A stretch of DNA of 64,000 nt from Halomonas korlensis. GTDB lineage: Bacteria > Pseudomonadota > Gammaproteobacteria > Pseudomonadales > Halomonadaceae. Within the stretch, counting starts at the first letter, position 1; each line of letters starts with the position of its first letter. Shown here one piece after another: positions 1 to 64,000 of the stretch. Made by a program: the position numbers and the translations under genes. The notes beneath the pieces are model-generated. The model did no database searches. It worked only from the letters and a program-made list of their open reading frames with translations, and was not told where the DNA came from. The stretch is from the NCBI RefSeq assembly GCF_900116705.1, contig NZ_FPBP01000003.1, positions 124,001 through 188,000 on the forward strand, written 5' to 3'.

Positions 1-211
1 TCTCGCGGGCCGCCTTGTTGGTGAAGGTCACGGCGAGTACCGCATAGGGCGAAAGCCCTTCGGCCTGCATCAGCCAGGCGATACGATGGACCAGCACCCG
101 GGTCTTGCCTGAGCCGGCGCCGGCCAGCACCAGCATGTTGCCCTGGGGGGCGCTGACGGCCTCGCGCTGGGCGGTGTTGAGGTGATCGAGGATGGCCGTG
201 ACGTCGTCCAT
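1..211 (-). CDS. uvrD: DNA helicase II UvrD, N-terminal part (runs off window)
   Basis: Reading the minus strand from the ATG at 211 gives a protein starting [19 protein letters not shown], followed by a Walker A motif AGAGSGKT and the segment AVTFTNKAA, the usual start of superfamily 1A UvrD/Rep helicases. UvrD unwinds DNA in nucleotide excision repair and mismatch repair. Only the first 70 codons are in the window. Rep is an alternative, but the [12 protein letters not shown] start fits UvrD better. Confidence 0.85.
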
Positions 212-276
212 AGCGGAAAGCGATTGCCGAGTCGAAAATGAGCGCCCAGTTTAGCATATCGCCCTACCGCGCGGGC

Positions 277-1140
277 TCAGGGCTTGCGCTGAGGCTCGGG
301 GAAGCGCAGCGGCGTGAGACTCTTCTTCACTTCGCGGAGCTGCTCGGCAAGTTTCGGGCCACGGGTCTTGGCCACGCCAACCGCCAGCACATCGATCAGC
401 ACCAGATGGGCGATGCGCGAGCTCATGGGGGTGTAGATCTCGGTGTCCTCGTGGACATCGATATACAGCGGCAGGGTCACCTCCTCGGCCAGTGGCGAGC
501 CGCTGGGGCACAGCCCGATCACCGTGGCGCCGGCCTCGCGGGCCAGGCGCACGCTGGCCACCAGGGCGCGCGTGCGTCCGGTCTGGGAGATCGCCACTAC
601 CACGTCGCCCTCCTTGAGCGTCACCGCCGACATGTTCTGCATGTGTGGGTCGGCGTGGGCGGCGGTGGAGATCTGCAGGCGGAAGAACTTGTGCTGGGCA
701 TCGAAGGCCACCGCCCCCGAGGCGCCATACCCGTAGAATTCCACCCGGTTGGCCAACGCCAGGGCATTGATCGCCTGGCCGAGGGCCTCGTTGTCGAGAC
801 GGTCACGCACCGACAGCAGGGTTCCCACGGTGGAATCGAAGATGCTGTGGGAAAACTCCGCCACCGAGTCGCTGTCGCTCATCGAGAACTGGGCGAACTG
901 GCTGCCCGAGGCCAGCATCTGCGCGAGCTGCAGCTTGAAGTCCTGAAAGCCATTGCATCCCAGGGCGCGGCAGAAGCGTACCACGGTGGGCTCGCTGACC
1001 TTGGCTTCGGTCGCCAGATCGACGATACGCATATGGATCACGTCTTCGGGGTTGCGCAGCACGAAACGCGCGACCTTCTGCTCGGAGCGACGAAAATGCT
1101 CCATGCGTCGTCTCATCTCATCGAACAGGGCACGGCTCAC
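277..1140 (-). CDS. hexR: RpiR/MurR-family transcriptional regulator, HexR type
   Basis: The 287-residue product has an N-terminal RpiR helix-turn-helix domain (about residues 1-77, including VDLATEAKVSEPTVVRFCRA) and a C-terminal SIS sugar-phosphate domain (about 120-260, with YGYGASGAVAFDAQHKFFRL and ISQTGRTR). In gammaproteobacteria HexR represses central carbon genes (zwf, edd, eda and others) and is released by KDPG. The start is a GTG at 1140 preceded by AAGGAG at good spacing. No zwf or edd gene adjoins it here, so the HexR name rests on protein character rather than on context. Confidence 0.8.
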   Translation of the reverse strand: MSRALFDEMRRRMEHFRRSEQKVARFVLRNPEDVIHMRIVDLATEAKVSEPTVVRFCRALGCNGFQDFKLQLAQMLASGSQFAQFSMSDSDSVAEFSHSIFDSTVGTLLSVRDRLDNEALGQAINALALANRVEFYGYGASGAVAFDAQHKFFRLQISTAAHADPHMQNMSAVTLKEGDVVVAISQTGRTRALVASVRLAREAGATVIGLCPSGSPLAEEVTLPLYIDVHEDTEIYTPMSSRIAHLVLIDVLAVGVAKTRGPKLAEQLREVKKSLTPLRFPEPQRKP

Positions 1141-1389
1141 GTGACACTCCTTGGAGGCAGACCGCCCGCCACGTAACGAGCAAGACGGTGGAAAACGGTA
1201 ACGAATAAACCTCCCTAGTATGCCCCAAGCCGACCTGTAAGGGGGACCGTCCAGTCGAGTGAGGCCTGCGGACCGTAATTTTCATTAGCGTTAATATAAC
1301 GTTGTGGCTTTTCACCCACGCCGTCATCATTCTGTCAAGCGAGGTATAGTAAGAATTGCAGTGTCGCGAGTCTTTTAGGAGAGTTGAAC

Positions 1390-1605
1390 ATGCGCAATGT
1401 CGAACGGTTATCTTCCCTGAAGACGGAACTCCTCGACATCTTCATGAGCATGCAAGTCGCCGAACACGAGCAACGCTCCCGCACCGCCGCCCAGCGCAAT
1501 TTACGGGCGCGGCGGGGCATCGAATTACACAAGGAGTTCAAGCAGCTCTCACAACACCTTGCCGCGTTGCCCAGCGATGAATGGGTAGAAGACGAAATGC
1601 ATTGA
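1390..1605 (+). CDS. Small conserved-looking hypothetical protein, 71 aa
   Basis: The ATG at 1390 follows a strong ribosome binding site (AGGAGAG at 1377-1383). The product is short, highly charged and mostly helical by composition (many R, E, Q, H; a RARRGIELHKEFKQL segment), with no signal peptide or membrane segment. It lies between hexR (divergent) and a convergent DUF72 gene. TATAGT at 1345-1350 could be its -10 box. I do not recognise the family; small basic-acidic proteins of this kind are common in Halomonas-like genomes. The ribosome binding site and the clean position between genes support that it is real. Confidence 0.6.
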   Translation: MRNVERLSSLKTELLDIFMSMQVAEHEQRSRTAAQRNLRARRGIELHKEFKQLSQHLAALPSDEWVEDEMH

Positions 1606-1651
1606 ACGGGAACGCCACCGAATGGCGAGATAAACGAACGCACGAAACGGC

Positions 1652-2509
1652 CTAGAACAGTCGAGCCTGGCTCTCCCCGGCGAAGGGCGCGAGAGGCGGC
1701 AGTGAACAGCGTTCGATAAGCCGCGAGTACAGGCGCCGGGCGAGTTCAGGGGCCTCTCGATTATCCGGAGTATGCACAAACAGAAAAGGGGTTTTCCCCT
1801 GTTTTATCCACAGGCAGAGTCGATCGATCCAAGGCTCGAAATAGCGCTCGTTGAGCCCGCTATCCAAGTGACCGATGAAGCGCACTAACGGTCTCTCTGC
1901 CGTGGAAAGCACGTGTAATGGGCGTCTTGGCTTTTCCTGACGAGCCTTGTGAACGACCGGAGCCTCATTGTCCGACGCCGCGAAGAGTGCCCGCACATCG
2001 AGCATCACCCGGTCCACGCCTTGACTTATCAACAATTGGTTGAGCGCAATTTCCGCCGCCCCCTTGTGGAAAAAATCACTGTGACGCACCTCGACGGCAC
2101 AGGGGATTGCTGAGGGCCAGTGAGACAGCAGATGATCCAACTGTGGCAGCTCGTCGATACCGAAATCCCTGGGCAGCTGAACCATCATCGGGCCCAGGCG
2201 ATCATGCAATGGCGCCAGCGCCTCGAGAAATGCCTCGAACTCCGTCTCGATACCCACCAGTCGCCGCTCATGGGTCAACCGTGCCGGCAGTTTGAAACAG
2301 AAGCGAAACCCGGCGGGCGTCTGCCGGGCCCAGGCCGCTACCGTCTCGGCGCGCGGGGCGCCACTGTAGAAGGTGGTATTGCCCTCCACGCTGGAAAAGA
2401 CCCGCGCGTAATCGCCCAACCAGCCATCGCTGCCGGCATGGGGCGGATAGAGCCCGCCACGCCAGGCGTCGTTGGCCCACATCGGCAGGCCAAGATGCAG
2501 GCGCGGCAT
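1652..2509 (-). CDS. DUF72 domain-containing protein (YecE-like)
   Basis: The 285-residue product begins MPRLHLGLPMWANDAWRGGLYP and contains YARVFSSVEGNTTFYSG, FRFCFKLPARLTHE and VRFIGHLDSG, all typical of the DUF72/YecE TIM-barrel family, whose biochemical role is not established. Its start is 5 nt downstream of the glmS stop on the same strand, so it is probably co-transcribed with glmS. The length is usual for the family. Confidence 0.85.
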   Translation of the reverse strand: MPRLHLGLPMWANDAWRGGLYPPHAGSDGWLGDYARVFSSVEGNTTFYSGAPRAETVAAWARQTPAGFRFCFKLPARLTHERRLVGIETEFEAFLEALAPLHDRLGPMMVQLPRDFGIDELPQLDHLLSHWPSAIPCAVEVRHSDFFHKGAAEIALNQLLISQGVDRVMLDVRALFAASDNEAPVVHKARQEKPRRPLHVLSTAERPLVRFIGHLDSGLNERYFEPWIDRLCLWIKQGKTPFLFVHTPDNREAPELARRLYSRLIERCSLPPLAPFAGESQARLF

Positions 2510-2514
2510 CGGGT

Positions 2515-4350
2515 TTACTCCACCGTCACCGACTTGGCCAGGTTACGCGGCTGGTCGACGTCGGTGCCCTTGAGCACCGCCACGTGATAGCTGAGCAGTT
2601 GCAGCGGCAGGGTATAGAGAATCGGCGCCAGGGCCTCGTGAACGTGCGGCAGGCGCAGCACATGAATGCCCTCCGCCTCCTCCAGCGCCACATGCTCGTC
2701 GGCGAACACGTAAAGCTCGCCGCCCCGAGCCCTGACCTCCTGCAGGTTGGACTTTAGCTTGTCGAGCAGCTCGTCATTGGGCGCCACCGAAATGACCGGC
2801 ATCTCGCTGTCCACTAGGGCCAAAGGACCGTGCTTCAGCTCGCCGGCCGGATAGGCCTCGGCATGGATATAGGAGATTTCCTTGAGCTTCAGCGCCCCTT
2901 CCAGGGCGATGGGGAAGTGCACACCGCGTCCCAGAAAGAGCGCATGGTGCTTCTCGGCGAAAGCGGTGGAGAGCGACTCGATCTGGCTGTCCAGCGCGAG
3001 GACTCGCGTGACCAGCGCCGGTAGGCCCCTCAAGGCCGCCACCAGCTCGGCCTGCACAGCCTCGTCCAGGCCCTTTATCCGGCCCAGCGCCAGGGTAAAC
3101 AACATCAGCGCGACGAGTTGGGTGGTGAAGGCCTTGGTGGAGGCCACGCCGATTTCTGGCCCGGCGTGGGTCATCAGGGTCAGGTCCGACTCACGCACCA
3201 GCGAGCTTCCCGGCACGTTGCAGATCGCCAGGCTGCCCAGATAGCCGCTAGCGCGCGCGAAGCGCAGCGCCGCCAGGGTATCGGCGGTCTCGCCGGATTG
3301 CGAAAGCGTCACGAACAGCGTTCCCTCAGGCACTACCACCCGGCGATAGCGGTATTCGGACGCGACCTCTACCTGTACCGGAACACCGGCGAAACGCTCG
3401 AGCCAGTAGCGCGCCACCATACCGGCATGATAGCTGGTGCCACAGGCCACGATATGCACCTGCTTGACGCGGTCGAACAAGGCAGCGGCCTCGGGGCCGA
3501 AGCTCTCCACCAGCACCCTTCGCTCGCCCAGACGGGCTTCCAGCGTAGCGGCAATCACCGCCGGTTGCTCATGGATCTCCTTGAGCATGAAATGGCGGAA
3601 CTCGCCCTTGCTGGCGGCGCCGTCGCCATGCTCGAAGGTCTGCACCGGACGCTCGACCACCCGGCCCGAGCTATCGTGAATCTCGATAGCGCCTCCGCGT
3701 GACAGGCGCACCAGATCACCCTCTTCCAGATAGATGAAGCGGTCGGTGACCTGCAGCAACGCCAGCGGGTCCGACCCCAGGAAAGCCTCGTCGATGCCTA
3801 CGCCGACGACCAGTGGGCTGCCCTTGCGCGCGCCGATGATGACATCGGGGTCCTGGGCGTTCATCACCGCCAGCGCATAGGCACCATCGAGTTTCGCCAG
3901 GGTTCGTTTCACCGCATCGAACAGGTCATCGCCGACGCGGGATTCCTGGTCCACCAGATGAGCCACTACTTCGGTATCGGTTTCCGAGCTGAAGGCGTAG
4001 CCGCTGGCAATCAGCTCGCGACGCAGCGTTTCATGGTTCTCGATGATGCCGTTGTGCACCACCGCCAGTCGTTCGCCGGACTGGTGCGGATGCGCGTTGG
4101 TCTCGGTGGGCCGGCCATGGGTCGCCCAGCGCGTATGGGCAATGCCACAGTGGCCCGGCAGCGCTTCGGCGGCCAGACGCTCCTCGAGCGCCGCCACTTT
4201 GCCCGCCGCCCGCTGGCGCTTGAGGTTGCCATCGGGCGACTGGACTACCATGCCTGCCGAATCATAGCCGCGATACTCGAGTCGCTTGAGGCCTTCGAGC
4301 AGGATGCCCTGAACATTGCGCTCGGCAACAGCACCGACGATTCCACACAT
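2515..4350 (-). CDS. glmS: Glutamine--fructose-6-phosphate aminotransferase (isomerizing)
   Basis: GlmS makes glucosamine-6-phosphate from fructose-6-phosphate and glutamine, the first step to UDP-GlcNAc for peptidoglycan and LPS. The 611-residue product starts MCGIVGAVAERNVQGILLEG, with the N-terminal nucleophile Cys2 of class II glutamine amidotransferases. Two SIS domains follow (about 290-420 and 460-590, with ACGTSYHAGMVARYW and SQSGETADT), and it ends DQPRNLAKSVTVE, the classic C-terminal loop. The ATG at 4350 has an AAGGAG site; an open frame continues upstream into glmU but that part is not GlmS. It lies 40 nt downstream of glmU, an arrangement shared with E. coli. Confidence 0.97.
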   Translation of the reverse strand: MCGIVGAVAERNVQGILLEGLKRLEYRGYDSAGMVVQSPDGNLKRQRAAGKVAALEERLAAEALPGHCGIAHTRWATHGRPTETNAHPHQSGERLAVVHNGIIENHETLRRELIASGYAFSSETDTEVVAHLVDQESRVGDDLFDAVKRTLAKLDGAYALAVMNAQDPDVIIGARKGSPLVVGVGIDEAFLGSDPLALLQVTDRFIYLEEGDLVRLSRGGAIEIHDSSGRVVERPVQTFEHGDGAASKGEFRHFMLKEIHEQPAVIAATLEARLGERRVLVESFGPEAAALFDRVKQVHIVACGTSYHAGMVARYWLERFAGVPVQVEVASEYRYRRVVVPEGTLFVTLSQSGETADTLAALRFARASGYLGSLAICNVPGSSLVRESDLTLMTHAGPEIGVASTKAFTTQLVALMLFTLALGRIKGLDEAVQAELVAALRGLPALVTRVLALDSQIESLSTAFAEKHHALFLGRGVHFPIALEGALKLKEISYIHAEAYPAGELKHGPLALVDSEMPVISVAPNDELLDKLKSNLQEVRARGGELYVFADEHVALEEAEGIHVLRLPHVHEALAPILYTLPLQLLSYHVAVLKGTDVDQPRNLAKSVTVE

Positions 4351-4390
4351 GCCACTTCTCCTTGTTACTGGGCTGGAAATACACCAGCGA

Positions 4391-5755
4391 CTATGACGAA
4401 CGCTTGGTGGGCCGCGCCCAGCCAGGCTTGCTGATCTGGCGGCTGCGTGACACGCACAGGGCACCATCGGCGACATCCTTGCTGATCGTCGACCCCGCCC
4501 CCACCGTCGCCCCTTTACCGACGCTGACCGGCGCCACCAGCGCAGTGTTCGAGCCGATGAAGGCCTCGTCATCGATCTCGGTGCGATGCTTGTTGGCGCC
4601 ATCGTAATTGCAGGTGATGGTCCCGGCGCCCAGATTGACGTTGCGGCCCAGGCGAGCGTCGCCGACGTAACTCAGATGATTGATCTTGCTACCCTCGCCG
4701 ACCTCGACGTTCTTGGTCTCGACGAAGTTGCCGATTTTCGCCCCGACCGCCAGCCGCGACCCCGGCCGCAGGCGCGCAAAGGGGCCAACATGGTTGCGGC
4801 CGGCCACGACCGCCCCGTCGAGCACGCTGTGCGATTCGATCACCGATTCGGCGCCGACATGACTGTCGCGGATCACGCAGTACGGGCCGATGCGCACCCC
4901 TTCTCCCAGCTCGACGTTGCCCTCGAAGACGCAGCCGACATCGATCTCCACGTCGTGGCCACAGGTCAGCGTACCCCGGATATCCAGGCGATCCGGATCA
5001 AGAAGCGCCACGCCATCCGCCATCAGCCCCTCGGCCAGGTCGCGCTGGTAGGCTCGCTCGAGGCGCGCCAGTTCAGCACGGTTATTGACCCCCTCGACCT
5101 CACGCGTCCTGACGGGCTGGGTGGTAACGATCGTGACCCCTTCGCCGGCGGCCATGGCGATGATATCGGTGAGGTAATATTCGCCCTGGGCGTTATCGGC
5201 GGAGAGCCTCGGCAACCATCGCTGCAATTGCTGGGCGGTCATCGCCATGATACCGGTATTGCACTCGCGGATCGCTCGCTGTGAGTCACTGGCATCCTTG
5301 TGCTCGGCAATTGCCACCGCCTCGCCGTCGCCATTGCGCAGGATACGACCATACCCCCCCGGGTTCTCCAGGGTGACGGTCAGCAGTCCGAGATGCTGTT
5401 CGTCGACGCTCTCGAGCAGCTTCGCCAGCGTTTCGCGGCGAATCAGCGGCACATCACCGTAGAGCACCAGCACCTTGCCGTTGCCCAGCCCTTCCAGCGC
5501 CTGGGCCACGGCATGGCCGGTGCCTTTCTGCTCGGTCTGCACGGCGAAATGCACCGGATAGTCGGCGAGTGCTTCACGTACATGCTCGGCGCCGTGCCCC
5601 ACCACCACGTGGGTACGCTCGGCCTGTAGCCCGCGAGCCGTATCGATGACATGTCGCACCATCGGCTTGCCGGCCAGGCGGTGGACCACCTTGGGCCGGG
5701 TGGAACACATGCGACTGCCTTGTCCGGCCGCGAGGATCACCACATCGAGGCTCAT
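4391..5755 (-). CDS. glmU: Bifunctional N-acetylglucosamine-1-phosphate uridyltransferase / glucosamine-1-phosphate acetyltransferase
   Basis: GlmU acetylates glucosamine-1-phosphate and then transfers UMP to make UDP-GlcNAc. The 454-residue protein has the N-terminal pyrophosphorylase domain (LAAGQGSRMCSTRPKVVHRL at residues 8-27, a variant of GxGTRMxSxxPKV) and a C-terminal left-handed beta-helix of hexapeptide repeats (from about residue 250; e.g. GPFARLRPGSRLAVGAKIGN, NLGAGTITCNYDG). It sits upstream of glmS in the same direction, giving a glmU-glmS UDP-GlcNAc unit close to the ATP synthase operon, as in E. coli. Confidence 0.96.
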   Translation of the reverse strand: MSLDVVILAAGQGSRMCSTRPKVVHRLAGKPMVRHVIDTARGLQAERTHVVVGHGAEHVREALADYPVHFAVQTEQKGTGHAVAQALEGLGNGKVLVLYGDVPLIRRETLAKLLESVDEQHLGLLTVTLENPGGYGRILRNGDGEAVAIAEHKDASDSQRAIRECNTGIMAMTAQQLQRWLPRLSADNAQGEYYLTDIIAMAAGEGVTIVTTQPVRTREVEGVNNRAELARLERAYQRDLAEGLMADGVALLDPDRLDIRGTLTCGHDVEIDVGCVFEGNVELGEGVRIGPYCVIRDSHVGAESVIESHSVLDGAVVAGRNHVGPFARLRPGSRLAVGAKIGNFVETKNVEVGEGSKINHLSYVGDARLGRNVNLGAGTITCNYDGANKHRTEIDDEAFIGSNTALVAPVSVGKGATVGAGSTISKDVADGALCVSRSRQISKPGWARPTKRSS

Positions 5756-5835
5756 CGTAACTCCTTGACGGTTGGTCGTTATTACCAGTTTAACGAATTC
5801 AGGCGGGCCGGACGTTTATCACCGGACCGACAGGG

Positions 5836-6915
5836 TCACCTCTCATTGATGACCTCGAGGCCCTCTTCCTCGACCAGCGCCTCGCCGAAGCGCGTGGCGA
5901 ACGCAGGGCTGACACGACTGCGCCAGCCGTCATCATCGTCGCGCACGATCATCAGCACCTCGAGCTGCTGGTCGCGGGCCACCCTCATGCCCTGTTCGTC
6001 GCCGAGCACCATCAAGGCCGTGGCCCAGGCATCCGCCCAGGCGTTGGAGGGGTGAGCCACCGTCACCGAGGCCAGGCGATGCTCGATGGGACGCCCGGTG
6101 CGGGGATCCAGGGTATGTGAATAACGTTGCCCCTCCGCCTCGAAGTAGTTGCGATAATCGCCCGAAGTGGCCACCGAAATATCGTGCAGCGGGAGGATAT
6201 GCCGCGCCTGCTGCGGTCCATTATGGGGTCTTTCGATACCGATCTGCCATGGCGTATCTTCCCGGTCCCGATACCCTTGGGCCAGCAAGTCACCGCCGAG
6301 GTTGACCAGGTAGTGCTCCATGCCCTGGCGCGCCAGGTAGTTCGCGACGCGGTCGGTGGCATGGCCCTTGGCCACCGCGGAAAGATCGATAAAGACATCC
6401 CGGACACGTCGTGCCTGGCGCGATTCCACATCCAGCTCGAGGCTGTCGGGGCCGATCTCGGCCAGCCGTGTCGCCAGGGTCTCGTCATCCGGCGTCTCGC
6501 GGGGTCGCGCCTCGGGGCCGAAACTCCACAGGTTCACCAGTCCGCCGATGGTGATATCCAAGGCGCCGTCGCTGGCCTCACCCACCGACTGACTGATCGA
6601 GAGCACTTCGATCAGCTCGTCGGAGAGCGGTTGCCACTCGCCCACGGGCGCGTCATTGAAGGCCGAGAGCTCCGAATCCTCGCGCCAGGTGGACATGGCC
6701 GTATCTACCGCTTCGAGCTCGGCAACGATCCCTTCCTCCAGCGCGTCGGCCTCGCCCAGGGTCAGCGGGTCGGCGATCGATACCTGATAGAAGGTGCCGA
6801 AGATCTCGCCTCCAAGCTTGACTGGCGACTCCAGCGGGCGGTCACGCTCCGAGCAGCCGGCCAGCAACACCAGCAGCAGGACCAGATACCATGGCAAGCG
6901 GCGCATCGGCAACAT
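5836..6915 (-). CDS. apbE: ApbE-family FAD:protein FMN transferase, lipoprotein
   Basis: The product (359 residues from the ATG at 6915) starts with a lipoprotein signal, LVLLLVLLAGCSE, so it should be anchored in the envelope. The body is ApbE-like: GGEIFGTFYQVSIADP, DGALDITIGGLVNLWSFGP, VDLSAVAKGHATDRVANYL-like text, YLVNLGGDLLAQG and YSHTLDPRTGRPIEH. ApbE enzymes attach FMN covalently to Thr/Ser of partner proteins such as Na+-NQR and Rnf subunits. The frame is open to 7053 inside uppP, but GGAGA in front of 6915 and the lipoprotein signal support the internal start. ATG 6939 is an alternative. The gene follows uppP by 35 nt. Confidence 0.9.
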   Translation of the reverse strand: MLPMRRLPWYLVLLLVLLAGCSERDRPLESPVKLGGEIFGTFYQVSIADPLTLGEADALEEGIVAELEAVDTAMSTWREDSELSAFNDAPVGEWQPLSDELIEVLSISQSVGEASDGALDITIGGLVNLWSFGPEARPRETPDDETLATRLAEIGPDSLELDVESRQARRVRDVFIDLSAVAKGHATDRVANYLARQGMEHYLVNLGGDLLAQGYRDREDTPWQIGIERPHNGPQQARHILPLHDISVATSGDYRNYFEAEGQRYSHTLDPRTGRPIEHRLASVTVAHPSNAWADAWATALMVLGDEQGMRVARDQQLEVLMIVRDDDDGWRSRVSPAFATRFGEALVEEEGLEVINER

Positions 6916-6950
6916 CGTGAACAGTCTCCGTCGAGGCATGAAACAGGCGG

Positions 6951-7748
6951 CTAGCCGAACAGCCACAGCAGGGCAACGCCGAGAAGCAGCCGGTAGACCA
7001 CGAAGGGCTGCATGCCGAGGCGACGGATAAAGGCCAGAAAATAGTGAATGCACAGGTAGGCGCTGAGACCCGACACCAGCGCGCCCAGCACCATGTCACC
7101 AGCGTCCACCGGAATGGACGCCTCAACCAGGTTGACGATCTCGAGCCCCGCGGCCAGCACGATCACCGGAATCGACAACAGAAAGGAGAAGCGCGCCGAC
7201 GCCTCGCGATTCAGCCCGAGCAGCAGCGCCGCGGTCATGGTAATCCCCGAACGCGAGGTACCGGGGATCAGTGCCAGCGCCTGGGCGATGCCGATCCACA
7301 GCACGTCGACCCAGCTCATGCTGTATTCGCTGCGCGACCCCCGGTGGCGCCAGTCGGCATACCCCAGCAGGATGCCAAAGACGATCAACCCGCCGGCCAG
7401 TATCAGCGGCGAGCGCATGGCCGTCTCGATGGTGTCGTGGAAGGTCAGGCCGGCGAGCGCCACCGGGATGGTGGCCAGGAGCACCCACCAGGCCAGACGG
7501 GCATCATCGTCGGTGCCCCTGCCCGCCACACTGATGCCCCAGCTGCGCGTCATGGTGACCAGCTCGTGGCGGAAATAGAGCACTACCGCCGTCAAGCTGC
7601 CCAGATGCAGCGCCACATCGAAGGCCAGGCCCTGATCGCCCCAATCGGAAAAGACCGGTACCAGAATCAAGTGGGCGGAGCTGGATACCGGCAGGAACTC
7701 GGTCAGTCCTTGAACGATAGAAAGAACGACGATCTGGAGCCAATCCAT
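6951..7748 (-). CDS. uppP: Undecaprenyl-diphosphatase UppP (BacA)
   Basis: UppP dephosphorylates undecaprenyl pyrophosphate at the membrane to recycle the lipid carrier for peptidoglycan and O-antigen synthesis. The 265-residue product starts MDWLQIVVLSIVQGLTEFLP, carries the PVSSSAHLIL signature near the N-terminus and the second active-site motif PGTSRSGITMTAALLLG near the middle, and is strongly hydrophobic with about eight membrane segments. The open frame extends to 7814, but the extra N-terminal part is not family-like. It is separated from the upstream atpC by a strong terminator. Confidence 0.95.
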   Translation of the reverse strand: MDWLQIVVLSIVQGLTEFLPVSSSAHLILVPVFSDWGDQGLAFDVALHLGSLTAVVLYFRHELVTMTRSWGISVAGRGTDDDARLAWWVLLATIPVALAGLTFHDTIETAMRSPLILAGGLIVFGILLGYADWRHRGSRSEYSMSWVDVLWIGIAQALALIPGTSRSGITMTAALLLGLNREASARFSFLLSIPVIVLAAGLEIVNLVEASIPVDAGDMVLGALVSGLSAYLCIHYFLAFIRRLGMQPFVVYRLLLGVALLWLFG

Positions 7749-7883
7749 GAAACTTCCTGCTGAAGGAACGGAGACGGGGAGACCCGCGTTTAAGACCGTG
7801 AAGAGGATACACAAGCCGGAGCGTGATGTCCGCCCGTTACTGTCTCAGGAAGCGCTGAGTAGCGCGGGGGCGCACTATAAAAA

Positions 7884-7912
7884 ACGCCCCCCGAACCGGG
7901 TCCGGGGGGCGT
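7884..7912 (-). terminator. Rho-independent terminator of the atp operon
   Basis: Arms ACGCCCCCCG (7884-7893) and CGGGGGGCGT (7903-7912) form a 10-bp GC-rich stem. On the minus strand the stem is followed by a T-rich run (complement of ATAAAAA at 7877-7883). It lies between atpC and uppP. Confidence 0.85.
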
Positions 7913-7933
7913 CAATCAGCATGATGAGCTTGC

Positions 7934-8365
7934 TCAGCTCTTACCGCCGGCCTTCTTGCGCAATTGCTGAATGGTCCGCAGCTGTGCTACCGCTTCGGCA
8001 AGCTCGGCCGAGGCGCGGGTATAGTCAAGCTCGGATGACTTGTCATTCAGGTGTTTCAGCGCTTGCTGGCGGGCCTCTTCGGCGGCCGCTTCATTGATGT
8101 CGTGCGCACGGGTCGCCGCATCGGCCAGGATGGTCACCACGTCGGGCTGGACTTCCAGGAAGCCTCCCGAGACGTAGTAGCTCTCCTCCTGGCCGCCATC
8201 GTAGATCACCCGCACCGGCCCCGGCTGGAGCTCGGTCAGCAGCGGGGCGTGGCCGGGAAGAATCCCCAGCTCGCCCATCAGGCCATTGGCGATGATCCGC
8301 TCGATCTCCCCAGAGAAGATGCCTTCCTGGGCACTGACGATCTCGCATTTGAAGCTTTTCGTCAT
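7934..8365 (-). CDS. atpC: F1Fo ATP synthase epsilon subunit
   Basis: The 143-residue product starts MTKSFKCEIVSAQEGIFSGE and contains GELGILPGHAPLLTELQPGP and SGGFLEVQPDVVTILADAA, typical of the epsilon beta-sandwich, followed by the two-helix C-terminal domain. It couples the F1 central stalk to the c-ring and inhibits ATP hydrolysis. It is the last gene of the atp operon, 25 nt after atpD. Confidence 0.97.
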   Translation of the reverse strand: MTKSFKCEIVSAQEGIFSGEIERIIANGLMGELGILPGHAPLLTELQPGPVRVIYDGGQEESYYVSGGFLEVQPDVVTILADAATRAHDINEAAAEEARQQALKHLNDKSSELDYTRASAELAEAVAQLRTIQQLRKKAGGKS

Positions 8366-8390
8366 GACGACGTCTCCCGGGTGGAAGGGA

Positions 8391-10714
<2,324 letters not shown>

Positions 10715-10782
10715 AGCGATCTACTCCGTTCGTGGCACTCAGAAAGCTCCAGGGCCCGCCCCAAGGGGGCGAACCAATGGGA

Positions 10783-12327
<1,545 letters not shown>

Positions 12328-12343
12328 GCCATGTCCCTCGGAC

Positions 12344-12880
12344 TCAAGCGGTAAGGGCTTCGGAAAGGCGCGTTAATCGACCACGTACCGACCCGTCGAT
12401 GACGGTATCGCCGGCACGCAGGATAACGCCGCCGAGAAGCGCCGGGTCCACCTGAGTGGTAATGGAGATTTCGCGATTCAGGCGCTTCTTGAGCGCACCG
12501 GCGAGCTTGTTCTGCTGCTTGTCGTCGAGCGGATAGGCCGACACCACGGTGACATCGACGCGCTGCTCGAGCTCTGCACGTAGCCGCTCGAACTGTTCGG
12601 CAATGGCCGTCAGCGCCGGGAGACGATTCTTGACACCCAGGGTCTCGAGAAAGCGGCGGACCGCCTCGTCGGTATCGACCTCGGCCAGCTCGAGCAGTAA
12701 CGCCACCTTGCGCTCGGCCGTGAGGCCGGGATGCATCAAGAGTTTCTGCACATCACGCACGGCGGCGACCCGGCCCAGCTTGACCAACACGTCGGCCCAG
12801 ACGTCAAGCGCCTCGTGATCGCGGGCGTACTCGAATGCTGCCCTGGCGTAGGGCCTGGCGACGGTAGATGTTTCCGCCAT
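12344..12880 (-). CDS. atpH: F1Fo ATP synthase delta subunit
   Basis: The 178-residue product begins [19 protein letters not shown], the conserved start of delta (OSCP), and ends [14 protein letters not shown], also a family signature ([21 protein letters not shown]). It connects F1 to the peripheral stalk. A strong GAGGAGG site precedes the ATG. It is 11 nt downstream of atpF. Confidence 0.96.
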
Positions 12881-12891
12881 GGGTCACCTCC

Positions 12892-13362
12892 TCACAGTTC
12901 GGCGGCAAGCTTGTCGAGCAGCTTGCGATGTGCCTTCTCGTCAACGGAGGCTTCGAGGACCCGCTCTGCACCGGATACCGCCAGATGCGACACCTGAGCA
13001 CGAAGCTCTTCCTTGGCGCGCTGGACTTCCTGATCGATCTCGGCGCGGGCACCGGCAACGATACGCTCACCTTCGCTACGGGCCTGCTCGCGCGCTTCCT
13101 CGATCATTTGCGAGGAGCGCTTGTTGGCCTGTTCGAGGATCTGAGACGCCTGCTCCTTGCTTTCGCGCAACGTCTCGTTGGCCCGTTCCTGAGCCAGTTC
13201 GAGGTCACGCGTGGCACGGCTGGCCGCATCCAGACCATCGGCGATTCTCTTCTGGCGCTCGTGGAGCGCATTGCTGATCGGCGGCCACACATACTTTGTG
13301 CAAAACCAGACGAAGATCGCGAAGGCGATCGTCTGTCCGATTAGCGTCATGTTGATATTCAC
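12892..13362 (-). CDS. atpF: F1Fo ATP synthase b subunit
   Basis: The 156-residue product has one N-terminal membrane helix ([20 protein letters not shown]) with CTKYVWPPI right after it, then a long charged helical coiled coil (from about residue 30) rich in E, R, A and Q. It is the peripheral stalk that holds the alpha-beta hexamer against the a subunit. A single b gene is present, with no b' copy. Confidence 0.97.
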
Positions 13363-13434
13363 AGGGATGTACCTCTGACAGGTTCGTGGCGACCGGAAAC
13401 CGACAAACCGAGCGCTCGGCGCTCGGTAGTGTCA

Positions 13435-13722
<288 letters not shown>

Positions 13723-13747
13723 TCAAGCAGAGAAGCGTGGCTCGGAA

Positions 13748-14596
<849 letters not shown>

Positions 14597-14968
14597 TCAG
14601 TCGCGCAGCAGCCAAGGGGCCAGCCAGTGCATGAGATGAACCGCCACGTATGCGCTAAAGAAAAAAGCCGGGTTTGAGGGAGGCGCTGACACGAACACCA
14701 AGGCAAACAGTGCCACCGTCAAACCGAACTTGCCTGCTTCGGCTCGATAGAAATCGATCACGAAGCGCGTTGTCTGCCGTCTGCCCGCGGCAGGGGTGAG
14801 TCGCCAGACGAAATACAGGTTGGGCAAGAAACCTACCAGCCCACCGCCGAGGGCCGAAATAGCGGTCCTGGGTCCACCAGCCAACAACCCCAGCAGCGTC
14901 ATGGCCACTACCGCCACGCCTTGACCCAGCAACAAGCGCCGAAAATCAGGCCCTCGTCGCATGACCAC
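14597..14968 (-). CDS. atpI: ATP synthase accessory protein AtpI
   Basis: The 123-residue product has four predicted membrane helices and the motif AISALGGGLVGFLPNLYFVW, characteristic of AtpI/UncI. AtpI assists c-ring assembly or stability and is normally first in the operon, as here (24 nt before atpB). The 219-bp segment to parB (14969-15187) should hold the atp promoter on the minus strand. Confidence 0.9.
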   Translation of the reverse strand: MVMRRGPDFRRLLLGQGVAVVAMTLLGLLAGGPRTAISALGGGLVGFLPNLYFVWRLTPAAGRRQTTRFVIDFYRAEAGKFGLTVALFALVFVSAPPSNPAFFFSAYVAVHLMHWLAPWLLRD

Positions 14969-15187
14969 CAGCCCTAGCTTGTGCCTGGCCTGCTAGGCGC
15001 ATCGACCTCGTTTCTTTCGAAAAATCCGGCTTCCGCCCCGCAGGCAAACACCGGCGGATTATAGGGAACCCCCCCTGACCATTCAACCAAAGAGGCGGCG
15101 ATTCAAGCATTAATCGGTTGTTTTTCGACCAAAGGGGGACGCCAGGCGGCCCTGGGTAGGCAAGGGCAGGACAGGCTCGACGCACGC

Positions 15188-16105
15188 TCAACGAATATGC
15201 TCCAGGATGCCATCCAGTTCGTCGAGGCTGGCATAACGAATGGTCACGCGCCCCTTGCCACTGCGCCCGTGCTGAATCTTGACCGGCGCCCCGAGCACTT
15301 CGCCCAGACGAGTTTCCAGACGGGCCACGTCGGGGCTCGGCGCCGGCGTGGCCGACTTGGTGGTGTCGCCGGCCACCAGCCGCTTGACCAGTGCCTCGGT
15401 ATCGCGAACGGTGAGGTCCTTGTTAACGACCTCATGGGCCGCCTTGCGCTGCTTGGCACCGGACAGTGCCAGCAGCGCACGCGCATGCCCCATGTCCAGG
15501 TCGCCACGTTCGAGTAGCGTCTGGACCTCCGGGTCGAGCGCCAGAAGGCGCAGCAGGTTGGCGACCTGAGCACGCGAGCGACCCACGGCATCGGCGACCT
15601 GCTGCTGGGTCAGGGCGAAGTCATCGATCAGGCGCTTTAGCGCCATGGCTTCTTCGACGGGATTGAGGTCTTCGCGCTGAATGTTCTCGATCAACGCCAG
15701 GGCCAGCGCGACCTCGTCGGTGACCTCGCGGATGACGGCGGGGATAGTGTCGAGCTCGGCGAGCTGGGCGGCCCGCCAGCGCCGTTCGCCAGCGATGATC
15801 TCGTAGCGCGACTCGCCAATGGGCCTCACCACGATGGGTTGCATCACACCCTGGGCGCGGATCGAGTCGGCCAGTTCCTCCAGCGCCTCGGGCTGAATGT
15901 CGCGCCGTGGCTGATACTTGCCGCGTGTCAGCTGGCCCAGCGGCAGGCGCTCGAGACGCTCTTCGGCGACGGGCGTTGTCACCGAGTCGCTGTCATCGCC
16001 CGGTATCGCCGGATTGAATTCCGGCAGGTCCAGGCTCTCGCGGCGACGGGCGTTGGCACCGATCAAGGCATCCAGGCCACGTCCCAGGGCGCGTTTACGC
16101 GTCAT
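15188..16105 (-). CDS. parB: Chromosome partitioning protein ParB
   Basis: ParB is a CTP-dependent DNA clamp that loads at parS and spreads, forming the partition complex near oriC. The 305-residue product starts MTRKRALGRGLDALIG (ParA-activating N-terminus) and has QYQPRRDI-type text (GKYQPRRDIQPEALEELADS), the CTP-binding box AGERRWRAAQ, ENIQREDLNPVEEA and a helix-turn-helix (LTQQQVADAVGRSRAQVANL). The C-terminal dimer domain is present. Four perfect parS sites lie 30-34 kb away in this window. It follows parA by 42 nt. Confidence 0.97.
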   Translation of the reverse strand: MTRKRALGRGLDALIGANARRRESLDLPEFNPAIPGDDSDSVTTPVAEERLERLPLGQLTRGKYQPRRDIQPEALEELADSIRAQGVMQPIVVRPIGESRYEIIAGERRWRAAQLAELDTIPAVIREVTDEVALALALIENIQREDLNPVEEAMALKRLIDDFALTQQQVADAVGRSRAQVANLLRLLALDPEVQTLLERGDLDMGHARALLALSGAKQRKAAHEVVNKDLTVRDTEALVKRLVAGDTTKSATPAPSPDVARLETRLGEVLGAPVKIQHGRSGKGRVTIRYASLDELDGILEHIR

Positions 16106-16147
16106 TAACTTTCCCTCATCACGGCAGACGGTGTGTCAGCGCTGGTG

Positions 16148-16927
16148 CTACAACGTCAGGCGTCGGATCAATTCCTTGGCGAGCACCCGATGGGCCTGGC
16201 TGCCCCGCGAGAAGCGTGCGTACTTGGTGACCGGCAGGCCATGGCTCGGCGCCTCGGCGACCCGCACGTTGCGCGGAATCGTGGTCTTGAGCAGCACATC
16301 GCCAAAGTAGTCGCGCAGCTGCTTGCTGACGTCGCGTGTCAAGCTATTACGTGAATCAAACATGGTACGCAGGATGCCGTAGATTTCGAGGTCGGGGTTC
16401 ACGCTATCCTTGAGCTGCTCGACGGTATCGAGCAGTGCCGAAAGCCCTTCCATGGCGTAGAACTCGCATTGCAGCGGAATCAGTACGCCATCGGCAGCGG
16501 TCAAGGCATTGACGGTGAGCATGTTCAAAGACGGCGGGCAATCGATCAGCACCACATCGTATTCACCGGCCACCTTGCCCAGCGCCTCGACCAGGCAGCG
16601 CTCACGCCCTTCCTGGCGGTCGAGCAGTTCTACCTCGGCGGCTGTCAGGTCGCCATTGCCGGGCAGCAGGGCGTACCCGGCGGTGGGGCAGTCGAGAATC
16701 ACCTCGGTGGCCTGCTTGTCGCCCAACAGCATGTCGAGCACGCTGCCATCGAGCCCATGCTTGTCCACGCCGCTCCCCATGGTGGCATGACCCTGAGGGT
16801 CGAGGTCGACCAGCAGCACACGACGATCCAGGGCCGCCAGACTGGCGGCAAGATTGACAGCCGTGGTGGTCTTGCCCACGCCGCCCTTCTGGTTGGTCAA
16901 GGCGATAATCTTGGTCACGATCGACAT
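16148..16927 (-). CDS. parA: Chromosome partitioning ATPase ParA (Soj)
   Basis: The 259-residue product has the deviant Walker A motif KGGVGKTTTAVNLAASLA, then DLDPQGHATMGSG and VLIDCPPSLNMLTVNAL, typical of chromosomal ParA/Soj. It forms a DNA-bound ATP gradient that moves ParB-parS complexes. The start at 16927 is an ATG; a GTG four codons downstream is better spaced from AAGGA and may be the true start. It lies 19 nt downstream of rsmG, as in many gammaproteobacteria. Confidence 0.96.
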   Translation of the reverse strand: MSIVTKIIALTNQKGGVGKTTTAVNLAASLAALDRRVLLVDLDPQGHATMGSGVDKHGLDGSVLDMLLGDKQATEVILDCPTAGYALLPGNGDLTAAEVELLDRQEGRERCLVEALGKVAGEYDVVLIDCPPSLNMLTVNALTAADGVLIPLQCEFYAMEGLSALLDTVEQLKDSVNPDLEIYGILRTMFDSRNSLTRDVSKQLRDYFGDVLLKTTIPRNVRVAEAPSHGLPVTKYARFSRGSQAHRVLAKELIRRLTL

Positions 16928-16946
16928 CCTTGGGGTAATAGCCGCC

Positions 16947-17600
16947 TCAGGGGCGGCCTTGGGTGGAACCTTGGCGCTCGAGGATCACCAATTGTCGGTT
17001 GCTCTCAGCAAAGGGCACCGCCAGGTCATGGCGTGACATCAGCGCCACGGCCTCGGGCAGCACAGCGAGCTCATCCTCTACGGCCGGCCCCTTCATGGCT
17101 AGCCACTGGCCGCCTGGCGCCAGCAGATGCTCGGTGAGACCCATGAAATCCTCAAGGCTCGCAAAGGCCCGCGAGATCAGCTGATCGAACTGCCCCTCGA
17201 ACGTCTCGACCCGCGCCTGTACCGGGGTGATGTTGGTAAGACCCAATTCCATCACCGCCTGGCGTTGAAAGCGTACCTTTTTGCCGTTGCTGTCCAGCAA
17301 GCTGACCGCGAGGTCCGGCTTGAGGATTGCCAGCACCAGCCCGGGAAACCCCGCGCCCGACCCCACGTCGAGCAGGCTCAGGCCACTGAGGTGGGGCAGC
17401 ACGGCGGCACTGTCGAGCAGGTGGCGAGACACCATTTCCTCGGGTGAGCGCACCGCGGTGAGGTTATAGGCGCGGTTCCACTTGTGCAACAGCCCGACCA
17501 GCGCCAGCAAGTCCTGTCGCTGGCGGTCGCTCACCACGAGGTCGAGACGTGCGAGGCCGGTGACCAGGCGGTGCTCGACGGTCGACTGCGAGGCGGTCAT
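16947..17600 (-). CDS. rsmG: 16S rRNA (guanine527-N7)-methyltransferase RsmG (GidB)
   Basis: RsmG methylates G527 of 16S rRNA using SAM. The 217-residue product contains [32 protein letters not shown], the SAM-binding motif [17 protein letters not shown] and [13 protein letters not shown], all family hallmarks. Its ATG overlaps the mnmG stop by 4 nt, so the two are translationally coupled. Confidence 0.96.
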
Positions 17601-19501
17601 CCGTTGGCTACCCGACCGTCCTGCACCAGCCGGCGCTTCTTGAGATGGATCAGCAGGATCGACACGGCTGCCGGAGTGACCCCGGAAATCCGCGAGGCAT
17701 GCGCCAGCGTCGCGGGGCGTGCCTCCTCGAGCTTCTGGCGGATCTCGTTGGAAAGGCCCTCGACTCGGCTGAAGTCCAGATCGCTGGGTAGCGGAGTGGC
17801 TTCGTGGCGCTTGAGCTTGTCGATCTCGTCCTGCTGACGATCGATATAGCCCTGGTACTTGGCCTGGATCTGTACCTGCTCGGCGACGGCAGGGTCCGTC
17901 ACGGCCTCGCCGGCAATGCCCGGCAGGGCGGCGAGATCGGCATAGGTCAGCTCTGGCCGCTTGAGCAGGTCGCTCAGGCGGTACTCGCGGGACAGCGGCT
18001 TGCCCAGTTTCTCGTCGATCACCGCGGCGGCCGGGGAGCCGGGCTGTACCCAGAGGCCATCGAGCCGTGCGGCTTCCAGCTCGATGGCCTCGCGCTTGGC
18101 GACGAAGTCGGCCCAGCGCCGATCGTCGACCAGCCCTAGTTTACGGCCCGCCTCGGTGAGGCGCAGATCGGCGTTGTCTTCGCGCAGCAGCAGCCGGTAC
18201 TCGGCACGCGAGGTGAACATCCGATACGGCTCCTTGGTGCCCAAGGTGATCAGGTCATCGACCAGCACGCCGAGATAGGCCTCGTCGCGGCGCGGCCACC
18301 AGGCCTCGAGCTCCCTGGCACGTCGGGCGGCGTTGAGCCCCGCCAGTAGTCCCTGGGCACCCGCTTCCTCGTAGCCGGTGGTGCCGTTGATCTGTCCGGC
18401 GAAGAACAGGTTGTGGATGAACTTCGTCTCCAGCGAGTGCTTGAGATCGCGGGGATCGAAGAAATCGTACTCGATGGCGTAGCCCGGGCGGGTGATGTGC
18501 GCGTTTTCCATGCCCTCGATGGAGCGCACCACCTGAAGCTGGACATCGAAGGGCAGCGAGGTCGAGATGCCGTTGGGGTAGAGCTCATGCGTCTCCAGCC
18601 CCTCGGGTTCGACGAAGATCTGGTGGCTCGTCTTGTCGGCAAAACGATGGACCTTGTCCTCGATCGACGGGCAGTAGCGGGGCCCGACGCCCTCGATGAC
18701 GCCCGAGTACATGGGTGAGCGCTCGAGGTTGGCCAGGATGATCTCGTGGGTGCGCTCATTGGTATGGGCGATATGGCAGCTCACCTGGCGAGGGTGCATG
18801 GCCTGCGAACCGCGGTAGGACATCACCGGCGTGGGGCTGTCGCCCGGCTGCTCCTCGAGTCGCGACAGGTCGAGGCTACGGGCATCCAGGCGCGGCGGCG
18901 TGCCGGTCTTGAGGCGATCGACCCGGAAGGGCAGGGCGCGCAGCCGCTCGGCAAGAGCGTTGGAGGGCGCATCACCGGCGCGTCCACCGCGACTGCGATC
19001 GAGCCCGATATGGATGACCCCGCCGAGGAAGGTTCCGGTACACAGCACCACGCTTTCGCCATGAAAGCGGATCCCGGTTTCGGTGATTACGCCCCGCACG
19101 GTATCGCCGTCGACGATCAGGTCCCCGGCTGCTTGCTGAAAGAGCGTGAGGTTGGGCTGGTTTTCCAGCATGGCGCGAATTGCTGCCTTGTAGCGGACGC
19201 GATCGGCCTGGGCCCGTGTCGCCCGAACCGCGGGACCCTTGCGGGCATTGAGCACGCGAAACTGGATGCCGCCCTGGTCGGTGGCAAGCGCCATGGCCCC
19301 TCCCAGCGCATCGATCTCCTTGACCAGATGGCTCTTGCCGATCCCGCCGATAGCGGGATTGCACGACATCTGACCCAGCGTCTCGATGTTGTGCGTCAGC
19401 AGCAGGGTCTGACAGCCCATACGAGCGGAGGCCAGCGCGGCTTCGGTTCCCGCATGGCCGCCGCCAATGACGATGACGTCGAAGCGGTCGGGGTAATCCA
19501 A
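17597..19501 (-). CDS. mnmG: tRNA uridine-5-carboxymethylaminomethyl modification enzyme MnmG (GidA)
   Basis: With MnmE, MnmG installs the (c)mnm5 group on wobble U34 of certain tRNAs using FAD, NADH and folate. The 634-residue product has the FAD-binding motif [17 protein letters not shown] at the N-terminus, [20 protein letters not shown], and [20 protein letters not shown]. The start is a TTG at 19501 with GAGGT at good spacing. It is the gene flanking the proposed oriC, transcribed away from it, as gidA is in E. coli. Its partner gene mnmE is at 38.9-40.3 kb. Confidence 0.96.
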
Positions 19502-19559
19502 GGTACACCTCGTCGGGCGCAGCGGCGCCCGTGTTGCGATAAGTCAGTGATGAAATCAG

Positions 19560-19980
19560 CCCGGCAGTATAAACCTCCTGTGGGTAAACGTCAGGGTTTT
19601 CCACATCGCGTTTCGAAGGTTCCTCAAGAGACGCTGCTCTATTATTAAATTAAACAATATATAAAGAGAAGTTCTGTTGTTGTTGTTACTACTGGTGTGG
19701 ACAAAAACCGTGGATAAGCAACTAAATCCATTATTTAACAGCAGGTTGCATTGTTGACTTCTGGGCGGATAAGCAGCGAATGAGCTGCGTACGGCCTGCC
19801 GGGAAGCTGTGGATGAAAAGCCGCTTTGTCCACCGCAGCAAAACAGCACCGCTTGTCCACCGTCGAGTACCTGGCTTGTCACCGCAGTCGTGAACACCCG
19901 CTGATCGAATGAAGGAATCCGCGCCTCATCACGGTTGCAGAGCGATAAGTCGACGAAAGACGATTAAGTTATCCACAGCG
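19560..19980. other. oriC: Candidate chromosomal replication origin (oriC)
   Basis: The 546 bp between mnmG and the ABC transporter hold no gene. One perfect DnaA box TTATCCACA lies at 19969-19977. One-mismatch boxes are at 19579-19587 (TGTGGGTAA), 19597-19605 (TTTTCCACA), 19696-19704 (TGTGGACAA), 19709-19717 (CGTGGATAA) and 19808-19816 (TGTGGATGA), and two TTGTCCACC sites lie near 19826 and 19853. A strongly AT-rich stretch at 19638-19675, the likely unwinding element, sits among them. Genes on both sides point away in the wider layout (mnmG-atp leftward, dnaA-gyrB rightward). The alternative origin site, the rpmH-dnaA spacer, has fewer boxes. Confidence 0.7.
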
Positions 19981-19995
19981 CTAAAAAGCATGAAA

Positions 19996-20023
19996 AAGGC
20001 CCTGTCGATAACGGCAGGGCCTT
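19996..20023 (-). terminator. Rho-independent terminator of the amino-acid ABC transporter operon
   Basis: AAGGCCCTG (19996-20004) pairs with CAGGGCCTT (20015-20023). On the minus strand the stem is followed by T residues (AAAAA at 19993-19997 on the plus strand). It closes the transporter operon and insulates the origin region. Confidence 0.8.
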
Positions 20024-20047
20024 GGTCAGCGGAGAAATAACGTGGTG

Positions 20048-20821
20048 TCAGTGTTTCAGGACCCGGGAAAGAAAGCTTCGGGTACGCTCGTTACGCGGCG
20101 CATCGAAGACCTGTTCGGGCGGCCCTTCCTCGGCAATCTCGCCCTGGTGGATATACACGACGCGATCGGCGACTTCACGGGCGAAGCCCATTTCGTGGGT
20201 GACGATCATCATGGTCATGCCTTCCTTGGCAAGTTCGCGCATGGCATCGAGTACCTCGCCGATCATCTCCGGGTCCAGGGCCGAGGTCGGCTCGTCGAAG
20301 AGCATCAGGCGGGGTTCCATGGCCAGCGCCCTGGCCAAGGCCACACGCTGCTGCTGGCCCCCGGAGAGCTGGGTGGGGTATTTGGCCGCCTGATCGCTGA
20401 TATCGACGCGCTCCAGCAGACGCTCGGCAGTCTCGGTGGCGTCCACGCGATTCCAGCCTCGCACCTTCATCGGTGCCAGCGTGACATTGTCGAGCACGCT
20501 CAAGTGAGGGAAGAGATTGAACTGCTGGAAGACCATGCCGACTTCGGTACGGATCTTCTGCAATGCCTTGGTCGCCTTGCCATGGGGCACCAGATCGTTG
20601 CCATCGACCTGAATATGCCCTTGCTGGAACTCTTCCAGGCCGTTGATGCAGCGAATCAGCGTCGACTTGCCCGAACCGCTGGCGCCGATGATGACCACAA
20701 CCTCGCCGGAGGAAACGGCAAGATCGATGTCCTTCAGCACGTGGAGGCTGCCGAAATGCTTGTTGACCTTGTCCAGGCGCACGATGGGGTCGGCGCCGGA
20801 AAGGGACTCGTCATGGTTCAT
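20048..20821 (-). CDS. Polar amino-acid ABC transporter, ATP-binding protein (GlnQ/HisP type)
   Basis: The 257-residue ATPase has Walker [10 protein letters not shown], the Q-loop region [19 protein letters not shown], the signature [16 protein letters not shown], Walker [16 protein letters not shown] and the H-loop [19 protein letters not shown], the pattern of the polar amino-acid uptake family. A start at 20830 is possible, but AAGGA is well spaced only from the ATG at 20821. It is the last gene of a binding-protein, permease, ATPase operon. The transported amino acid cannot be told from sequence. Confidence 0.93.
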
Positions 20822-20833
20822 GTCGCGCATTCC

Positions 20834-21505
20834 TTATTGTCCGACCAGGCCTTTGCGCTCGAGCATGCGCAGCGCAAACGAGAGGGTGAGGGTGATCGCC
20901 AGATAGAGCATGGCGACCATCAGGTAGACTTCCAGGGCGTTGAAGGTGGTGGCGATGTAGACCTGGCCCTGGCGCACCAACTCACCGACTCCGATCACCG
21001 AGAACAGCGAGGTGTCCTTGATGCTGATGATGCCCTGGTTGCCCAATGAAGGAATCATGCGTCGGAATGCCTGAGGCCAGATGATGTAGCGGAAGGTCTG
21101 GCGTCGCGACAGGCCCAGCGACAGACCTGCCTCGCGCTGACCGCGCTCGATGGACTGCACGCCGCCCCGCACGATTTCCGAGATATAGGCGCCGGAATTG
21201 ACCGCGATGGCGGCGATACCGGCGACCAGCGCGTTGATGGGGCTGCCAATGATCTGCGGCAGGCCATAGAAGATGAACAGCACCTGGACCAGTACCGGGG
21301 TGCCGCGAAATATTTCGATATAGGTCACGGCCGGCACACGCAGCCAGGCGGTGGGGCTGATTCTCAGCAGGCCGAAGAGGATGCCGATCAGAAAGCCGAT
21401 GGCCAGGCCGCCGAACGAGATCAACAAGGTGTAAGGGATACCCTTCAGCAGAAAGGGAATGGAGCCGAAGGCGGCCTGCCAGTCGAATTGGAAGGTGACG
21501 TCCAC
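20834..21505 (-). CDS. Polar amino-acid ABC transporter, permease
   Basis: The 223-residue membrane protein has the family signature ALVAGIAAIAVNSGAYISEI-VRGGVQSIERGQREA (EAA loop) and about five membrane segments. It starts at a GTG (21505) with GGGAGA upstream. Only one permease gene is present, so the transporter probably uses a permease homodimer, as GlnP does. It is 12 nt upstream of the ATPase start. Confidence 0.93.
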   Translation of the reverse strand: MDVTFQFDWQAAFGSIPFLLKGIPYTLLISFGGLAIGFLIGILFGLLRISPTAWLRVPAVTYIEIFRGTPVLVQVLFIFYGLPQIIGSPINALVAGIAAIAVNSGAYISEIVRGGVQSIERGQREAGLSLGLSRRQTFRYIIWPQAFRRMIPSLGNQGIISIKDTSLFSVIGVGELVRQGQVYIATTFNALEVYLMVAMLYLAITLTLSFALRMLERKGLVGQ

Positions 21506-21570
21506 AAGATTCTCCCGTCAAGAGGCGTCATGGAAAGGAAAGGTCGGCGAGACCCAGTGACCAAACACAA

Positions 21571-21598
21571 CGGGGCCGGGTCATTCGACCCGACCCCG
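21571..21598 (-). promoter_or_regulatory. Intercistronic stem-loop between binding-protein and permease genes
   Basis: CGGGGCCGGGTC (21571-21582) and GACCCGACCCCG (21587-21598) form a long GC-rich stem with one wobble pair and a 4-nt loop. No T-run follows on the minus strand. Such hairpins between a binding-protein gene and its permease gene commonly stabilise the upstream mRNA or partly terminate, giving more binding protein than permease. Confidence 0.65.
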
Positions 21599-21619
21599 TG
21601 CGGCGTCCAGCGGGCGAGC

Positions 21620-22387
21620 TTACTCGTCGCTGGCGCTGCCGAACCACTTGGCGTGGATGTCGTCGTAAGTGCCGTCTTCTTTCATTTCGGCCAAGGCCTC
21701 GTTGACGGGCTCGACCCATTCGCTGCCCTTGACCAGCACGATGCCGTACTGCTGGCCTTCGTAGAGGGGGCCGACGACCTTGACGCGACCTTCGCCGCGG
21801 GTCTGGGAGAAGTAACCCACATTAGGCGCATCGTAGAAGACCGCATCGACGCTGCCGCCGAGCAGGGCCATGTACATGTCGCTGCTGCCCGGATATGGCG
21901 TAATGTCGGCCTCGTCGCCGAGGTGCTCCTCGAGATAGTCGTAACTCGTCGAGCCGACCTTGGTGCCGATCTTCTTGCCTTTCAGGTCCTCGACTTCCTC
22001 TACGCTATCGTCGTCGGCACTGACCAGGATACGCAGACCGCTGTCGTAGTAGGGATCGGAGAAGTCGACGATTTCGGCGCGTTCCTCGGTGATGGTCACA
22101 CCGGCGATGGCGATGTCGACGTTACCGGTCTGGATGGCGGGAATGATGCCGTTGAAGTCCATGGTCTCGAGGTTGTACTCGAACCCGGCACGCTCGGCGA
22201 CTTCACTGATGATGTCCATGTCGAAACCCACCATCTCGCCGGTTTCCTGGTCCATCATCTCGAAGGGGACGAAGCTCGGGTCGGTAACGACATCCAGCTT
22301 AGGATCGTCGGCTCTGGCCACGGATGCAGTGCCCATCCCCAAGGCAATGCAGGAGGCCAAGGACGCCATTTTTAGTTGATGTTTCAT
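21620..22387 (-). CDS. Polar amino-acid ABC transporter, periplasmic substrate-binding protein
   Basis: From the ATG at 22387 the product is 255 residues with a cleavable signal (MKHQLKMASLASCIALGMGT, cleavage near SVARA-DD). The mature part is a type II periplasmic binding protein of the SBP_bac_3 family: FVPFEMMDQETGEMVGFDMD, MDFNGIIPAIQTGNVDIAIA-GVTIT and KKIGTKVGSTSYDYLE. It is first in its operon, with 115 nt containing a strong hairpin before the permease. The mature protein is acidic, as expected for a halophile's periplasm. Confidence 0.92.
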   Translation of the reverse strand: MKHQLKMASLASCIALGMGTASVARADDPKLDVVTDPSFVPFEMMDQETGEMVGFDMDIISEVAERAGFEYNLETMDFNGIIPAIQTGNVDIAIAGVTITEERAEIVDFSDPYYDSGLRILVSADDDSVEEVEDLKGKKIGTKVGSTSYDYLEEHLGDEADITPYPGSSDMYMALLGGSVDAVFYDAPNVGYFSQTRGEGRVKVVGPLYEGQQYGIVLVKGSEWVEPVNEALAEMKEDGTYDDIHAKWFGSASDE

Positions 22388-22503
22388 ACGTTTCCCCAAT
22401 CGAAGAAATTATTGTGATGTACGTCATCAACCATGGCGAGTTAGCGAGTAAGCGTCAAGTCGGGGGAAATCAAACGCTTCCCTGATGGGTTAACGCTCAG
22501 GCG

Positions 22504-22857
22504 TCAGACCATGAAGGAGGCACCGCACCCGCAGGTGGTGGTGGCGTTGGGATTCTGGACCAGGAAACGCGCACCGGCGAGGCCTTCCTCGTAGTCCACG
22601 GTCGACCCGACCAGGTATTGATAAGAGAGCGGGTCGACCACCAGCGAGACTTCGCCGAAGGGAATCAAGGTGTCATCCTCCGCAATGTCTTCGGCAAAGT
22701 CGAAACCGTACTGGAAGCCCGAGCAGCCCCCACCGGTCACGTAGACCCGCAACTTGAGTTCGTGATTGTTCTCTTCCTCGATCATGCTCTGCAGGCGCGC
22801 TCGGGCGCCAGCGGAGAGCATCAAGGGGGTAGGAACGAAGGATTCTGCACCGCTCAT
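22504..22857 (-). CDS. erpA: Iron-sulfur cluster insertion protein ErpA (A-type carrier)
   Basis: ErpA delivers Fe-S clusters to target enzymes, including those of isoprenoid synthesis and respiration. The 117-residue product contains the three conserved cysteines of A-type carriers: one in [13 protein letters not shown] and two in [10 protein letters not shown] at the C-terminus. [17 protein letters not shown] ends the protein as in ErpA. It is transcribed away from nothing obvious; argC lies 145 nt upstream on the same strand. Confidence 0.93.
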
Positions 22858-23002
22858 GGGCGGACCTCCCCAGAGCCGAGCAGCCCGTTGGGCAGAACCC
22901 GGCAGGCTGCTGAATGAATGTTGTCGTGATGATTATCCCTAATCCCCAGCAAAAGGGTCAACTTTTCCCAGTCGGGCCGATGCTGGGTGGATGCGGATCG
23001 GC

Positions 23003-24052
23003 TCAGGGCATGATCGCCGGCGCATCGAGCCCCGCCGTCTCGCGCAGGCCAAACATCAGGTTGAGGTTATGGATCGCCTGGCCCGAGGCGCCCTTGACCA
23101 GGTTGTCGATCACCGCGAGCACCACCACCGTATCGCCATTGCCGGGCCGATGAACCGCCAGTCGGCAGAGGTTGGTGCCCTTGACGCTGCGGGTCTCGGG
23201 GTGGCTGCCCGCCGGCATGACGTCGACGAAGGGCTCGTCGGCGAACCGCCTCTCGAACAGCGACTGCAGCTCGCCGGACTCCGCGGTCAGCCGACCCGCT
23301 ACTAGCCTGGAATAGAGCGTGGCGTGGATGCCGCGAATCATCGGCGTCAGGTGAGGCACGAAGGTGAGGCCGACCTGGCCTCCGGCGGCGTCGCCGAGCC
23401 CCTGGCGGATCTCGGGCAGGTGGCGATGCCCCGAGGCGCCGTAGGCCTTCATCGACTCGCTGGCCTCGGCCATCAGCGACGGCACCTTGGCCCCGCGGCC
23501 CGCGCCGGTGACGCCCGACTTGCAGTCGGCGATGAGGTGGTCGGCCTCGATCAGGCCGGCCTCAAGCAACGGCAGCAGGCCGAGCTGCACGGCGGTGGGA
23601 TAGCAGCCCGGGACAGCGATCAGTTGCGCGCTGCGGATCGCCTCACGATTGACTTCCGGCAGGCCATAGACGGCGCGTTCGAGCAGTGCCGGGGCGCCGT
23701 GGGGCTGGCCGTACCAGGCGGCCCATTCCTCGGCATCGCGCAGGCGGAAGTCGGCCGACAGGTCAATCACCCGGGTGCCCTTGTCCAGCAACTCCCCGGC
23801 CAGGGCGTGGGCGACACCGTGAGGCGTGGCGAAGAACACGGCGTCGCAGGCGCCGAGGCGCTCGGTGTCGGGTTCGCTGAAGCACAGCTCGTCGTAGTGC
23901 CCCCTGAGGTTGGGGTACATGGCATCGACCCGCACGCCAGCCTCGGAACGGGAGGTAATGGCCTCGACCTCGACGTCGGGATGCTGAGCCAACAGTCTTA
24001 ACAGTTCGACGCCGGTGTAACCGGTGCCACCGACAATTCCGACCTTGATCAC
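23003..24052 (-). CDS. argC: N-acetyl-gamma-glutamyl-phosphate reductase
   Basis: ArgC reduces N-acetylglutamyl phosphate in arginine biosynthesis using NADPH. The 349-residue product starts [20 protein letters not shown] (dinucleotide-binding fold) and contains the active-site cysteine in [19 protein letters not shown]. It also has [19 protein letters not shown]. The start is a GTG (24052) with AAGGAG upstream. ArgC next to erpA/hemL-type genes is common in this order of bacteria. Confidence 0.96.
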
Positions 24053-24216
24053 GTAGGACTCCTTCCTGACGACTCAATGTCCTGACGGCGCATTGAGCCC
24101 TGTGGATGGCGAAGGTCGCGTTGCCCGGCGACAACCGGGGCGGGACCTATACAGATGATTATGATACACAAGAGCTGGGTGGCCTAACTAACCCACGGTC
24201 TATCGCCAAGACTCGG

Positions 24217-26019
24217 ATGAACAGGATCCTCAGCGTGCCGCGTTTTTCACTTCCCGATCTTAGCCTGGAAGCCTTCCGTCGCCAGTTGGCCAATGTCGAT
24301 GCGCTGCCCCAATTGTGCCTGTTGGGGGTGATGTCGGGATTGATCACCGGTGGCTTGATGGTGGGCTTTCGCCTGTTGCTCGAAGTGGGCGCCATGATCT
24401 TCATGCCAGCAGGGGATCCCGAGGCGTTCGAGGGGCTTCCTGCGCTGGGTCGTGCCGTGATGCCGGTGATCGCGGTGGCCGTCATTGGTAGCCTGCTGTG
24501 GCGCCAGCCAGCGGCGGCGCGCAAGCTCGGCGTCGCCCATGTCATCGAGCGGTTGACCTACCATCAGGGGCGTTTCCCGCTGCGCAACTGGCTCAATCAG
24601 TGGTGGGTCGGTGTGGTCTCGGTACTCGGCGGTCTCTCGGCCGGCCGCGAGGGTCCCGCGATCCATCTGGGGGCGGCGGCATCGAGCGGGGTGGGCGAGC
24701 GGCTCAGGCTGCCGCACAACAGCCTGCGGGTGCTGGTAGCCTGCGGGACCGCGGCGGGGATCGCGGCCTCGTTCAACACCCCGATCGCCGGGGTCATCTT
24801 CGCCATGGAAGTGGTGATGATGGAGTACACCATCGCCGGTTTCATGCCGGTGATTCTGGCCTCTTCCATGGGCGCGGTGGTGGCACAACTGGTCTATGGT
24901 CCTGAACCGGCGTTCCAAGTGCCGACGGTAAGCCTGGGCTCGATGGCCAACCTGCCCTGGATCGTGGTGACGGCATTGCTGATCGGCCTGCTGGCGGGCC
25001 TTTTCATTCATGTCGCCAAGACAAAGTGGATCGCCGATCTTCCTGTCTGGCTGCGGCTGACGCTGGTGGCCGTCGCCACCGCCGGGGTCGCCTGGTGGTA
25101 CCCGGAGGTCCAGGGCATTGGTTACGACAGTCTGGCGGCGTCACTCACCGGTGAGCTGGCCATCGACGTGCTGTTGGTGCTGGTAGTAGCCAAGCTGCTG
25201 CTTACCGCGCTGACCGTGGCCAGCGGCATCCCGATCGGCATCATCGGTCCGGTCCTGGTGGTAGGGGCCGCAGCCGGTGCGCTGATGGGCATGGCAGGCA
25301 GCTGGATGTGGCCGGGCAATGCGGCCGATCCGGGCTTCTACGCCATGCTCGGGATGGCGGCAATGATGGGGGCGGTGCTGCAGGCGCCGCTTGGCGCATT
25401 GATGGCGCTGCTGGAACTCACCCATAATCCCAACATCATCCTGCCCGGCATGCTGGCGGTGGTGGTCTCGGGGCTGACTTCGCGCCAGCTGTGCCGCTGC
25501 GATGGCTACTTTATCAGCGTCACCCGTCATGGCCTGCATCCGCTTCAGCAGCCCTTGATGCAGGCGCTCTCGCGGGTGTCGGTGCCGGCGGTCATGGAGC
25601 GCAGCCTGGTGCGCACGGTACGCATGGTGACCCATGAACAGGCGCGAACGCTGCTCGAGGCCAAGCCGGTATGGATACTGATCGAGCGCTCCCGCGACGA
25701 CAAGCCGACCCTGGCGCTCAAGGCAGCCGACCTGGCGCGCTTCTTGATGGAGCACACCCTGCCCCCCGAGGGGGAAGAGGGCGAAATGATCGACCTGCTG
25801 GAGATTCCCGGCCTGCGGCTGGACATGGCACCGATCCATCTCCAGGCGACGCTCTCCGAGGCCTTTTCCAGGCTCAACGACCAGTCGCTGGATGCGCTCT
25901 ACGTCGAGCATGGTTACCGACCGAAACAGAAGCGGATATCGGGTATCATCACGCGCGGTGCTATCGAGCGTTATTATCGCTTCAACGACCGATCCCCCGA
26001 TTCGGATTCCCCTTCCTGA
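24217..26019 (+). CDS. ClC-family chloride channel or transporter
   Basis: From the ATG at 24217 (MNRILSVPRFSLPDLS) the product is 600 residues, with an integral ClC core of about 430 residues and a C-terminal cytosolic region. The GREGP motif is intact in SAGREGPAIHLG, with the gating glutamate that marks transporters. Two other ClC motifs diverge: the first (GSGIP) reads LGVAHV, and GxFxP reads GIIGP, so selectivity may differ from EcClC. The C-terminal part resembles a degenerate CBS region (HVEHGYRPKQKRISGIIT-like end). The frame is open upstream to 24106; no ribosome binding site clearly decides the start. Divergent from argC. Confidence 0.88.
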   Translation: MNRILSVPRFSLPDLSLEAFRRQLANVDALPQLCLLGVMSGLITGGLMVGFRLLLEVGAMIFMPAGDPEAFEGLPALGRAVMPVIAVAVIGSLLWRQPAAARKLGVAHVIERLTYHQGRFPLRNWLNQWWVGVVSVLGGLSAGREGPAIHLGAAASSGVGERLRLPHNSLRVLVACGTAAGIAASFNTPIAGVIFAMEVVMMEYTIAGFMPVILASSMGAVVAQLVYGPEPAFQVPTVSLGSMANLPWIVVTALLIGLLAGLFIHVAKTKWIADLPVWLRLTLVAVATAGVAWWYPEVQGIGYDSLAASLTGELAIDVLLVLVVAKLLLTALTVASGIPIGIIGPVLVVGAAAGALMGMAGSWMWPGNAADPGFYAMLGMAAMMGAVLQAPLGALMALLELTHNPNIILPGMLAVVVSGLTSRQLCRCDGYFISVTRHGLHPLQQPLMQALSRVSVPAVMERSLVRTVRMVTHEQARTLLEAKPVWILIERSRDDKPTLALKAADLARFLMEHTLPPEGEEGEMIDLLEIPGLRLDMAPIHLQATLSEAFSRLNDQSLDALYVEHGYRPKQKRISGIITRGAIERYYRFNDRSPDSDSPS

Positions 26020-26028
26020 GGAGCAGTC

Positions 26029-26460
26029 ATGTACCTGTGGATCAAGGCCCTTCACCTCGTCGCCATGGTGACTTGGTTCGCCGCCCTATTCTATCTGCCG
26101 CGGCTCTATGTCTATCATGCCATGGCGCGAGACCGCGACGAGCAGCAGGCCATTGCACATTTTGCGGTAATGGAGCGCAAGCTCTATCGCGGCATCATGA
26201 CGCCATCGATGATCGCCGTGCTGGTATTCGGTGGCGCCCTGCTGGTGCTCAACCCGAGCTGGCTGGCCCAGGGTTGGATTCATGCCAAGCTGCTGCTGGT
26301 GATCCTGCTGGTGGGTTACCACCATCTGTGCCTGGCGTACCTGAAGCAGTTCGCCGAAACGCGCTGTACGCGAAGCCATGTGTTCTTTCGCTGGTTCAAT
26401 GAAGTGCCGGTGATCGCGCTGCTGGTGATCGTGTTCCTGGCCGTGCTCAAGCCCTTTTGA
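26029..26460 (+). CDS. hemJ: Protoporphyrinogen oxidase HemJ (CopD-like membrane protein)
   Basis: The 143-residue product has four membrane helices and begins MYLWIKALHLVAMVTWFAAL, with FYLPRLYVYHA, MERKLYRGIMTPSMI and VGYHHLCLAYLKQF, the conserved pattern of HemJ (His, Arg and Lys residues needed for heme b binding). It oxidises protoporphyrinogen IX in heme synthesis. A GAGGAG site precedes the ATG. It lies in a cluster with hemL, which fits the role, and overlaps thiD by 1 nt. Confidence 0.85.
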   Translation: MYLWIKALHLVAMVTWFAALFYLPRLYVYHAMARDRDEQQAIAHFAVMERKLYRGIMTPSMIAVLVFGGALLVLNPSWLAQGWIHAKLLLVILLVGYHHLCLAYLKQFAETRCTRSHVFFRWFNEVPVIALLVIVFLAVLKPF

Positions 26461-27311
26461 TGGCGGTGATAAACGAGGTGAAGGCCCACTTGCCGGTGGT
26501 GCTGGTGCTGGCCGGTCATGATCCGACCGGTGGGGCCGGCCTGGTCGCCGATGCCGAGGCGGTTGCCGCCAGTGGGGGCTGGGCACTGACGATACCTACC
26601 GCTCTCACGGTGCAGAACTGTCGCAACGTCACCGAGGTAGTGGCGCTGGACCCGGATGCCATCAGACGTATGGCCGATGCGCTGGGGGAGTTCGAGATCG
26701 CCGCCATCAAGGTCGGCCTGATTGCGGACATGGCGTCCCTGGACGCTGTGACTGACATCATTCGACGCTTGCCTGGCGTGCCGGTCGTGGTCGACCCGGT
26801 GCTCAGAGCCGGCGGTGGCTGTGACTTATCCACCGCCGAGCTAGTCGATGCCTTTCGCGCGAGATTGTTGCCTCTTGTGGATATCCTGACGCCGAATCGA
26901 CACGAGCTGGCGCGCCTTTGTCGCGACGCTGCCGAGGACGATACGCATCGTGCGGTGGAGCTGATGAGCCAGGGCTGTCAGGCGCTGTTGGTGACCGGCA
27001 CCGACGACCCGTCGGGGCGGGTACCGGCCGATCGCGTCGAGCACACGCTGCATGCGCCTGATATCAGTCGGCAATGGTCCTGGCCGCGTCTGGAAGGCCG
27101 ATTCCACGGCTCTGGTTGCACCTTGGCATCGTCACTGGCAACGCGCCTCGCCGTGGGCGAATCCCTGGTGATGGCCTGTGAGCAAGCCCAGGCCTTTACC
27201 TGGCAGGCGTTGGCCCATGGTTGGCAGCCGGGCCACGATCAGTCGCTTCCACGGCGTCTATGGCGGCATCCGCCGGTGATAGAATTTGCCAACGAGACGC
27301 CGCGCGATTGA
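26460..27311 (+). CDS. thiD: Hydroxymethylpyrimidine/phosphomethylpyrimidine kinase
   Basis: ThiD phosphorylates HMP to HMP-PP for thiamine synthesis. The 283-residue product contains [60 protein letters not shown] and the C-terminal [13 protein letters not shown] catalytic motif of the ribokinase-like ThiD family. Its ATG overlaps the hemJ stop as TGATG. thiD next to hemL is a common arrangement in gammaproteobacteria. Confidence 0.92.
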
Positions 27312-27416
27312 GGGCTGGTCTTCGACGCAGCAAGCATTGAAAATAGGAAAAATATTCTGTGTCAGAGCGAGTTATTCACCCACTTTTTACTGTTTTCTCG
27401 CAACTTGTCCAGAGAT

Positions 27417-27425
27417 TTATCCACA
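27417..27425 (+). promoter_or_regulatory. Perfect DnaA box upstream of hemL
   Basis: TTATCCACA at 27417-27425 lies 13 nt before the hemL start, with a near match TTATTCACC at 27372-27380. The surrounding 27312-27438 is AT-rich and should hold the hemL promoter. Confidence 0.5.
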
Positions 27426-27438
27426 ACTCGAGGTAGAC

Positions 27439-28731
27439 ATGACCACTTCCGCTCAACTCTTCGAACAGGCTTGTCGTCATATCCCCGGCGGCGTCAATTC
27501 ACCGGTACGTGCCTTCAAGGGAATGAATCGTCCACCGGTATTCATGGAGCGTGCTCTCGGGGCTTGCCTGTTCGATGTCGAGGGCAAGCGCTACGTCGAC
27601 TACGTTGGTTCCTGGGGGCCAATGATCACCGGCCATGCCGATCCGGACGTGCTCGGGGCAGTACGCGAGCGCCTCGATAGTGGGCTCTCCTTCGGTACGC
27701 CCACGGCTATCGAAACCACCATGGCCGACCTGATCTGCGAGATCATTCCCTCCATCGAAATGGTGCGAATGACCAGCTCCGGCACCGAGGCCACGATGTC
27801 GGCGATCCGCCTGGCCCGTGGCGTCACCGGGCGCGACAGGATCGTCAAGTTTGAAGGCAATTATCATGGCCACTCCGATTCGTTGCTGGTCAAGGCGGGT
27901 TCGGGTGCGTTGACGCATGGTGAGCCCAGCTCGCCAGGCGTACCGGCCTCTCTCGCCGAGCAGACCATCACCCTGCCCTACAACGACATTGACGCCGTGG
28001 AGCAATGCTTCGAGGAAATCGGTAGCGAGGTCGCCTGCATCATCGTCGAGCCGGTCGCCGGCAACATGAACTGTATCCCCCCACAGCCGGGCTTTCTGGA
28101 AGCGCTGCGGCGGGTCTGCAACACCCATGACAGCGTGCTGATATTCGATGAGGTGATGACCGGATTCCGCGTTGCCCTGGGTGGCGCGCAGGCGCATTAC
28201 GGGGTCAAGCCGGATCTCACCTGCCTGGGCAAGATCGTCGGCGGCGGCATGCCGGTGGGCGCGTTCGGCGGCAGCGAGACAATCATGTCGAACATCTCGC
28301 CGCTGGGACCGATCTACCACGCCGGCACCCTCTCGGGTAACCCGCTGGCCATGGCCGCCGGGGTGGCTCTACTCACCAAGCTGCGTGCCCCAGGGTTTCA
28401 TAACGCCCTGGCGCAGCGGGTCGATACCCTCTGTCACGGCCTGCAGGAGCGCGCCGATGCCGCCGGCATCGATATGATCACGCAACGCGCGGGCGGGATG
28501 TTCGGCCTTTTCTTCACCCGCCAGAGCCGGGTCGACAACTTCGCCCAGGCCACTGCCTGCGACGACGATGCCTTTCGCCGCTTCTTCACAGCGATGCTCG
28601 ACGAAGGGGTCTATCTGGCGCCATCGGCCTTCGAGGCCGGTTTCATGTCGAGCGCCCATACCCCCGAAGATATCCAGCTGACCCTGGACGGTGCCGAGAA
28701 AGCCTTCGCGAGCCTGAGCCATAGAGCCTGA
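27439..28731 (+). CDS. hemL: Glutamate-1-semialdehyde 2,1-aminomutase
   Basis: HemL converts glutamate-1-semialdehyde to 5-aminolevulinate, the entry to heme synthesis, with PLP. From the ATG at 27439 ([20 protein letters not shown]) it is 430 residues. [49 protein letters not shown] and the PLP-lysine motif [19 protein letters not shown] are intact. The frame is open upstream to 27286 but GAGGTAG and family alignment support 27439. Confidence 0.97.
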
Positions 28732-28783
28732 TCCACCCCACGATCAGTCGTAGCGCTTTTTTTAACTAACAGGGAAACGCCAG

Positions 28784-30022
28784 ATGAGCCTGACTCGAGA
28801 TAAAGACGCCGCCTCCCACGACGATATGTTTGAGTGGGAGGCGTTGGTCGACGCTCTGGTTGCCTTTCATCGCGCTCCCATGGCTTGTGGTGCTTTCGAT
28901 GACGACGGACGAAAAGCAACGAGTCAGTTAGTCCATGGCGAAGTCTCGGCGTTGAGGGAATACCTCGCCGGTGACGAAGATCGCCAACGTTTGACGCATC
29001 TGGAGCATTGGCTTGAAGAAGAGCTTCGACGATTGGCCCCGGTAATGGCCAGACGCAATGAACATCGGTACCGCAGTTGGGCGCAAGAGCACCCGAACAG
29101 TCGGCTTTGCCACCAAGGAAGGGGGGTATTGTCCAATGCCATCGGTCAGGACCTCACGGGGGCTGGTGAAGGGTTAGCCCTTGACGCGGCGAACGACGTG
29201 GCTTCACTGCTGGTAGGGTTGGAGCATTGCGGCGAATCCCAATTAGCACGCTGGGTTCTGGATCGTTATCTGAGGCTTACGGGTGATTATGAGCTGACGC
29301 GAGTGCTGTCGTTGTTCCGGGTCTGTCAGGCGCTGGCTGGCGCCAGAGGTGCGTTGCAAAAGCTATACAGAGCGGGTCAGGACCCCGAGCATCCGGCGCT
29401 GCTTGCCGAGATCATGGGTGAATGTCGCAACCACCTTACGTTGGCTGAGCACTACGCCAACTTCCGTTTCCCTCCGCTGGTTATCGCCGTCGGGGTGCTG
29501 GGCAGTGGCAAGAGTCGCTTCACCGCCAACCTGGTCGACCGGCTAGGCGCGATTCGGCTCTGTTCCGATGTGGAACGTCGCCGTCTCGCTGGAATCGATC
29601 CACAGGCAGAAGCGACGCAACCCTCTGTGGATATCTTCACCGCTGAGTCTACCGAGCATACCTACCATCGGCTCGCTGAGCTTGCCGGCATCACGCTGGA
29701 TGCCGGGCTTGCGGTTTGTGTAGATGGCACCTTTCTGCGGCGCTGGCAACGCGACCTGTTGCGTCAGCAAGCCGAAGCCAGGGGGCTACCGTGTCTGATG
29801 ATCAGTTTCGAGGCGGACGAGGCCACTCTACGACAGCGAATCGAAAAACGTGCACGCCGTCATCAACTGCCAGTAGAAGAGAGCCTGTCGATATTGATGC
29901 GCCAATTGGTGCTGTTCGAAGCCTTCGGCGATGAGGAGCGGCTACATCTCGTCCATCTCGACACCACCGCCGCTAACGCCACCGACACCTTGGTGACGTT
30001 GATTCAACGTCATGACATTTGA
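28784..30022 (+). CDS. P-loop kinase-like protein with a degenerate aminoglycoside-phosphotransferase-like N-terminal domain
   Basis: The 412-residue product resembles two-domain proteins that join an APH-like kinase to a P-loop ATPase. The C-terminal half has a Walker A motif GVLGSGKSRF (residues 237-246), CSDVERRRLAG, CVDGTFLRRWQRDLLRQQAE and EADEATLRQRIEKRARR, like small-molecule kinases. The N-terminal half keeps the flanking pattern (HWLEEELRRLAPVMARR, then NDVASLLVGLEHCGESQLAR and RYLRLTGDYE) but lacks the catalytic HGDLHxxN; the aligned stretch reads HQGRGVLSNA. No substrate is known. It lies just before the curli cluster, convergent with csgA, with TTAACTAA at 28762-28769 upstream. 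Confidence 0.65.
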   Translation: MSLTRDKDAASHDDMFEWEALVDALVAFHRAPMACGAFDDDGRKATSQLVHGEVSALREYLAGDEDRQRLTHLEHWLEEELRRLAPVMARRNEHRYRSWAQEHPNSRLCHQGRGVLSNAIGQDLTGAGEGLALDAANDVASLLVGLEHCGESQLARWVLDRYLRLTGDYELTRVLSLFRVCQALAGARGALQKLYRAGQDPEHPALLAEIMGECRNHLTLAEHYANFRFPPLVIAVGVLGSGKSRFTANLVDRLGAIRLCSDVERRRLAGIDPQAEATQPSVDIFTAESTEHTYHRLAELAGITLDAGLAVCVDGTFLRRWQRDLLRQQAEARGLPCLMISFEADEATLRQRIEKRARRHQLPVEESLSILMRQLVLFEAFGDEERLHLVHLDTTAANATDTLVTLIQRHDI

Positions 30023-30116
30023 TCAAGGGAATCAATGGGTTTGCGATGTAGAGTGGGCATAATGTTGTGGATGCTTCGCTGAGCCGACACGTTAAATAAA
30101 AGAAGTTCAATAGAAG

Positions 30117-30136
30117 AGGCCCTGCAAGCAGGGCCT
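30117..30136 (-). terminator. Terminator downstream of csgA
   Basis: AGGCCCTGC (30117-30125) pairs with GCAGGGCCT (30128-30136). The core AAGGCCCTG/CAGGGCCTT resembles the terminator at 19996-20023. It separates csgA from the convergent kinase-like gene. The minus-strand T-run is weak (TTCTA), so it may act in both directions. Confidence 0.65.
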
Positions 30137-30154
30137 TGGTAAGAATGCTTCGTC

Positions 30155-31117
30155 TCAGTTTTGGTAAACGGTAGCTGAGTTATTGATACCGGCTTGAGTT
30201 GTCACTGCAGAGTTATTACGCCCCATTTGAACATGCTCGGCATATTGGCTGATGCGGCTAGCCTGCATTCCCGCTAATGCTCCCTGGGTAATGGAAGAGT
30301 AGTGGTTGTAGCCATTTTGATAAGAGTCGGCCATGTCACTATAGCCACTCTGTACGATCTCGGAGGTATTGTAAGAGCCCTCCTGAGTGATAAAGGCATC
30401 GTTGTTGTAGCTGCTCTGATCGACATGCGCGGTGTTATACTTGCCATCTTGATAAATGTCGGACAGGTTCTTCACGCCTTCTTGATTGACCCTGGCAACG
30501 TTGCGCATCCCATACTGCTCAACGGAAGATTCGTTATACCTTCCTTCCTGTTGGATCTTGGCAAACTGATGCTTACCGTTCTGCTCTAGATAAGAGTCAT
30601 GGTTATCCCCTTCCTGCTTGACCGAGGCACGGTGATATTTACCATTTTGATCGATCTCAGAAAAGTGATATTCCCCCTTCTGCCCGACTTCTGCGATGTT
30701 ATCCCAGCCATTCTGGAAGGTATCGGCGAAATTCTTGGTGCCTTCCTGGTTTACCGAAAGCTCATTGAAGCTACCCTGCTGGCTGCTTTCGGAACTATTT
30801 TTGTAACCATTACTGGTGATGGTGGCCGTATTAAACCAACCATCCTGTTCCACTTTGGCTTCATTAGCAATGCCATCTTGGGTAATCGAGGATGTATTGT
30901 GTCCAAACCAACCTTTCTGTAAGACGGTGGCATCATTTAAGCCCCCATCTTGTTCGATAGTAGAGGTATTGAAGCCGCCACCCCAGCCTTGTGTCAGCTG
31001 TGTCACGTCAGCGTTGTTTTCAACACCACTCTGGTCGATATCAGATAAGTTTCCATTTGCGACTGCAGTGCCTGAAAAAGCAATGGCAGCTGCAATGATC
31101 GTCATTCTAAATTTCAT
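30155..31117 (-). CDS. csgA: Major curlin subunit, expanded CsgA-like amyloid protein
   Basis: The 320-residue product starts with a Sec signal (MKFRMTIIAAAIAFSGTAVA, cleavage before NGN) after a GGAAGGGGAAG site. The rest is about 25 tandem units of 11 residues with the pattern [NH]-x-[AS]-x-[VI]-x-Q-x-G-x-x, such as NTSTIEQDGGL, NEAKVEQDGWF, NVARVNQEGVK and NSAVTTQAGIN. This is the Q/N curlin strand pattern that stacks into a beta-solenoid. E. coli CsgA is about 150 residues with five double units, so this one is roughly twice as long. Units 12-15 have His or Gln in place of the leading Asn. A secreted extracellular fibre subunit exported by CsgG. Confidence 0.85.
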   Translation of the reverse strand: MKFRMTIIAAAIAFSGTAVANGNLSDIDQSGVENNADVTQLTQGWGGGFNTSTIEQDGGLNDATVLQKGWFGHNTSSITQDGIANEAKVEQDGWFNTATITSNGYKNSSESSQQGSFNELSVNQEGTKNFADTFQNGWDNIAEVGQKGEYHFSEIDQNGKYHRASVKQEGDNHDSYLEQNGKHQFAKIQQEGRYNESSVEQYGMRNVARVNQEGVKNLSDIYQDGKYNTAHVDQSSYNNDAFITQEGSYNTSEIVQSGYSDMADSYQNGYNHYSSITQGALAGMQASRISQYAEHVQMGRNNSAVTTQAGINNSATVYQN

Positions 31118-31187
31118 TTTCTTCCCCTTCCTGATGGTGCCTTGACTCGCCCTTAATCTTGTTTAAGGTGGTCTCAGCAGTTCGTTA

Positions 31188-31211
31188 AAAAAGTATCGAC
31201 AGATACTTTTT
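31188..31211 (-). terminator. Intercistronic terminator between csgB and csgA
   Basis: AAAAAGTATC (31188-31197) pairs with GATACTTTTT (31202-31211) around a 4-nt loop; the stem runs into TTTTTTAA on the minus strand. It lies 78 nt after the csgB stop and could terminate part of the csgB transcripts, with csgA also served by its own promoter in 31118-31187. Confidence 0.6.
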
Positions 31212-31289
31212 ACCTGCACTTTTTAACTAGCGCATTAAAAATACTTTGTCTTTCTTTTTTCTTTCTTTATGCTGCTGCTTGTCATCCGG

Positions 31290-31787
31290 TTAATGCTGGA
31301 TGACCTGGACATTGGCTCGGCCACGCGAAAACTGCGTAATCGCTACGGGAGACGCGTGAGAATTACCGAGCTGTTGAATGGAGGCTTGCCCATATATTCC
31401 ATGCTGAGTAATAGCGGCTTCCTTGCCATGGCCTCGTTGGGTAATCCCTGCCTCATGGCCACTTCCATTCTGAGTGATACTTGCCTCAAGATACCCACCC
31501 TGTTGAAGGATGTGGGCTTCGTGCTGGCTGCCACGTTGAGACGCCACGGCCAGATTTGATAGGCCGAGTTGGTTGATGCTGGTGGTATTGTATTGACCTA
31601 GCTGCACGATCAGAGCGTCATTACCATACCCGTATTGCGATATCGTACTCTGCTGACCGAAGTCGGCGGGAGTATGAGCCTGGGGCAGGAATTCTGAATG
31701 TTCAGTCAGGTCTGCTGCCATGACGATACCAGGGACGAGCAAGTAGAAGTAGATTAACTTTTTTGTAAAGCAAATTGTGTTTTTCAT
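31290..31787 (-). CDS. csgB: Minor curlin / nucleator CsgB-like protein
   Basis: From the ATG at 31787 the product is 165 residues, with a signal peptide (MKNTICFTKKLIYFYLLVPG, cleavage near IVMAA-DL). The mature part has about ten curlin units: NDALIVQLGQY, NTTSINQLGLS, HEAHILQQGGY, LEASITQNGSG, HEAGITQRGHG, KEAAITQHGIY. The last units are Arg-rich (FSRGRANVQVIQH), as the last CsgB repeat that anchors the nucleator is in E. coli. Gene order csgB then csgA matches E. coli csgBA. A GTG at 31817 gives 10 more residues but no good ribosome site or signal. Confidence 0.75.
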   Translation of the reverse strand: MKNTICFTKKLIYFYLLVPGIVMAADLTEHSEFLPQAHTPADFGQQSTISQYGYGNDALIVQLGQYNTTSINQLGLSNLAVASQRGSQHEAHILQQGGYLEASITQNGSGHEAGITQRGHGKEAAITQHGIYGQASIQQLGNSHASPVAITQFSRGRANVQVIQH

Positions 31788-32090
31788 AGTTAGCGGCTCG
31801 TGTAGTGAAATATTCACTTGGTTACAGTCTTACACATAAAGATACAAGCTGTATAAGAATTTATCGCTAATTTAAAGTGTTAAAATTTCTAAGTGCTTTT
31901 CGTTAATTGAGGATTAATTTTTTAACTATTAAATGCTATTTATTTAGTTATATTTACTTAAATCTTAAATAGAAAGATAGCCACTACTTTGTATAGCGGA
32001 TACTTAGTTAATTAGTTAAAGATAGCTAAAAGATATAAAATTTTTTTAATATTGTTAGCTTATGGACATGGTTTTAACTAATTCATATTA
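31788..32090 (-). promoter_or_regulatory. AT-rich regulatory segment upstream of csgB
   Basis: No gene is seen. By hand count 31861-32100 is about 21 percent GC, far below the window average. It holds a tandem TTAGTTAA-TTAGTTAA at 32004-32019 and TTAACTAA at 32074-32081, with variants TTAACTAT and TTAGTTAT near 31922 and 31944. The same TTAACTAA occurs upstream of csgD (35157-35164). This segment likely carries the csgB promoter and binding sites for CsgD or a nucleoid protein; the binding protein is inferred. Confidence 0.5.
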
Positions 32091-32357
32091 CTATGTAATG
32101 TAGCTGACTCTTCCCAGTTGGATTTTTGGCCCGGCAATAGCACGTATTGCGGCCACGGCGTCATCATTAAAACTCGCGCTGAGTTCTATTGTGGTAACCC
32201 CTTGATCAATAAGCTCCTTTGTCAACCGTTTAGCGGATGCTAAATCTCCGATAACGGCGACGCTGATCGCATAGGGTCCACTGCTTTGGCTGGACAGTGA
32301 TGTATTGCTGCCTCCAGGTATCAAGATCAAGAAGGCGAGGTGTTGACGAGATGTCAT
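32091..32357 (-). CDS. 88-residue KDPG-aldolase-like mini-protein in the curli cluster
   Basis: The ATG at 32357 has an AGGAG site 7 nt upstream, so it is probably translated. Residues 28-88 (AISVAVIGDLASAKRLTKEL, DQGVTTIELSASFNDDAVAA, IRAIAGPKIQLGRVSYIT) follow the first strands and helices of class I 2-keto-3-deoxy-6-phosphogluconate aldolase (Eda): a VIVVxxLxxAxxLAxALxxGG-like helix, IEL for LEVT, and the AIRAIA helix. The Eda glutamate is kept, but the Arg of LEVTLRT is absent and the barrel with the Schiff-base Lys is missing. The first 27 residues show no clear signal peptide. Function unknown; it is not similar to CsgC. It follows csgG by 100 nt. Confidence 0.55.
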   Translation of the reverse strand: MTSRQHLAFLILIPGGSNTSLSSQSSGPYAISVAVIGDLASAKRLTKELIDQGVTTIELSASFNDDAVAAIRAIAGPKIQLGRVSYIT

Positions 32358-32457
32358 CGGACACTCCTGTTGTCATACGATGAGCCAATGATCATCGGCC
32401 CTACGAAGAGAAGGCGCTGAATAGCGCCTCCTCGTTCGTACAACTGATGGCGTTGGT

Positions 32458-33294
32458 TTACAGTTTCGGGACGGGAGCATCCCGATAAGCAGTGAGTATG
32501 GGATGGCTAATATCTTCCTGGTCGGCCAGGCTCCAGAGTTGGCGATCTACGCCTTGAGTGACCAGATGAATGACCGCGGATTCGATAGCCGACATGACCG
32601 CCATCTGCACAGGCTCATTGTTTGTGTAACCCACTTCGGCTTCGAGGAGACGACTGAAGTCGATAAAGCGGTAGACGCCTGCCCGAAGTTCATGGGAGTA
32701 GATCGTCTTGCTGGTAGTAACGTTTGCCAATACCTCACCGGTCGCTATATCGACGGCACGCAGGTTAATGGATACCTGGTCGACTTGATACTGTCCGGAT
32801 GCTCCAATGCCGAAGTATTCAGCACCAGCCCCGCCGGTTCGCATATTGGAATCGTAGGCAATGATACCGCCTTCAAGGATCACCCTTGCCGCATTCAACG
32901 AGTCCAGGGCATCGCTCTGACCAACGCGTTCGAGATTGGCGCGTATGATGCGCCGCTCGGTGAGCAGATTCTGCAAGCCGACACGTTCCAGTGGTACGAA
33001 CCATCCCGAATCAGCCAGTGCCGCGCTGAGCATAGCCGCGCCCCCCTGGGTGACAGCTGTCGAGAAGGTGCTCGCCGGTGCCGGGCGATACTGTCCCGTC
33101 TGGTCGCGAAAGTCGTAAACGGCTGCAAGAATCGGGGCTCTGGGAGCCGGCAGGTTCTTCAGATCGGCATAAGTACCTGTCCTGGGCATCAGGGTTGCTG
33201 AGGTGCCGGCAAGATTATCCGCGTTGCTGACCACGCTCGCACAGCCGGAAAGGCTCAGCACGCCCGCGACGATAAGCGTCGTGACGAATTTCAT
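32458..33294 (-). CDS. csgG: Curli secretion channel lipoprotein CsgG
   Basis: CsgG forms the nonameric outer-membrane pore that exports CsgA and CsgB. The 278-residue product has a lipoprotein signal (MKFVTTLIVAGVLSLSGCAS) and family text ILAAVYDFRDQTGQYRPAP, STAVTQGGAAMLSAALADSG, WFVPLERVGLQNLLTERRII and AEYFGIGASGQYQVDQVSIN. The length matches E. coli CsgG (277). It follows csgF by 21 nt. Confidence 0.96.
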   Translation of the reverse strand: MKFVTTLIVAGVLSLSGCASVVSNADNLAGTSATLMPRTGTYADLKNLPAPRAPILAAVYDFRDQTGQYRPAPASTFSTAVTQGGAAMLSAALADSGWFVPLERVGLQNLLTERRIIRANLERVGQSDALDSLNAARVILEGGIIAYDSNMRTGGAGAEYFGIGASGQYQVDQVSINLRAVDIATGEVLANVTTSKTIYSHELRAGVYRFIDFSRLLEAEVGYTNNEPVQMAVMSAIESAVIHLVTQGVDRQLWSLADQEDISHPILTAYRDAPVPKL

Positions 33295-33315
33295 GTTGCT
33301 CTCCTTACCGGATAG

Positions 33316-33726
33316 TTAGGGCTGTAGGGCGGATTGGCCCAAGCGAATCGTGGTAACTTCACCCGTTGCCTTGTCTCTGATATCCAGGTTGAAGCCATTA
33401 CCGGTATTGTTGAGTCGGATATCGAGAGTGGCCGAATCGATAATTGCCCCCCCTTGCGCATCAGGATTATTCAACGCATCTTCGATGGCAGTATTAAGCA
33501 AGTCGGCGCGTAAATCCTGAAGAAAGAAATCGCTTTCGGAGAAGGAGCCGAAATCCGGCGCGTCAGGATCTACATTGGTGTCCTGACTTTGTGCCTTGTT
33601 TAGCAGGTAGTTCCCCGCTAGCGGATCGCCACCGAAAGAAGGATTGATGGGGCGATAGACGAGTTCTCCGGCCTGGGCTGACCCGGTCGCCAGCATCAGC
33701 GGTAAGATCAGATATCTGATTTTCAT
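33316..33726 (-). CDS. csgF: Curli assembly protein CsgF
   Basis: CsgF sits at the outer mouth of the CsgG pore and helps CsgB nucleate fibres. The 136-residue product has a signal peptide (MKIRYLILPLMLATGSAQA) and the conserved start of the mature protein, GELVYRPINPSFGGDPLAGN, which plugs the pore. Length is near E. coli CsgF (138). In the csgDEFG run, 82 nt after csgE. Confidence 0.95.
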   Translation of the reverse strand: MKIRYLILPLMLATGSAQAGELVYRPINPSFGGDPLAGNYLLNKAQSQDTNVDPDAPDFGSFSESDFFLQDLRADLLNTAIEDALNNPDAQGGAIIDSATLDIRLNNTGNGFNLDIRDKATGEVTTIRLGQSALQP

Positions 33727-33808
33727 TATGTTCCCTCGTAGTCGTTTACTGCGTCTTTAGTCATTCTTTGCGTTTTTTTGATTACCGCGTATCAGGGCCG
33801 AGGCTTGT

Positions 33809-34378
33809 TTACAGTTCTTCGTCGGCCAAGTCCTCATTCTTTTGTAATGCATCCATTACTTTGCTTTGAATGACCCTCTGCTCGACTTGCTCAATAGCGG
33901 CTTCAGCATACTGATCGACATCGCTGAGTCGAGGGGATAGCGTGGCCTCGAAGATGATCTTGCTGCCTTCCGAAATCCATATCAGGCTTCCCCAGCGCGC
34001 AGAGGGTCTTTCATGTATCGATAAGTTGGTATTACTCAAAATGCCGCTTTCCATACTGAGTTGGCTGAACTGACGATAGAAGGTTTTTCCTATCATCGTA
34101 ATGGTACGATCGACCAGTACGCCGCTCAATCCGGGCTCGTCAAGATTCAGCTGCTGAGAAAACTGCTCTTCTATGCCTTGTTCGGCATTGTCCAAGGGTT
34201 CTTGTTCTTCTTCCTGCGCTATTTCATCGAGAGCCTGTTGTTCTTCCAACCCGGCACCAGAAGCCCCTGTGGTATTAGTTCCCGGCGACGAGGGCCGCTG
34301 TGCCTGAGCAGGCTGTCCCATGAGGACCATCACCATAAGCAACAGCGAAAGGGAATTGATAGCTCTCAAGATGCTCAT
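33809..34378 (-). CDS. csgE: Curli assembly protein CsgE with an acidic N-terminal extension
   Basis: CsgE is a periplasmic adaptor that caps CsgG and delivers substrates. The C-terminal part (from about residue 75) matches it: LSGVLVDRTITMIGKTFYRQ, ARWGSLIWISEGSKIIFEAT, AIEQVEQRVIQSKVMDALQ. The product is 189 residues, against about 129 in E. coli. The extra length is an acidic, Q-rich linker (about 27-75; EEQQALDEIAQEEEQEPLDN) after the signal peptide (MSILRAINSLSLLLMVMVLM). It overlaps the csgD stop by 4 nt (ATGA). Confidence 0.9.
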   Translation of the reverse strand: MSILRAINSLSLLLMVMVLMGQPAQAQRPSSPGTNTTGASGAGLEEQQALDEIAQEEEQEPLDNAEQGIEEQFSQQLNLDEPGLSGVLVDRTITMIGKTFYRQFSQLSMESGILSNTNLSIHERPSARWGSLIWISEGSKIIFEATLSPRLSDVDQYAEAAIEQVEQRVIQSKVMDALQKNEDLADEEL

Positions 34379-35064
34379 GCTGGCCCGTCCTTACTGCGGC
34401 CCCGACTCCGGCTCAGGGGAGGCGGCGCTCCCAGGTTCTGCCGTGCCCAGTTCACTGCCTGGATGCGGTTATGGACCTTGATCTTGCGGAAAATGTTGTA
34501 GAGGTGAGATTTAACAGTGTGTTCGCTGACGAACAAGCGATCGGCGATTTCGGTATTAGAGGCCCCGGTTCCCAACATGGCGATCAGTTCCAGCTCCCGG
34601 TGGGTCAGACCACAGACGGGACGGTAGGAGTTGAGCTGTTGGCGGCGAAAGAACAGGATCATTCGCGTCATCAAGGAACGCGACATCCATAGATGGCCCT
34701 TCATGAGATTGTCGATTCCCTTGCAGATCAGGAGCAAGGAGTCGCTTCGATAGAAGATGCCCTGAAAATTGATCCCCGAAAGTATATCGGCAGCATGATC
34801 TTCGTCGCGAAGGTTGAAGGCTGCCAGCGACAGGGTCTCGTCGTCTGCTGCTTTGGTATGCCAGTGCTGTAAACTGGTTTCATCGATATGGTCGGCATCA
34901 ACCAGTATTACGGTATGCTCGGCTTCGGTGGGCTGCCATTCCATGGTCGGAGTAACGACCGTGACATCGCAGTCAAGCTGCTTATGCAAGTAGTCAGTAA
35001 ATAGCTGAGTCTGTGGATTGTTGAGTGTGACTAACAATACCAAGCCTTTATCTCGATTCATCAT
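34375..35064 (-). CDS. csgD: LuxR-family regulator CsgD
   Basis: The 229-residue product joins an N-terminal receiver-like domain (VLLVTLNNPQTQLFTDYL, TVILVDADHI) to a C-terminal LuxR helix-turn-helix (residues 152-212: LTHRELELIAMLGTGASNTE, IADRLFVSEHTVKSHLYNIF). CsgD activates curli and biofilm genes. As in E. coli CsgD the receiver lacks a full acidic phosphorylation pocket. A second ATG at 35061 is better spaced from AGGGA. It leads the minus-strand csg run and is preceded by a 403-bp spacer. Confidence 0.88.
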   Translation of the reverse strand: MMNRDKGLVLLVTLNNPQTQLFTDYLHKQLDCDVTVVTPTMEWQPTEAEHTVILVDADHIDETSLQHWHTKAADDETLSLAAFNLRDEDHAADILSGINFQGIFYRSDSLLLICKGIDNLMKGHLWMSRSLMTRMILFFRRQQLNSYRPVCGLTHRELELIAMLGTGASNTEIADRLFVSEHTVKSHLYNIFRKIKVHNRIQAVNWARQNLGAPPPLSRSRGRSKDGPA

Positions 35065-35467
35065 GCGATCCCTGCTGGTTGGGCGCTTGTGGTCTCCGCT
35101 GAGAGACCTGGTTGCACTGTGGAGTGAGTATCCGTAGTGAAGTGTTGTCCATTGTGTTAACTAATGTAACTACTTTTTTTGCATAAGCAGGGAGCTGAGA
35201 GTGATAAAAAAGCACTATTAAGGTAAAATTCTGCTTTAAATCAAAATCTTAAATAATTTATGGAAAAATATCCCATCAATATTAAGCTGAAAATCAGCTG
35301 AACTTTTTTGTGACATGCCCTCATTCCCTTTCTTTTCATTGCCGGCCATGAGCTCTACCGTTTCCCCCACGTCATGCGTAGGAGCATCCTCATGCCGACC
35401 TGACGTTCCCCTGTTCGTGTCAGCCCCGTAGAATGGTTCTCTTTGCCTCTGTTGAGAGCCTGTGACG
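35065..35467. promoter_or_regulatory. Divergent csgD-rdgB spacer
   Basis: No gene seen in 403 bp. The csgD-proximal part is AT-rich (35161-35300) and contains TTAACTAA at 35157-35164, also found upstream of csgB. A hairpin with a T-run (35285-35309) points the plus way although no known plus-strand gene precedes it. The rdgB-proximal 35330-35460 is of normal composition. Confidence 0.45.
35285..35309 (+). terminator. Orphan Rho-independent terminator in the csgD-rdgB spacer
   Basis: AGCTGA (35285-35290) pairs with TCAGCT (35294-35299) around AAA and is followed by GAACTTTTTT. It faces the plus strand, where no protein gene lies upstream for over 5 kb, so it could end a short RNA starting in 35100-35280. 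Confidence 0.45.
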
Positions 35468-36082
35468 ATGTCTAATCCTCTGGTACTGGCCAGCGGCAAT
35501 GCCGGTAAATTGCGCGAGTTTGAGCGGCTGCTCGCCCCGCTGGGCTTCGAGGTGCGTCCGCAATCGGACTATCGCGTGACGGAGGTGGAAGAGACGGGTC
35601 TTACGTTTGTCGAGAATGCCTTGCTCAAGGCTCGTCATGCCTGTCGGATCAGCGGCTTGCCTGCATTGGCTGATGACTCTGGACTGGAAGTCGATGCCTT
35701 GAACGGGAGCCCGGGGATCTACTCTGCTCGTTTCGCTGGTGAGCCGAAAAGCGACGCACGCAACAACGCGCTATTACTCGATCGGTTGTCCAACGTTCCC
35801 GAGGGGAGCCGTACGGGTCGCTACTGGTGTGTGCTGGTATATCTGCGTCATGTTGAGGACCCGGTGCCATGCATCGTGCAGCAGGCCTGGGAGGGCGAGA
35901 TTCTCGCGCATCCTCGCGGGGAAGGCGGGTTTGGCTATGATCCCTTGTTCTGGTTGCCGGAGCTTGGCATGAGTGCCGCCGAACTCTCGGCCGACGAAAA
36001 GAACCGGCTGAGCCACCGCGGGCGAGCTCTTCAGGCATTGGTGGGTGCCTTGGATTCTTCTTCAGGTGACGTGTATGGCTGA
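35468..36082 (+). CDS. rdgB: XTP/dITP diphosphatase (non-canonical purine NTP pyrophosphatase)
   Basis: RdgB removes dITP and XTP from the nucleotide pool. The 204-residue product starts MSNPLVLASGNAGKLREFER and contains TGLTFVENALLKARHACRIS, LPALADDSGLEVDALNGSPG and GEGGFGYDPLFW, the Ham1 family motifs. The ATG at 35468 is preceded by GAGAG; a GTG at 35462 is also possible. It overlaps hemW by 8 nt. Confidence 0.95.
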   Translation: MSNPLVLASGNAGKLREFERLLAPLGFEVRPQSDYRVTEVEETGLTFVENALLKARHACRISGLPALADDSGLEVDALNGSPGIYSARFAGEPKSDARNNALLLDRLSNVPEGSRTGRYWCVLVYLRHVEDPVPCIVQQAWEGEILAHPRGEGGFGYDPLFWLPELGMSAAELSADEKNRLSHRGRALQALVGALDSSSGDVYG

Positions 36083-37298
36083 ATTGACTCTGCTCCCCCC
36101 GCTGGCACTCTATGTCCATGTCCCTTGGTGCGTTCGCAAGTGTCCTTACTGCGATTTCAATTCCCATGGGGTGGGGCATGGGACCGAGCTTCCCGAGGCG
36201 GCCTATCTTGAAGCCCTGATTGCCGACCTCGATGCCGATCTGCCGCTGGTGACGGGGCGAGAGCTGGTCAGTATCTTCATCGGTGGGGGGACGCCGAGCC
36301 TGATGTCGGCTGACTTCTACCGCCGGCTTATCCATGCCATCAAGTGCCGTCTGCCCTTGGCCAACGAATGCGAGATTACCCTCGAAGCCAATCCCGGCAC
36401 CCTGGAGCGCGGTCGTTTTGCGGGCTATCGCTCGGCGGGCATCAATCGGCTGTCGCTAGGCGTGCAGAGCTTTCAGGATGCCCAGCTGCATGCGCTGGGT
36501 CGCATCCACTCCGGTGACGATGCGGTGGTGGCCGTGCAGGAGGCTCGCCAGGCCGGCTTCGATAACCTCAATCTGGATCTGATGCACGGGCTGCCGGGTC
36601 AGACCTCCGAGCTGGCACTGGACGACATCGACCGCGCCTTGTCACTCTCGCCCGAGCATCTCTCCTGGTATCAATTGACGCTCGAACCCAACACCGAATT
36701 TCATTCCTCCCCCCCTGTGCTGCCCCAAGAGGAGGTGTTATGGGACATCCAAGACCTGGGCCATGAGCGCCTGCACGAAGCTGGCCTGGTGCGTTACGAG
36801 ATATCTGCCTATGCGCGTCAGGGGCGACGCGCGCAGCACAATCTCAATTACTGGCAGTTCGGCGACTATCTGGGTATCGGGGCGGGGGCGCATGGCAAGC
36901 TCAGCGTGGCGGGGGCAGAGGGCTTGCATATCGAGCGGCGCAGGAAGGTGCGACAACCGGCTTCTTACCTGCAGCGCCTGAATGATCTGCAAGGGTTCGT
37001 GGCCGGGAGCCAGCCTATCATCGAGGAAGAGCTGGCCCTGGAGTTCGCCATGAATGCGCTGCGTCTTGTTGAGGGAGTGCCCATGTCGAGCTGGGAGGCT
37101 TATACTGGCCGTGAAGCGACGCAGCTCGCCAATCGTCTGACGTCGGCTCGTGAAAAAGGACTTCTGGTGCAAGATAGCGACCGGCTGCAGACATCCCCGC
37201 AGGGACTACTATTCTTGAACGATTTGCTGACCCTTATCAGTGACGATCCGGTCGGTAATGCGAGACATTCGTCAACCCGAGAGAGACTGACTTCATGA
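36075..37298 (+). CDS. hemW: HemW-type radical SAM heme chaperone
   Basis: The 407-residue product (ATG 36075, AGGTGA upstream) has the radical SAM cysteine motif VRKCPYCDFNSHG (preceded by VPWC) and GGGTPSLMS. A C-terminal HemW domain follows (YEISAYARQGRRAQHNLNYW, GIGAGAHG). It was long annotated as HemN-like coproporphyrinogen III oxidase, but proteins of this type bind heme and insert it into respiratory enzymes. Coupled to rdgB, an arrangement typical of gammaproteobacteria. Confidence 0.93.
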   Translation: MAELTLLPPLALYVHVPWCVRKCPYCDFNSHGVGHGTELPEAAYLEALIADLDADLPLVTGRELVSIFIGGGTPSLMSADFYRRLIHAIKCRLPLANECEITLEANPGTLERGRFAGYRSAGINRLSLGVQSFQDAQLHALGRIHSGDDAVVAVQEARQAGFDNLNLDLMHGLPGQTSELALDDIDRALSLSPEHLSWYQLTLEPNTEFHSSPPVLPQEEVLWDIQDLGHERLHEAGLVRYEISAYARQGRRAQHNLNYWQFGDYLGIGAGAHGKLSVAGAEGLHIERRRKVRQPASYLQRLNDLQGFVAGSQPIIEEELALEFAMNALRLVEGVPMSSWEAYTGREATQLANRLTSAREKGLLVQDSDRLQTSPQGLLFLNDLLTLISDDPVGNARHSSTRERLTS

Positions 37299-37978
37299 CC
37301 AACATACTACGCTTGATAGCCCCGCTGGCGGCCGCGCTGCTGATTGCCGGTTGCGCCACCACCGACCCCTATTCCGGCCAGACCGAGCGCAACAAGACTG
37401 GCGTGGGGGCGGCGGTCGGTGCCGCTGTGGGCGCGGCGGCTGGTGCGCTCAGCGGTGATGGCAGCACGAGCCGCCGTGATCGCGCATTGATCGGGGCGGC
37501 CGTGGGAGCCGCTGCCGGCGGTGGTGTGGGCGCCTACATGGATCGCCAGGAAAACCAACTGCGCCAGAGTGTGCAAGGCACCGGCATCGAGGTTGATCGT
37601 CGCGGCGATGATATCGTGCTCAATATGCCGAGCAGCGTGACCTTCGGCTTTGATTCCAGCGAACTCACGTCGAGCGCTCGCACTGCCTTGAATGATGTGG
37701 GGTCGGTCCTTCAGCAGTACCCGGATACGCGCGTCAATATTGCCGGTCATACCGACAGCACCGGCAGTGCCAGTTACAACCAGCAGTTGTCCGAGCGTCG
37801 AGCCCAGGCGGTGGGTAACTACCTTTCCCAGTCGGGCGTGACTCGCGATCGTCTCAACATGACGGGGTATGGACAAAATCAGCCGGTGGCGAGCAACGAT
37901 AGCGAGCAGGGGCGTGCCCAGAATCGTCGGGTCGAGATTACCTTGACGCCGATTCAGGACCGCTTCGAACAGCAGTAA
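37295..37978 (+). CDS. OmpA-family outer-membrane lipoprotein (glycine-zipper plus OmpA domain, YiaD-like)
   Basis: The 227-residue product has a lipobox (AALLIAGCATT), two glycine/alanine-rich zipper segments (VGAAVGAAVGAAAGALSGDG at 38-57 and LIGAAVGAAAGGGVGAYMD) and a C-terminal OmpA peptidoglycan-binding domain (FDSSELTSSARTALNDVG, INIAGHTDSTGS-type text NIAGHTDSTGSASYNQQLSE, NRRVEITLTP). It likely links the outer membrane to peptidoglycan. It starts 4 nt inside the end of hemW; this is a fully normal copy of the YiaD type. Confidence 0.9.
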   Translation: MTNILRLIAPLAAALLIAGCATTDPYSGQTERNKTGVGAAVGAAVGAAAGALSGDGSTSRRDRALIGAAVGAAAGGGVGAYMDRQENQLRQSVQGTGIEVDRRGDDIVLNMPSSVTFGFDSSELTSSARTALNDVGSVLQQYPDTRVNIAGHTDSTGSASYNQQLSERRAQAVGNYLSQSGVTRDRLNMTGYGQNQPVASNDSEQGRAQNRRVEITLTPIQDRFEQQ

Positions 37979-38004
37979 ACGGGTCCCGCAAGACCGGACT
38001 CATG

Positions 38005-38033
38005 GGGCCCGTCACTTTTACAGTGGCGGGCCC
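38005..38033 (+). terminator. Terminator after the OmpA-type lipoprotein gene
   Basis: GGGCCCGTCAC (38005-38015) pairs with GTGGCGGGCCC (38023-38033) with one wobble pair, followed by TTCGCTTT. Confidence 0.65.
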
Positions 38034-38063
38034 TTCGCTTTCCGCTACATGAGTATCCCCAAC

Positions 38064-38912
38064 ATGCTTTCCTACCAGCATGCCTACCACGCCGGTAACT
38101 TCGCCGATGTTCACAAGCATCTGACGCTGTTTGCCGTCATCGACCACCTGCTGCGAAAAGCCTCTCCGATTACCTACATCGATACGCATGCCGGACGCGG
38201 CCTCTATCCCCTGGCGGCCGAGGAGACGGCGAAGCTCCAGGAATACCGCGACGGTATCGCGCGACTCTGGCAGGCGCGGGATCGTCTCGGCGAAATACCG
38301 CTGCTCGGCGAGTGGCTTGCGGCGCTGGGTCGGGTCCAGAAACAGGGCAACCGGCTTGATCACTATCCCGGCTCGCCGTGGTGGCTATCCCATCGGCTGC
38401 GGCAACAGGACAGTCTCAAGCTTATCGAGCTGCACCCGGCAGAACATAGCCATCTGCTGCAGCAGATTCTGCCACGCAACGTGCAGCGCTTGCATGGCGA
38501 TGGGCTAAAGGAACTGGACCGGCGGCTGCCGGTGAAGACGCCACGTCTGTGCGTGCTGGTCGACCCGAGTTACGAGCGTAAGGCCGAGTATGATGAGGTC
38601 GCCAGGGCGGCTATCAAGGCGATGGCCAAGGTGCGCCATGCGGTATTGCTGATCTGGTATCCGCTGCTGCCGGCGGGCCGCCACCGGGAATTGCTGGATG
38701 CCCTGCGAGCGGACGGCCTGCGCAAGGTGTGGCGCAGCGAGCTTATTCGCCCGGCGCCCGCGAGCCAGCAGCAGGGGATGCAAGGCAGCGGGATGCTGGT
38801 GGTCAATCCGCCATGGGGTCTGGAGGAGCACCTTGTCACGGCCATGGGCGCTATCACGCCTCTGCTGGGCGAGGCGGTTCGCTTCCAGCATGACTGGTGG
38901 ATAGGCGAGTAA
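38064..38912 (+). CDS. rlmJ: 23S rRNA (adenine2030-N6)-methyltransferase RlmJ
   Basis: RlmJ methylates A2030 of 23S rRNA. From the ATG at 38064 (MLSYQHAYHAGNFADVHKHL) the product is 282 residues, close to E. coli RlmJ, which begins MLSYRHSFHAGN. YIDTHAGRGLYPL is the SAM-binding region, and LVDPSYERKAEYDEVA (DPSY for DPPY) is the catalytic motif. An ATG at 38049 is also open; neither start has a clear ribosome binding site. Convergent with mnmE, 10 nt apart. Confidence 0.92.
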   Translation: MLSYQHAYHAGNFADVHKHLTLFAVIDHLLRKASPITYIDTHAGRGLYPLAAEETAKLQEYRDGIARLWQARDRLGEIPLLGEWLAALGRVQKQGNRLDHYPGSPWWLSHRLRQQDSLKLIELHPAEHSHLLQQILPRNVQRLHGDGLKELDRRLPVKTPRLCVLVDPSYERKAEYDEVARAAIKAMAKVRHAVLLIWYPLLPAGRHRELLDALRADGLRKVWRSELIRPAPASQQQGMQGSGMLVVNPPWGLEEHLVTAMGAITPLLGEAVRFQHDWWIGE

Positions 38913-38922
38913 TCAGACGATC

Positions 38923-40293
38923 TCACTTGCCGATACAGAAGCTACCGAAAATCTCACCGAGCAGGTCGTCGGCACTGAATTCGCCGGTGATCTCGCCCAA
39001 TGCCTGCTGGGCATCGCGCAGATCCTCGGCGAGCAGTTCGCCGGCACCAAAGCCGTATAGTTGGCTCTCACCGTTAGTCAGTGCTTGCTTCGCTCGATCC
39101 AGCGCGTCCAGATGGCGTCGCCGCGCGGAGAAGCGACCCTCCGTGGTCATGGAGTAGCCCATCACCGCCTTGAGGTGCTCCTTCAAAGCGTCCACCCCGG
39201 CGCCGGTCTTCGCCGAGAGTCGTACGGTCGGCGTGGCCGCGGAGGCGTCGATGCCAGGCGCTTCCTCGCTGGTATCAATCTTGTTGCGCACCAAGGTGAG
39301 GCGCGAGGCGTCCTGCAGGCGATCAACGAAGCCGGGCCAGATGGCCCTAGGGTCGGTTTCCGTCGTGGTGCCGGCATCGACCAGCAGCAGGATACGATCG
39401 GCCTTCTCGATCTCGGCCCAGGCTCGGGCCACGCCGATCTTCTCGATCGCGTCCGGCGTGTCCCGTAACCCGGCCGTGTCGATGATGTGCAGAGGCATGC
39501 CGTCGAGGTGAATCTGCTCGCGCAGCACGTCACGCGTGGTGCCCTCGATGGCGGTGACGATGGCGGTTTCCTGCTCGGTCAGCGCATTGAGCAGGCTGGA
39601 CTTGCCGGCGTTGGGGCGTCCGGCAATCACCACGTTCATGCCCTCGCGCATCAGCGCCCCCTGACCCGCGGCGGCGCGCACCTGGTCAAGCTCCGTGGTG
39701 ACCGCCTGGAGCATGTCGGCCACCTTGCCATCGCCGAGAAAGTCGATCTCCTCCTCGGGGAAATCGATGGCGGCCTCGACATAGATGCGCAGTTCAATGA
39801 GCCGCTGGACCAGCGCCTGGACCCGATGCGAGAACTCTCCCTGCAGCGAGCGCAAGGCATTCTCGGCGGCGGCGCGTGAGCTTGCCTCGATGAGATCGGC
39901 GATGGCCTCGGCCTGGGCCAGATCGAGCTTGTCATTGAGAAAGGCGCGTTCGGAGAACTCACCGGGGCGCGCCAGGCGGGCGCCCAACCGAACGCAGCGC
40001 TCCAGCAGCAGATCCATGATCACGGGGCCCCCGTGGCCCTGCAATTCCAGCACGTCTTCACCGGTGAAGGAGCGGGGGCCCGGAAAGAACAGGGCGATGC
40101 CTTCATCGAGAACGGCTGTCTCGCCGTGAAAGGGGCCGTAATGCGCCTGGCGTGGGGCAGGGGGATGTGTCAGCACGGCCTCGGCTATCGCGCGGCAGGC
40201 TGGTCCGGAAACGCGGATGATGCCTACTCCGCCGCGTCCTGGCGGGGTGGCGAGAGCCGCGATAGTGTCCTGACGATAAAGAGCGTCCGGCAT
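38923..40293 (-). CDS. mnmE: tRNA uridine-5-carboxymethylaminomethyl GTPase MnmE (TrmE)
   Basis: The 456-residue GTPase works with MnmG on tRNA U34. It starts [20 protein letters not shown] (ATG 40293, AGGAGAAG upstream) and holds a folate-binding N-terminal domain ([19 protein letters not shown]). The G domain has [30 protein letters not shown] and DTAGLRDT, and the protein ends with the FCIGK C-terminal cysteine motif. The frame continues upstream but past the family start. It follows yidC, as is common. Confidence 0.97.
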
Positions 40294-40344
40294 CGTCTTC
40301 TCCTCGTAGTGCGGCGTCATTGTCGGTGCCGCTCGGCACAAACG

Positions 40345-40374
40345 CCAGGCCCCCGCACGAGGGCGGGGGCCTGG
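40345..40374 (-). terminator. Hairpin between yidC and mnmE
   Basis: CCAGGCCCCCGC (40345-40356) and GCGGGGGCCTGG (40363-40374) form a perfect 12-bp stem with a 6-nt loop. The T-run on the minus strand is short (CGTTTGTG), so it may act as a partial terminator or stabiliser of the yidC mRNA. Confidence 0.6.
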
Positions 40375-40395
40375 GGATGGTAGGCAAGGTGAGAC

Positions 40396-42078
40396 CTACT
40401 TGGTCTTCACGCCCTTACCGACGCTGGGGTCTTTCTCAATCTTGCGCGTGATCACGTATTGCTGGGCAATCGAGATGACGTTGTTGACGACCCAGTAGAT
40501 GACCAGACCGGCCGGGAACCACAGGAAGAAGAAGGTGAAGACGATCGGCAGCATCTTCATGATCTTGGCCTGCATGGGGTCCGGCGGCGTCGGGTTGAGC
40601 TGTTGCTGGACGAACATCGAGGCGCCCATCAGGATCGGCAGAATGAAATAGGGGTCCTTCACCGACAGGTCCTGAATCCAGAAGATAAAGGGCGCATGGC
40701 GCAACTCCACTGATTCCAGCAGCATCCAGTACAGCGCAATGAAGACCGGCATCTGCACCAGAATCGGCAGGCAGCCACCCAGAGGATTGATCTTCTCCTT
40801 CTGGTAGAACTTCATCATCTCCTGGGACATCTTCTGGCGATCGTCGCCGTACTGTTCCTTGAGACGCTGCATCTCGGGGCCCAGCTTGCGCATGCGGCCC
40901 ATCGATTTGTAGGCCTTGGCAGAAAGTGGCCACAGCGCCATCTTGACCACGATAGTCAGGACCACGATAGACCAGCCCCAGTTACCGAGCAGGTTGTGGA
41001 TCTGATCAAGCAGCCAGAACAATGGGTTGGCAATGAACCATAGCCAGCCGAAATCGACGGTCAGCTTCAGGTTGGGCGCTACCTGTTCAAGATAGTCCTG
41101 AACCTTGGGCCCCATGTACAGGGTGGCGCCGAGGCGTGCCTGGCCGTCGGCGGCCAGGTTCTGGGTCGCACCAGCGAAGGCGGCAACATTTCGGTCCCGC
41201 GAGTCGGTCGTCGCGTAGTAGAGGTTCTGTTGATCTTGTGGTGGCGCCCAGGCGGACACGAAGTAGTGCTGGATGATGGCGACCCAGCCACCCTCAGCAT
41301 CCCGGTTGACGAACTCGCCACTCTTGATGGCATCGAAGTCGACCTTCTGATACCTGTCCTCGGGCGAGGAGTAGGCCGCGCCCAAGTAGGAGCGCATCCC
41401 CATGGCAGGTCCGCTGGTGGGGTCGGGGCTGTCATCGCGGGCCAGCTGGCCGATGAAGCGGGTCGTCAGGGCCTGTTCGGTGTTATTGGTCAGGAAGTAT
41501 TCGACATCAACCGCGTAACTCCCGCGCTCGAAGGTCAGCCGCTTGGTGATACCGACCCCGTTCACCTCCGCCGTGAGGTCCACCTCAAGGCGATCGTCAT
41601 CCTGGGTCAGGCGATACTCGTTCTGCTCGGCATTGAAGGCGATGCGTCCTTCGTGGCCTTCCAACTGGAGGCCGGAGCGCGCCACGTAGCTGCGCGTCTG
41701 GCTATCGGAGAGCAGCACGTAGGGCCGTTCGGAATCCAGCGTCAGGCGATGCTCGGGAAGCGCCGCATAGACGATATCGCCTCCTTGAGGGTCGATACGT
41801 ACGTCGAGCACATCGGTGACCACTGCTACCAGGTTGCGGCTATCTTCGGTGGCCGGGGCGTCGGGCATTGCCTCGGCACCCTGATCCTGGCTCGAGGGTG
41901 CTGAGGGGACCGCCAGGTCTTCGCCGTTGGTGTCGGCACGCTCACGCTGCTCGCTACCGGTGATGGCCGGGGCATCGGGCACGGTGGTGGCTTGCCCGTA
42001 ATCCTGATTCCATTGCACTACCAGCAAGTAAGCGAGCAGCGCCAGGGGAACCAGCAATAGGAGTCGTTTTAGGTCCAT
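40396..42078 (-). CDS. yidC: Membrane protein insertase YidC
   Basis: YidC inserts and folds inner-membrane proteins, including Fo subunits. The 560-residue product starts at ATG 42078 (MDLKRLLLLVPLALLAYLLV) with the uncleaved first helix. A large periplasmic domain follows (QAGMRS-free here; residues about 30-330), then the conserved core NWGWSIVVLTIVVKMALWPL-SAKAYKSMGRMR, MPVFIALYWMLLESVELR and APFIFWIQDLSVKDPYFILP. The last segment includes PAGLVIYWVVNNVISIAQQY. Upstream frame to 42147 is not part of the family. It lies 232 nt downstream of rnpA; the usual yidD between the two is not seen. Confidence 0.97.
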   Translation of the reverse strand: MDLKRLLLLVPLALLAYLLVVQWNQDYGQATTVPDAPAITGSEQRERADTNGEDLAVPSAPSSQDQGAEAMPDAPATEDSRNLVAVVTDVLDVRIDPQGGDIVYAALPEHRLTLDSERPYVLLSDSQTRSYVARSGLQLEGHEGRIAFNAEQNEYRLTQDDDRLEVDLTAEVNGVGITKRLTFERGSYAVDVEYFLTNNTEQALTTRFIGQLARDDSPDPTSGPAMGMRSYLGAAYSSPEDRYQKVDFDAIKSGEFVNRDAEGGWVAIIQHYFVSAWAPPQDQQNLYYATTDSRDRNVAAFAGATQNLAADGQARLGATLYMGPKVQDYLEQVAPNLKLTVDFGWLWFIANPLFWLLDQIHNLLGNWGWSIVVLTIVVKMALWPLSAKAYKSMGRMRKLGPEMQRLKEQYGDDRQKMSQEMMKFYQKEKINPLGGCLPILVQMPVFIALYWMLLESVELRHAPFIFWIQDLSVKDPYFILPILMGASMFVQQQLNPTPPDPMQAKIMKMLPIVFTFFFLWFPAGLVIYWVVNNVISIAQQYVITRKIEKDPSVGKGVKTK

Positions 42079-42148
42079 GAAGAATCTGCCCGATGGGAGG
42101 TTAACATTTCGATAGCGGCATAGCGGCTGCCTGCCTGATAGACGCAAA

Positions 42149-42167
42149 AGCCTGCCGAGGGCAGGCT
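42149..42167 (-). terminator. Terminator of the rpmH-rnpA operon
   Basis: AGCCTGCC (42149-42156) pairs with GGCAGGCT (42160-42167) around GAG; the minus strand continues CTTTTGC. It lies 142 nt past the rnpA stop, in the 231-bp gap before yidC. Confidence 0.6.
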
Positions 42168-42309
42168 GTGTGTCGGTCGCGACGATGCTTCACCTGGCGC
42201 GCTAGCAAACAGGCGGTTCCGGACGAGGGCCGTCATACAGACTCCATGAGGCTGTCGAGGGGCGTGACTGAGACGTATCGGTTGCGGTGGCAGCACGAGG
42301 CATTTCGCT

Positions 42310-42687
42310 TCAGGTCGTTATCGATGACGCATTGCGTACATCTCGCTCAAGGCGTCGCCACATGCCGTGGATCTGACGGTGCAGGGTCTCATTGTCCAGC
42401 TCCTGGACCCCTCGCTTGGCCAATACGACGATATCCACGGCGGGCAAACGGTCTTGTTGCAAACGCACGGATTCGCGAACCAACCGCTTGAAGCGGTTGC
42501 GATCGACTGCGCGGCGAACGTTCTTCTTGCTCACAATCAATCCGAGACGAGGATGGCCCAACGCATTGGGCATGGCCAAGGCCATCAACCCCTTTCCATG
42601 AATCTTGTAAACAGCCTTGTCGAAAACAGTCCGATACGCCTCGGCGTTCAACAAGCGAAGACACCGAGGAGAGCTCTGATGAGGCAC
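42310..42687 (-). CDS. rnpA: Ribonuclease P protein component
   Basis: The protein subunit of RNase P, 125 residues, starting at a GTG (42687). It has the RNR motif in SKKNVRRAVDRNRFKRLVRE (basic RNA-binding helix) and LGLIVSKKN, typical of RnpA. It lies 13 nt downstream of rpmH. Confidence 0.95.
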   Translation of the reverse strand: MPHQSSPRCLRLLNAEAYRTVFDKAVYKIHGKGLMALAMPNALGHPRLGLIVSKKNVRRAVDRNRFKRLVRESVRLQQDRLPAVDIVVLAKRGVQELDNETLHRQIHGMWRRLERDVRNASSITT

Positions 42688-42700
42688 TAGTGAGCCGCGT

Positions 42701-42835
42701 TCAGGCGCTTAGACGCTTGCGACCCTTGGCGCGACGGCGTGCCAGAACGGCACGACCATTCTTGGTGGCCATGCGAGCACGAAAACCGTGCACACGCTTG
42801 CGCTTGAGAACGCTAGGTTGAAAAGTGCGTTTCAT
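42701..42835 (-). CDS. rpmH: 50S ribosomal protein L34
   Basis: Translation of the minus strand from ATG 42835 gives a 44-residue basic protein: [20 protein letters not shown] followed by [20 protein letters not shown] and RLSA. This is L34. It was too short to be obvious among longer frames. rpmH-rnpA-yidC-mnmE order is conserved. Confidence 0.97.
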
Positions 42836-43400
42836 AACTGGTTATTCCCACGTGATTTTTTGGACAAATAGGCAAATTCGAGACATCTGAACCCCCATCG
42901 GGGAACCCGGGGTGTTTGACTCAAGACCGGAAATTGTAGTGATTTCGCCGCTCCGGTGCAATTCTTCTTGTCGATAGACTCAAGGGAAGCCGGAGGAAAC
43001 AGTGACTAATGCTGACGGTGGATGGCTGGCTCGGCATCCGGATGAGGGGGTGTCGTGGGCAGTGTTGGGGATAGAATCTGTTGATAAGCTTAAAAAGTAT
43101 AGTTTTATCAATAAATTAATGTGTTAATCGTTTTGTGAAGAAAGGTGTGAGTATAAAGCGGCTATTGCCATGATGGCGCGGAACGATGAAATGGCTTCTT
43201 TATCGAGTTTAGTGCACCTCTATGAATGTGCTTATCGGTTGCGTTAGCGTGCGTTGGCTAGAAGAGTCCGAATGTCGCGGGTAACTGATATGTCGAGGAT
43301 GGCGTTTTCCACAGTTCGTCGCACAGGCCGAGCTCGTGTGGATAACTTTGCTGCTGGACGATACAATACCCGGCCGTTTTCCGATCAATGGTGAGGTCGC
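42836..43400. promoter_or_regulatory. Divergent rpmH-dnaA regulatory segment
   Basis: No gene is seen in 565 bp. The middle (43080-43140) is AT-rich and holds TTGATAA (43081-43087) and TTATCAA (43105-43111) as an inverted repeat. One perfect DnaA box TGTGGATAA (43337-43345) and one TTTTCCACA (43305-43313) lie 55-96 nt before dnaA and probably serve autoregulation. In Pseudomonas oriC lies here, but box density is lower than at 19.6-20.0 kb. Confidence 0.55.
43337..43345 (-). promoter_or_regulatory. Perfect DnaA box upstream of dnaA
   Basis: TGTGGATAA, the reverse complement of TTATCCACA, 55 nt before the dnaA start. It is in the position expected for DnaA repression of its own promoter. Confidence 0.65.
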
Positions 43401-44876
43401 GTGTCGCTTGCGCTTTGGCAACAATGTCTGGACTCCCTACAGGATGAATTGAGCTCACAACAGTTCAATACCTGGATCCGCCCCCTGCAGGCGGAAGAAG
43501 GCGAGGCCAATGAGCTGTGTCTGCTGGCGCCGAACCGGTTTGTCCGTGACTGGGTTAGCGATAAGTATGCCAAGCGTATCAGCGAGTTAATGCGCAATCT
43601 GTCGCCTGCCAAACCCCCCAAGGTGGTGTTGACAGTGGGCAGTCGCCGTCGAGCCACGACGCCCCAGCCCCGAGAACTCGGCAACCCGGTGTCCGCGACC
43701 CCACCAGCCCAGCAACAGCCCGGCGCGCCCTCGGTGCGAACACCGAAACGGGGCTCAAGCGACGACGAGCGTGAGATAAACGTATTGCGTGAAGAGCAGG
43801 ATGGGGCGCGTCGACCCGGAGAACGGCAGGTGCAGGTGGAAGGAGGCCTCAAGCACCACAGTGGGCTCAATCCCAATTTCACGTTCGAGACTTTCGTCGA
43901 GGGTAAATCGAATCAGCTTGCCAGAGCGGCTTCCCGTCAGGTTTCCGAGAACCCCGGCGGTGCTTATAACCCCCTGTTCCTTTACGGGGGCGTGGGCCTG
44001 GGCAAGACGCACCTCATGCATGCCGTGGGCAACGCCCTGTCCACCCGGCGTGAGAACGCGCAAGTGATCTATCTGCATTCCGAGCGTTTCGTGGCCGATA
44101 TGGTCAAGGCACTCCAGCTCAACGCCATCAATGATTTCAAGCGCTTCTATCGTAGTGTCGATGCCCTGCTGATCGACGATATCCAGTTCTTTGCCGGCAA
44201 GGAGCGGTCCCAGGAAGAGTTCTTCCACACCTTCAATGCGTTGCTCGAAGGTGGCCAGCAAATGATCCTGACATCGGATCGTTACCCGAAGGAAATCAGC
44301 GGTGTTGAAGAGCGTCTCAAGTCGCGCTTCGGATGGGGCCTGACGGTGGCCATCGAGCCTCCCGAGCTCGAGACGCGCGTGGCGATCCTGATGAAGAAAG
44401 CGGATCAGGCGAAGGTCGACCTGCCCAACGATGCCGCTTTCTTCATCGCTCAGAAGATACGCTCCAATGTGCGTGAGCTTGAAGGTGCTCTGAAAAAGGT
44501 GATCGCCGACTCCCATTTCATGGGCAAGCCCATCACCCAGGATTTTATTCGCGAGTCGCTCAAGGATCTGTTGGCGCTACAGGACAAGCAGGTGGGCGTC
44601 GATAACATCCAGCGCACCGTAGCCGAATATTACAAGATCAAGCTTGCTGATCTGCTCTCCAAGCGGCGGTCGCGTTCGGTGGCCAGGCCACGTCAGGTTG
44701 CCATGGCCTTGGCCAAGGAGCTGACCAACCACAGCTTGCCGGAGATTGGCGACGCCTTCGGGGGACGCGACCACACCACCGTCTTGCATGCCTGCCGTAA
44801 AGTGAAATCCTTGCAAGAAGAAAGCGCGGATATCCGTGAGGACTACAAGAATCTGCTGCGGTTATTGACGAGCTGA
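43401..44876 (+). CDS. dnaA: Chromosomal replication initiator DnaA
   Basis: The 491-residue protein starts at a GTG (43401) with GAGGT upstream. Domain [31 protein letters not shown] variable, P/Q-rich linker runs at about 75-145. The AAA+ domain has [20 protein letters not shown] and [20 protein letters not shown]. Domain IV has [20 protein letters not shown], the DnaA-box contact motif. It initiates replication at oriC and leads the dnaA-dnaN-recF-gyrB operon. Confidence 0.98.
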
Positions 44877-44889
44877 AAGCCAATAACCC

Positions 44890-44919
44890 TGACCGGTGTC
44901 AGGCGCTTCGCACCGGTCA
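44890..44919 (+). promoter_or_regulatory. Hairpin between dnaA and dnaN
   Basis: TGACCGGTG (44890-44898) and CACCGGTCA (44911-44919) form a perfect 9-bp stem with a 12-nt loop. No T-run follows, so it is more likely an mRNA processing or stability element or weak attenuator than a full terminator. Confidence 0.5.
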
Positions 44920-44950
44920 TCATCCCTATCAGGAAAGTTGTGGAGCTGAC

Positions 44951-46054
44951 ATGAAATTTTCCATCTCCCGAGAAGCTCTGCTGCGCCCATTGACGCTGGT
45001 TGCTGGCGTAGTGGAGCGTCGCCAGACCCTGCCGGTGCTGTCCAATGTGCTCATCCAGGTTGATGACGATCAGGTGGCACTCACCGGCACCGACCTTGAG
45101 GTCGAGCTGATCGGGCGCACCGTCGCTAGCCTGGTAGAGGCCCCCGGTGCCGTTACAGTGCCAGCTCGCAAGCTGATGGATATCTGTAAGTCGTTACCGG
45201 ATCAGGCCGACATTCAAATCGCGCTGGAAGATGGGCGTGCCGTGCTGCGCAGTGGACGTTCACGATTTACCTTGTCGACTCTCCCGGCGGCTGAATTTCC
45301 CAACATCGAAGAGAGCGAAGGAAGTGCCGAGCTGAGCCTGCCGCGAGGCACGCTCAAGCACCTGATCGATACGACCGCCTTTGCGATGGCGCAGCAGGAT
45401 GTTCGCTATTATCTCAATGGTATGTTGCTGGAGCTGAAATCTACTCTGGTACGTGCCGTAGCGACTGATGGGCATCGCCTGGCGGTGTGTGCCCGCCCGT
45501 CGGACATACAGCTGGAGTCGGCACAGCGATTGATCGTGCCGCGCAAGGGCATCATTGAGCTTGCCAGGCTGCTGGATGATAGTGACGAGCCCGTCACGCT
45601 GACATTGGGTTCCAATCACCTGCGCGCGCATACCGGTGATTTTACTTTTACGTCCAAACTGGTGGATGGCAAGTTCCCCGATTACGAGCGCGTGGTCCCC
45701 AAGGGCGGCGACAAGGTACTGATTGCTGACCGCGCCGAGTTACGCCGGGTACTATCACGCACAGCAATTCTTTCCAACGAAAAGTATCGGGGCGTTCGTC
45801 TGCATCTGGAAGAGGGTAACCTCAAGGTGATGGCCAACAATCCCGAGCAAGAAGAAGCCGAAGAGAATGTGGCGATTGAATATTCGGGCCCGGCGATGGA
45901 GATTGGTTTCAATGTCGGCTATCTAGTCGATGTGTTGAGCGTGCTGAACGAAGATCGCGTCCAGATGACGTTTGCCGATCCTAACAGCAGCGCTCTGCTC
46001 GAAGAGCCTGGTGGTGGCGACGCGCTTTATGTTGTCATGCCCATGCGTCTCTAA
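44951..46054 (+). CDS. dnaN: DNA polymerase III beta sliding clamp
   Basis: The 367-residue clamp starts MKFSISREALLRPLTLVAGV and has QTLPVLSNVLIQVDDDQVAL, ALTGTDLEVELIGR, LPRGTLKHLIDTTAFAMAQQ-DVRYYLNGMLLE and ends GDALYVVMPMRL, the conserved C-terminus. Three clamp domains of about 120 residues each. It confers processivity on Pol III. Confidence 0.98.
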   Translation: MKFSISREALLRPLTLVAGVVERRQTLPVLSNVLIQVDDDQVALTGTDLEVELIGRTVASLVEAPGAVTVPARKLMDICKSLPDQADIQIALEDGRAVLRSGRSRFTLSTLPAAEFPNIEESEGSAELSLPRGTLKHLIDTTAFAMAQQDVRYYLNGMLLELKSTLVRAVATDGHRLAVCARPSDIQLESAQRLIVPRKGIIELARLLDDSDEPVTLTLGSNHLRAHTGDFTFTSKLVDGKFPDYERVVPKGGDKVLIADRAELRRVLSRTAILSNEKYRGVRLHLEEGNLKVMANNPEQEEAEENVAIEYSGPAMEIGFNVGYLVDVLSVLNEDRVQMTFADPNSSALLEEPGGGDALYVVMPMRL

Positions 46055-46061
46055 GCGGGGT

Positions 46062-46084
46062 GGCGGCGCTTTCTTAGCGCCGCC
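46062..46084 (+). promoter_or_regulatory. Hairpin between dnaN and recF
   Basis: GGCGGCGCT (46062-46070) and AGCGCCGCC (46076-46084) form a perfect 9-bp stem with a 5-nt loop, just before the GTG start of recF (46099). It could lower recF expression by attenuation. Confidence 0.5.
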
Positions 46085-46098
46085 TAACGGGTTCCCTC

Positions 46099-47214
46099 GT
46101 GCCTCTTGATCGTCTTGCCTTCCAAGGCCTGCGCAACCTTGAGCCCTTCGACCTGCGACCCGGGCCGAGGATCAATCTTGTCAGCGGGCCCAACGGTAGT
46201 GGCAAGACAAGCCTGCTCGAAGGCATCCATATCCTGGGCATGGGACGCTCCTTCCGCACCCGCCACCTTCGTCACGCCATTTGCCACGATGCCGATGCGT
46301 TGGTCGTCCATGGAAGGCTCTCCGGCAATCCCGCCATCCCCTTCGGCGTGCGCCGTCATCGCGAGGTCAGTGAGCTCGAAATGCGGATAGCCGGTGAGCG
46401 AATCAACCGCATCACCGCGCTCGTTGACCTGCTGCCACTACAACTGATCAACCCCGATGCGTTCCGTCTTCTGGAAGGTGCGCCGTCGGCTCGACGTGAA
46501 TTCCTCGACTGGGGAGTGTTTCACGTGAAACACGACTTCCTCGATGCCTGGCAACGGGCGCGTCGGGCGCTCAAACATCGGAATGCGCTGCTCAGACATG
46601 GTAGAATGCAAGATGCTTCCATGTCGGTTTGGGAGCATGAGTTGGTGCATTGGAGCGAGCGGATCGACACCTTGCGCCGTGACTGGATGGCGGCTTTTTT
46701 GCCTGTCTTCGAGGAAACGCTCGGTGGCCTATTGCCTTTGCAGGGGCTTGAACTAAGGTACTCGCGCGGCTGGGATAGCCGGCGTGAACTCGCCGACATC
46801 CTTCGGCAGGGGCGTGAAACGGATCGTCAGATGGGCTTTACCCAGCAAGGGCCCCAGCGGGCGGATCTGCGCATACGATTGGCGCGCCGCCCTGCCGTGG
46901 AGGTGTTGTCACGCGGCCAGCAGAAGCTGGTTGTCAGCGCGTTGAAGCTAGCTCAGGGACGACTCCTTGAGGCAACCACCGGCCGCACCTGCGTTTATTT
47001 GATTGACGACCTCCCAGCGGAACTCGATGGCCATCATCGGCGCGTCTTCTGCGACTGGCTCGAGCGGATGCATTGCCAGGTTTTCATCACCAGCGTTGAT
47101 CATGACGTGCTGACAGACCTATGGCGATCCGACACCCCAATGGAGATGTTTCACGTGAAACACTCCGAGAAAGGAGCAGGAAGATTACTGCCCCTTGATA
47201 GACAGACTTCATGA
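46099..47214 (+). CDS. recF: DNA replication and repair protein RecF
   Basis: RecF loads RecA at gapped DNA and is an ABC-type ATPase. The 371-residue product starts at a GTG (46099; MPLDRLAFQGLRNLEPFDLR), has Walker A SGPNGSGKTSLLEGIHILGM and the signature LSRGQQKLVVSALKLAQ. Walker B is CVYLIDDLPAELDGHHRR. Two perfect parS palindromes lie inside it; each is translated as FHVKH (WGVFHVKHDF near residue 143, and MEMFHVKHSE near the C-terminus). The second lies in a tail about 20 residues beyond the usual RecF end. Confidence 0.97.
   Translation: MPLDRLAFQGLRNLEPFDLRPGPRINLVSGPNGSGKTSLLEGIHILGMGRSFRTRHLRHAICHDADALVVHGRLSGNPAIPFGVRRHREVSELEMRIAGERINRITALVDLLPLQLINPDAFRLLEGAPSARREFLDWGVFHVKHDFLDAWQRARRALKHRNALLRHGRMQDASMSVWEHELVHWSERIDTLRRDWMAAFLPVFEETLGGLLPLQGLELRYSRGWDSRRELADILRQGRETDRQMGFTQQGPQRADLRIRLARRPAVEVLSRGQQKLVVSALKLAQGRLLEATTGRTCVYLIDDLPAELDGHHRRVFCDWLERMHCQVFITSVDHDVLTDLWRSDTPMEMFHVKHSEKGAGRLLPLDRQTS
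46517..46532. other. parS: parS site 1 (inside recF)
   Basis: TGTTTCACGTGAAACA, a perfect 16-bp palindrome matching the ParB consensus, inside the recF coding sequence. parAB are at 15.2-16.9 kb. Confidence 0.92.
47147..47162. other. parS: parS site 2 (inside the recF C-terminus)
   Basis: TGTTTCACGTGAAACA, perfect palindrome, 630 bp after site 1 and in the same reading frame of recF, giving the same FHVKH peptide. Confidence 0.92.
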
Positions 47215-47222
47215 TGGAGTAG

Positions 47223-49646
<2,424 letters not shown>

Positions 49647-49660
49647 CCATGGTCCGGCAA

Positions 49661-49676
49661 TGTTTCATGTGGAACA
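49661..49676. other. Degenerate parS-like site after gyrB
   Basis: TGTTTCATGTGGAACA differs from the perfect site at two positions. It lies 14 nt after the gyrB stop. It may be a weak ParB site. Confidence 0.45.
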
Positions 49677-49702
49677 TCCTCACTTAAGTTGAACTAAAGG
49701 CG

Positions 49703-49740
49703 CGCCGGCCCGGGTTGTTAGACTCGGGTCGGCGTCTTTC
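49703..49740 (+). terminator. Terminator of the dnaA-dnaN-recF-gyrB operon
   Basis: CGCCGGCCCGGG (from 49703) pairs with CTCGGGTCGGCG (49723-49734) through two wobble pairs, followed by TCTTTC. Confidence 0.7.
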
Positions 49741-49765
49741 TACGTGTCGCCTGTAGGGTTTTGCT

Positions 49766-50326
49766 TCACTCATCGGCCAGCAGCCAGTCCACGAAGCCGT
49801 CCAGGTCTTCGAAGACCATCGCCCTCTCCAAGCCTATTCTTTTGGCCTCTGTGCGCCGTCCCTTTCCAGTACGCACCAGTGCGCTCCGGCATCCCAAGCT
49901 TTCGCCAGCCTCTAGGTCGCGTAGGCTGTCACCGACTATCCAGCTTCCCTCCAAGCTCTCCAGACCCAGCGCCTCACGTATCTGAATCAGAAGGCCATAT
50001 AGCGGCTTGCGGCATTTGCAATGATCGTCGGGTCCGTGTGGGCAGTAGGCGATATGTGAGACCTTTCCGCCGGCGTTGCGGACTTGGCGCTTCAGTTCGG
50101 CATGGATGGTCTCGAGTGTCGCCTCGTCGTAATAGCCTCGAGCAATGCCTGATTGGTTCGTCGCGATAGCCACTTGCCATCCCGCCCGACTCAGCCTGGC
50201 AATAGCCGTAATGGCGCTAGGATAGGGGTGCCATTCCTCGAGTGATTTGATGTAGTCGTCAGAGTCTCGGTTGATGACCCCGTCACGATCGAGAATGACT
50301 AGCTTCAAAGAAGTTGTGGTAACCAT
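49766..50326 (-). CDS. gmhB: D-glycero-beta-D-manno-heptose-1,7-bisphosphate 7-phosphatase
   Basis: GmhB removes the 7-phosphate in the ADP-heptose pathway for LPS inner core. The 186-residue HAD phosphatase has the nucleophile motif LVILDRDGVINRDSDDYIKS, ATNQSGIARG, and the structural zinc site CPHGPDDHCKCRKPLYG. The ATG at 50326 is chosen; no good ribosome binding site is seen, and a TTG at 50335 is open. hldD and hldE of the same pathway are further on in the window. Confidence 0.93.
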   Translation of the reverse strand: MVTTTSLKLVILDRDGVINRDSDDYIKSLEEWHPYPSAITAIARLSRAGWQVAIATNQSGIARGYYDEATLETIHAELKRQVRNAGGKVSHIAYCPHGPDDHCKCRKPLYGLLIQIREALGLESLEGSWIVGDSLRDLEAGESLGCRSALVRTGKGRRTEAKRIGLERAMVFEDLDGFVDWLLADE

Positions 50327-50364
50327 GCGAATCAATGTGTCTGTTACGGAAGAAGTGTGTGAAG

Positions 50365-50380
50365 TGTTTCACGTGAAACA
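50365..50380. other. parS: parS site 3 (gmhB-glyS spacer)
   Basis: TGTTTCACGTGAAACA, perfect palindrome in the non-coding 50327-50583, 39 nt upstream of gmhB. Confidence 0.93.
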
Positions 50381-50438
50381 TCGTCTTGCCATAAAAAGGG
50401 AATAGATGAGCTTCTTCGCGTATAGGGGGCACGAAAAG

Positions 50439-50454
50439 TGTTTCACGTGAAACA
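50439..50454. other. parS: parS site 4 (gmhB-glyS spacer)
   Basis: TGTTTCACGTGAAACA, perfect palindrome, 74 nt centre to centre from site 3. The paired sites may load ParB together. Confidence 0.93.
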
Positions 50455-50534
50455 GCGCAAGGTATGGCAGGAAAAAAGCGGGGCAGTAAAGCGCTAAGCA
50501 GGAGAGAGCAGGGCAGGATGCAAGCCATATGAAA

Positions 50535-50563
50535 AGGCCACCGAGGTGTGTCCTCGATGGCCT
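50535..50563 (-). terminator. Terminator of the glyQS operon
   Basis: AGGCCACCGAGG (50535-50546) pairs with CCTCGATGGCCT (50552-50563) with one wobble; the minus strand continues into TTTTC. Confidence 0.75.
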
Positions 50564-50583
50564 AGCCAATCATCAATTAGCTG

Positions 50584-52650
50584 TCATTGCTGAAGTAGTG
50601 CGATATCGGCCACTTCGAGGAATAGCGCCTGCAGGCTTGCCAGCAGCGCCAGACGATTGCAACGAACGGCTTCGTCATCGGCCATCACCATCACCTGGTC
50701 GAAGAAGGCGTCGACCGGGTCGCGCAGGCTAGCCAGAGCGTCCAGTGCTTCATGGTAGCGGGCTTCGGCGAATAGCGGCATTACAGCATGCCGACAACTC
50801 GCCACAGCCTCGTAGAGAGCCGCCTCGGCGGCTTCCTGCAGCAATCCTGTCTCAATGCTGGAAACATCGCCATTGGCTTGCTTGGCAAGGATGTTCGAGA
50901 CACGCTTGTTGGCGGCTGCCAGGGCTGCTGCCTCGTCGCGTCGAGTGAAGGCCTGAACGGCACTTAGTCGTCGCGCGAAATCCAGCGGATGGGTTACCGG
51001 ACGGGCACGAACCGCCAGGTAGACCTCCGTCTCGATGCCTTCATCGTGCGCCCAGGCACGGAAGCGGTCGAGCATATAGGTGAGGACCTCATCGACAAGC
51101 TTATCGGTATCGACGAGCGTCTGATGTTGAGCGACGGCCAGTTCAAGCAGCTCCCGGAGATCCAGGTCCAGCTCACCCTTGACCAGGATGTTCAACACCC
51201 CGATGGCGGCGCGGCGCAGCGCAAATGGATCCTTGGTGCCGCTCGGCCGAGCGCCGATACCGAAAATGCCGGTGAGGGTGTCGAGTCGGTCAGCCAGCGC
51301 CAGGGCCTTGCCGGTGTCGCTGTCGGGGATCGCGTCGCCGGCGAAGCGCGGCAGGTACTGCTCTTCGAGTGCTTGCGCCACTTGGCCGGGTTCGCCGTCC
51401 TGAGCGGCATAATAGTGGCCCATGATGCCCTGTAGCTCGGGGAACTCGAGCACCATCTCGGTGACCAGGTCACACTTGCCGAGTGCGGCTGCACGGCGTG
51501 CATGGGCGGCGGAGCCTCCAATACGCTCGGCAATGAAGGCCGCCACCTCGGCATTGCGATGAGCCTTGTCCGCCAGCGAGCCGAGCTGCTTCTGGAAGAC
51601 CACGCCGGCAAGCTCTGGGGCACGGTCGGCGAGCGGGCGTTTGCGATCGGTCGCATAGAAGAAGGCGGCATCGGCCAGGCGAGGGCGAATGACCTTCTGG
51701 TTGCCCTGGATCACTTGCTCGGGATCCTCGCTGTCGATGTTCGCGATAGTGATGAACAGCGACTTGAGCCGACCATCGGCGTCGAGAAGGTGGAAGTATT
51801 TCTGGTTGGCCTTCATCGAGGAGATCAGGCACTCGGACGGCACCTCGAGGAAGCGTTCATCGAAGCTGCCGGTCAGGGCCACGGGCCACTCCACCAGGCC
51901 GCTTACCTCGACGAGCAATGCCTCGTCGATCACCGCCGTGGCGTCCTGAACCTCGGCCTCGGCGAGAACCTGCTCGCGGATGCGTTCGCGCCGCTTGTCA
52001 CGGTCCGCCAATACCCAGGCGTTCTCGAGCACGCTCAGGTAGTCATCGGCGTGTGTCAGTTCGATAGGCTCTGGGGCATGGAAGCGATGACCCCGCGTCA
52101 TCCGACCGGCGTTCAGGCCCAACGACTCGCCTTCGACCACCTCATGGCCATAGAGCATCACCAGCCAATGCACGGGACGGGAGAATTCTACCCGCGAGCT
52201 GCCCCAGCGCATGTTCTTGGGTACGGGGAGTGACGTGAGGGCCTTGTCAACGATGGCCGGCAACAGGCTGGTGGTCGTTTCGCCTCGTTGCTGCTCGCGG
52301 TAGCCGAGCCAGGTGCCCTTGTCAGTCTCGAGATGAATCAACTGGTCCACCGTGACGCCGCACGAGCGCGCGAATCCCTCGGCGGCCTTGGTGGGTTGTC
52401 CCTCCTTGAAGGCGGCCGCCAGAGCCGGCCCGCGACGCTCGACCTCGCGGTCGGGCTGTTTGTCGGCAAGCTCGACGATCTGCACCGCAAGACGACGCGG
52501 GCTGGCATAGGCCATCACGGCACCATGCGTGACATCGGACTCGTCGAGGCCGCGACGAATGCCGTCCGCGAGGGAATCTGAGAGCAGGTCGATGGCGCTT
52601 GGCGGCAGCTCCTCGACGCCCAGTTCAACCAGTAGGGTGTTGGCAGCCAT
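50584..52650 (-). CDS. glyS: Glycyl-tRNA synthetase beta subunit
   Basis: The 688-residue product begins [20 protein letters not shown] (ATG 52650) and contains MRWGSSRVEFSRPVHWLVML, FLEVPSECLISSMKANQKYF and DPFALRRAAIGVLNILV, typical of the bacterial alpha2beta2 GlyRS beta chain. Its start overlaps the glyQ stop (TGATG). The upstream frame to 52692 is in glyQ. Confidence 0.97.
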   Translation of the reverse strand: MAANTLLVELGVEELPPSAIDLLSDSLADGIRRGLDESDVTHGAVMAYASPRRLAVQIVELADKQPDREVERRGPALAAAFKEGQPTKAAEGFARSCGVTVDQLIHLETDKGTWLGYREQQRGETTTSLLPAIVDKALTSLPVPKNMRWGSSRVEFSRPVHWLVMLYGHEVVEGESLGLNAGRMTRGHRFHAPEPIELTHADDYLSVLENAWVLADRDKRRERIREQVLAEAEVQDATAVIDEALLVEVSGLVEWPVALTGSFDERFLEVPSECLISSMKANQKYFHLLDADGRLKSLFITIANIDSEDPEQVIQGNQKVIRPRLADAAFFYATDRKRPLADRAPELAGVVFQKQLGSLADKAHRNAEVAAFIAERIGGSAAHARRAAALGKCDLVTEMVLEFPELQGIMGHYYAAQDGEPGQVAQALEEQYLPRFAGDAIPDSDTGKALALADRLDTLTGIFGIGARPSGTKDPFALRRAAIGVLNILVKGELDLDLRELLELAVAQHQTLVDTDKLVDEVLTYMLDRFRAWAHDEGIETEVYLAVRARPVTHPLDFARRLSAVQAFTRRDEAAALAAANKRVSNILAKQANGDVSSIETGLLQEAAEAALYEAVASCRHAVMPLFAEARYHEALDALASLRDPVDAFFDQVMVMADDEAVRCNRLALLASLQALFLEVADIALLQQ

Positions 52651-53612
52651 CAAACATTTCCCTCTTCGGTAAGTGATTCTTCGGCGAGACATTCATCGCG
52701 CAGGGCCGCTGGGGCCAGCGGGAAGCCGGCGGCCTTGCGTGACTGGTAGTAGGCGCGAGCGACATCCCGGGCCATTGTGCGCACACGCAGGATGTAGCGC
52801 TGGCGCTCGGTGACTGAGATGGCATGGCGGGCGTCGAGCAGGTTGAAGGTGTGCGAGGCCTTGAGCACCTGTTCATAGGCGGGCAGCGGTAGGCTAGCTT
52901 CAAGCAGCTTGCTGCATTCCCGCTCATGATGGTCGAAGGCCGCAAACAGGAAGTCCACGTCGGCATGCTCGAAGTTGTAGGCCGATTGCTCACGCTCATT
53001 CTGTAGATAGACATCGCCATAGCTCACGCGGGTGCCATCCGGCGCCACGGTCCATACCAGATCGTAGACACTGTCGACATCCTGCAGGTACATGGCGATG
53101 CGCTCGAGCCCATAGGTCAGCTCGCCGGTGACGGGGTAGCACTCGAGGCCGCCGGCCTGCTGGAAATAGGTAAACTGGGTCACCTCCATGCCGTTGAGCC
53201 AGACCTCCCAGCCGAGGCCCCAGGCGCCCAGGGTAGGCGATTCCCAGTTATCCTCGACGAAGCGGATGTCATGGACCAGCGGGTCGAGCCCCAGGCGCTT
53301 CAATGAGCCCAGGTAAAGCTCCTGCAGATCGGCAGGAGAGGGCTTCATGACGACCTGGAATTGATAATAGTGCTGCAGGCGGTTGGGGTTCTCGCCATAA
53401 CGACCATCGGTAGGTCGACGGGAGGGCTGCACATAGGCAGCGTTCCAGGTCTCAGGACCGATGGAGCGCAGGAAGGTGGCCGGATGAAAGGTGCCGGCTC
53501 CGACTTCCATGTCCAGAGGCTGCAGGATCACGCAACCCTGTTCGGCCCAGTACTGCTGCAGGGCGAGGATCAGGCCCTGGAAGGTTGCCACGTCTGGCGT
53601 CGACTGTGTCAT
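52650..53612 (-). CDS. glyQ: Glycyl-tRNA synthetase alpha subunit
   Basis: The catalytic alpha subunit of heterotetrameric GlyRS, 320 residues from the ATG at 53612 ([20 protein letters not shown]). [55 protein letters not shown] and [20 protein letters not shown] are family-specific. An ATG at 53633 is possible. Divergent from hldD. Confidence 0.97.
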
Positions 53613-53713
53613 TGCAAAAGCACCGTTGGCCATGAATTCACTGGGCGTCAAGTATACAATCACAGGCAGATCGGTTATAGGCGCAGGCCGCTGCGCCGCA
53701 ACGAGGACTTCCC

Positions 53714-54667
53714 ATGATCGTAGTGACAGGCGGCGCCGGCTTTATCGGGGCCAATCTGGTCAAGGCGCTCAGTGCCCGCGGCCACGAGGTAATGGTCGTC
53801 GATGATCTGAGCGACGGTACCAAGTTCATTAACCTGGCCGATTGCACCCTTGGCGACTACCTCGACAAGGACGATTTTCTCGGCCGGATCAAGGCAGCGT
53901 TGTCCGGCCTATCCTCCGGCCTGCCGCCCATCGAAGCGATCTTCCATGAAGGGGCCTGCTCCGATACCACCGAGTGGGACGGGCGCTTCATGCTCGAGAA
54001 CAATTTCGAGTATTCCAAGGTACTGCTGCACTACTGCCAGCACCTCGGCATTCCCTTTCTGTATGCCTCGTCGGCGGCCACTTATGGCGGCAGCGAGGTG
54101 TTTGTCGAGGCACCGGAGCACGAGAAGCCACTCAATGTCTACGGCTACTCGAAGCTGCTGTTCGACCAGTACGTGCGCGCCCGCCACGATGACTTCACCA
54201 GCCAGGTGGTGGGCTTCCGCTACTTCAATGTCTACGGCCCTCGAGAGCAGCACAAGGGCAAGATGGCGAGCGTCGCCTTTCATCACCATACCCAGATCAG
54301 TACCGGTGCGGACTTGAAGCTGTTCGGGGCCTGGGAGGGCTACGACGCCGGCATGCAAAGCCGTGACTTTGTCTATGTAGGTGACGTGGTCGATGTGAAT
54401 CTGTGGTTTCTCGACCACCCCGAGGTGTCCGGAATCTTCAACCTGGGAACCGGCCGCGCCGAACCCTTCAAGGCTATCGGGCAGGCGGTGATCGACTATT
54501 ACGGACGCGGAGAGATCGAGTACATCGCTTTTCCCGAGGAGCTCAAGGGGCGCTATCAGAGCTATACCCGCGCCGACATCACCAAGCTGCGCCAGACCGG
54601 TTATGACGGTGAGTTCCGTACCGTGGCAGAAGGGGTGAAGGCCTACCTGGAGTGGTTGCATGGCTGA
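53714..54667 (+). CDS. hldD: ADP-L-glycero-D-manno-heptose 6-epimerase
   Basis: HldD epimerises ADP-D,D-heptose to the L,D form used in LPS core. The 317-residue SDR enzyme starts [20 protein letters not shown] and contains [43 protein letters not shown] (YxxxK catalytic pair) and [26 protein letters not shown] precedes the ATG. It overlaps waaF by 8 nt. Confidence 0.97.
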
Positions 54668-55730
54668 TGCAATTTCGTCCTCGAGCGATTCTTCATCCAG
54701 CGCATCGGGTGAGCGGATTCTGGTGGTGGGGCCGTCATGGGTGGGGGATATGGTCATGGCCCAGAGCCTGCTGATGACCCTGAAGGCTCGCCATCCCGGC
54801 TGCTATATTGGCGTGGTCGCACCGGAATGGTCGCGGCCGATTCTGGCGCGGATGACAGAAGTCGACGAAGTGGCGAGTCTCGAGACCGCACATGGCGAAT
54901 TTGGCTGGCGGGCTCGGCGCTCGCTTGCTCGGAAGCTGCGTGGCCGCTTCGAACGTGCCATCGTGCTGCCCCGCTCCTGGAAGTCTGCGCTGGTGCCTTA
55001 CCTGGCCCGTATTCCGCGTCGCACCGGCTTTACCGGTGAACAGCGATACGGTTTGCTCAATGACCGTCGTCGCCTGGACAAGACGGTGCTGGACCAGACC
55101 GTCAAGCGTTTCGTGGCGCTGGGAGTCTCGGTGGAAGAGGCAGCAACGGGCCACTTTTCCCTCCCGCATCCGCGGCTGACGGTGGATGCCGATAATCTGG
55201 TGGAACTGCGGCTGTCCCTCGGGTTGTCGTCACGACCGGCCATTGGCATGATGCCTGGCGCGGAGTATGGTCCGGCGAAGCAGTGGCCACTCGCCTATTT
55301 CCGGGAGCTGGCGGGAAGACTAAGCGCTGAAGGCTTCGAGGTTCGGGTGCTGGGTGGCCCGAAGGACGCCGCGGCTGGCGATCTGATCAGCGAGGGGCAG
55401 CCCCATGTCCACAACCTGTGTGGACGCACTCGATTGGCGGATGCCGTCGATCTGCTGGCGGACTGCCGGCAGGTGGTCACCAACGACTCTGGCCTGATGC
55501 ATGTTGCCGCGGCGGTGGGCACCCGAATCCAGGCGTTATACGGGTCGTCTTCGCCGGCCTATACGCCGCCGCTGACACGCAATGCCGAGATTCACACGCT
55601 CGGGCTGGCCTGTTCCCCCTGCTTCGCCCGTACCTGCCCGCTGGGACACACCCATTGCCTGGTTCAGATGCGCCCCGAACGCATACTAACGTCTATCCAG
55701 TCGTCCGAGTCGGTCATCGTTCGTAGCTGA
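54660..55730 (+). CDS. waaF: Lipopolysaccharide heptosyltransferase II
   Basis: WaaF adds the second heptose of the LPS inner core. The 356-residue GT9 protein has [20 protein letters not shown] near its start and [19 protein letters not shown] and [34 protein letters not shown] in its C-terminal half, the signature of WaaF rather than WaaC. A serine-rich stretch (residues 3-19) precedes the fold. Operonic with hldD. Confidence 0.93.
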
Positions 55731-55740
55731 AACGCGTTGG

Positions 55741-57414
55741 CTATTGAGCGTAGGCGGGTTGTTCGTTGGTGGCGTCTTCCGGCGTCTCGACGATCTGTTC
55801 GGTAGTGGTGGCCTCTTCCTCCTGTTGTTGCTCCGGCACCAGGCCTTCCCAGAGCCGCTCCTGAAGCGCGGTTTCCGCGCGCATTCGGGTATTGACGTTC
55901 TGGGTGCCATGTTGCTCCACCAGGGTCGGGTAGGGAGACAGTAGGGAAACGCCGAGGCCGGCGCGATGATCGTCAATCTCGAAGCCCATTGCCTCGAGAA
56001 TGGTGGGGAAGACATCGAGCGTCGATGCGGGACGGCTGACATTTCCCGGAGGCATGTCATTGCCGAGCAGCATGAAGGTATTGTAGCGCTCGCCACTGAT
56101 CAACTGCTCCCAGGCCGACACGCGCATCGTCAAATGGTCGCTGGCAATCACCACCAAGGTGTTTTCCAGCAGGCCCTCCTCTTCGAGTCTCTCGACCAGG
56201 TCACGTGCCAGCCAGGCGGAACACTTCACCGAGTAGAGAATGTCAACGCCATCGAATTCTCCTTGTCGCTGTTCACAGCGTCGGGCTGGATAACCCTCAG
56301 GCGCATGGCCGGTGAGGGAAAGGTTGACGATAGCCCACGGGGACTCGCTCTGGCTGAGCTGGCGTACTTCTTCCACGGTGATGTCGTAAAGCGTGTCGTC
56401 GTATAGTCCCCAGTTATTGAGGTAGTCGGGATCTTCCAGTTGGGGTAACAGCGCCTCTCGACCCAGTACGCGATCGAAGCCATGATCCTCGTAGAAGATG
56501 CCCTTGCCGGCAAACGCGGTACTGGCACCGCCCATAAAGGTAAGATGGTAGCCCTGCTCGTCGAGCAGGTCGCCGAGGCAATCCACCCCCGGCACCACCT
56601 TGCCCAAAGGCTCGAACTGGCTGTCATGGAGCAGACCCGCGGGCATGAGCGGCGTGCCGCACTGGGTAGCGATCATACCGGCCATGGTCCAGCCAGTGTT
56701 CTCGAGCTGCTGGATGCCCTCGAAGACACGCGCGCGCTGGCCGAGTGCTGCAAGGTCAGCATAGGCATCGCCGAAGCGCTCGGTATCGGCATACGTGCGC
56801 TCGAGGCTTTCCAGATAAAGCAGCAGCAGGTTGGGAGGGTCAGCCGGAGCCTCGTGGATGACCGGCGCGACATAGCGTCGCTCCAGCCAGGCGCCGTCAT
56901 CGGTGACAATCGCGGCACTGCGCTGCCCTACCCCATAAAACAGGGGGTTGGTGGCCAGCAGGATCAAGGCCAGCGGTCGCTCGCCCAACCGCCAGCGATG
57001 GTCGACTCGCACTAGCCAAGTAAAGGCGATCAACAACATGGCCATCGAGAAGGTGTAGAGCACAGCGGCAATATTGCGATCGGTGCCACCATGATCTTCC
57101 ATGCCGGCCTGAAGATGGAAGAAGACCGCACCGAGGTCGACATCACCAAAGCTGGCGGCAAGATAGACGTAGAGCCCCCAGAGTGCGAGCGGCAACAACG
57201 ACCAGGGCCAGGCGCGGGTCTGAGTGCGGGGACGACGTGGTGCGCCCCAGCGAAACAGCCAGCCCAGGCCAAGCCAGCCAACCACCACCGGCGCCATGAT
57301 CCAGGGCGACAGCAGGCTCAGGGTCGCAACGGAATGCGCGATCCATAGACCGATGATGAGGAGGGCCCACCATCGGGGTTGGCGAGCGTAAGCAAATAGT
57401 GCGGGGTGGAGCAT
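55741..57414 (-). CDS. Phosphoglycerol transferase-like sulfatase-family membrane protein (OpgB/MdoB type)
   Basis: The 557-residue protein has about five N-terminal membrane helices (to about residue 150) and a periplasmic alkaline-phosphatase-fold domain. NLLLLYLESLERTYADTERF gives the metal-binding start, ENTGWTMAGMIATQCGTPLM follows with the likely nucleophile Thr/Ser, and VVIASDHLTMR the SDH metal site. These match OpgB, which adds phosphoglycerol to periplasmic glucans. The tail (TTEQIVETPEDATNEQPAYA) is acidic and low-complexity. Convergent with waaF (10 nt). No opgGH is in the window, so the acceptor is unknown. Confidence 0.82.
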   Translation of the reverse strand: MLHPALFAYARQPRWWALLIIGLWIAHSVATLSLLSPWIMAPVVVGWLGLGWLFRWGAPRRPRTQTRAWPWSLLPLALWGLYVYLAASFGDVDLGAVFFHLQAGMEDHGGTDRNIAAVLYTFSMAMLLIAFTWLVRVDHRWRLGERPLALILLATNPLFYGVGQRSAAIVTDDGAWLERRYVAPVIHEAPADPPNLLLLYLESLERTYADTERFGDAYADLAALGQRARVFEGIQQLENTGWTMAGMIATQCGTPLMPAGLLHDSQFEPLGKVVPGVDCLGDLLDEQGYHLTFMGGASTAFAGKGIFYEDHGFDRVLGREALLPQLEDPDYLNNWGLYDDTLYDITVEEVRQLSQSESPWAIVNLSLTGHAPEGYPARRCEQRQGEFDGVDILYSVKCSAWLARDLVERLEEEGLLENTLVVIASDHLTMRVSAWEQLISGERYNTFMLLGNDMPPGNVSRPASTLDVFPTILEAMGFEIDDHRAGLGVSLLSPYPTLVEQHGTQNVNTRMRAETALQERLWEGLVPEQQQEEEATTTEQIVETPEDATNEQPAYAQ

Positions 57415-57496
57415 GACCACGACGCCGGAGTGAGTTCCTTGTCAGCTTACCAAGGCCAGGTGGTATAGGGCAGTCCCGACCGGCCATCGACGCGGG

Positions 57497-58258
57497 TCAC
57501 TTCCGCTCGAGACGCTCCTGCTCGTAAAGTTCGTTGAGCTTGGCATATTTCATGAATGCGTGAAACGCCGTGGTGACCGTGACGATCATGCCATCGGCGC
57601 CCTGCAGAATTCCCCCTTTCAGAAGCAACTTGCGCAATACGGCACTGGTTGCATGCAGCGTGGGGCGCCAGGGCGATGGGCCAACCCCTCGCTCCTTCAT
57701 GGCCCACGCATCGCGGGTCGACAGCTGATCAATGCGCTGCATCCAGTGCGACAGGTTCTCGTAGGTGAAGTGGCGAATGTGCGTGCCGGTGTCTTCGATG
57801 CGGGGAGAGGCTACCGAGGAGTGCGCTTTCCTCGGCAGGTAGCCTGACGTGGTCCGGTTATAGAGCCTGACGACCTTGTCGGGGTAGAAGCCGGCCGCCT
57901 TTACCCAATGGCTGCCGCAGAAGTTGCGGCGGTTGAAACGGTAAGCGATGTCCGGGTCGTCCAGCGACAGCGCCTGAATGGCCGCCACGGCGTCGTCGTC
58001 CAGCCGTTCGTCGGCATCCAGCGCCAGTATCCAGTCGTGCGAGGCGTAGGAGACACCATGGGCTTTTTGAGGACCGTCGCCGAGATACGTCTGGCTCAGA
58101 ACCCGGGCGCCACAGGCCTCGGCGATACGCACGGTATCGTCCTGGCTCAGCGAATCGACCACAATGATTTCGTCGCAGACCTGCTTGAGGGAGTCCAGAC
58201 AACCGGCGATACGCGACTGTTCGTTGAGGGTGATGACAATACCGGTGATAGGCGTCAT
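57497..58258 (-). CDS. Family 2 glycosyltransferase (WaaE/KdtX-like LPS core glycosyltransferase)
   Basis: The 253-residue protein starts ITGIVITLNEQSRIAGCLDS, with IIVVDSLSQDDTVRIAEACG and WILALDADERLDDDAVAAIQ (DxD-type metal motif), followed by FCGSHWVKAAGFYPDKVVRLY and HFTYENLSHWMQRID. This is the pattern of WaaE/KdtX beta-1,4-glucosyltransferases that act on inner-core heptose. Its start overlaps the stop of the upstream GT9 gene by 4 nt, so the two are coupled. Confidence 0.88.
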   Translation of the reverse strand: MTPITGIVITLNEQSRIAGCLDSLKQVCDEIIVVDSLSQDDTVRIAEACGARVLSQTYLGDGPQKAHGVSYASHDWILALDADERLDDDAVAAIQALSLDDPDIAYRFNRRNFCGSHWVKAAGFYPDKVVRLYNRTTSGYLPRKAHSSVASPRIEDTGTHIRHFTYENLSHWMQRIDQLSTRDAWAMKERGVGPSPWRPTLHATSAVLRKLLLKGGILQGADGMIVTVTTAFHAFMKYAKLNELYEQERLERK

Positions 58259-59346
58259 GAGAGAGGCTCGCGAGAGGTGAGCGATACGAGAAGCGAGGCG
58301 ATGTTACGGGCTGCCGATTCAACGTCGAGACGCGACATGTCCTGCTCTCCTGCGGTGGGGGGAGGGCAGAAGGCCAGGCGGTGGTCGGCTCGGTTGCAGG
58401 TCTGCCAGCGCAACGGTGTGGAGGAGCGCTTGGCGGGATAGAAACCCGCCGTCGGGATGTCCAGGCAGCCGGCAATATGCAGCGGGCCGGTGGAGCCGGC
58501 GATGATCAGGTCGGCCGCCGACAGGCTCGCGGCGAAATCGTCGAGCCCTTTTCGAGGCGGGGGCAGCGTCGCCTCGAGCCCCGCGGCAATCAGCCGCTCG
58601 TAAAGCGCACGTGCGCTAGACTCTTCGCCGGGGCCGGCGGTCAGCACCCAGATGGGCCGGCTGGACGGCGCCAGTCGCGCGTCGATGGTCATCATCAGGC
58701 GGGCGTACTGTTCGGCCGAAAGATTGACCGCCGAGCCCCCGCTACCGGCATGCACGAACACCCAGGGACGCGCCGTATCCAGCCCCCGCTCCTCGCCGAG
58801 CCGTATCCGCCAGGCCTTGCGGCTTTCTTCGGACAATGGCCAGTAAGGCGGCGTGGGGCGTGCTGGCAGATCGTAACCCATGGCGCCGAGCATGGCCTCG
58901 GCCAGTTCCATATTGTAGACGTATTCGGGTTTCTCGGATCGCGATCTGCGCTGGGTGATACGCTGGTTGTAGAATAGCTGCGCCCACTTGGTGGCCGGGG
59001 CCAGCCGCAGGGGAATCCCGGCACGCCAGCCCAGCCAGCCGATGCGTGGAGTGGAGAAGAGTGTCAGCAAGCCATCGAAGCGGTCGCTGCGCAACCGGGC
59101 CAGCAGGTCGCGCCTGGCCTTCCGCCCCTCGCCCGGATCAACGATGACCGCGTCGACCCAAGGGCAGAGCCTGGCCATCGGAGCCGTATAGGACGGCACG
59201 AGGACGCTGACATGTATCGCGGCGTCCGCCGCCTTCAGGCAGGCCAAGGCCGGCCAGGCCAGCATGAAGTCACCCAGCTTGTCGTTACGGACCACCAGCA
59301 GGCGAGGGGGCTTCTCATTCATCGACGCGTCAGACATTGTTGCCAT
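58255..59346 (-). CDS. Family 9 glycosyltransferase (heptosyltransferase-like)
   Basis: From the ATG at 59346 (GGGAG upstream) the product is 363 residues: RLLVVRNDKLGDFMLAWPAL, ARPWVFVHAGSGGSAVNLSA and LIIAGSTGPLHIAGCLDIPT, the GT9 nucleotide-sugar pocket. It is related to WaaQ/WaaF heptosyltransferases; which residue it adds to cannot be read from sequence. Divergent from the GT4 gene with 38 nt between the starts. Confidence 0.88.
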   Translation of the reverse strand: MATMSDASMNEKPPRLLVVRNDKLGDFMLAWPALACLKAADAAIHVSVLVPSYTAPMARLCPWVDAVIVDPGEGRKARRDLLARLRSDRFDGLLTLFSTPRIGWLGWRAGIPLRLAPATKWAQLFYNQRITQRRSRSEKPEYVYNMELAEAMLGAMGYDLPARPTPPYWPLSEESRKAWRIRLGEERGLDTARPWVFVHAGSGGSAVNLSAEQYARLMMTIDARLAPSSRPIWVLTAGPGEESSARALYERLIAAGLEATLPPPRKGLDDFAASLSAADLIIAGSTGPLHIAGCLDIPTAGFYPAKRSSTPLRWQTCNRADHRLAFCPPPTAGEQDMSRLDVESAARNIASLLVSLTSREPLS

Positions 59347-59384
59347 TCGGGCTCCCGAGCCCCGCGACCTGAAAGGAGCCAACC

Positions 59385-60506
59385 TTGTCGCACAAGGTCA
59401 TGCACATCTGCCTCTCCCACGGCTGGGGCGGATTGGAAATGTATCCTGCGCGGATTATACCCGAGCTGACGCGTCAGGGGGACGAGGTACACGGCCTGGC
59501 CTTGGCCGGCTCGCGCGTCGCCGCCAGCCTGATCGACGTGGGCGTGACGCCGGTGACCGTAGCATCGAAGGCTCGTGCCCTGCTCGCCGTACCGAGGCTG
59601 CTGGGCTACCTTCGGACGCAGAGGATTGGTGTGTTGCACTGCCACAAATCCAGTGACTTGCGTCTGGGGGCCTTGCTGGTGACCCTTATGCCGGGGCTAA
59701 GGCTATTCTTTACCGATCATATGGGCGTCACACGCCCCAAGAAGGATTTCTACCACCGTTGGGTCTACGGTCGCGTGACCACACTCTTTTCGATCAGCGA
59801 CGCGACTCGACAGCGCAACCTCGCGGCGTTTCCGCTGCCGGCCGAGCGCATCCAGCGCCTCTACCTGGGGATCGACCCGGCGCCCTATGCCTCATGCCTG
59901 ACGACACCGGCGCGCCAGGCGCTACGCGACATCCTGCACATTCCCTCCGGCGCGGTGGCCATCGGCCTGCCGGGACGCTTGACCGCCGGCAAGGGCCAGA
60001 CCGTGTGGATCGAGGCCTTGAAGTCGCTACATACGCATTTGCCCAACCTGGCCTGGCACGGGGTGCTGATCGGTGGCCTGCATGCCGACGAGGGCAGCGA
60101 CGAAGCCTACGTAGCCCAGCTGCATAAACGAGTATCAGCGTTGGGACTGGACGCCCGGATCACCTTCACCGGCTTTCGGGGAGACTTGCCGCGGGTGTTC
60201 GAGGCGCTGGATATCGTCTGTGTGCCGTCGCGTAACGAGGCCTTCGGGCTCACTGTGATCGAGGCTATGGCTGCCGCGAAGCCGGTCATCGGTGCCGCCA
60301 GCGGGGCCATCCCCGAGCTGATCGATGCCGAGACGGGACGCCTGGCGCCGCCGGGAGACGCCGACGCCTGGGCAACGGCCATGGCCGAGCTTGCCGCCGA
60401 CGCGGCGCTACGCGAGAGGCTCGGCGCCGCTGCCCGGAAGCGGGTTCAACAACATTTCACGCTGACGGCGCATGTCGAGGCATTGCGCCGAGCGTATCAA
60501 GCTTAA
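59385..60506 (+). CDS. Family 4 glycosyltransferase (LPS core)
   Basis: The 373-residue product starts at a TTG (59385) with AAGGAG 6 nt upstream; the first internal ATG is at 59400. HICLSHGWGGLEMYPARIIP is the N-terminal GT4 start, IGLPGRLTAGKGQTVWIEAL the sugar-binding loop, and PSRNEAFGLTVIEAMAAAKP the EX7E motif. It likely adds a hexose to the LPS core, given neighbours; donor and acceptor unknown. Confidence 0.85.
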   Translation: MSHKVMHICLSHGWGGLEMYPARIIPELTRQGDEVHGLALAGSRVAASLIDVGVTPVTVASKARALLAVPRLLGYLRTQRIGVLHCHKSSDLRLGALLVTLMPGLRLFFTDHMGVTRPKKDFYHRWVYGRVTTLFSISDATRQRNLAAFPLPAERIQRLYLGIDPAPYASCLTTPARQALRDILHIPSGAVAIGLPGRLTAGKGQTVWIEALKSLHTHLPNLAWHGVLIGGLHADEGSDEAYVAQLHKRVSALGLDARITFTGFRGDLPRVFEALDIVCVPSRNEAFGLTVIEAMAAAKPVIGAASGAIPELIDAETGRLAPPGDADAWATAMAELAADAALRERLGAAARKRVQQHFTLTAHVEALRRAYQA

Positions 60507-60522
60507 CCCGTCGTTGCCGACG

Positions 60523-61230
60523 TCAGGCGGCGCCGTATCCCCGCCGAATGGCGAGCATTGCTTCGAGGGCATCGAACTTGCCGAGCGAGCGCAGTAAACG
60601 CTCGAGGTTGGCCGCCTGCCATTTGCCCGGCCGTCGCCGCCGGCAGCGGTCCAGATCAATCAGCCAGACCTTGCCCCGAGGGTCGACCAGCAGGTTGCGG
60701 GCGTTGAGGTCGACATGGTCGAGGCCCGCGTCATGAAAGCGGCGCACGGTGGCCCCGACACGCTCCAGGAGTGCGTCGTCAGCTTCCCTGGAGACCAGCA
60801 GCTCGGCCAGGGCTCGTGCGCCGGTAATCCTGACGGTGATCAGCGCGGCCTCATAGGTCAGGCCGTGTCGGGCGACGCTGGCGGCCAGCGGGCGCGGCAC
60901 GGGCAGGCCAATCTCGTGCAGCTCGGCGGTCAGGCGCATCTCGCGAAAGGCACGGGTGCGCTCCAGGCCAGTCCATAGGTAGCGGCGCTCGCTGATTCGA
61001 GAGATCAAGCCGCCACGTCGATAAGGGCGCAACACCCACTGTGCCTTGCCCGCATCCAGGAAGAGGCTGGCGCCCCGCCCCGGGGCCTCGCCGATGACTC
61101 GGCCGTTGTGCCGCCAATGGGCGGGGTCGAAGAGCCGCGGATCAGTAGGGGGTATCGCCGAGGCGTCACATAAAGCGTCCGCTTCATATAGAATGAACGA
61201 TCTATTCGTTCGACATGTTGCCAAGTGCAT
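60523..61230 (-). CDS. kdkA: 3-deoxy-D-manno-octulosonic acid (Kdo) kinase-like protein
   Basis: The 235-residue product (ATG 61230, AGAGGA upstream) matches KdkA: GRGASLFLDAGKAQWVLRPY, RRGGLISRISERRYLWTGLE, TRAFREMRLTAELHEIGLPV, and the kinase catalytic loop HVDLNARNLLVD followed by VWLIDLDRCR. KdkA phosphorylates Kdo at O-4 in organisms with one Kdo per lipid A. The start codon overlaps the ATG of the divergent GT9 gene, so each promoter must lie in the other's coding sequence. Confidence 0.85.
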   Translation of the reverse strand: MHLATCRTNRSFILYEADALCDASAIPPTDPRLFDPAHWRHNGRVIGEAPGRGASLFLDAGKAQWVLRPYRRGGLISRISERRYLWTGLERTRAFREMRLTAELHEIGLPVPRPLAASVARHGLTYEAALITVRITGARALAELLVSREADDALLERVGATVRRFHDAGLDHVDLNARNLLVDPRGKVWLIDLDRCRRRRPGKWQAANLERLLRSLGKFDALEAMLAIRRGYGAA

Positions 61231-62329
61231 GAAGCATCCTCTGCCTGCTCGACCCCGGCACATCGGTGTACTGCGACTCTCCGCCCTGGGTGATGTGTGT
61301 AACCTGGTGCCGACGGTTCGCGCCCTGCAGCGCCACTGGCCCGAGGCGCGCCTTACCTGGATCATCGGCAAGGGCGAGCATAGTCTACTGGCCGGCCTTT
61401 CCGGGGTCGAGTTCGTCGTCTACGACAAGAGCACAGGGTTAGCCGGCATGCGCGCCCTGTGGCAGGAGTTGGCCGACACCCGCTTCGATGTCCTTCTGCA
61501 TATGCAGCAGTCACTGCGGGCAAGCCTGCTGTCGCTGGGGCTCAAGGCGGATGTCAGGGTCGGCTACGACAAGGCCCGCGCCAAGGACGCCCAGCACTGG
61601 TTCACCCATCGCCACCTCGCCCCTCATCCCCGGGCGCACGTGCTGGAGTCCTTCCTGGACTTCGCACGCCTGCTCGGGGTCGAGGACCTGTCGCTGGACT
61701 GGCAGCTGCCGATCCCGGCCGTGGCCTTCGATGAAGCTCGAGCGTTGAGCGGCGAGGCCCCCTACCTGGTGATCAACCCGTGCAGCAGCATGCGGCTGCG
61801 CAATTTTCGCAACTGGTCTGCCGAGGGCTACGCATCGGTGATCGAGCATGCCTGGGTGCATCACGGCCTCAAGACGGTGCTGACGGGCGGCAGCAGTACC
61901 CAGGAGCGCGAGCTTGGTGAGCGTATTCAGGCGCTGTGCCGCCCCGATACGGTGATCGATGCCATCGGTGGCACCTCGCTCAAGGGGCTCTTGGCGCTGA
62001 TACAGCGCGCGCGTCTGTTAGTGGCGCCCGATACTGGTCCCGTACACATGGCCAACGCGCTCGGCACCCCGGCCCTGGGCCTTTACGCCACCTCGAACGT
62101 CGACCGGGCGGGCCCCTATCTCTGGCGAGCGTTCGCGGTCGATCGCTATCCCGAGGCCGTGCGTACTTATATGCACAAGGCGCCCGAGGAGCTGAGCTGG
62201 GGCCAGCGGGTTCGCCATCCCGATGCCATGTCGCTGATTCGGGCCGAGGACGTGATCGAACGCCTCGATGCCCTGCTTGTGCAATCGCCAGTCCCACAGG
62301 ATACGGAGTCCCGCGCCGATGAAGCTTGA
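61229..62329 (+). CDS. Family 9 glycosyltransferase, heptosyltransferase I-like
   Basis: From the ATG at 61229 ([20 protein letters not shown]) the product is 366 residues; an upstream ATG at 61193 is in frame and neither has a clear ribosome site. [20 protein letters not shown] is the GT9 start; [20 protein letters not shown] and [20 protein letters not shown] form the donor site. The heptosyltransferase I role (WaaC) fits its place next to hldE and waaA but is not proven. It overlaps hldE by 11 nt. Confidence 0.87.
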
Positions 62330-63749
62330 TCTCACTGCCCTGGAACACTCGCGCCTGCTGGTGGTGGGTGACGTGATGCTCGATCGCTACTGGCACGGCG
62401 GCACCTCGCGCATCTCGCCGGAAGCGCCGGTCCCGGTGGTCCGCGTCGACGAATGCGAGGACCGCCCGGGTGGGGCCGCCAACGTGGCCCTCAATATCGC
62501 CTCGCTGGGCGCGCATGCCGCATTGGCCGGGCTGGTCGGCAATGACGACAACGCCGTGCGCCTCGACAGTCGTCTGGAAAGCGCCGGAGTGAGCACTCAC
62601 TTCGAGCGCAGCCCCGGCATTCCCACCATCACCAAGCTGAGGGTGATGAGCCGCAACCAGCAGCTGATTCGCCTGGACTTCGAGGAAGGGCTCGGCGATG
62701 TCGATACCGCCGGGCTGCTGGCGCGGGTCGAACGCGCCTTGCCCGACTGCGATCTGGTGATTCTTTCCGACTACGGCAAGGGCACACTCAACCGGGTCGA
62801 GGAACTGATTCAGCTGGTCCGTCGCAGCGGCAAGCGCGTGCTGGTGGACCCCAAGGGTAGCGATTTTCGGCGCTATCGCGGGGCCAGCGTGATCACCCCT
62901 AACCTGACGGAGTTCGAGACGGTGATGGGCCCTTGCCGCGACGACGCCGAACTCGCCGCCAAGGGGGAAATGCTGCGTACCGAGCTCGAACTCGAGGCGC
63001 TGCTGATCACCCGCAGCGAGAAGGGCATGACGCTGATTCGCGAAGGGCACGAGCCGCTGCATCTGCCGACCCGCGCTCGCGAGGTGTTCGATGTCACCGG
63101 CGCCGGCGACACCGTGATCGGCGTGCTCGGGCTGGCCCTGGCGGCGGGCCATGGCTTCCCCGAAGCGATGACCCTGGCCAACCTGGCGGCCGGCCTGGTG
63201 GTCGCCAAGCCCGGCACCGCGACGCTCTCGATTGCCGAACTCTATACCGCCCTGCACGGCGACAAGCTGGCCGAGTTCGGCCTTATCGAGGAGGCGCCGC
63301 TCATCGAGGCCGTGCGGGCCGCGCAGGCGCGTGGCGAGCGCGTCGTCATGACTAATGGCTGCTTCGACATCCTGCACGCCGGCCATGTGGCCTACCTAGA
63401 GCACGCTCGCCAGCTCGGCGACCGCTTGATCGTGGCGGTCAACGACGATGCCTCCATCGCCCGCCTCAAGGGCCCCCGGCGCCCGATCAACCCGTTGATG
63501 CGGCGCATGCAGGTACTGGCCGGTCTTGGCGCAGTGGACTGGGTCGTGCCCTTCGCCGAGGACACCCCCGAGCGTCTGATCGAGGCGGTGCTGCCGGATA
63601 TACTGGTCAAGGGCGGCGATTATCGCCCCGAGGAGATCGCCGGCGGCGAGGCCGTGCGCAGGGCGGGAGGCGAGGTGCGGGTGCTCGGCTTCGAGGATGG
63701 TGTTTCCACCACGGCGATGATCTCCACGATTCTCGACCGCGAGCGCTGA
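62319..63749 (+). CDS. hldE: Bifunctional D-glycero-beta-D-manno-heptose-7-phosphate kinase / heptose 1-phosphate adenylyltransferase
   Basis: HldE provides the kinase and adenylyltransferase steps of ADP-heptose synthesis. The 476-residue protein (ATG 62319) has a PfkB domain ([51 protein letters not shown]; about 1-318). A cytidylyltransferase-like domain follows ([40 protein letters not shown]; about 345-476). The 3' end overlaps waaA by 1 nt. gmhB and hldD in the window supply the other steps; gmhA is not here. Confidence 0.96.
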
Positions 63750-64000
63750 TGTTCCGCCCAACCACCGCCCGCAAGCGCCGCCCCTGGGCCCGCCGCCTCT
63801 ATGGGGTCGCGCTTCGGCTGCTTGCACCGCTGATCGTCTGGCGCGTCTGGCGTGAGCACCTCCCGGCAAGCCCGCGCCGGGAGCGGCTAGGCTACATTCC
63901 ACCGTCCGGTGATGGGGAGCGCGTTATCTGGCTGCATTGTGCGTCGGTCGGCGAGGTGCAGGCCGCCCGACCGTTGATCGAGGCCCTGCTGGCGTGCTAC
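63749..64000 (+). CDS. waaA: Kdo transferase WaaA (KdtA), N-terminal part (runs off window)
   Basis: The frame starting at ATG 63749 gives a signal-anchor-like start with many Arg (RRPWARRLYGVALRLLAPLI), then VIWLHCASVGEVQAARPLIE, the conserved early block of WaaA/KdtA. WaaA adds Kdo to lipid A precursor. Only the first 84 codons are present. It overlaps the hldE stop (TGATG). Confidence 0.9.
   Translation, partial: MFRPTTARKRRPWARRLYGVALRLLAPLIVWRVWREHLPASPRRERLGYIPPSGDGERVIWLHCASVGEVQAARPLIEALLACY

Follow-up and report, generated by a model that had tools for sequence, protein, structure and literature searches.

The stretch of DNA analysed here, referred to below as the window, comprises 64,000 nucleotides of Halomonas korlensis (contig NZ_FPBP01000003.1) and carries a curli cluster with the minus-strand order csgD-csgE-csgF-csgG-ORF-csgB-csgA, with hemL as its neighbour at one end and rdgB and hemW at the other (NCBIfam names). 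The features that concern us, in the direction of reading, are:

34375..35064, minus strand: csgD (best NCBIfam match PRK10100 CsgD, E=2.7e-43, 148 bits against a cut-off of 250; GerE domain)
33809..34378, minus strand: csgE (PF10627, E=2e-27, residues 84-188 of 189)
33316..33726, minus strand: csgF (PF10614, E=5e-23)
32458..33294, minus strand: csgG, 100 bp upstream of the ORF (PF03783, E=3e-77)
32402..32440, minus strand: hairpin of very high stability separating csgG from the ORF, a near-perfect palindrome (folding of an 81-nt stretch)
32364..32368, minus strand: Shine-Dalgarno-like AGGAG, 6 nt 5' of the ORF's ATG (direct sequence reading)
32091..32357, minus strand: the ORF, a DUF6506-family gene of 88 aa with an ATG start and a predicted small alpha/beta domain (ORF, Pfam PF20116, AlphaFold2 model)
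31818..32090, minus strand: AT-rich ORF-csgB gap, the presumed csgBA promoter (sequence)
31290..31817, minus strand: csgB, with curlin repeats (PF07012, E=1.3e-17; best NCBIfam match CsgB, 62.9 bits against a cut-off of 165)
30155..31117, minus strand: csgA by position and size, with 13 curlin-repeat stretches (PF07012, E=4.7e-39)

The NCBIfam score of the csgA product is 171.5 bits for CsgB but 88.6 for CsgA. The CsgE protein is 189 aa long with its domain confined to residues 84-188, the N-terminal extension being acidic and Gln-rich by eye.

An 88-codon ATG frame fills the interval 32091-32357 exactly, running from 32357 to 32091 on the minus strand; an in-frame stop lies shortly 5' of the ATG (the open stretch amounts to 93 codons), and the plus strand, in the frame of the interval, contains two stops. 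An earlier note on this DNA had described, between csgG and csgB, an 88-residue frame preceded by a good ribosome binding site, and had read it as a real gene at an unusual spot in a curli cluster; the first description is confirmed by the ATG and the AGGAG 6 nt upstream of it, and the second is borne out by a match to PF20116, by relatives and by a codon-position pattern. This is not a chance frame, because its product scores above the Pfam cut-off and is 56% identical over 86 residues to a relative, and the 88-aa frame is a real, intact protein gene. No other copy of the protein is found in its own genome at E<=0.001. GC content is 49% within the ORF and 39% across the entire 640-bp csgG-csgB gap.

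By its profile matches, the product is a member of DUF6506 (PF20116), of a halomonad subfamily, and is nearly complete for that family. The match reaches 34.7 bits, against a gathering cut-off of 27 bits (whole-protein score), and aligns protein residues 8-86 with positions 4-83 of the 96-position profile; it is near full-length and single-domain, with the last 13 profile positions uncovered. All nine relatives scanned (eight halomonad and one from the Oleiphilaceae) pass the same cut-off, at 27.5-54.3 bits. An alignment of 13 halomonad proteins including the window's (A1, made from 17 good copies with near-duplicates dropped), when set against an alignment of seven more typical, independent DUF6506 proteins (A2), gave a probability of 96.6% with hhalign (E=5.7e-10, 85 columns). 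A1 holds 19 invariant positions, among them N18, S23 and Q24, which lie close to the second strand, and those of an IELS motif, found in 13/13 of its rows; the seven proteins of A2 all have IELC instead, with an invariant Cys, and the IELCG motif of what we label the typical Cys-bearing DUF6506 group is absent from the window protein, which reads IELS. Typical members (A2) also extend beyond the last strand, with YGP there in six of seven, whereas halomonad members hardly extend. As a member of its family the window gene is ordinary; what sets it apart is its place in a curli cluster, which is unusual and perhaps meaningful.

The Pfam description gives no function for DUF6506, and neither DUF6506 nor PF20116 is named in any of the open-access papers searched in full text. 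Among the Pfam and NCBIfam matches listed at E<=1 for the window protein there is no Csg-family profile. Two other families, Ribosomal_S11 (E=0.016) and SPOR (E=0.039), were each below the Pfam cut-off and were set aside; SPOR also matches three relatives, at best with 20.4 bits against a cut-off of 21 and over a different or partial stretch. A distant resemblance may lie behind these weak matches.

AlphaFold2, supplied with A1, confidently predicts a small α/β domain (pLDDT 90.4, pTM 0.80), with strands at residues 5-12, 20-26 and 29-36, a helix at 39-51, a strand at 56-59, a helix at 65-75 and a final strand at 80-83. No significant relative of solved structure was found by sequence in the PDB, with either the single sequence or the profile. 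The best Foldseek match, a Rab GTPase, has E=2e-3 but a TM score of 0.33 and is not credible, and the best VIA-align Z of 7.0 is at the level that the tool's own note calls common.

The earlier note had likened the last 60 residues to the opening of class I KDPG aldolase, and had offered a gene fragment, lacking by its reading the Schiff-base Lys and the rest of the barrel, as one account. There is a likeness to KDPG/KHG aldolase (Eda), a short strand-helix-strand at about residues 30-75: the NCBIfam eda model (TIGR01182) finds residues 30-75 with E=0.0086, and a single-sequence phmmer search of the PDB places the KDPG aldolase 1fwr as best match, with E=0.098. Against this, the eda score is 15.4 bits where the family cut-off is 156; the A1 profile, when compared by hhalign with the single sequence of the genome's own Eda, yields 1.3% probability over 29 columns, as against the 96.6% for DUF6506; and the same profile searched against the PDB does not list KDPG aldolase up to E=10. 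The enzyme is not among the 50 matches listed by Foldseek or the 50 by VIA-align, which says little either way. The predicted model, with five strands and two helices in 88 residues, has no complete (beta/alpha)8 barrel, and its strands 5-12 and 20-26 precede the aldolase-like part and are extra to an aldolase. The likeness is thus that of a common strand-helix-strand pattern, homology being unsupported by the tools used. The near full-length DUF6506 match argues in the same direction, and leaves no truncated barrel to account for; a captured piece of KDPG aldolase is hardly credible, and the ORF is very probably not such a fragment.

We turn now to selection, which the earlier note had proposed to gauge by dN/dS. 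Among relatives the ratio is about 0.04-0.16 in eight pairs with usable dS (NG86; three of these pairs have dS above 1.5), and the family as a whole looks to be under purifying selection. In the pairs that include the window copy dS is saturated (4/4), and the evidence for selection on this copy therefore comes from the codon-position pattern only: against four relatives, differences are most frequent at codon position 3, then 1, then 2 (0.63/0.42/0.27 against the copy L019). A decaying pseudogene on its way out could explain why the window copy has the longest end branch (0.78) of any of the 17 halomonad rows in the tree, and why Tajima's test of this copy against L019 is significant with two of four outgroups. 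Yet the frame is intact and has a good ribosome binding site, all 19 invariant positions of A1 (13 rows, the window's counted) are present, the codon positions differ in the order 3 > 1 > 2 and the predicted fold is confident, such that we consider decay very improbable. Branch lengths suggest a faster evolution of both curli-located copies (the second is introduced below), but the outcome of Tajima tests depends on the outgroup (at p<0.05, L028 against L027 with 3/5 outgroups, the window copy against L019 with 2/4, other tests 0/3) and we make no such claim.

CsgF is present in 107 of the 275 genomes of the bacterial family. We read the curli loci of 42 of these, namely the window, genome G149 and 40 others, and found a DUF6506 gene within the cluster in two (the window and G149) and in 0/40 of the others; the 65 CsgF genomes outside this set lack any match to the gene, genome-wide. 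Both CsgF and a DUF6506 gene occur in 14 genomes, of which 12 have the two apart. The earlier note had counted absence of the frame from relatives' curli clusters against its own reading, and absence largely prevails: the gene is missing from the 40 loci, with G149 (locus L028) as the one telling exception. In six of the 40 the csgG-csgB gap is not visible, L098 ending at csgF and five having another layout. These five (L105, L115, L116, L118 and L119) are divergent, with a CsgG about 40-45% identical to the window's; no curlin gene was found downstream of their csgG, the curlin matches being on the opposite side.

The window has 640 bp between csgG and csgB and G149 has 645 bp, compared with 115-588 bp at 34 other loci (6/41 could not be measured, one lacking csgG and five a downstream curlin gene). 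Subtracting the ORF brings both long gaps back to an ordinary size; the window's would be 373 bp, within the range of the other genomes and consistent with a clean insertion. No relic of a DUF6506 gene is discernible in the other curli gaps, where the best profile score of 6.9 bits is at chance level; nor do positions 31200-33400 hold direct repeats of >=14 bases, which is not proof against a mobile origin. Searches of a plasmid collection (with the window protein and that of L027) and of phages (with the window protein) gave no match, within the limits of such collections, which do not prove absence. The widest of the other gaps, 588 bp in locus L087 of genome G065, has no DUF6506 gene, and a repeated stretch in its translations suggests repeat elements.

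Where, then, is the gene usually found? Matches occur in 18/275 genomes of the bacterial family, counting the window's own: relatives in 16 others, and one weak and doubtful match in G223 (E=4e-4, over 46 residues inside a 238-codon frame), a genome without CsgF. Outside the family DUF6506 is rare in the sample: PF20116 is found in 3/58 relatives sampled and in 5/369 genomes drawn from the class, four above the cut-off, and the A1 profile matches 10/390 genomes drawn from the order, nine of them weakly (the own genome is counted in each of the three). Searching genome contigs with A1 retrieved 12 loci where a single-protein scan retrieved nothing; they come from Halomonas, Modicisalibacter and Cobetia, and from two MAGs, one of the Halomonadaceae and one of the Oleiphilaceae. 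In halomonads the usual home of the gene is beside a GntR/FCD regulator and a TRAP transporter. On the opposite flank, six genomes of the Cobetia genus have serine hydroxymethyltransferase (SHMT) together with an FtsX/MacB-type protein, and five genomes of genus g14 have an M14 peptidase; in G170 the gene lies between LysO-type and sulfate-permease genes. In G065, of the window's own genus, FtsX, SHMT, GntR and DctP are adjacent and the DUF6506 gene is missing. The neighbours of typical DUF6506 genes share no common partner (10 neighbour proteins at six loci, three of the proteins unmatched). Flavin or thioredoxin-fold genes adjoin typical DUF6506 genes at 3/6 loci with neighbours scanned.

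The second co-location, in Halomonas sp. McH1-25 (G149; its locus L028 is the same as L073), resembles the first in that the DUF6506 gene occupies the same gap of a curli cluster. It differs in that the gene is on the opposite strand to the window's, facing csgG, in a possible signal peptide and in its nearest relative, the non-curli copy L027, with which it groups in the tree (96/97 support). After a good ribosome binding site the L028 frame has an added N-terminal stretch, itself containing a second possible start with an RBS-like sequence, and judged by eye this stretch is a possible signal peptide. Hydropathy leaves the question undecided: averaged over the best 11-residue stretch it reaches 1.6 in L028, 1.98 in the window protein (in its conserved first strand) and 1.51 in L027, against 1.86-2.94 in CsgA, CsgE, CsgF and CsgG, and the call therefore rests on the N-terminal stretch and the RBS. 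A single-sequence model of the L028 protein was poor (pLDDT 60.2). By eye, A1 contains a few conservative residues shared only by the two curli-located copies. A tree holding the window and L028 copies as sisters was rejected (AU p=0.024, in a test that the tool warns is weakened by the long branches of both), and one holding the window copy with L019 was not (p=0.226), the exact place of the window copy being unsettled; the two curli-located copies are probably not sisters.

The surroundings of the two clusters hint at opposite directions of movement. In the window the hemL, rdgB and hemW flanks are shared with other genomes (rdgB is matched at 22/40 other curli loci), and it is therefore the gene that most likely came to a cluster standing where such clusters usually do on the chromosome. 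The 20 kb read in G149 contain none of these flanks. The cluster there is not at the hemL-rdgB site, where many halomonads have theirs: past csgA come SHMT and FtsX, and GntR with DctP is found about 50 kb from the cluster on the same contig; from these flanks the curli cluster seems, conversely, to have come to the gene's usual neighbourhood. A rough, post hoc estimate puts the chance of two such encounters at ~1e-3 (one gap in about 4,000, multiplied by a few relocations).

How the gene is expressed may depend in part on the hairpin. The 81 nt that hold it, along with a second, smaller one, fold with a minimum free energy of -39.3 kcal/mol (z -8.2 relative to shuffles), and its 26-base core, 32408-32433, matches one place in the genome with up to two mismatches allowed (on both strands, being a palindrome). 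It is not a classical terminator, since it has no T-run, and a consensus scan called no terminator there; it could attenuate transcription or, alternatively, shield the csgDEFG mRNA. Promoter calling gave no sigma-70-like site between 31700 and 32700, which says little.

Synthesising these findings, we propose a model in which a copy of the DUF6506 gene, from its usual home among GntR-type regulator and TRAP transporter genes, would in the window lineage have entered the csgG-csgB gap, where it is now probably the last gene of the csgDEFG transcript; its protein would then be made when curli are made, and may help to tune curli output through binding or sensing, in an auxiliary role. The product is probably cytoplasmic, no signal peptide being seen by inspection. 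We would put this account, taken whole, at somewhat under an even chance. It draws on the position of the gene, on the same strand as csgDEFG, 100 bp past csgG and with its own RBS, and on the second, probably non-sister co-location, at which the cluster sits in the gene's own usual neighbourhood. Counting against it are the rarity of the arrangement (two of 42 curli loci, and 12 of 14 two-gene genomes with the genes apart), the strong hairpin, which could cut transcription before the ORF, the mixed neighbours of other DUF6506 genes and a tree test made on long branches. A possible signal peptide, moreover, is seen in the L028 copy and by inspection not in the window copy, which makes a mechanism common to the two doubtful.

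In a rival account, an intact gene with a metabolic or ligand-binding role of its own, unrelated to curli, landed in the gap by chance. Most relatives do live elsewhere, among GntR, TRAP, SHMT and M14 neighbours or, in G170, LysO-type and sulfate-permease genes; the 40 other curli loci are without the gene, the hairpin separates it from csgG, and inspection shows no signal peptide in its product. What speaks against it is that the gene and the curli cluster met twice, in the same gap, apparently from opposite directions, at odds that are low but rough and post hoc. The two co-locations suggest a curli-related role, with a passenger about equally likely. A bolder reading, that DUF6506 is an unrecognised halomonad curli accessory factor joined to the cluster at least two times independently, once by the gene entering the gap and once by the cluster settling around the gene's site with the gain of an export signal, strikes us as rather unlikely.

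A false lead, that of a captured aldolase fold, is in this way replaced by a testable one, of a DUF6506 family that met the curli cluster twice within one bacterial family. Were deletion of the gene to alter curli, this would give DUF6506 its first function, as far as is known, and curli a new lineage-specific partner; were it not, the locus would stand as a case of unrelated genes settling between the secretion and subunit genes of curli.

Among known systems, csgC and csgH are comparable in being extra genes of some curli clusters. CsgC and CsgH are periplasmic; the window protein differs from them in having no csg family among its Pfam and NCBIfam matches and, by inspection, in having no signal peptide. 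Work on halomonad curli and on new curli genes does not describe the gene in the titles and abstract openings of the matches listed. Curli operons are variable, according to the excerpted text of PMC3521004, which presents csgH as an additional gene always adjoining csgA/B in many Alphaproteobacteria (PMC3521004).
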